A stretch of DNA of 23,245 nucleotides from the IMG/VR virus record IMGVR_UViG_3300021092_000222, positions 1-23,245 of that record; one strand, given 5' to 3'. Shown here one piece after another: positions 1 to 23,245 of this stretch. The notes beneath the pieces were generated by a model. That model searched no databases. It worked only from the letters and a program-made list of their open reading frames with translations, and was not told the origin of the DNA. Every line of letters starts with the position of its first letter. Position 1 is the first letter of the stretch. Origin of the DNA: a virus. A program made the position numbers and the translations under genes.

Positions 1-712
1 AGAAGCTGTCTGCATCCGGCACCAGCAAACCGATCAATTCTTGCTTGTCTTCTGATAACGCCAAAAACCGCTTCAGTCGTTGGGCGATGGCCTGCATATG
101 TGTCCAATGATCTTGGACACCTTCCAACTGATAGACGGCGATCTTCTTTGGTGATGCGTAGGCAAATCGGCAGATGTTATTTGTATTGACAATGTACCCA
201 CAGCCCTGGCGCGCATGGGCGCTAGAAATCTGGCCAGGCACGCGCTCGGTCGTTTTCAGGTCCAGCACCAAGCCGTGTTCCTGCCAATAGAAATCCAGAT
301 AGCCAACCAAGTCTGGCAGCCCTTCGCCCAGCGGCTTGCTGATCCGGTGCTGGTGCTGCCCTTCTTCTGGCGGTGTCGGGCGGCCATATTGGCGGAGTTC
401 CGCCAGCGCAACTGGTACAGTGTCTTGTACCACTTTACGCTGCGCTTCCCGGCGCGGATCACCGGATAAGGCAGTGAGCCGGTCATACTCGGCCAGGGCG
501 ACTGCAACGCAATCATCCACCGGCTTCTCAGGCTCGAACAGCCCGGCTGACACGCCGGCCTCGATAGCGGAGCCGCGATGGGCGGAGGCACCAACCGGCA
601 GGCGGCGTTTGAGCAGATAGGACATCGCCCAGGCAGCGGGCTGCGCTGCGTAGGTGTTGAGGCTGCTGGCGGATAGGTGGCCAATCCCATGGGTGGCGAA
701 GGGATCAGTCAT
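1..712 (-). CDS. PD-(D/E)XK superfamily nuclease (RecB/Cas4-like phage exonuclease), 3' end outside window
   Basis: An open frame starts at ATG 712 and runs off the left edge without a stop; 237 codons are visible. The family hydrolyses DNA with a metal-dependent PD-(D/E)XK core and serves phage recombination or DNA processing. Visible motifs are an N-terminal HLSASSLNTY segment (residues 12-21), a helix with H45 and E51 (HRGSAIEAG), GYLDF with D140, the DLKTT strand with D151 and K153, and a following helix with Q169 and Y173 (RQGCGY). The order H-E, D, DxK, QxxxY is that of RecB/Cas4-like PDDEXK_1 nucleases. The start overlaps the stop of the RusA gene by 8 bases, so the two are co-transcribed and probably coupled. 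The missing C-terminus could carry more helices or an iron-sulfur cluster as in Cas4; that cannot be judged here. The fold is fairly sure, the exact substrate is not. Confidence 0.85.
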   Translation of the reverse strand, partial: MTDPFATHGIGHLSASSLNTYAAQPAAWAMSYLLKRRLPVGASAHRGSAIEAGVSAGLFEPEKPVDDCVAVALAEYDRLTALSGDPRREAQRKVVQDTVPVALAELRQYGRPTPPEEGQHQHRISKPLGEGLPDLVGYLDFYWQEHGLVLDLKTTERVPGQISSAHARQGCGYIVNTNNICRFAYASPKKIAVYQLEGVQDHWTHMQAIAQRLKRFLALSEDKQELIGLLVPDADSF

Positions 713-1118
713 TGGCTTTGTATTCTCCCACACTCAAGATATAGCCCGGCTTCGCGCCATAGGCTTTGCACAAATCCAGCTTCACAATCTGGCTATCATC
801 GGTCCAGAGAACGCCGTTGGCGGCGTCCAGCACCAGTTTACAGATATTGTCCAAATCGGGCTTCCCGGTTGGCGAGATTAGCCCGGCCAGGGCGTTGGCC
901 TGTTTTGCCTTCGACCACGATTCCGGGATAGGCATGATGGCGAAAATCGAAACGTCCAATGGACCGATTTTCGGGGTCACGCTTAGGGTTAAAAAATAGT
1001 CGATTATTTTCCCCTCTGCCTCCCGCGTCTTGGCTGGCGTATAAGCCCGGCCCCGCCGCGTGATGCGCGGGCGGCCCTTGGCCACTGGCACGAAAGGTAT
1101 GGCGATAGTCAATTTCAA
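705..1118 (-). CDS. rusA: RusA family Holliday-junction resolvase
   Basis: RusA enzymes are small homodimeric endonucleases that cut four-way DNA junctions symmetrically; phages use them in recombination and to clear branched DNA before packaging. The 137-residue product has the family's N-terminal IPFVPVAKGRPRITRRG segment (basic, DNA-binding) and the KPDLDNICKLVLDAANG segment, with D88, D90 and K94 followed by D107/D108 (WTDDSQIVKL). These match the acidic triad plus lysine of RusA. I chose TTG at 1118 because a GGGGGA Shine-Dalgarno lies 4 bases upstream (1123-1128). TTG at 1133 would add five residues and TTG at 1112 would drop two; no ATG is available near the conserved N-terminus. It lies between a small HTH gene upstream and the PD-(D/E)XK nuclease downstream, which it overlaps, giving a recombination module. 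Confidence 0.88.
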   Translation of the reverse strand: MKLTIAIPFVPVAKGRPRITRRGRAYTPAKTREAEGKIIDYFLTLSVTPKIGPLDVSIFAIMPIPESWSKAKQANALAGLISPTGKPDLDNICKLVLDAANGVLWTDDSQIVKLDLCKAYGAKPGYILSVGEYKAND

Positions 1119-1192
1119 GGGAATCCCCCGCAAAGCGAACGAAGGGAGAAGAAAGCCCGGCGGGGGAATGATGCCAGCACGGCACCAATTGA

Positions 1193-1237
1193 CCGGCAGC
1201 CTGTCGCTGGCTCGCTAGTAAAGCGCCAGGCTGCCGG
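1193..1237. repeat. 11-bp perfect inverted repeat (hairpin) between HTH gene and rusA
   Basis: CCGGCAGCCTG at 1193-1203 pairs with CAGGCTGCCGG at 1227-1237. After one mismatch the stem continues for four pairs (1205-1208 with 1222-1225). It is the main structure in the 1134-1256 gap, which otherwise holds no convincing gene. Neither side has a run of T, so it is not a canonical intrinsic terminator. It could be an attenuator, a messenger processing or stability element, or a protein-binding site. Confidence 0.6.
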
Positions 1238-1256
1238 GCGCGCGGCGTGTGGGAGG

Positions 1257-1532
1257 CTAATCACCGCGCGCAGCCCTGTTAGGCAGATGTCCGTTTAGAA
1301 ATCCCGTGCAGACATGTGCCCAGATCTGTCCGTAATTATAATCATCGCTTTGGCACATTTCCATAATGGCCGCGACTTGTGTGAGTGGTGGTGCGGTACC
1401 AGCGTTCCGATACGTTAGCCATATTAACCACCGGCCAGCGGTGGGGACGGATACGCCGCAGCGTTCCGCCAGGTCTTTCAGGGTAAAGCCGTTGCTGCGT
1501 AGCAGGCGGCGATAAGGGATATGGTCCAACAT
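1257..1532 (-). CDS. Small helix-turn-helix DNA-binding protein (Cro/CI-like regulator candidate)
   Basis: This 91-residue protein carries a clear helix-turn-helix near its N-terminus. The stretch LLRSNGFTLKDLAERCGVS is followed by VPTAGRWL, the usual order of scaffold helix, turn and recognition helix. The rest (LTQVAAIMEMCQ, then an aromatic segment) resembles no family I can name. The frame can be extended to TTG 1553, but the first in-frame ATG is at 1532 and the HTH still begins right after it. I see no Shine-Dalgarno before either start. An upstream promoter-like pair would place the transcript start close to 1532, so a leaderless message is possible. It is transcribed away from the plus-strand regulator island, with an inverted repeat between, the usual place for an autoregulating repressor. 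Function as a repressor is inference. Confidence 0.7.
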   Translation of the reverse strand: MLDHIPYRRLLRSNGFTLKDLAERCGVSVPTAGRWLIWLTYRNAGTAPPLTQVAAIMEMCQSDDYNYGQIWAHVCTGFLNGHLPNRAARGD

Positions 1533-1538
1533 ACTGAC

Positions 1539-1567
1539 TACATGACATGCCAAAAAAATCGTGTCAA
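1539..1567 (-). promoter_or_regulatory. Promoter-like pair for leftward HTH/rusA/nuclease operon
   Basis: On the minus strand a perfect TTGACA -35 (1567-1562) is followed after 17 bases by CATGTA (1544-1539). CATGTA is a poor -10 hexamer but is preceded by TG at the extended -10 position (1547-1546). The expected transcript start, about seven bases on, falls at or next to the ATG at 1532. The -35 is convincing, the -10 weak. Confidence 0.4.
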
Positions 1568-1586
1568 GCGTATTTTTTCACTTGAC
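1563..1586. promoter_or_regulatory. Inverted repeat, candidate operator between divergent units
   Basis: GTCAAG (1563-1568) and CTTGAC (1581-1586) form a perfect 6-bp inverted repeat with a 12-base A/T-rich spacer. Each arm overlaps the -35 box of one of the two opposed promoter-like sequences, so a dimeric regulator bound here would control both directions. Arms this short can arise by chance; the placement is what makes it notable. Confidence 0.45.
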
Positions 1587-1611
1587 GGCTTATTTAATCC
1601 ATGAATATCGT
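1582..1611 (+). promoter_or_regulatory. Promoter-like pair for rightward regulator island
   Basis: TTGACG (1582-1587) is followed after 18 bases by TATCGT (1606-1611), matching 5 of 6 and 4 of 6 consensus positions. It would start a transcript near 1618, about 27 bases before the first gene. Confidence 0.4.
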
Positions 1612-1630
1612 TCGACAGGCAATCAAGCCT

Positions 1631-1637
1631 GGAGGGG
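1631..1637 (+). promoter_or_regulatory. Strong ribosome binding site deciding the start at 1645
   Basis: GGAGGGG sits 7 bases before ATG 1645. The open frame extends upstream to a GTG at 1561, but that codon lies inside the promoter/operator region and has no such site. The ATG is therefore the start. Confidence 0.75.
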
Positions 1638-1644
1638 AACTATC

Positions 1645-1758
1645 ATGGATTACTTGAAAAATCGCAGCGCGTCGTGGTGGATGCTGCGCGTTTTAGAAGG
1701 CATCGGCTTCGCGGCCTGCCTGCTGCTGATTATCGTGCTGATCACGTTGATTGGGTGA
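1645..1758 (+). CDS. 37-residue membrane peptide
   Basis: The product has a short charged N-terminus (MDYLKNRSASWW) and then one hydrophobic stretch from about residue 20 to the C-terminus (GFAACLLLIIVLITLIG), so it should be a single-pass inner-membrane peptide. It is the first gene of the plus-strand island, with the best Shine-Dalgarno in that operon, which suggests strong translation. The next gene begins 4 bases after its stop. No family recognised. Small membrane proteins in phage early operons may block superinfection or alter the envelope, but nothing here shows which. The upstream in-frame extension is unlikely to be translated. Confidence 0.6.
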   Translation: MDYLKNRSASWWMLRVLEGIGFAACLLLIIVLITLIG

Positions 1759-1762
1759 CGCG

Positions 1763-1993
1763 ATGCAGCGTCCACAGAAAACCACTTTGGAAGAACTGCG
1801 CGCCAGATTGGCGTTGGCGGAAGACGAGGTGATCCGCATTCAGTATGCGGATGATTTCTGCTTCAGCAACGGGTCGTATGATCGCGCAGTCAGGATACGG
1901 GATGAGTTCAAATACGCGGTGGAAGAAGCGGAGCAAGATGCCCGGCTTCTGGCTGCCGGAATTGCAACTGCAAGCGGGGAGCCAGGGGTATGA
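1763..1993 (+). CDS. Small helical protein of unknown function
   Basis: A 76-residue acidic protein, not recognised. Most of it is predicted helix by eye: TTLEELRARLALAEDEVIR has leucine/alanine spacing suited to a coiled coil, and FKYAVEEAEQDARLLAA forms a second amphipathic stretch, so a helical hairpin is plausible. ATG 1763 lies 4 bases after the stop of the membrane peptide; GGGTGA (1753-1758) is a weak ribosome site, so translation may depend on coupling. Its stop overlaps the next start as ATGA. An in-frame TTG at 1751 would add four residues. Confidence 0.6.
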   Translation: MQRPQKTTLEELRARLALAEDEVIRIQYADDFCFSNGSYDRAVRIRDEFKYAVEEAEQDARLLAAGIATASGEPGV

Positions 1994-2319
1994 ATAAGAT
2001 CGAAATCTTGAAGATGGCTTTTGAAAAGGCAGAGAACGCCCAGGAAGCTATGAGTGTGGCGCGGCAGATGGCGGCGTTCCTTAATGAAGGCGAGCCAATC
2101 AAAACCGCCAAATTGATTTTGGAACCGTTGCCACGCGAGGAACGGATAAAACGCCGTGTCTGGACCGAGAACGATATTGAAACGCTGATTAAATTCGTGC
2201 GGCAAGGTAAAAGTCTTCCAGAAATCGCGATATTGATGAAGCGCAGCCATAAATCAGTTCACATGGCGATTTATAAGCTAAGTTCTGGTCGCCCGATCGG
2301 AAAGCCAAAAGCCGCATGA
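1990..2319 (+). CDS. SANT/GcrA-like HTH DNA-binding protein
   Basis: A 109-residue protein with two parts. Residues 1-45 are helical, and residues about 55-97 form a Myb/SANT-type or GcrA-like tri-helical domain: RRVWTENDIETLIKFVRQG, then KSLPEIAILMKRSHKSV and HMAIYKL. The W-T-x-x-x-x-E...L...G.S..EIA....RS..SV pattern is typical of small phage and alphaproteobacterial DNA-binding proteins such as the GcrA N-terminus. It probably regulates transcription. It is joined by ATGA overlaps to the genes before and after, so it belongs to the same messenger. GcrA itself is longer and has a C-terminal sigma-70 contact domain, which is absent here. Confidence 0.72.
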   Translation: MNKIEILKMAFEKAENAQEAMSVARQMAAFLNEGEPIKTAKLILEPLPREERIKRRVWTENDIETLIKFVRQGKSLPEIAILMKRSHKSVHMAIYKLSSGRPIGKPKAA

Positions 2320-2738
2320 CCCGCGCCGTAAAGGTCAACATCCTAAAGACAGATAACAACCCAAAGCGGGCTGATCTGTTTGTGGAGATAGACGACATAT
2401 CATCGCCAGTGTGGAAGCCCATCGCCGCCTTCGCCAGCTTGAAGGCGGCGGCACGGTGGCTGGAGGATGAAGGGTTTAAGTACGTTCATGGCAGTAATGG
2501 AATCTGGATCAATGACACCGCAGCAAAGAGAAAGAATGGTGCGCCTGACGCGGGTGTTCCATCTAGCAAAGGAAGCCCTGGAAGCCAGGGCGGTGAGAGT
2601 GAACAACAACAGGCCTGTGGAGTTCGACGCATTGCGGGAAAACTGGGACGTTTGGGTGCGACTCTCCGTCCCGGAAACCGCCATGTGGCGGGCGATACGG
2701 GAAGTGGAGAACCAAATCAGGGAAACGTGGGGAGATGA
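2316..2738 (+). CDS. Hypothetical protein; second half overlaps another frame (overlap or frameshift)
   Basis: A 140-residue frame starting in an ATGA overlap with the SANT-like gene. Residues 1 to about 72 look like a real globular protein (LFVEIDDISSPVWKPIAAF, then AARWLEDEGFKYVHGSNGIW). From about residue 73 the sequence turns into Gly/Ser/Arg-rich text that looks like an out-of-frame reading, and over the same bases the +1 frame (2512-2742) looks coding. Either this is an intact gene overlapping the next for about 220 bases, or a frameshift, natural or from assembly, joins the two into one protein of about 140-150 residues. No family recognised. Confidence 0.5.
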   Translation: MTRAVKVNILKTDNNPKRADLFVEIDDISSPVWKPIAAFASLKAAARWLEDEGFKYVHGSNGIWINDTAAKRKNGAPDAGVPSSKGSPGSQGGESEQQQACGVRRIAGKLGRLGATLRPGNRHVAGDTGSGEPNQGNVGR

Positions 2739-2742
2739 ATAA
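2512..2742 (+). CDS. Hypothetical helical protein in +1 frame over the previous gene
   Basis: Starting at ATG 2512 this frame gives 76 residues with natural composition: TPQQRERMVRLTRVFHLAK and EALEARAVRV form helices, followed by a Trp-rich segment (ALRENWDVWVRLSVPE) and a charged C-terminal helix. The start is uncertain: in-frame ATGs exist at 2467, 2488, 2497, 2512 and 2536, none with a good Shine-Dalgarno. This is one reason to suspect that it is the downstream half of a frameshifted gene. Its stop overlaps the beginning of the zinc-ribbon regulator. Not recognised. Confidence 0.5.
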   Translation: MTPQQRERMVRLTRVFHLAKEALEARAVRVNNNRPVEFDALRENWDVWVRLSVPETAMWRAIREVENQIRETWGDE

Positions 2743-3133
2743 TCAGCCTGATTTATTTGAATATCAGACCGAACAAGAAGCCCGCCTGCCACCAGTTCGC
2801 CATGGGCCAGGCCGTGCGGTGAATCCAGAGGTGCGGCGGCAGAGGGACGAATGGATTGCCGCTGCCCTGCAACGCGGCGAAACCTTGGCGCAGATCGCCA
2901 AGGTCGCCGGCGTCTCAACAGACACGGTGAAACGGTGGAGAGATAAAACCCATTTCTCCAACAAGTTTGAAAACCGATTTGATAAGGAACGAAAGTGCCT
3001 GTCCTGCCAAACCATGTTTTGGTCTGAGGGGCCACACAATCGCATGTGCGTAAACTGCCGGTTTAACCGGAGTTCAAATCCCTACGAGCCTGGGGCGCAT
3101 GGCAACTCTGGTAAGCAGCGCAGCAGGCTATAA
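2735..3133 (+). CDS. HTH plus zinc-ribbon transcriptional regulator
   Basis: A 132-residue protein with two DNA-related modules. Residues 47-69 form a homeodomain-like HTH (GETLAQIAKVAGVSTDTVKR). Residues 86-109 form a C4 zinc ribbon with C88, C91, C105 and C108 in the arrangement CLSC-x13-CVNC. The SEGPHNRMC segment is one I have seen in small alphaproteobacterial and phage regulators. The N-terminus contains QPDLF (residues 4-8), which fits the pentapeptide used to bind the DNA polymerase sliding clamp. It is the last gene of the plus-strand island, overlapping the stops of both frames before it. Its stop TAA overlaps the A-tract of the terminator that ends the opposing late operon. A role as activator or repressor of late or early genes is inference. 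Confidence 0.75.
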   Translation: MNNQPDLFEYQTEQEARLPPVRHGPGRAVNPEVRRQRDEWIAAALQRGETLAQIAKVAGVSTDTVKRWRDKTHFSNKFENRFDKERKCLSCQTMFWSEGPHNRMCVNCRFNRSSNPYEPGAHGNSGKQRSRL

Positions 3134-3160
3134 AAAAAAGACCCGGCACGGGGCCGGGTC
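3132..3160 (-). terminator. Intrinsic terminator of the leftward late operon
   Basis: The hairpin stem GACCCGGC (3140-3147) pairs with GCCGGGTC (3153-3160) around a 5-base loop. Read on the minus strand it is followed by eight T (3139-3132), the textbook rho-independent layout. On the plus strand the hairpin is followed by AGTTTGG rather than a T run, so it would stop rightward transcription less well. The remaining gap, 3161-3219, holds only a short GCCTG-TCGC-CAGGC hairpin near 3194-3207. Confidence 0.88.
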
Positions 3161-3219
3161 AGTTTGGAAAGGAGGGAGAAAACGTCACATGCTGCCTGTC
3201 GCCAGGCGTTGCTGTTATA

Positions 3220-3363
3220 TCATTTCTTTTTGGATTTGCCAGCCTCTGCCATGCCAATGGCCTTGGCCTGCTTTTCGGATTTAACCACAGGCCCTTTCTT
3301 GGACCCGCTGCGCAGTTTACCGGCTTTGTATTCGCCCATGACTTTGCCCATTTTACCGTACAT
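3220..3363 (-). CDS. 47-residue basic DUF6496-like phage protein
   Basis: This frame is short but clear. The product starts MYGKMGKVMGEYKAGKLRSG, continues SKKGPVVKSEKQAKAIGMAE and ends AGKSKKK. The pattern of a basic N-terminus, K-L-R-S-G-S, V-K-S-x-K-Q-A-x-A-I-x-x-x-E and a Lys-rich tail matches the small DUF6496-type proteins common in marine and alphaproteobacterial phages; their role is unknown. The strong positive charge suggests DNA or RNA binding. ATG 3363 lies inside the end of the endolysin gene (overlap 3353-3363), and the gene is the last of the late operon, 60 bases before the terminator stem. Family assignment rests on recognition of the pattern only. Confidence 0.75.
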   Translation of the reverse strand: MYGKMGKVMGEYKAGKLRSGSKKGPVVKSEKQAKAIGMAEAGKSKKK

Positions 3364-3874
3364 CGTCTTGCATTTCCTTTGCTTTGGCTTCGACTTCATT
3401 TACGCGGCGAAGCCATCCGCGCCCGAAAACAGGGAAGGTCTTCAGCGATTTATAAAATCGCCGCCGTTCCTCTGAATACTGGCGGATTAGAGATAGTGTG
3501 TCCTGTTCCGCAACCGCCGCCAGAGTTTTTTTACCAATGCTTTTGTCGATTTGACTGCCGACAATTTCCTGAAGCATCCTGCCAGCGCGACTAACGCCTG
3601 CATTAACGGCCATATCAAACACAGATAAATCAAGGCCATCAGGTAACCCATCGCCAGCAACGCGGTCCCAGTAATGGCGACGATAAATTGTTTCAACGTG
3701 TTCATCTGGTATGTTCCTCAATTCATCTTTGGTTGCCGGTCTTCCTAGGAAATTACTGTAGGTGGTGAGCGTTATGCCTTTCATAGTGGCGCCGCCCGGA
3801 TCGTCCTTATGGTCAGACCATCCACCTTCATGGTGAAGCACCACTTCCAGGCAAGCAGAGAAATTACCCTTCAT
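3353..3874 (-). CDS. Endolysin, glycoside hydrolase family 108 (N-acetylmuramidase)
   Basis: A 173-residue lysozyme that cleaves the glycan chain of peptidoglycan to release progeny. The N-terminus holds the GH108 signature: VVLHHEGGWSDHKDDPGGAT with catalytic E16 in the EGG motif, then MKGITLTTY. The C-terminal half (GRMLQEIVG, then SIGKKTLAAV) fits the peptidoglycan-binding domain that usually accompanies GH108. There is no signal peptide or membrane anchor, so export should depend on the holin. The frame continues upstream to 3967, but ATG 3874 overlaps the holin stop as ATGA and begins exactly where family members begin. Order holin, endolysin, small basic protein ends the late operon. 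Confidence 0.9.
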   Translation of the reverse strand: MKGNFSACLEVVLHHEGGWSDHKDDPGGATMKGITLTTYSNFLGRPATKDELRNIPDEHVETIYRRHYWDRVAGDGLPDGLDLSVFDMAVNAGVSRAGRMLQEIVGSQIDKSIGKKTLAAVAEQDTLSLIRQYSEERRRFYKSLKTFPVFGRGWLRRVNEVEAKAKEMQDDVR

Positions 3875-4263
3875 CGGCGCCGCATTGCCTCCACCACGGC
3901 GGGGGCTATCTTCTCTGCCGAACGCCCAATGACGTAGCCACCAAGACCGATTTCCACGATAGACCACAACTTTAGCGCCTCTGCTTCCGAAATACCTGGC
4001 GCGCTATAGCCCATCCACCGGGCCACAATCATCCCGGTAAGCGTCAACATTACAATTGGACGCCATGTGGCGGTAAGCCAATGTTCAGACTGGGCTTCAG
4101 TTTTCACCACATCAGCGGCGGCCTGTTCAATCTGGGCACTGCGCTGCATCAGCATCATTTGCGCTTCGGCTTCGGCTTTAGCCTGCCCTTCTGAATCTGG
4201 GATAACCTTTTTGATAATGTCTCCCAGGATGGGGGCCAAAACAGGCAGTAGGGCGGCAATCAT
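3871..4263 (-). CDS. Holin, gene-transfer-agent 3TM type
   Basis: A 130-residue membrane protein of the three-helix holin family known from gene transfer agents and alphaproteobacterial phages. An N-terminal hydrophobic helix (residues 3-20, ALLPVLAPILGDIIKKVI) is followed by a charged, Gln/Ala-rich segment, then the characteristic HWLTATWRPIVMLTLTGM segment running into IVARW, and a last helix with LWSIVEIGLGGYVIGRSAEK. The W-R-P-I-V and GLGGYVIGRS-x-EK motifs are family hallmarks. It would form the inner-membrane pore that lets out the endolysin encoded directly downstream. Both junctions are ATGA overlaps. A second small membrane protein lies at 13277-13459, so lysis may use more than one. 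Confidence 0.88.
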   Translation of the reverse strand: MIAALLPVLAPILGDIIKKVIPDSEGQAKAEAEAQMMLMQRSAQIEQAAADVVKTEAQSEHWLTATWRPIVMLTLTGMIVARWMGYSAPGISEAEALKLWSIVEIGLGGYVIGRSAEKIAPAVVEAMRRR

Positions 4264-4508
4264 TCGTCTTCCACCTCCTCAGATTTAATCCACATTTCCG
4301 AATAAGCCTGATCCGAAAGACCCCGCAGTACCGCATGGGAGTAGGGAACAGCCCCGTATTTATACCCGGCTGGCGTTTCCCAAACCACCATGATCGCCAC
4401 CGCGCCATCTGCCAGGGCGGTGGAGATCATCTGCTGGGCGGCCTCGGCAAAACCAACCTCATGGTGTTCGCCAGGCTCGTCCGAATCGACAACCTTTATA
4501 CGGCGCAT
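4260..4508 (-). CDS. Small acidic protein of unknown function
   Basis: An 82-residue protein, not assigned to a named family. It opens with a beta-like MRRIKVVDS, then a helix (FAEAAQQMISTALADGA), a hydrophobic strand (VAIMVVWETP), a GYKYGAVPYSHAVLRGL segment and a very acidic end (KSEEVEDE). The alpha-beta layout recalls small phage proteins of 70-90 residues with no known role. The frame can be extended to 4568, but ATG 4508 has a GGGG ribosome site about 6 bases upstream and follows the phosphoesterase stop, so it is preferred. It overlaps the holin start as ATGA. Its place before the holin could suggest a lysis-timing role, but nothing in the sequence shows it. Confidence 0.65.
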   Translation of the reverse strand: MRRIKVVDSDEPGEHHEVGFAEAAQQMISTALADGAVAIMVVWETPAGYKYGAVPYSHAVLRGLSDQAYSEMWIKSEEVEDE

Positions 4509-4510
4509 TT

Positions 4511-5527
4511 CTACCCCCGTCCGGCTTTCTTCCGTACACGGCCACAGATTAGCTGCCCCCGGAACCAAGCGGCCCCGTCTGAAACCTCGCAGATTTCAGG
4601 CGGCATCATGACGCCATCCTTCCAAGATAGCACGACAAAGCCTTGGTTCTGGTGGCCAGGGATGCCCATGCGGTAGTTGAACTGCGGCCATGTTGGATCG
4701 CCTAGCATCCCACACTGAACGCCCCAGATACGCTTAGACCAGTGATTAAGGGGCCGCACATCCAGGGCATGGGTGTCACCACTGATAATGGTGCGCCCAG
4801 ACTTCATGGCGTTGTTATACCCAGCATGGATGCCACTGTGGTAACGGTGAACCATGGACACATCGCCAACGTCTAGCCGGTAACACATGGGCCAGTCCGG
4901 GAACTGGTCTTGCAGGGTAAAAGCGCCCATGCCCTCAAAGGCAGCGGCGTTGGCGCTTAGAAACTTATCATAGCGATCATCGTGGTTGCCCCGCACCCAA
5001 TAACACTCAGGATCACCAGCGGCTTCACGGATGTCCCGTAAATGGGTTTGGGCGGCGGCCAATTCTTCCTTAACTGTGGGTTTCTTTACATTAGACCACA
5101 TCAACGGCGGATGGCGAGAAATGGAACCCATGTCCACCGCATCACCAAGGCAGAATAAAAAACCCGGCTTAATATGCCGGGCTACATGCAACAGGGCTTC
5201 ATGGGATACGGAACGGGCTTGCGTTAATGATCGCCAGTGGCAATCAGAGAAGCAGATGGCGGTGCCATCCTGTATCGGCTCCAACTCCAGTATCAATTCT
5301 GAGTTGTGGCCTTTGTTTTCTGAATATGGGATCGCCAAAGGTTCCCGGCCAACACTGCGCGGTGTGAACCGCACATCTGGCATATTCAATAATTGAAGCG
5401 CCCGGTTATAGCGGCGCCGGAAGGTTTGATACGGGATGCCAAGCGCAATAGCGGCTTTGAAGATAGACCCATGAAGCGCGACGGCTTCATGGGCTTCTAG
5501 GAATACCTTTTTGTTGTGTGGTGTCAT
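4511..5527 (-). CDS. Metallophosphoesterase with N-terminal HTH
   Basis: A 338-residue protein of the calcineurin-like metallophosphoesterase superfamily, which hydrolyses phosphomono- or diesters at a two-metal centre. All blocks are visible: FSDCHW (D95, H97), LGDAVD (D129, D132), RGNHDD (N181, H182, D183), H227 in MVHRYHSG, and SGDTH (H253). The last block has GDTH instead of the common GHTH. Residues about 10-43 form a helix-turn-helix (AHEAVALHGSIFKAAIALG, then IPYQTFRRRY), so it may bind DNA. Substrate unknown: nucleic acid ends, nucleotides or a signalling molecule are all possible. ATG 5527 directly follows the TAA of the upstream ejection protein gene. An enzyme among ejection and lysis genes might travel in the virion or act late on DNA; both are inference. 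Confidence 0.85.
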   Translation of the reverse strand: MTPHNKKVFLEAHEAVALHGSIFKAAIALGIPYQTFRRRYNRALQLLNMPDVRFTPRSVGREPLAIPYSENKGHNSELILELEPIQDGTAICFSDCHWRSLTQARSVSHEALLHVARHIKPGFLFCLGDAVDMGSISRHPPLMWSNVKKPTVKEELAAAQTHLRDIREAAGDPECYWVRGNHDDRYDKFLSANAAAFEGMGAFTLQDQFPDWPMCYRLDVGDVSMVHRYHSGIHAGYNNAMKSGRTIISGDTHALDVRPLNHWSKRIWGVQCGMLGDPTWPQFNYRMGIPGHQNQGFVVLSWKDGVMMPPEICEVSDGAAWFRGQLICGRVRKKAGRG

Positions 5528-7261
5528 TTATTGGAGCAATCCCCGCAGGCGTTCCCGTGTTTGCTCATTCAGCATACGCTGCATGGCGGCTTGCCCAAGT
5601 TCTTCGGCTTGTGGTTGCGCCTGGATTGCACCAATTGCTGCACCACGCCCTGGAGTGGTGCCAAGTAAGCCTTGGGAGATGTTGCTGGCGGTTGGGCCAG
5701 CGACGCCCATGCGAGTAGTCCAAGGCGCGCCGTAATATAGTGATTGGGCAACACGCGGGATCATTTGAGAAGCCGCTAATGCACCAGCGCCAGTTAATGC
5801 CGATTCAACGCTACCACCCATGCCAGCGCCCAAAGCACCGCCAGCCGCGCCACCTTGCAACAAATTCATCATCTGAGTTCGCGCAGCGGTTTGGCTGTTT
5901 GATAAGGGAGAAGTTAACAAAGCGCCAGCACGGGCAAGTGGCGCAAGATCGGGGCGTTCCGCAGCCATGGCGCGGGCGCCCTGAGACTGAAGCAATGCAC
6001 CACGCAAAGAACTTGGTGCAATGTTATCACCAGCAACGGCGCGCATTGGGCCAGTACCCATCGCCTGTTCAATAGTCATCAAATTTGCGTACTGAAGCCT
6101 TGCTTCATTCAACTTAGTCAAATCTTCTGGATTTTTGACGCCAGCAGATAATGCTTCGCGCAAAGCCGCACGGATTCCCCCAAGGTGATATTTAAGATCG
6201 CCATTTTCTGCACGGCTAATCTGCCTACCAATCGCACTATCTAATTCACGCCAAGCAGAGCCAGGCATAATGCCATTTTCTGACTTATTCAGAATTTCAC
6301 TAATTCTATTCCGGACAATCTTGGCTACATCTTCTGTAGCATTTGCGCGTGCATTTGTTTCCAAATCCATCAAGCGAGCAAAACCACCAGCATTAAAATC
6401 TGCCTGATTGCGGCCAGCAATATCGCCAATGGCTTGGCCTAATTTACGTTCTTGATTTAGAAGAACATCAGCCGCAGCTTTATTTTGATCCTGAACACCA
6501 GCACGCCTCAAAACAGCACGATTGAATGCGTTCTGTATTTCTTCGTTTATCTGTTGTTCCCTACTGGTGGTGCTTGGAATATCACGGAATGCTTGTTCAG
6601 TACGCATTCTCAATTGGCTACCAGTGATGTCAGATGGACGAATAGGAACGCCTTCTGCCATCAATGTTTCTACACGGCCAGCTATGCCAGGATTAGGGTT
6701 AATGTCAGCCGCAGTAATCGGTGCAAACGCTGTCCTAGCAACCCCACGCTGCAAAGCGCCATAACCAACACCACCCGCGATCTCGCCAGCAAGGCGCGCA
6801 CCAGTCTGGGCTAATTCACCACCACCAAGGCCAGCCATCCCGCGTGCTGCGGCTTCGCCAGCGGCGCCACCAGCAGCGCCAGTGGCCATGCCGCTAATCA
6901 AGGCGCCAGGACCAGCGGGAAGCATTGCGATACCACTACCAGCACCACGCGCTGCGGATGTGATGTATGGTTCCGCCGCAGTACGCGGCGGCGGCATCTG
7001 TTCTGGATTTACGCCAGTGACTAGCTGAATGGCGGCGGGCGCTACTTCCCGAACACGGCGGCTAACAAGGCCACCAGTAAAATCAGGAATGCTTTGCGTG
7101 ACACCCTGCAAAAACGCTGCCCCGGCCCTGGCGAGCAAAGATGATTCACTCGCCCGCATTGCATCAGCGGCGCGCTGCATGGCGACATCTTGCGGAGTAC
7201 CAGCCGGAATTGGCCCCATGTAAGAGCCATCCGGCATTTGGATGTAATATGGTTCAGCCAT
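5528..7261 (-). CDS. Large Ala/Gly-rich ejection (internal virion) protein
   Basis: A 577-residue protein with the composition of podovirus DNA-ejection proteins. Alternating Gly/Ala-rich hydrophobic stretches lie around residues 100-170 (SGIAMLPAGPGALISGMATG, then AAGGAAGEAAARG) and 460-500. A charged central helical region (about 200-400; INEEIQNAFNRAVLRRAG, LLNQERKLGQAIGDIAGR) lies between them. The Gly/Ala segments could insert in membranes during genome delivery. The last of three such proteins in the operon, it follows the transglycosylase protein by 14 bases with a GGAG ribosome site 9 bases before the ATG. No enzymatic motif seen. By position and composition it resembles the third ejection protein (P22 gp7/gp16/gp20 as functional analogues), but direct homology cannot be shown by eye. 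Confidence 0.7.
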   Translation of the reverse strand: MAEPYYIQMPDGSYMGPIPAGTPQDVAMQRAADAMRASESSLLARAGAAFLQGVTQSIPDFTGGLVSRRVREVAPAAIQLVTGVNPEQMPPPRTAAEPYITSAARGAGSGIAMLPAGPGALISGMATGAAGGAAGEAAARGMAGLGGGELAQTGARLAGEIAGGVGYGALQRGVARTAFAPITAADINPNPGIAGRVETLMAEGVPIRPSDITGSQLRMRTEQAFRDIPSTTSREQQINEEIQNAFNRAVLRRAGVQDQNKAAADVLLNQERKLGQAIGDIAGRNQADFNAGGFARLMDLETNARANATEDVAKIVRNRISEILNKSENGIMPGSAWRELDSAIGRQISRAENGDLKYHLGGIRAALREALSAGVKNPEDLTKLNEARLQYANLMTIEQAMGTGPMRAVAGDNIAPSSLRGALLQSQGARAMAAERPDLAPLARAGALLTSPLSNSQTAARTQMMNLLQGGAAGGALGAGMGGSVESALTGAGALAASQMIPRVAQSLYYGAPWTTRMGVAGPTASNISQGLLGTTPGRGAAIGAIQAQPQAEELGQAAMQRMLNEQTRERLRGLLQ

Positions 7262-7275
7262 TTACAGTACTCCAA

Positions 7276-9138
7276 TCAGCGAGAACGGGGCGGCTGGAAG
7301 GGAATAATAGTAGAGCCAGGCGGTGGCGCAGATGGGCCACCGGGTTGGGTTCTGACTACGGAACTAGCGGCCAATTCACGGGCGCGGCGTAGTTCTTCCT
7401 GCCAATCCATCGGGCGATAAATTGCCCGAACTTCTTCCGGAATATTGGCGCGACCTTGAAGTGGTCCAACAATGTCATTGTATTCTTTGACGGCCCGTTC
7501 TGCCAAATCAGCATTCAAGCGAGCAATACGGCGAATTGTTTGCTCATTGAATGTAATGTTGCCAGCAGACGCTTCACGCAAGAAAATAATATCGCGATCA
7601 GAAGTTGGCCCTTTGAGTAGTTGAGAAGCAGACAACGCCTGACCAGCCAATTCAGCGCCAAGCATCTGTGTGTTAGCAGCAGCATCAGGTGGAATAATGC
7701 CAGCCGTAGTAAGCGCATTCGCAAGTGAACTAAAGAAATTAGCGCCAGTACCAGTAATTGCGCCACTATTCAGCAACTGGTTCACTCGTTCAGCACGAAG
7801 TGCCAATGTAGGGGCAATCCTTGCGGCTTGGCGGGCTTCCGTCAAATCCTTGACGGCTTGCTGCCCAAGTTCGCCAGTAAATGTACGTTCCGTATTCACA
7901 TTTACATTTGTTCCGCTACCTCGCAACCGCTGACCAAGCATTTCCAGTTCTTGATTCTGAATCGCCGTGCGATTGGCTTCAGGAATATCAGACAGTTCCC
8001 GCCAACGAGCATAGAACCGCTCATTTTCACCCGGACGCTGCGGTGCTGTCACCAATGGGCGCAAAGTAATCGGATCATAAGCTGTGCCATCAATCACTAA
8101 TGGCGCCGGCGCTTGGCGCATCATCGCCTGAATGATTGTTTGATTTGCCGGGCCTGGCCGCAACAAGTTAGTAATCATGTCAAATTCTTGCATACTAATT
8201 GGGGGGCGCCGTTGAGAAGGCATACCACCAGCCACAGAAGCTTGCGCTACTACAGGCTGACCCCCTTGCTGTGGCGCAGCAGCATATGCGCGCATAAAGG
8301 ATTCACGCACATCACCAACAGTACGGCCTTCCAATTGCTGTCTATTAGCGGCCATAGCACGGGGACCAACTATATCTGCAATCGGCGTTTCTGGCGCAGC
8401 CTGAAGAATACGCGCAGCAACAGGGCCATCAAACTGATGCGCTAAACCAAGCGTTGCGTCAGTCACAGGAAGGCCAGCATTCTGCAAAACTGCTGCGTTT
8501 CGCCGGGCATACCACTGTGTCGCAAGACCGCTAATTTCTGGCGATGTGCGTTCACGCAAGATTTGTTCGCGACTCATATTCGGGAATAGGTTTGGATTTG
8601 CCGCAGCAAAATCCAAGAATGTCTCTTCAGTAAACTGGTTTGGGCCAAGCGCAGAAGATGTGGTGCTACGCGCATCAGGACGTCCCCCACTTTCAAGACG
8701 CGTATTGATAGCCAAACCAGCAGGGCTAAAGCCCATTTGGCCAGCTTGCCCAACCTGCCCAGCGATTTGAGCCTGCGACGCAGTGAGAGTAGGCGCAGCG
8801 CCAGCCTGCCCCCCAAACAATTGCTGGCGCAATTGTTGGTTTGCTTGCCTATACCGTTCTTGTTGTCCTTGTTCGCCAATCATTTGAACAATTGGAGCCA
8901 CACTAGCAAAACCTTGGGCCGGACGCCCTCCCAATGAAGCAAAAGCATCCTGAAGCGCAGCCAAACCAAGAATGGTGCGCTGTTCAGGAAGAAGCGTATT
9001 AAATCCCCCTTGTGAACTTTGACGCGGCACAGGTGGCCCAACATCAAAAGGCTGTTGCGGGATCGGTTCGCCGCCTGGGTAATATTCAGAGGGAATACCT
9101 TGCCCCCCACCAAACAGCCGCTCAAGAAATCCAACCAT
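7276..9138 (-). CDS. Ejection protein with lytic transglycosylase/lysozyme-like domain
   Basis: A 620-residue virion-type protein. After a Gly/Pro/Gln-rich N-terminus (residues 1-135), residues about 136-290 hold a soluble-lytic-transglycosylase or lysozyme-like fold. INTRLESGGRPDARS carries the predicted catalytic E149 in the RxESG motif, SALGPNQFTEETF matches the G-x-x-Q-F block, and TLGLAHQFDGPVAARIL follows. This domain would open peptidoglycan locally so that DNA can pass. The rest is helical, with Pro-rich loops and a C-terminal segment (REASAGNITFNEQTIRR, NADLAERAVKEYNDIVG). I chose ATG 9138, with GGGGG about 8 bases upstream, over TTG 9144. The preceding 148-residue gene ends 2 bases before it. 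Virion location is inferred from context and composition. Confidence 0.8.
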   Translation of the reverse strand: MVGFLERLFGGGQGIPSEYYPGGEPIPQQPFDVGPPVPRQSSQGGFNTLLPEQRTILGLAALQDAFASLGGRPAQGFASVAPIVQMIGEQGQQERYRQANQQLRQQLFGGQAGAAPTLTASQAQIAGQVGQAGQMGFSPAGLAINTRLESGGRPDARSTTSSALGPNQFTEETFLDFAAANPNLFPNMSREQILRERTSPEISGLATQWYARRNAAVLQNAGLPVTDATLGLAHQFDGPVAARILQAAPETPIADIVGPRAMAANRQQLEGRTVGDVRESFMRAYAAAPQQGGQPVVAQASVAGGMPSQRRPPISMQEFDMITNLLRPGPANQTIIQAMMRQAPAPLVIDGTAYDPITLRPLVTAPQRPGENERFYARWRELSDIPEANRTAIQNQELEMLGQRLRGSGTNVNVNTERTFTGELGQQAVKDLTEARQAARIAPTLALRAERVNQLLNSGAITGTGANFFSSLANALTTAGIIPPDAAANTQMLGAELAGQALSASQLLKGPTSDRDIIFLREASAGNITFNEQTIRRIARLNADLAERAVKEYNDIVGPLQGRANIPEEVRAIYRPMDWQEELRRARELAASSVVRTQPGGPSAPPPGSTIIPFQPPRSR

Positions 9139-9140
9139 CG

Positions 9141-9587
9141 TCAAACCCCCAACAAAGAAGGAACCTGCAACGCCGTGCGGCGCGGGATATTGATCGCCAT
9201 GGGGCGCATAGGCGGCATGGTGACAGGCGGAAGTTGCTGCAACGGCGCAAACTGCATTTGCGGTTCTTGCTGGGCAGCCGCCGGGCGAGTTGGAGTGCGG
9301 CCAGCAGAAGTATCAAACGCATTCATAAGCGCGTTAGCGGCGGTGCCTTGGCGACCGCCAAACTGCATGGCAGCGTCAGCCAAGTAGCCAAGACCAAGTT
9401 GCCGGCGCTGTTCTGGTGTAAACCGGGCGAATGGATCAGGACGCGGGGCTTGTGGCGGATTGGTAGCAGCACCAGCCGCCGCGCCTTCAGCATAATATTC
9501 AGGACCAGCCGGCGGCATTTGCGGGTTTCCACCAAACCCAAGCAACCCGCCAAGCCTACTAAAGAAGTCTCCAAATTGCCCAAACAT
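9141..9587 (-). CDS. Small Pro/Ala/Gln-rich structural protein candidate
   Basis: A 148-residue protein, not recognised as a named family. It starts with an amphipathic Gly/Phe-rich segment (MFGQFGDFFSRLGGLLGFGG). It has a short conserved-looking core (FTPEQRRQLGLGYLADAAMQ, then GGRQGTAANALMNAF) and ends in a Pro/Met/Gln-rich tail. The core closely resembles residues about 52-83 of the next protein (PEQRTILGLAALQDAFASLG, GRPAQGF), so the two share a small module of form PEQRR-x-LGL...L.DA...GGR. It sits between two ejection-type proteins and probably is a minor virion or ejection component. Confidence 0.6.
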   Translation of the reverse strand: MFGQFGDFFSRLGGLLGFGGNPQMPPAGPEYYAEGAAAGAATNPPQAPRPDPFARFTPEQRRQLGLGYLADAAMQFGGRQGTAANALMNAFDTSAGRTPTRPAAAQQEPQMQFAPLQQLPPVTMPPMRPMAINIPRRTALQVPSLLGV

Positions 9588-9598
9588 TGGCTATACTC

Positions 9599-10939
9599 CT
9601 ACGGGATCAACCGATAGCCGGTGTAGGCTGACAATCCGGCCCCACCCAACCGGCTAATCACATCCATCGGCCCCAGCGTCTGGCGCTGTGTTTGCGTCTG
9701 CGTAATAGGATTCGGGAAGAACCCAAGCGCCTGCTGCAAGATTTGCAACTGGCGTTCTGGATAACCAAACTCTTCAGCGCGCCGCGCCTCTTCATTGGCC
9801 CGAATGGCATCTTGGGCGTTAAAGGACGCTTGTTGCGCGCCAATTACACCTTGCGTCCCCGCTAATGCCAAATTGCCCAGTTGCTGGCCTTGCGCCAATG
9901 CCGCGCCAGAAGTTGCCTGCGCCATGGCGGCGCGTTGTGCCGCTTCCTGCAATCCAGCTTGTGCTTGTGCCTTTTGGAAATCGCCAAGCAAACTAGCGCG
10001 CGCCAATTCAGACTGAGCGCCAGCCACACCAAGTTGGCCAATGCCCGTGCCACGCGCCAATTCAGATTGCGCGGCACCAAGTCCAAGTTGCCCAATCTGC
10101 CCAGCACCAGAAAACAAACCAGCTTGCTGAGCTTGCGTTAAAGCACCGAGTTGCTGGGCCGCAGCCAACCGTTGCTGGGCGCCCTGCAAACCATATCCAA
10201 CATCTTGCGCCGCCATACGCCCCGCAGTTTCAAACCCACCGGCGCGCAATTGAGCCGCTGTCCGTGCTGCTTGCTCCAAGGCGGCTCGGTTAGTCTCCGC
10301 TTCAGCCACCGCTTGGCGGGAACCACCATACGCTTTGGCTCTGGTAGCCTGCGCCGCTCCCTGCTGGACCGCCAATTGCCGGGAACGCTCAATATCCCCA
10401 AGCGCAGTTTGGACAACCTGAGATTCATACGGATTGGTGTAAGCCCCCATCCCACCCGCAATGGTGCCAGGCTGGTATCCAGCACCTTGGCGGGCATACA
10501 TTTGGGCTTCAGCGTATTGTTGCGGGTTAATGCCAGCCCGCGTTAACTGCTGCGCCTCTGTGGTGGATGGAACCGCAGAAGTGCCGCGTATGATACCCTG
10601 CCCCTCTGTAACAGCAGGCATAGCACTGGCGCCCTGGGCAATAGCCTGGGCATCCCCAAACATCGGACGATAAAAAGCAGCATTAGCAGCGCTAAAATCA
10701 GGCATCGCCGTTCGTGTAACGCCACGGGCTTCAGTCAAATATCCCGGCAAAAGATCGCCAGCTTGCCAAATGTTGGAAATAGCTTGCCGCTGCCCTGGCG
10801 CAATTTCGCTAATAATTGGCTGGTATTCTCGACCAGCCACCGTTTTCGCCATATCATAAACTTCAAGGGCGCGTTCCTTGAACTCAGGATCAACGCTTTG
10901 AACAGACGTTGTGCTAGTCTTGCCGCCGCCCTTACTCAT
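9599..10939 (-). CDS. Ala/Gln-rich ejection (injection) protein
   Basis: A 446-residue protein rich in Ala, Gln and Gly. After a short N-terminal tail come helical segments with the phrase TNPYESQVVQTALGDIERSR (residues about 165-184) and then AKAYGGSRQAVAEAETNRA. This NPY...VV...I...(A)x-GGSR..VA.AE layout recurs in podovirus proteins annotated as DNA injection or tail-associated. Residues about 200-380 are long Ala/Gln-rich helices likely to form a coiled coil, including a tandem 18-residue repeat. Its ATG overlaps the GNAT-like gene's stop as ATGA. It is the first of three ejection-type proteins. A role in the channel for DNA entry is inference from composition and position. Confidence 0.72.
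   Translation of the reverse strand: MSKGGGKTSTTSVQSVDPEFKERALEVYDMAKTVAGREYQPIISEIAPGQRQAISNIWQAGDLLPGYLTEARGVTRTAMPDFSAANAAFYRPMFGDAQAIAQGASAMPAVTEGQGIIRGTSAVPSTTEAQQLTRAGINPQQYAEAQMYARQGAGYQPGTIAGGMGAYTNPYESQVVQTALGDIERSRQLAVQQGAAQATRAKAYGGSRQAVAEAETNRAALEQAARTAAQLRAGGFETAGRMAAQDVGYGLQGAQQRLAAAQQLGALTQAQQAGLFSGAGQIGQLGLGAAQSELARGTGIGQLGVAGAQSELARASLLGDFQKAQAQAGLQEAAQRAAMAQATSGAALAQGQQLGNLALAGTQGVIGAQQASFNAQDAIRANEEARRAEEFGYPERQLQILQQALGFFPNPITQTQTQRQTLGPMDVISRLGGAGLSAYTGYRLIP
9986..10093 (-). repeat. Two tandem 54-bp repeats in the ejection protein gene
   Basis: Copies at 10040-10093 and 9986-10039 encode 18-residue units reading GQLGLGAAQSELARGTGI and GQLGVAGAQSELARASLL. The repeat is exactly in frame and lengthens a predicted helical Ala/Gln-rich region. 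Confidence 0.8.
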
Positions 10940-11310
10940 GGCGAAATCTCCTTAGACACTGTGGTCATTATACCTGTGAAACCATAGCTTTTCAAAGCAC
11001 GAACCCATCCAGCACGCCCACATCCTGTCAATTTAGTGCATCCATAATGACGCCCAAAAGCATCCAATGATGGAATCATATCCAAAATCTGATCCAATAC
11101 GCCACCAACAAGCCAGGCATGAAGAATGGAGAATTTGGGATAGGTTATTATCTCGGTAACAATGGCGCCTCTGGGGGCTGGCCAAAACTGGTATGCGCCG
11201 GTAGTAATGCCTTGTTTTACGTCAGAAAGATCATGGGTATTACCAGCGTAATCCAAGGCATCCTGCAACCACTTAGAACACCGCTCAAATTCTGCATCCA
11301 ACTGGTTCAT
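10936..11310 (-). CDS. GNAT-fold-like small protein (T7 gp13-like candidate)
   Basis: A 124-residue protein. The central beta segment (GAIVTEIITYPKFSILHAWL) is followed by a helix and then YGCTKLTGCGRAGWVRALKS and YGFTGIMTTVSKEI. This end pattern, G-C-x-x-x-x-x-x-G-R-x-G-W-x-R-A-L..(Y)GF, occurs in phage proteins with a degenerate N-acetyltransferase fold placed next to tail or ejection genes, such as T7 gp13. Classic acetyl-CoA binding motifs (RxxGxG/A) are not evident, so it is probably structural or an assembly factor and not an active enzyme. It is ATGA-coupled on both sides, between a 68-residue protein and the first ejection protein. Confidence 0.6.
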   Translation of the reverse strand: MNQLDAEFERCSKWLQDALDYAGNTHDLSDVKQGITTGAYQFWPAPRGAIVTEIITYPKFSILHAWLVGGVLDQILDMIPSLDAFGRHYGCTKLTGCGRAGWVRALKSYGFTGIMTTVSKEISP

Positions 11311-11513
11311 AATGACGTAGCGGATACCACGCCAGAATTATCAACTTCTATGCTCCACCGCGCCCCATCTGGTGACTTTAAGATCAATCGGCCTGGCGAA
11401 ATCTCTACATCCCGATTCCGCTTATGATTTTGGTCGTTTGCCTGCTGAACCATGGCCCGCATAGTCTGGTCATCTTGTTGTGAATAAACAGGCGGAGCCG
11501 GGGGCAATCTCAT
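11307..11513 (-). CDS. Small hypothetical structural-cluster protein
   Basis: A 68-residue protein with a Pro-rich start (MRLPPAPPVYSQQ), a helical charged middle (MRAMVQQANDQNHKRNR) and a beta-hairpin-like end (GRLILKSPDGARWSIEVDNS, then GVVSATSL). The end looks like a small beta domain of the kind seen in phage tail attachments. Not recognised as a named family. ATG 11513 overlaps the nozzle stop as ATGA, and its own stop overlaps the next start in the same way, so its production is tied to the nozzle protein. Confidence 0.65.
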   Translation of the reverse strand: MRLPPAPPVYSQQDDQTMRAMVQQANDQNHKRNRDVEISPGRLILKSPDGARWSIEVDNSGVVSATSL

Positions 11514-13273
11514 CTCATACCCCCAGCAACACCTTCAAGTCGGAAGTTGCCTACCCGCCAATCCGCCAACTGCGCGCCAGTAACTTTGAAGCTAACCTGG
11601 CGCCCACTGAACCGAACGGAAGTATACTGAGAACTAATTGTATATGGCCCGAAAGTGCTTTCGGTTCCTTCGGGCGCAAACCTTGTTTTGAATGAAACAG
11701 AAACCTGCCCTTGCGTTTTTTCATCCGGCAACAACTGGCGCGCAACAATTATTCTATCGCCATTCCCTAATTCAAGCGGGCCTGTTTCGGCGTATGGCGT
11801 AGCGCCATCGTAATTATAACCAACTTCATGGTCATAAACGTAGCCAGAAGCATCAAACATCACTGGATAGTCAAATACGCCAGCGCCAACACCGGTTGTT
11901 CTAGCGAGCGTCCCAACAGTCCATGTGTTTTCTTTATAGTTCCAAGTTACATACCTGTCGCATTCTGAAGATGCGCTAGAAGGATAAAACCAAGTAACCT
12001 CAAAAAACTCTACATTCAGAATGGAGTTTACCTTTGCCTGCTGACCATAGTTAAAGTCAGAAAACACATAATCTGAAACATCACACGAAAGAGCCTTAAC
12101 AGACCCATCAAACAAAAAGAATGATCCTTCAGACATCCAGGCAGCGCCAATATCCAAACTAACAGATGCCTGCGCGCTAATAACACCACACCCATAACCA
12201 ACCCGCTCAAACCCATAGACATATGGCGGCCCTTGGTATGATGCCATATGAGCATCTACAGTTGTCAGCAACAACGTACCGTATCTGGTGCGTTCGCCGC
12301 ACAACAACTTACCTGAAGTGGCTAGTTCAAAATCACCCGCCTGGTTTGTGGCTGCTGGCGACCAAGTGGTGTTATCCTCTTGGTCAGACCACTGAACTTT
12401 GCGAGGGTTTCCGCCAGCGCCAAGCGCAAACAGAAACCGTTCAGCCGTTACAATAATAGATGAATTGCCAGTAGGCGCATTTGTTATAAGCGCAGCCCTA
12501 TTGGCTGAATTTAACTGCCACTCATAAATCTTGCCTTCATCACTACGGCAAGCAACCAAATACTCCCCCCAGTTATCTAGCGCCCAAGTTGAAGCAGCGA
12601 TAACACCAGTGGCGGATGTCTGGGGCCTTGGTGTGCCATACGTCCCAAAACCATAAACCCAAGTGCCATAACCAACCTGGGCTGTGCTATCGACATACCC
12701 AATGGTGATTTCATAGGCAAAATCAGCAGAACCACCATTTGAAACTGTGGCCGTGGCGTTTGAAGAATGGGTAACAGAATAAGAATTATTATTTATTTTT
12801 GTGGCGGTATATTCGCCAGAAAGCGTAATCCCGCTGGCGCCAATGGCTGTGCCATTAGTAAATTTTACTGTGTCGCCAGTATTTACGCCATGCGCTGTAT
12901 CAGCAACCGTAACAACAGCAGAGCCATTGGTTGTGCTGAAGGCATTAGAAAGGCTTCCGGTTTCACGAAATGGTGTAATATTTATCGGAGCAACTGAAGC
13001 CTCAATTGCATATAACTTTTTGGCACCGCCAGCACTTAGCCAAGCCTTTGCATTATTAGCCCGCCAAGTATGGCTTCCCCGCATAACACCATTAACTTGA
13101 ATATTGGCGTATGATCCACCACCAGTTGGGTATTGGCGTTTATTCCAACCCTTGATTGGCCTTAGTGTGCCTTCATACCACCGCACAAGATTAGCGTCAT
13201 ACCACCTACCGGCAGACTGGTACTGAGTGCCATTTTTATACAAACCAGGCGGAAGTTTAAGGGGCATGTACAT
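11510..13273 (-). CDS. Tail nozzle / packaged-DNA stabilisation protein (beta-propeller)
   Basis: A 587-residue protein with the layout of podovirus nozzle proteins (P22 gp10, SU10 nozzle, functionally T7 gp12), which form the hexameric tube below the adaptor. The N-terminus (PPGLYKNGTQYQSAGRWYDA, LVRWYEGTLRPIKGW) is typical. Strand-rich propeller blades follow, with the hallmark phrase KVQWSDQEDNTTWSPAATNQ and AGDFELATSG around residues 290-320 and repeated aromatic strand turns. Residues about 105-190 (SNAFSTTNGSAVVTVADTAH and following) look like an extra immunoglobulin-like domain inserted in the propeller. ATG 13273 has AGGGGGT about 5 bases upstream; a second ATG lies two codons later. 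It is separated from the adaptor gene by the fibre/adhesin cassette. Confidence 0.82.
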   Translation of the reverse strand: MYMPLKLPPGLYKNGTQYQSAGRWYDANLVRWYEGTLRPIKGWNKRQYPTGGGSYANIQVNGVMRGSHTWRANNAKAWLSAGGAKKLYAIEASVAPINITPFRETGSLSNAFSTTNGSAVVTVADTAHGVNTGDTVKFTNGTAIGASGITLSGEYTATKINNNSYSVTHSSNATATVSNGGSADFAYEITIGYVDSTAQVGYGTWVYGFGTYGTPRPQTSATGVIAASTWALDNWGEYLVACRSDEGKIYEWQLNSANRAALITNAPTGNSSIIVTAERFLFALGAGGNPRKVQWSDQEDNTTWSPAATNQAGDFELATSGKLLCGERTRYGTLLLTTVDAHMASYQGPPYVYGFERVGYGCGVISAQASVSLDIGAAWMSEGSFFLFDGSVKALSCDVSDYVFSDFNYGQQAKVNSILNVEFFEVTWFYPSSASSECDRYVTWNYKENTWTVGTLARTTGVGAGVFDYPVMFDASGYVYDHEVGYNYDGATPYAETGPLELGNGDRIIVARQLLPDEKTQGQVSVSFKTRFAPEGTESTFGPYTISSQYTSVRFSGRQVSFKVTGAQLADWRVGNFRLEGVAGGMR

Positions 13274-13276
13274 ATA

Positions 13277-13459
13277 TTACCCCCTAACACGCTTAAAAAA
13301 TGCCTGCACGGTTTTGGTTTCATAAATCCTAATGGCCGTCCAAATTATCGTAAAAATGGCAGCTATAGATGGCAAAACCTGCATAAGGGTACCAACAACA
13401 GTTGTTAGTGAAAGAATATCACCAACTGTTTTGGCACTATTTGAGTAAGGTTCAGCCAT
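13277..13459 (-). CDS. Small membrane protein, possible second holin
   Basis: A 60-residue protein with a polar N-terminus (MAEPYSNSAKTVGD), a hydrophobic core at residues about 15-45 (ILSLTTVVGTLMQVLPSIAA, then IFTIIWTAIRIY) and a basic end (FFKRVRG). It could span the membrane once or twice. Similar short proteins with an I-W-x-x-I-R-I-Y/F-E-T end occur in marine podoviruses near tail genes and are sometimes called holins. The main holin candidate is elsewhere (3871-4263), so this could be an antiholin, an accessory holin or a virion membrane component. The stop lies 3 bases before the nozzle start. Confidence 0.62.
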   Translation of the reverse strand: MAEPYSNSAKTVGDILSLTTVVGTLMQVLPSIAAIFTIIWTAIRIYETKTVQAFFKRVRG

Positions 13460-13478
13460 GGCACAAAACCCTTAAAAG

Positions 13479-13841
13479 CTAGTTAGTGATCTCTACCCAA
13501 TTACCAGAATTTTCGTCCCAACGGTAGAATTTACCATCATTCGGATAAGGAATAGGGGCTTCCCAGCGGCAGGTTTCCTCATTCAAAACCCATGAAGGAA
13601 ACGGCTGCGGTGGGATAAAAGCATCTCTACCAGCATCGTAACTAAAGCCAATCCCGGCATAATTTTTACGGATGCTGGCGTTATAGCTGGTTTGAACCCA
13701 ATTAGTGCCTGGGAACAAAGTCTGACAGAAGGCAATTCCCTTTGCCTCAGATTCAACGCCATTATCCAGCAGTTCGTTATTGTGGATAACAATAACCTGT
13801 AGGACGATATTGTTTTCATCTAATTGCGCGAAATGTGCCAT
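13479..13841 (-). CDS. Conserved phage protein of unknown function (MAHFA-type)
   Basis: A 120-residue protein starting MAHFAQLDENNIVLQVIVI. It contains GIAFCQTLFPGTNWVQTSYN, a KNYAGIGFSYDAGRDAFIPP segment, PFPSWVLNEETCRWEAPIPY, and ends with a YRWDENSGNWVEI tail. I recognise this arrangement as a frequent small protein in cyanophages and other marine phages, usually in or near tail or fibre genes, without known function. High Trp/Tyr content and the P-P-Q-P-F/Y-P-S-W motif suggest a compact beta fold. Good ribosome site (GAGG, 5 bases before ATG). Here it directly follows the second glycine-rich adhesin, so a role with fibres, for example as chaperone or cap, is possible but unproven. Confidence 0.68.
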   Translation of the reverse strand: MAHFAQLDENNIVLQVIVIHNNELLDNGVESEAKGIAFCQTLFPGTNWVQTSYNASIRKNYAGIGFSYDAGRDAFIPPQPFPSWVLNEETCRWEAPIPYPNDGKFYRWDENSGNWVEITN

Positions 13842-13848
13842 TTTTGCC

Positions 13849-14706
13849 TCAGAATGTGATCGAACCGGAGCCGGTCCACTTATAAACCCGATACCCCCCA
13901 GACACCGTTATATCAGGGGAACCAGTTGTTGTTCTGGCGGCTGGATAGGTGTCAGCATAACGGATAACGACGATACCAGAGCCGCCAGCGCCACTTACGT
14001 TACCCCCGCCCCCGCCCCCGCCACCCGTATTAGCAGTTCCAGATGTATTTTTTGAACCACCACCGCCTGTGCCGCCAGTTCCCCCGGTATTGCCGCTCCC
14101 ACCACCACCGCCAGCATAATAAGTAGAAACACCAGTTATTGAACTGGTGGCGCCAACACCCCCATTACCAGCTACGCTTCCACTTGCATTACCCCCAACT
14201 GCACCAGCGCCCCCCCCACCACCACCACTATGCTGTCCAGATGCTGGGTTATCAAAACCTGTACCGCCATTATTACCCTGACCAGCAGTTCCAGAACCGG
14301 CAGCGCCTCCGCCATTATTACCTAAACCACCACCACCAGACCCGCCATTTGCGCCGTCTTTTTGGGCAACATTTCTATTAAGATACCCCCCAAAACCACC
14401 GCCTGTGGATGTTACAACTGAAGATATTAGTGAATTAGACCCGTTTGTGGGCGCAATCGCATCATCAGCGTTACCAGCCGAACCACCAGCGCCAACAGTT
14501 ACAGTATAGGCATTATTGTAAACAACAGAACTAAAAGTTCCGCTTCTCATACCACCCGCACCACCACCACCACCATCCCCGGCTGGCGTACCACCCGCAC
14601 CACCACCCGCAACAATCAAATATTCAAAACTTGGCGTGACAATATTACCCGTAAACAACCCAAAAGCACGGGCTGTCATGGCGCCATGTGTGATCGCTGT
14701 GGGCAT
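13849..14706 (-). CDS. Glycine-rich adhesin 2 (putative receptor-binding protein)
   Basis: A 285-residue protein. After an N-terminal attachment segment of about 28 residues comes FEYLIVAGGGAGGTPAGDGG, then a long region of GGG/GGN runs. It ends with GSGIVVIRYADTY and the C-terminal segment TVSGGYRVYKWTGSGSITF. This organisation is that of glycine-rich-domain tail proteins, whose GG motifs can pack as polyglycine-II helices as in T-even gp38 adhesins and present variable loops to the host receptor. The C-terminus is nearly the same as that of the protein at 15953-16810, and both have exactly 285 residues, so they are paralogues. Strong ribosome site (GAGGT). Receptor-binding role is inference. 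Confidence 0.75.
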   Translation of the reverse strand: MPTAITHGAMTARAFGLFTGNIVTPSFEYLIVAGGGAGGTPAGDGGGGGAGGMRSGTFSSVVYNNAYTVTVGAGGSAGNADDAIAPTNGSNSLISSVVTSTGGGFGGYLNRNVAQKDGANGGSGGGGLGNNGGGAAGSGTAGQGNNGGTGFDNPASGQHSGGGGGGAGAVGGNASGSVAGNGGVGATSSITGVSTYYAGGGGGSGNTGGTGGTGGGGSKNTSGTANTGGGGGGGGNVSGAGGSGIVVIRYADTYPAARTTTGSPDITVSGGYRVYKWTGSGSITF

Positions 14707-14714
14707 ATCTTACC

Positions 14715-15491
14715 TCAAGCAAACCGGCTTTGGCTGGCAAGAACGGTGAATGTGGCGTTTGCCGTCTTGATTACCGTGTATGTATAAACATCAATACTGG
14801 AGGCATTACCTGTGGCTGGCGCAACGCCCCCTTGCCATTTTGCAGTAACGGTAGAACCGTCAACCTGAATGACATTATTATAATAGCCAGTAGAACCAAT
14901 GGTGGCCAAAAATGCCACTGTAACAGCCTGGCCAATGGACAAAGCATTGTTGAGCGTTGTTCCGCTCGATGCCCTGATATTTATGGTGAAATTACCAGAA
15001 GCGTTTGTGGTGTAATACAAAACAGATTGAGTGGTGACATCATAGTTAATGGTGCCAGTCGCTGCCGTCGCGGAAACCGTGGTGGTTTCAGCCGCGTTAG
15101 CTAACACACTTGCAAGCGTGCTGCTGCTGCCATTGAAAGTCTGTGTGGCCGTAAAAGTAGTGGTAGAACCCGGCGCAACATAATCAGTTCCAGCCGTCGC
15201 ATTGGCCAATGCTCCACCAGAATTAGCCTTTAGGATAGCAGTACCAGACGGGGGTGCCAGGTAATCCGTGCCAGCAGTCGCGGCAGCAAAAGCACTCGTA
15301 CCAGCACCTTTAATGATACCAGTAATAGTCTTAACGCCAGTACCACCATTGGCTACAGTCAAGGCACCAGATGCCGCAAACAACGCATCAATTGAGTCTA
15401 AATCGCTATTGATCTTGGTTCCCCAAGTATCAGCAGAAGCGCCAACTTCCGGCTTTGTAAGCCCGAGATTGGTGGTTGTTGAGTCAGCCAT
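14715..15491 (-). CDS. Tail fibre protein 2
   Basis: A 258-residue fibre-type protein. The N-terminus [20 protein letters not shown] followed by [18 protein letters not shown] is the widespread phage fibre head domain that anchors a trimer. Then come [16 protein letters not shown] and two copies of the A-T-A-G-T-D-Y-x-A-P-x-S-G unit (residues about 72-84 and 99-110), typical shaft repeats. The C-terminal half is strand-rich, with [16 protein letters not shown], and ends in a small beta domain ([18 protein letters not shown]). Good GAGGG ribosome site. It stands between the 20-residue-repeat protein and Gly-rich adhesin 2, probably forming one fibre/adhesin assembly with them. Confidence 0.8.
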
Positions 15492-15508
15492 TTATTGCAC
15501 CCTCACGG

Positions 15509-15940
15509 CTATACCGGCGTCCATGTTGTAACAGAATCAGATATTTGATTCCATGTTTTGGTACCATCTGGAATTTGCGTCCATTTTAAACTTGGCCCAA
15601 AAGTAAAATCAGATACCGCGTTAAAGGCTATTGGGTTAATGAATATGCGGTTTGTGTTTATAGTAAAATCAGAAATACCATCAATAACAATTGATGATTC
15701 TTTTATTTTTTGTATATTTACGGCAAAGTTAGAAACACCATCAATAACTAAACTAGTAGATGTTATTTTATTTGTTTGTATAGAAATTTCAGAAACAGCA
15801 TCTATTTGAATGTTGGCTTGCGCTAATCTTATTACGGAAGAAACAAAATCAGAAGCAGCATCAATCGCCACATCAATAGATATGGTTACCCCTTTTGCAG
15901 CAGAAAATGGTATTTCAGCAAAAGAAGCAGCACCAAACAT
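15509..15940 (-). CDS. Protein with five 20-residue repeats, structural candidate
   Basis: A 143-residue protein. It begins MFGAASFAEIPFSA, a start that I have seen on phage tail-associated proteins. From residue 23 it has five consecutive units in exact 20-residue register, with the common pattern S-x-x-I-D-x-V-S-D-F: DVAIDAASDF, NIQIDAVSEI, SLVIDGVSNF, SIVIDGISDF and PIAFNAVSDF. A C-terminal part with regularly spaced Trp follows (KWTQIPDGTKTWNQISDSVT, TWTPV). Regular alternating hydrophobic positions suggest a small beta-solenoid or beta-layered rod. ATG 15940 has AAGGA 9-10 bases upstream; TTG 15943 is an alternative. It sits inside the fibre cassette and may be a spacer or adhesin part. 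No named family. Confidence 0.65.
   Translation of the reverse strand: MFGAASFAEIPFSAAKGVTISIDVAIDAASDFVSSVIRLAQANIQIDAVSEISIQTNKITSTSLVIDGVSNFAVNIQKIKESSIVIDGISDFTINTNRIFINPIAFNAVSDFTFGPSLKWTQIPDGTKTWNQISDSVTTWTPV
15581..15874 (-). repeat. Five in-register 60-bp coding repeats
   Basis: Units of 60 bases encode the 20-residue repeat of the structural candidate. Bases have diverged, but the core encoding I-D-(A/G)-V/I-S-(D/N)-F is visible in each as AT-rich text, read on the plus strand as variants of AAATCAGAAACACCATCAAT. Confidence 0.75.
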
Positions 15941-15952
15941 CAATTTTATTCC

Positions 15953-16810
15953 TTAGAATGTGATTGAGCCGGAACCTGTCCATTTATAGATACGGTATCC
16001 CCCTGAAACTGTAATTGTTGGTGATCCTGTGGTTGCTGTAGCTGCGGTGAAAGAATCAGCATAACGAATAATCACTATACCGGAACCGCCCTTACCACCA
16101 CCAAACCCATCATTTGCCCCGCCGCCTCCACCACCAGTATTTGTACCACCATCAGTTAAACCAGAATTATTTGCATCCCCCCCATCTCCACCACCACCCC
16201 TCCCCCCTGTTCCCCCAGGATTAGTAGAATAAGAATTACCTCCTCCACCCCCTGCATAAGTTACAGAAGAACCAGAAATTGAAGATGATAAACCGTTCCC
16301 ACCATTACCTATCGCACTGCCATTTGCGGGTGTCGTTCCAGCAGCGCCAGCACCACCGCCACCACCACCAGGATAATTTGGGGAATTATCGCGAGAACCG
16401 CCCCCATTATTACCTTCTGCTGGAGAATATCCCCCCTGATTACCTGCGCCACCAGCGCCAACAACATTGGAGCCACCGCCCCCACCAGACCCCCCGGCGG
16501 CGCCAGCAGAATTTCTACCACCACCACCGCCGCCAGTTGATGTTATTGTAGAAAAAAGAGAATTACTTCCTTTTGATGCAACCGTTGCTCCTTGATCTGA
16601 CGGACCTCCGCTACCTCCCGCACCAACTGTTACTGTAATTGCACTTCCAGCAGTTACAGAAAAACCACTGGCTGTTCTAAATCCTCCGGCGCCTCCACCA
16701 CCGCCACGATTGCCGCCACCGCCACCGCCACCAGCGACAACTAAATATTCAACCGCAGTCGGAGCGCCAGCAGCCGCAGAAGTTGATAAAAACATCTGCT
16801 GAATAGTCAT
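15953..16810 (-). CDS. Glycine-rich adhesin 1 (putative receptor-binding protein)
   Basis: A 285-residue protein. A short N-terminal segment (MTIQQMFLSTSAAAGAPTAV) precedes EYLVVAGGG and a long glycine-rich region full of GGG/GGN runs alternating with short variable Ser/Asn loops. It ends GSGIVIIRYADSF and then TVSGGYRIYKWTGSGSITF. The pattern is that of glycine-rich tail-tip or fibre-tip adhesins with polyglycine-II packing. The start overlaps the stop of fibre 1 as TGATG, so it is coupled to that fibre and probably caps it. It is a paralogue of the protein at 13849-14706, with the same length, the same ends and different interior loops. Receptor binding is inference. Confidence 0.77.
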   Translation of the reverse strand: MTIQQMFLSTSAAAGAPTAVEYLVVAGGGGGGGNRGGGGGAGGFRTASGFSVTAGSAITVTVGAGGSGGPSDQGATVASKGSNSLFSTITSTGGGGGGRNSAGAAGGSGGGGGSNVVGAGGAGNQGGYSPAEGNNGGGSRDNSPNYPGGGGGGAGAAGTTPANGSAIGNGGNGLSSSISGSSVTYAGGGGGNSYSTNPGGTGGRGGGGDGGDANNSGLTDGGTNTGGGGGGANDGFGGGKGGSGIVIIRYADSFTAATATTGSPTITVSGGYRIYKWTGSGSITF

Positions 16811-17883
16811 CAGGTAACCCCAGCGCCAGAAATAACAAACGTGTTAGAAGCTACACACAACACAGTACAAATACCGCGCTGCGCCAAGGTTCTATTACCC
16901 GTTGTGGCGGTTCCCCCAAGATACATAGTTACGCTAGCGCCTTGGGTAATCGTCTGATTACTAGTGCTATTATTGTAAATACTAATCGCATCGCCAGCAC
17001 TGAACACACTAGCAGGAACAGTAACACCGCCAGTAGTGATACTGATATGCTTACCAGCATCTCCAACAACCAATGTATAAGCAGAAGTCTGGGAGTTCTG
17101 TACAACAGTACGAACATCACCCTTACTATCCCGAATAGTGCCGTTTACATCCAAAGCCGTGCTTGGCGTTGCCGTACCAATACCCAACCGATTATTAGTA
17201 TCATCCCAAAATAAATTCGCATTATCTTGTGAATAAACGCCAGACGCCCCAGCAAAAACAACAGAACCAGTTGTAAATGCTGTTGTTGTCCCAGTACCAC
17301 CATTTGCGACTGGTAACGTCCCGCTAATATGTGTTGTTAAACCGATTTTACCATAAGATGGCGCAGTCCCAACACCGCCAGAAATGAGTGCATTCCCAGT
17401 GGCCACACCAGCCAACTTAGAGAGTGCCGTAGAGCCACTAGCATAAAGCAAATCACCAGTTGTGTATGATGATTGGCCCGTTCCGCCGTTAGCCGCAACC
17501 AGCGTACCAGCTAAAGTAATAGAACCATAAGAAGCGGTTGATGGCGTTAAACCAGTAGTACCACCATCAACAGATTGAACCGTTCTAGCAGCCGGTAAAG
17601 TAATAAAAACATCTTTTGTGCCAGCCGCAAAATTAACGGCATTTCCAGAATTACTGGAAGACAAAATAGTTGTACGGGCCAAAGTAGAAGGGGATGTAAA
17701 TGTCCCAACTCCAACTTCCCAATTGGTCCCGCCTTGTTCAGCAATTGTATAATAAGTTGTGTCACTAGAAGACAGCACAGAAGAAAAGGCACGGAAGCCC
17801 GTAACCGCACCAGCTAGGGTAAAATTACCCGTTCCGGTACTGGTCGAAGTTTCTTTAACCCGATCAGCGATTACGAAAGCCAT
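16810..17883 (-). CDS. Tail fibre protein 1
   Basis: A 357-residue fibre protein. An N-terminal domain (residues about 1-100; ADRVKETSTSTGTGNFTLAG, VGTFTSPSTLARTTILSSSN) is the fibre attachment domain found in many marine and soil phages. It is followed by shaft repeats GTLVAANGGTGQSSYTTGDL and GTLPVANGGTGTTTAFTTGS. Then comes the motif NRLGIGTATPSTALDVNGT that often precedes fibre tip domains, and a strand-rich C-terminus (HISITTGGVTVPASVFSAGD). No enzymatic domain or intramolecular chaperone is seen. The last bases overlap the first Gly-rich adhesin. The V-A-N-G-G-T-G repeat is shared with fibre 2. Confidence 0.83.
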   Translation of the reverse strand: MAFVIADRVKETSTSTGTGNFTLAGAVTGFRAFSSVLSSSDTTYYTIAEQGGTNWEVGVGTFTSPSTLARTTILSSSNSGNAVNFAAGTKDVFITLPAARTVQSVDGGTTGLTPSTASYGSITLAGTLVAANGGTGQSSYTTGDLLYASGSTALSKLAGVATGNALISGGVGTAPSYGKIGLTTHISGTLPVANGGTGTTTAFTTGSVVFAGASGVYSQDNANLFWDDTNNRLGIGTATPSTALDVNGTIRDSKGDVRTVVQNSQTSAYTLVVGDAGKHISITTGGVTVPASVFSAGDAISIYNNSTSNQTITQGASVTMYLGGTATTGNRTLAQRGICTVLCVASNTFVISGAGVT

Positions 17884-17894
17884 CTACGGAAACC

Positions 17895-18287
17895 CTATTC
17901 AAGAGTGATGTCTAATTCACCAGCGGGGACGCGCAAAACATCGCCATTCTCAATGGTGCGTGAAGTAGTTAGCTGCGAATAAGCCAACATATTACCAGAT
18001 GTTGAAGCATCGAAAATCGCAGCGTAGGTAATCGTACCCCAAGAACCAGTCGCAGCATCAAACTCAATAGCGGAACCGTTGGTGCTGGCATTATTGGTTG
18101 TGGTCAAAGTGAGTTGCTTGCGGGCATACCCATTACCTGAAACTTCCGTACCACCACCGCCTTCACCTGGCGCAGAAGTAAACAACCCAAGATACAACGT
18201 AGCAGACGGCGAAGAAAAAGCCGTCCCACTGAACACATAAGCCATTATCTTGTTTTCAAGATAATTGGTGAAAGCATTTGTGGTCAT
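17895..18287 (-). CDS. Gp80-like phage tail/virion protein
   Basis: A 130-residue protein. After an N-terminal helix (TNYLENKIMAYVFSG) comes SATLYLGLFTSAPGEGGGGT followed by EVSGNGYARKQLTL, then SWGTITYAAIFDASTSGNML and a last strand LRVPAGELDITLE. The phrase LYLGLFTSAP...GTEVSG-x-GYAR is characteristic of a small beta-sandwich family annotated as phage tail fibre or Gp80-like protein, found in many tailed phages. The internal Met before AYVFSG (residue 15) is an alternative start. ATG 18287 overlaps the adaptor stop as TAATG, with GGAG upstream. It is probably a minor component at the junction of tail and fibres. Confidence 0.72.
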   Translation of the reverse strand: MTTNAFTNYLENKIMAYVFSGTAFSSPSATLYLGLFTSAPGEGGGGTEVSGNGYARKQLTLTTTNNASTNGSAIEFDAATGSWGTITYAAIFDASTSGNMLAYSQLTTSRTIENGDVLRVPAGELDITLE

Positions 18288-18913
18288 TAACCTAGGCTCC
18301 TTGCCCTCATTCGCAGTGAACTTGTCGCCATCCGGCTCCGCTCATCGGATACCTTCAAATCTTCCAACAATTTAGCATGAATGGCACCCCATACCGCAAT
18401 GCGGTTATCATCCTGCAAATAGGGCGCCGCCTGTAAAAGAGAGCCATACAAATAAATATCCGGCGAATCCGTCAGCAGCCAATTAGTCGTATTACCAGCG
18501 GAAAGAGCCGGTATCTTTGCGTAATACGTCAATTCGCCAGTGTAGGCAGACCCGCTATCCGGCCCTGGGATAACCTGAAACTGCTGGCCAATCTGGCTGT
18601 AGAAAATCGGCTTCCCACTGGTGGAATAAGCGCCCTTTAACACCGCTGCCTGATCTGGTGAAACAAACTCCATCACCGTAATTGGGTTGGTGTTCAACTG
18701 ATACCGGATGCTTTCCAGCCAATCGCCAGGCATGGCGCTATATTCACTGTCCAGCGTAGCCGTCGCCCGCTCCACCATCTTCCTGTGGCGCAACACGCGG
18801 TTGAACTGCGCCTCCGCCATGGTAATGAAGTCAGGAATAACAGACGTTAGATCAGACCGATTAAGCCAGTCGCCTATACTTGTCTGCAACGTGCTGTAGT
18901 TGGTGATCGCCAT
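18287..18913 (-). CDS. SU10-like head-tail adaptor protein
   Basis: A 208-residue protein with the composition and layout of podovirus adaptors, which form a ring below the portal. The N-terminus NYSTLQTSIGDWLNRSDLTS followed by VIPDFITMAEAQFNRVLRHR is the hallmark helical opening. A central beta domain follows (YQLNTNPITVMEFVSPDQAA, KPIFYSQIGQQFQVIPGP, ELTYYAKIPALS), then NTTNWLLTDSPDIYLYGSLL, AAPYLQDDNRIAVWGAIHAK and a basic helical tail. The phrase N-W-L-L-x-x-x-P-D-x-Y-L-Y-G-x-L is typical of the family. The position after capsid and before fibres and nozzle fits. ATG 18913 lies 2 bases after the glycosyltransferase stop. Confidence 0.83.
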   Translation of the reverse strand: MAITNYSTLQTSIGDWLNRSDLTSVIPDFITMAEAQFNRVLRHRKMVERATATLDSEYSAMPGDWLESIRYQLNTNPITVMEFVSPDQAAVLKGAYSTSGKPIFYSQIGQQFQVIPGPDSGSAYTGELTYYAKIPALSAGNTTNWLLTDSPDIYLYGSLLQAAPYLQDDNRIAVWGAIHAKLLEDLKVSDERSRMATSSLRMRARSLG

Positions 18914-18915
18914 AA

Positions 18916-19542
18916 CTACTGATCCCTCGCTGCAAACGCATGGGCATTGGAAAACTCAAACACCCCCGAATGGCGCACATCCTGGCTAAGATCGTGGTCT
19001 ATAAATACCTCAAACCCCATTTCCCGCGCGCCCCGGCAAAACCAAATGTCTTCGCCACTATATACACCATTTTGATAATGGATGTGAAACCAAGGCTTCG
19101 GCATCTTCTCGAAAACTTCAGCCCTGATCGCCATAAGGCCCATACCCACCGCTGCTACAGACTGAATCCCTGTATCATCCGGGCCGGAATATACCCGCTC
19201 TTGGGTTTCATCATCCGCAAACGCCACAGACCGCAAAGGCAACTTTCTTGTGCAGTAATTAGCGGCAATAATATCTTTGCCGGACATCAGCAACTTAAAG
19301 ATCGCATCCTTCGGAAACCGCATATCCGCGTCAATAAACACGATATGCGTAGCCCCCGCATCCAAAGATGCCTGCGCCAGTTCCTGGCGCTGGTTTACAA
19401 TCAACGTCCCCTGGTTCTGGAACAATAAAACCCGGTCATTGGTGGAAGCCGTATGGGCCGCCACACAGCGGGCAAGATCAAAGGCAAACCCGCTATCCAC
19501 AACATCCCGGCAAGGGACACAGACTGAAATCGTATTCCGCAT
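18916..19542 (-). CDS. Glycosyltransferase, family 2-like
   Basis: A 208-residue protein with a GT-A nucleotide-sugar-binding fold. The opening ISVCVPCRDVVDSGFAFDLA is followed by N50-x-x-R52, the DxD metal motif HIVFIDADMRFP (D71, D73), AANYCTRKL, a VAAVGMGLMAIRAEVFEKMP segment, and YSGEDIWFCRGAREMG with E164/D165 as candidate base. It ends in VFIDHDLSQDVRHSG with H191 as a possible metal ligand. It should transfer a sugar to an unknown acceptor: a virion protein, host surface glycan or modified DNA are possible. ATG 19542 overlaps the upstream stop as TGATG; the TTG just before is less likely. Its place inside the head operon, between capsid and adaptor, suggests virion modification, but this is inference. 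Confidence 0.83.
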   Translation of the reverse strand: MRNTISVCVPCRDVVDSGFAFDLARCVAAHTASTNDRVLLFQNQGTLIVNQRQELAQASLDAGATHIVFIDADMRFPKDAIFKLLMSGKDIIAANYCTRKLPLRSVAFADDETQERVYSGPDDTGIQSVAAVGMGLMAIRAEVFEKMPKPWFHIHYQNGVYSGEDIWFCRGAREMGFEVFIDHDLSQDVRHSGVFEFSNAHAFAARDQ

Positions 19543-19847
19543 CAAACGCGCCCCGGCCTGGTGCGGAAATACATATTGTCCGGATCATTCAACCACTTCT
19601 TAAAGGCAACCGGATCATCCGCGATGCCCTTCATCTTTAAATCATAGTAAACGCTAAGCGGGATGGTCGCCACCTTGTTCCACTCGCCATAACGCCCATG
19701 GTCGCTATTCATCTCCGCCTTGTTTGCCTCCACAATAGCGGTAACGTCCTGGCGCTTCTCAATGAAAGCCGTATCCGTGGCATCATCATAATGCCAAACC
19801 GACTTGATCCCAGTTAGCGGGTCAATATCGAAAATCTTCTCAGTCAT
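19542..19847 (-). CDS. Conserved hypothetical protein next to capsid
   Basis: A 101-residue protein: EKIFDIDPLTGIKSVWHYDD, then TAFIEKRQDVTAIVEANKAE, YGEWNKVATIPLSVYYDLKM and a tail with WLNDPDNMYFRTRPGRV. I recognise the combination of a D-P-x-T-G-I start, a W..VA.IP.S......K.KGI middle and an N-D-P-D-N-x-x-F-R-T-x-P-G end as a small protein common in marine and freshwater podoviruses near the capsid gene. No function is known. It lies directly downstream of the post-capsid hairpin and is coupled by TGATG to the glycosyltransferase. GAGG immediately before the ATG is closer than usual, so its translation may be modest. Confidence 0.68.
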   Translation of the reverse strand: MTEKIFDIDPLTGIKSVWHYDDATDTAFIEKRQDVTAIVEANKAEMNSDHGRYGEWNKVATIPLSVYYDLKMKGIADDPVAFKKWLNDPDNMYFRTRPGRV

Positions 19848-19863
19848 GCCTCACCCATGAAGT

Positions 19864-19889
19864 GGGGCTGGCAGTTACCCGCCAGCCCC
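19864..19889. terminator. GC-rich hairpin after the capsid gene (partial terminator or stability element)
   Basis: GGGGCTGGC (19864-19872) pairs perfectly with GCCAGCCCC (19881-19889) around an 8-base loop, in the short gap between the capsid stop and the next gene. No T run follows on the minus strand, so it is not a full intrinsic terminator. It more likely slows polymerase or protects the capsid messenger's 3' end. Confidence 0.55.
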
Positions 19890-19896
19890 TATCAAA

Positions 19897-20862
19897 TTAC
19901 GACGCGTTCAAGTCAGCAGCAATGCCGTGCGCGGCCTGCTGGCGAACCATGAGGCCATATTCGCAAAGCATCATGCGCTTTTCCGCATCGCCCGTCTTCG
20001 CCAGGTCCATCGTCTGGATCGGGCGGAGAATGGCGGTAGCCGCGTATTCCGGATCAAGCACGAACGCATCACGCTCACGCTGGAAGCGGTTAGGCACTAC
20101 AGACACCGCACCAAAGTCAGACACATAAACGTCAGCAGCGCCGATAATCACAGTCGGGCGAGGGGTCGCCTGATTGTAACGGATTTCGGCAATGCCAGCG
20201 AAGCCAGAAACCGCCTGCTTGTTGAACGGGCCAACCATCAGGATTTTCGGCGTACCGCCCTGCGTCCACACCTTGGAAATGACATCCTTCAGGATGGTTT
20301 CCGTGAAAGTGCGCTGCGTACCATCAACGCGGGTGGCGTTCACAACACCGTTAGAAACGGTGGGGTCAGAACCGCCAGAGCCATAGTTGGTGTTGGTGCG
20401 CAGGAACGCGGGAAGGCCCGCAGTCTGGCGCGCAGTGGCGTTGTTACCAGCGTTGGCGGCCTTAGAGGCAAGCAACGTGGCTTCCATGTCGCGCTTCAGT
20501 TCTGCACCGTTCTTCGCCATCTGATAAGCGAGTTCCGAACGGCGACCAGCCTTGTCCACGCTCTCCAGGGTACCGGAGATCACAACCGTCTTGCGGCTGA
20601 TCTGCGTGTAATTGCCCAGACGAGTGGTGGGGGTCACGGCATCGAAGGACGAAATATCATCGCCTTCAAGCGCCGCATTGGTGGTAGAAGCCGCCGCCAG
20701 GCTATCGGTCTGCCACTCAAAGAACGTGTTCTTCACGTTCACGCGGGCAGTGTTAGACTGGAACGGGGTTTCTTCCGGCGAAATGTTGTAGATCACATTC
20801 GCCAGGTCTTCACGGATGCCCTTGGCATCATAACGCGTGAAGGTATTGGTTACGATAGTCAT
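19897..20862 (-). CDS. Major capsid protein, SU10-like (HK97 fold)
   Basis: A 321-residue capsid subunit of the SU10 major capsid family. Diagnostic segments are EDLANVIYNISPEETPF (residues 18-34), FEWQTD (48-53), LEGDD (65-69), LGNYTQISRKTVVISGT (82-98), then KAGRRSELAYQMAKNGAEL and KRDMEATLLASK, and a TAGLPAFLRTNTNYG stretch. The A-x-V-I-Y-N-I-S-P...TPF and GNYTQISRK phrases are nearly constant in the family, so the assignment is strong. The product should form the icosahedral or elongated shell with the scaffold encoded just upstream. AAAGGAAA lies 6 bases before ATG 20862, an excellent ribosome site. The downstream hairpin may help to raise its level relative to later genes. Confidence 0.93.
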   Translation of the reverse strand: MTIVTNTFTRYDAKGIREDLANVIYNISPEETPFQSNTARVNVKNTFFEWQTDSLAAASTTNAALEGDDISSFDAVTPTTRLGNYTQISRKTVVISGTLESVDKAGRRSELAYQMAKNGAELKRDMEATLLASKAANAGNNATARQTAGLPAFLRTNTNYGSGGSDPTVSNGVVNATRVDGTQRTFTETILKDVISKVWTQGGTPKILMVGPFNKQAVSGFAGIAEIRYNQATPRPTVIIGAADVYVSDFGAVSVVPNRFQRERDAFVLDPEYAATAILRPIQTMDLAKTGDAEKRMMLCEYGLMVRQQAAHGIAADLNAS

Positions 20863-20875
20863 AGCCTATTTCCTT

Positions 20876-21889
20876 TCAGAGCATCGCCGCCAAAACGCTG
20901 GCGGCATCGTTGACAGTCCCGGTTTTAGCGAGACGCTGCTTTGCACGGGTTACATCTGTAACGCTCTTGGTGCCAGGAACATTTACGGCGGAACCCGGCT
21001 TAACGGGCCTTGTCGCCACAGGCTGCGGCTTCACTGAAGACTGCGCCTTTCTGTTCCCCATGTCATACAGCATGGCTTTACGCAAAATCGCCACATGCTC
21101 GGCTTTGCTCAAAGAATTGATTTCAACGTCACTCAATCCCTGATCCGCAAGCCAACTACGCAACTGCTTTTTGCCTTCAGTGGCCACCTTCTCATCTTTC
21201 CATTCAGGAATGATTTCAGGAAGCCGCTGTGCTTGTTGAATAAGCAAAGCCTTCATTTGCTCGGTGGTTTGTTGCTCAAAAGCCTGACCAATCCTTTGTT
21301 GCTCGGCCTGAATAGCCGTCAACTTAGCATGGCGTTCCTCTTGAGCCTTCCGCCACTGACGCTCTAACTTGGTCGCCTGAATGGGGTCTTCATCATAAAG
21401 ACGGTCCCAATCAGGTTGTTGATCCAGTTGTTGTTGCGCCTGCAACTGCTGCTGTAACGCGCCCAAAAGCGTCGCATACTGCGCCCGCTCTTGCCGGATG
21501 GCTTCAGCCTCTGCATGGAACGCCTTGCGCTCTTCCGCTAGTTGCTGTGTCTTCCGGCTATAGTCCGACTGCCGCGAATAACCACGGGCCAACTCGTCAA
21601 GCGTGACCTCGACTTCTTCGCCATTAACTTTAACCTTAATGGACTCAGGAAGCCTTTCTTGAGGTTGCTCTTCTTGCTGGTCGCTATCCTCACTTTCATC
21701 GGTTTCCTCAACAGTATCTTCGGATTGCACCGCTTCCTCTGTCTCGGTGCCTTCGGCTTGCGCCTCGGGCTGCTGCGCCTCACCGTCCTGGATGTCACCT
21801 TCATCGGTGGCCAGAATATCGGCTATGGCATCTTGTGCCTGGTGAATTCCGATCCCGCCTTCAGCGGGGGTGCCGGATGTTACAGACAT
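20876..21889 (-). CDS. Capsid scaffolding protein
   Basis: A 337-residue protein with the usual layout of phage scaffolds. It has a disordered, very acidic N-terminal region (residues about 29-76), a short folded motif VKVNGEEVEVTLDELARGY (86-104) with SRQSDYSRKTQQLAEERK after it, and a long Gln/Glu/Arg-rich coiled coil (about 115-235). A helical segment follows (LPEIIPEWKDEKVATEGK, SWLADQGLSDVEINSLSK), then a basic C-terminal tail (KSVTDVTRAKQRLAKTG) that would bind the capsid interior. ATG 21889 is preferred over TTG 21892 because AAGGAAG is 5 bases upstream. It lies directly before the capsid gene, as expected. No protease gene or protease domain is seen nearby. Confidence 0.85.
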   Translation of the reverse strand: MSVTSGTPAEGGIGIHQAQDAIADILATDEGDIQDGEAQQPEAQAEGTETEEAVQSEDTVEETDESEDSDQQEEQPQERLPESIKVKVNGEEVEVTLDELARGYSRQSDYSRKTQQLAEERKAFHAEAEAIRQERAQYATLLGALQQQLQAQQQLDQQPDWDRLYDEDPIQATKLERQWRKAQEERHAKLTAIQAEQQRIGQAFEQQTTEQMKALLIQQAQRLPEIIPEWKDEKVATEGKKQLRSWLADQGLSDVEINSLSKAEHVAILRKAMLYDMGNRKAQSSVKPQPVATRPVKPGSAVNVPGTKSVTDVTRAKQRLAKTGTVNDAASVLAAML

Positions 21890-21903
21890 CAAATCTTCCT
21901 TTT

Positions 21904-22161
21904 CTAATATCGCTTCTCAGCGAGTGACGCGGCCACTTTTCCACTATCAATAGCGGCTTGAAGCGCCCGCAAAAACTCATGCAAACCACGCATTGTGGCA
22001 TGGATATACTTCTGATCTGCTTCAAACTTGGCGTTACGCCACTGTTCAAACAAATCCTTTTCAACCACTTCCACCGCTGCCTTCAGCGTCGGGTCATTCA
22101 TCAACCGCAGGGCATCATTCCCTGCGGCAATCTGTGAAGCCAAATCAGACAATTGGGCCAC
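21904..22161 (-). CDS. Small helical protein between portal and scaffold
   Basis: An 85-residue helical protein (MAQLSDLASQIAAGNDALRL, DPTLKAAVEVVEKDLFEQWR, GLHEFLRALQAAIDSGKVAA). Proteins of this size and pattern, with a D-P-x-L-K-A-A...E.......W motif, occur after the portal gene in many tailed phages and have no assigned role. The start is GTG 22161, inside the end of the portal gene (17-base overlap), with GCGGA a few bases upstream; an ATG at 22165 is in the portal frame and does not serve this gene. It may assist head assembly. Confidence 0.68.
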   Translation of the reverse strand: MAQLSDLASQIAAGNDALRLMNDPTLKAAVEVVEKDLFEQWRNAKFEADQKYIHATMRGLHEFLRALQAAIDSGKVAASLAEKRY

Positions 22162-23245
22162 CCATTCCGCCAGGCGCCATGTTAGCGCCCATTACTTGCG
22201 GGGGCGCCATCATCTGCTGGCGCTGCATTGCCTGCTGGCGCATCATTTCGCGGTCCCGCTCCATATTGGCGCGGATCGCCGCCACATCAATCTGCGCGCC
22301 ATAACGGGCCTGCATTTCCGCAATCTTCACCATCAAGTCAGCCTCAAACTGATCGCGTTGCAAATCATCCTTTCGGATCATCTCTTCACGCTTCAAATCT
22401 AGTTCTGCCGCCTTCTTCTGAATATCCGCCTGGATTGCCGCCATCTGCGCCTGGGCTAGCATTTCTTCCGGCGAAGGCTTTGGCGGTTGCGGCGGCTGCG
22501 GTGGCATCATGGCCGGATCGCTGAAGAACTGATCCGCGTCCTTAAAGCCAGACAACGCCAAAATCTGCGCCAGCGTATTACGGTACTGAGAAAGGCTTAC
22601 CAACGGATTATTCATACCCGCTAATTGCAAAATCTGCTCTTGTTTCGCCAAAACCGTAGTAAGAACCTGAACCTTTTCCTGATCCGTGCCGCCGCCAAGC
22701 GCCACATTAACAACCACATCCATATTGGCATCCCAGCCTCGCGGATCAATCGGAACAAACTGCCCGCGCAGCCGAACCATGCGATTAGGACGCTGGTTCT
22801 GGATCGCCAACCGCAGCAAACCACCAAACAGGCGCTTCATGCCCGTTTCGGCAAAGATACGCGCAATCAACTCCATGCGCTGTTGGGCCGCCGAAACCGT
22901 AGCAGCCACCGCAGCCTTGGTGGAAGATTGCAGCGAATCAGCCGCCAAACCAGAAGCAGCCTTGGTGATACCTGTGCGGTTCTCCCGCATTTCATCCATG
23001 TAAGCCAGCATTGGGAACGCCTGCTGACCAACAAACGGCATAGCGAAAGGTTGCACCATACCAGGGGCGCGCATACGAATGACGCCACCAACTTCAGTAT
23101 TCAACACATCATCCATATTGGCCTGGCCTTCAACCACGCCAACCCGCGGGTGGATCGCCAACGCCAAACTGTCCAACATATTGCGCTGGATATTCGACTT
23201 AATCCGTTGAATATCCATAACCTGATCCGCCACAGACATACCAAA
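22145..23245 (-). CDS. Portal protein, P22-like (C-terminal part; 5' end outside window)
   Basis: 366 residues of a larger protein are visible; the frame is open to the right edge, so the true start lies outside, and the ATG at 23239 is internal. The portal forms the 12-fold ring at the capsid vertex through which DNA is packaged. Recognisable P22-like text includes NRTGITKAASGLAADSLQSS, TVSAAQQRMELIARIFAETG, KRLFGGLLRLAIQNQ and GQFVPIDPRGWDANMDVVVN with VALGGGTDQEK. The last 125 or so residues form a Pro-rich hinge (PPQPPQPPKPSPEE) followed by a long charged helix and a Met/Gln/Pro-rich end. This fits the C-terminal barrel region of podovirus portals. Head genes follow directly. Confidence 0.88.
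   Translation of the reverse strand, partial: FGMSVADQVMDIQRIKSNIQRNMLDSLALAIHPRVGVVEGQANMDDVLNTEVGGVIRMRAPGMVQPFAMPFVGQQAFPMLAYMDEMRENRTGITKAASGLAADSLQSSTKAAVAATVSAAQQRMELIARIFAETGMKRLFGGLLRLAIQNQRPNRMVRLRGQFVPIDPRGWDANMDVVVNVALGGGTDQEKVQVLTTVLAKQEQILQLAGMNNPLVSLSQYRNTLAQILALSGFKDADQFFSDPAMMPPQPPQPPKPSPEEMLAQAQMAAIQADIQKKAAELDLKREEMIRKDDLQRDQFEADLMVKIAEMQARYGAQIDVAAIRANMERDREMMRQQAMQRQQMMAPPQVMGANMAPGGMGGPIV

Follow-up and report, generated by a model that had tools for sequence, protein, structure and literature searches.

What role a metallophosphoesterase plays when it carries a DNA-binding-type domain of its own and is encoded beside lysis genes is the question raised by this locus, since phage metallophosphoesterases are common and their function is mostly not assigned. 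The window, which is the whole 23,245-nucleotide stretch analysed here (IMG/VR record IMGVR_UViG_3300021092_000222, positions 1 to 23,245), contains at 4511..5527 (-) an ORF with an ATG start and 338 aa, whose product is an N-terminal helix-turn-helix (HTH) fused to a calcineurin-like metallophosphoesterase domain. The HTH (aa 3-46; 5390..5521, -) is followed by a poorly conserved linker (aa 47-85; 5273..5389, -), in which the model confidence falls below 50 at aa 58-75, and by the metallophosphoesterase domain (aa ~86-330; 4538..5272, -). In the Pfam search of the 338-aa protein, PF00149 (Metallophos) matches aa 91-223 with 28.4 bits (cut-off 21.5) and HTH_psq (PF05225) matches aa 9-47 with 21.1 bits (cut-off 20.4), the latter rising to 25.4 bits when the first 56 aa are the sole query. 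Besides, aa 103-325 align to positions 121-359 of the 367-position profile PHROG_221, metallo-phosphoesterase (E 3.6e-20). All five metallophosphoesterase motifs are present, namely motif I D95-x-H97, motif II G128-D129, motif III G180-N181-H182-D183, motif IV H227 and motif V G250-D251-T252-H253 (4769..4780, -), the last being GDTH and not GHTH. The first-pass annotation had described an HTH in front of a metallophosphoesterase with five intact blocks and this same substitution, and both descriptions hold.

The predicted structure agrees with the profiles. The full-length AlphaFold2 model, built on 51 aligned sequences from the window and viral contigs, has a mean pLDDT of 83, with helices at aa 3-19, 22-29 and 33-46 in the N-terminal part and alternating strands and helices in the catalytic part, as the superfamily fold expects. 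The first 56 residues modelled alone reach a pLDDT of 94, and in PDB they match mainly DNA-binding domains of the LysR and LuxR types, with probability up to 1.00 and no E below 0.05. Thus the three-helix HTH is recognised by both profile and predicted structure, while the Pfam score, the motifs and the modelled fold together place the protein in the PF00149 superfamily.

To see whether the closest fold is that of a housekeeping phosphatase without HTH, the full model was compared with PDB, which returned a weak mix of Rv0805, LpxH, GpdQ, Mre11, SbcD and PolD, all with TM-scores below 0.5; phage phosphoesterases match the model far better than PDB entries do. Rv0805 and LpxH rank above Mre11, but the match to top-ranked Rv0805 is weak, with a TM-score of about 0.4, and although Rv0805 is also the best solved-structure match of the sequence profile, its best profile stretch covers 16 residues. 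The profile match to SbcD (E 0.004) extends over 69 positions only, and searching solved structures with the single sequence gave a chance match only. With such TM-scores and a low-confidence linker, the PDB fold search does not separate a nuclease from a cyclic-nucleotide phosphodiesterase or a lipid phosphatase, and we discarded it as a discriminator. No NCBIfam model matched above its cut-off, including the specific Mre11/SbcD family and the LpxH family, and the likeness to LpxH is at fold level only; the PADLOC defence library likewise gave no match above its cut-offs.

These comparisons bear on the earlier proposal that the enzyme destroys a nucleotide signal of host defence. A counter-defence phosphodiesterase would hydrolyse an alarm signal in the form of a cyclic nucleotide or cyclic oligonucleotide, and its HTH would serve for dimerisation or autoregulation. 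Such a role is suggested by Rv0805, a cyclic nucleotide phosphodiesterase that is the best match in both PDB and profile searches, by the GNHDxR motif common to the Rv0805/CpdA-type enzymes and the window protein, and by D29 gp66, a phage calcineurin-type enzyme that is a 2',3'-cyclic nucleotide phosphodiesterase (Dutta et al. 2014, as cited in PMC12287305). However, the Rv0805/CpdA-type enzymes have no HTH, unlike the window protein, and a small-molecule enzyme needs none; the defence library is silent, and a place in the late operon beside lysis genes is late for this role. The GNHD core, moreover, is widespread in the metallophosphoesterase superfamily, which takes weight from the motif. 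We therefore regard a counter-defence function as somewhat unlikely.

The location in the late operon, described earlier as an ejection/lysis region, was confirmed by the neighbouring genes, which are tightly packed. Upstream are a 622-aa protein (7276..9144, -), a probable virion ejection protein with a transglycosylase match (phrog_4067), and a 577-aa Ala/Gly-rich protein without family match (5528..7261, -), probably a virion or ejection protein, the stop of which abuts the phosphoesterase start. Downstream are an 82-aa gene with no assigned function (4260..4508, -), whose ATG lies two bases past the phosphoesterase stop, a holin (3871..4263, -; GTA_holin_3TM / phrog_3427) and an endolysin ORF (3353..3967, -; phrog_315), whose true start is probably near 3871. 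The related locus L003 keeps the phosphoesterase, the 82-aa protein, the holin and the endolysin at 94, 99, 88 and 83% identity, respectively, whereas nothing there corresponds to the 577-aa gene and the 622-aa gene is matched in part only. Directly upstream of the same lysis block, L003 has a different 659-aa Ala/Gly-rich protein (L003 6020-7999) in place of the 577-aa protein, which suggests modular exchange of the ejection genes. Since the lysis block is kept while the 577-aa gene is replaced, the phosphoesterase gene appears to travel with the holin-endolysin cassette, not with the ejection genes.

This arrangement speaks against the suggestion that the protein travels with the DNA, that is, a virion protein ejected with the genome and acting on DNA ends at entry. 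The gene does lie directly behind two large probable ejection-protein genes, and the protein has a weak match to a PHROG named DNA transfer protein (E 0.013). But the L003 gene stays with the lysis cassette when the ejection-like gene is replaced, and the relatives' genes are near lysis or recombination genes and in most cases not beside annotated ejection genes, so we find this role scarcely credible.

In the relatives overall, the neighbours are lysis genes, or else recombination (RusA/NinG/YqaJ/Hjc), helicase and methyltransferase genes. For example, among the three genes upstream of the phosphoesterase in about 47 loci there are 14 Pfam matches of endolysin type (GH108, M15, phage lysozyme and GH19), each taken as one protein, and 3 holins, together with NinG, YqaJ and Hjc; these are raw counts. 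Some of these surroundings are lambda-like (NinG, RusA, lysis), and in the lambda gene order the protein phosphatase gene NinI (orf221) is close to the lysis genes. By this likeness, and by its membership of the metallophosphoesterase superfamily, the window protein might be a protein or small-molecule phosphatase tuning host takeover or lysis timing. The sequence searches gave no specific similarity to protein phosphatases, though, and the HTH would be left unexplained, which makes such a phosphatase very unlikely.

We then asked whether the fusion is peculiar to this phage, as the first-pass annotation had called it unusual. An alignment-based scan showed that relatives are encoded on at least 598 viral contigs, of which the best 80, ranked by similarity to the window protein, were retained; a scan of genome contigs gave eight distant loci, mostly from metagenome-assembled genomes. 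The set of 86 sequences used below consists of 79 of the retained loci (one duplicate removed), L003, the window and five records from phage and plasmid collections. In all complete members of this set of closest relatives the N-terminal part can be aligned with the HTH, although in individual members the HTH is often below the Pfam thresholds and is there recognised by alignment. The set is biased to close relatives, and distant ones may differ in architecture, but in the group inspected the HTH fusion is, by alignment, typical and by no means confined to the window; the word unusual did not stand. The same two-domain architecture occurs, at 29-34% identity, in four phage-collection records, namely the Manatee Spring genomes MW202879, MW202674 and MW202691 (Caudoviricetes) and Microcystis phage Mvi-Yong1342-1, whose proteins have GHTH or GHLH where the window protein has GDTH. 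Their product names are only phosphodiesterase or (metallo)phosphoesterase, with the HTH unmentioned. In the open-licence literature, our searches brought up no description of a phage protein in which an HTH is fused to a phosphoesterase. The window protein is an HTH-fused, Asp-motif-V form of a known phage enzyme family, and the activity of the HTH form is apparently only predicted so far.

Judged by sequence, the nearest experimentally studied relatives are the phosphoesterases of cluster A mycobacteriophages. With hhalign, the family aligned to Kratark gp52, D29 gp54 and Bxb1 gp47 over 230 columns (99.5% probability, E 3e-22), and shares the catalytic domain with these proteins as far as the C-terminus. 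In contrast with the window protein, the cluster A proteins examined start at the catalytic domain without HTH, have D-x-Q instead of D-x-H in motif I and GHTH instead of GDTH in motif V, and are encoded among replication genes, not lysis genes. Two relatives that have been studied differ widely in function, one degrading DNA and the other controlling recombination. A10ZJ24 Gp48 is active both as a phosphodiesterase and as a nuclease; it breaks down DNA in cells, and in vitro it degrades linear, plasmid and genomic DNA, which is abolished by motif mutation (PMC12287305). Bxb1 gp47, according to the account given in PMC12287305, is reported to show no phosphoesterase activity and to serve as a recombination directionality factor. 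A further phage protein, ORF11 of the OM43 phage MEP301, is similar as far as its description goes, being a calcineurin-like phosphoesterase numbered beside a peptidase M15 lysis gene, and its function is called unclear by its authors (PMC8024684).

Among the three functions proposed by the first-pass annotation, processing of DNA ranks best, since the closest relative with a studied activity is an enzyme that degrades DNA (PMC12287305) and such a task suits a protein with an HTH. The mechanism we favour, to which we give a little less than an even chance, is an HTH-tethered, metal-dependent phosphodiesterase or nuclease that acts late in infection, with DNA as its substrate. The N-terminal HTH would bind DNA and hold the two-metal phosphodiesterase on it; the protein would be expressed from the late operon together with the lysis genes, and would most likely cut phosphodiester bonds of DNA, either in host DNA remnants or in branched or broken phage replication intermediates, the latter before and during packaging. 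Its action would resemble that of A10ZJ24 Gp48 and of the Mre11/SbcD nucleases, which have the same superfamily fold and give weak structural and profile matches to the window protein. No gene of Rad50/SbcC type was seen among the annotated genes of the window, which is a fragment, or among the commonest neighbour families of the relatives, so the enzyme would act without such a partner encoded nearby.

Several results are counted for this mechanism. Both domains score above curated cut-offs and are confidently modelled, the metal ligands are conserved and dN/dS is low; in family members the N-terminal segment has a median net charge of +3 and the catalytic part of -5. The homology to Gp48, the recombination-gene neighbours and the weak sub-threshold matches of three family members to PdeM, a DNA-damage endonuclease, point to cutting of DNA. 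A conserved HTH added to a Gp48-type enzyme argues for DNA as substrate or platform, and a widespread form with its own DNA-binding domain would narrow the likely substrate to DNA. On the other hand, the catalytic domain is net-negative in most members, an atypical surface for a nuclease; the ranking of Rv0805 and LpxH above Mre11 does not single out nucleases; and the HTH is missing from the cluster A proteins examined. A bolder version, in which the protein is a sequence-directed stand-alone nuclease, with the HTH replacing Rad50/SbcC and the His-to-Asp change altering which metal or substrate is preferred, seems to us quite unlikely.

The role of that change was considered separately. Asp251 of the window protein stands in the place of the first His of GHxH, which in this superfamily is a ligand of the second metal. 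The position is occupied by Asp in 18 of the 86 sequences and by His in 68, and the 18 Asp sequences form one clade with a branch support of 100/100, so that GDTH is specific to a lineage; the other metal ligands are invariant or nearly so across the set. In this clade, L026 has an endolysin directly upstream of the gene, while L017 and L023 have RusA, helicase and methyltransferase genes nearby. Selection was estimated against the L003 homologue (94% identical), from which the window gene differs at 112 nucleotides and 19 amino acids. The dN/dS is 0.029/0.544 overall, or about 0.05, with 0.036/0.496 for the HTH and 0.021/0.527 for the catalytic domain. Both domains are under strong purifying selection, which indicates that neither is a chance ORF.

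What is probably the same position has been mutated in a relative, the H175D mutant of A10ZJ24 Gp48 being non-toxic (PMC12287305). In the Kratark, Bxb1 and Severus proteins, which are numbered like the Gp48 mutants (D10, D41), the first His of GHTH carries the number 175, while the numbering of the D29 protein is shifted by one relative to these three. Asp251 would therefore correspond to H175D of Gp48 if this register holds for A10ZJ24 as well, and activity may then be changed or lost in the Asp form, which counts against our preferred mechanism. The members of the Asp clade could, like Bxb1 gp47, be non-catalytic or weakly catalytic DNA-binding regulators, as would fit the natural Asp at a metal-ligand position, the occurrence of this HTH type in transcription regulators, and the place of Bxb1 gp47 in the related family, as given by the profile comparison and by PMC12287305. 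We consider this unlikely, since no integrase match was obtained among the window genes scanned and the gene is tightly linked to lysis genes. Besides, the remaining ligands are invariant or nearly so, the catalytic domain is not changing more rapidly than the HTH, and Asp is itself able to bind metal. Because the clade is kept by purifying selection, its enzyme is more likely retuned than dead, and our preferred mechanism, DNA cleavage by an HTH-tethered enzyme, takes it as probably active with Asp at position 251. The natural split between GHTH and GDTH could serve as a direct test of what this metal ligand determines.

Some other features of the window were recorded. A hairpin with a T run resembling an intrinsic terminator is located within the phosphoesterase ORF, on the same strand as the gene (5161-5183, -), and L003 keeps it with one synonymous change; it was rejected as a special element, as 39 of 322 stretches of equal length are equally conserved and the sister clade is without the hairpin. 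A strong terminator-like hairpin followed by eight T (3140-3160, -) separates the late operon from convergent genes on the opposite strand, at the end of which a small HTH protein with weak terminase-small-subunit matches is encoded (2735-3133, +). At 13849-17883 (-), two probable tail-gene pairs share phrog_5906 (twice) and phrog_2295 (twice) in the same order, a hint of an old duplication; tandem duplication was not retained, as the direct protein comparison gave mainly Gly-rich similarity. Finally, the major capsid protein (19897-20862, -) is about 57-63% identical to those of the Manatee Spring phages and Sinorhizobium phage phiM5, and 45-50% identical to those of Methylophilales and Pelagibacter phages, which suggests an aquatic proteobacterial phage lineage.
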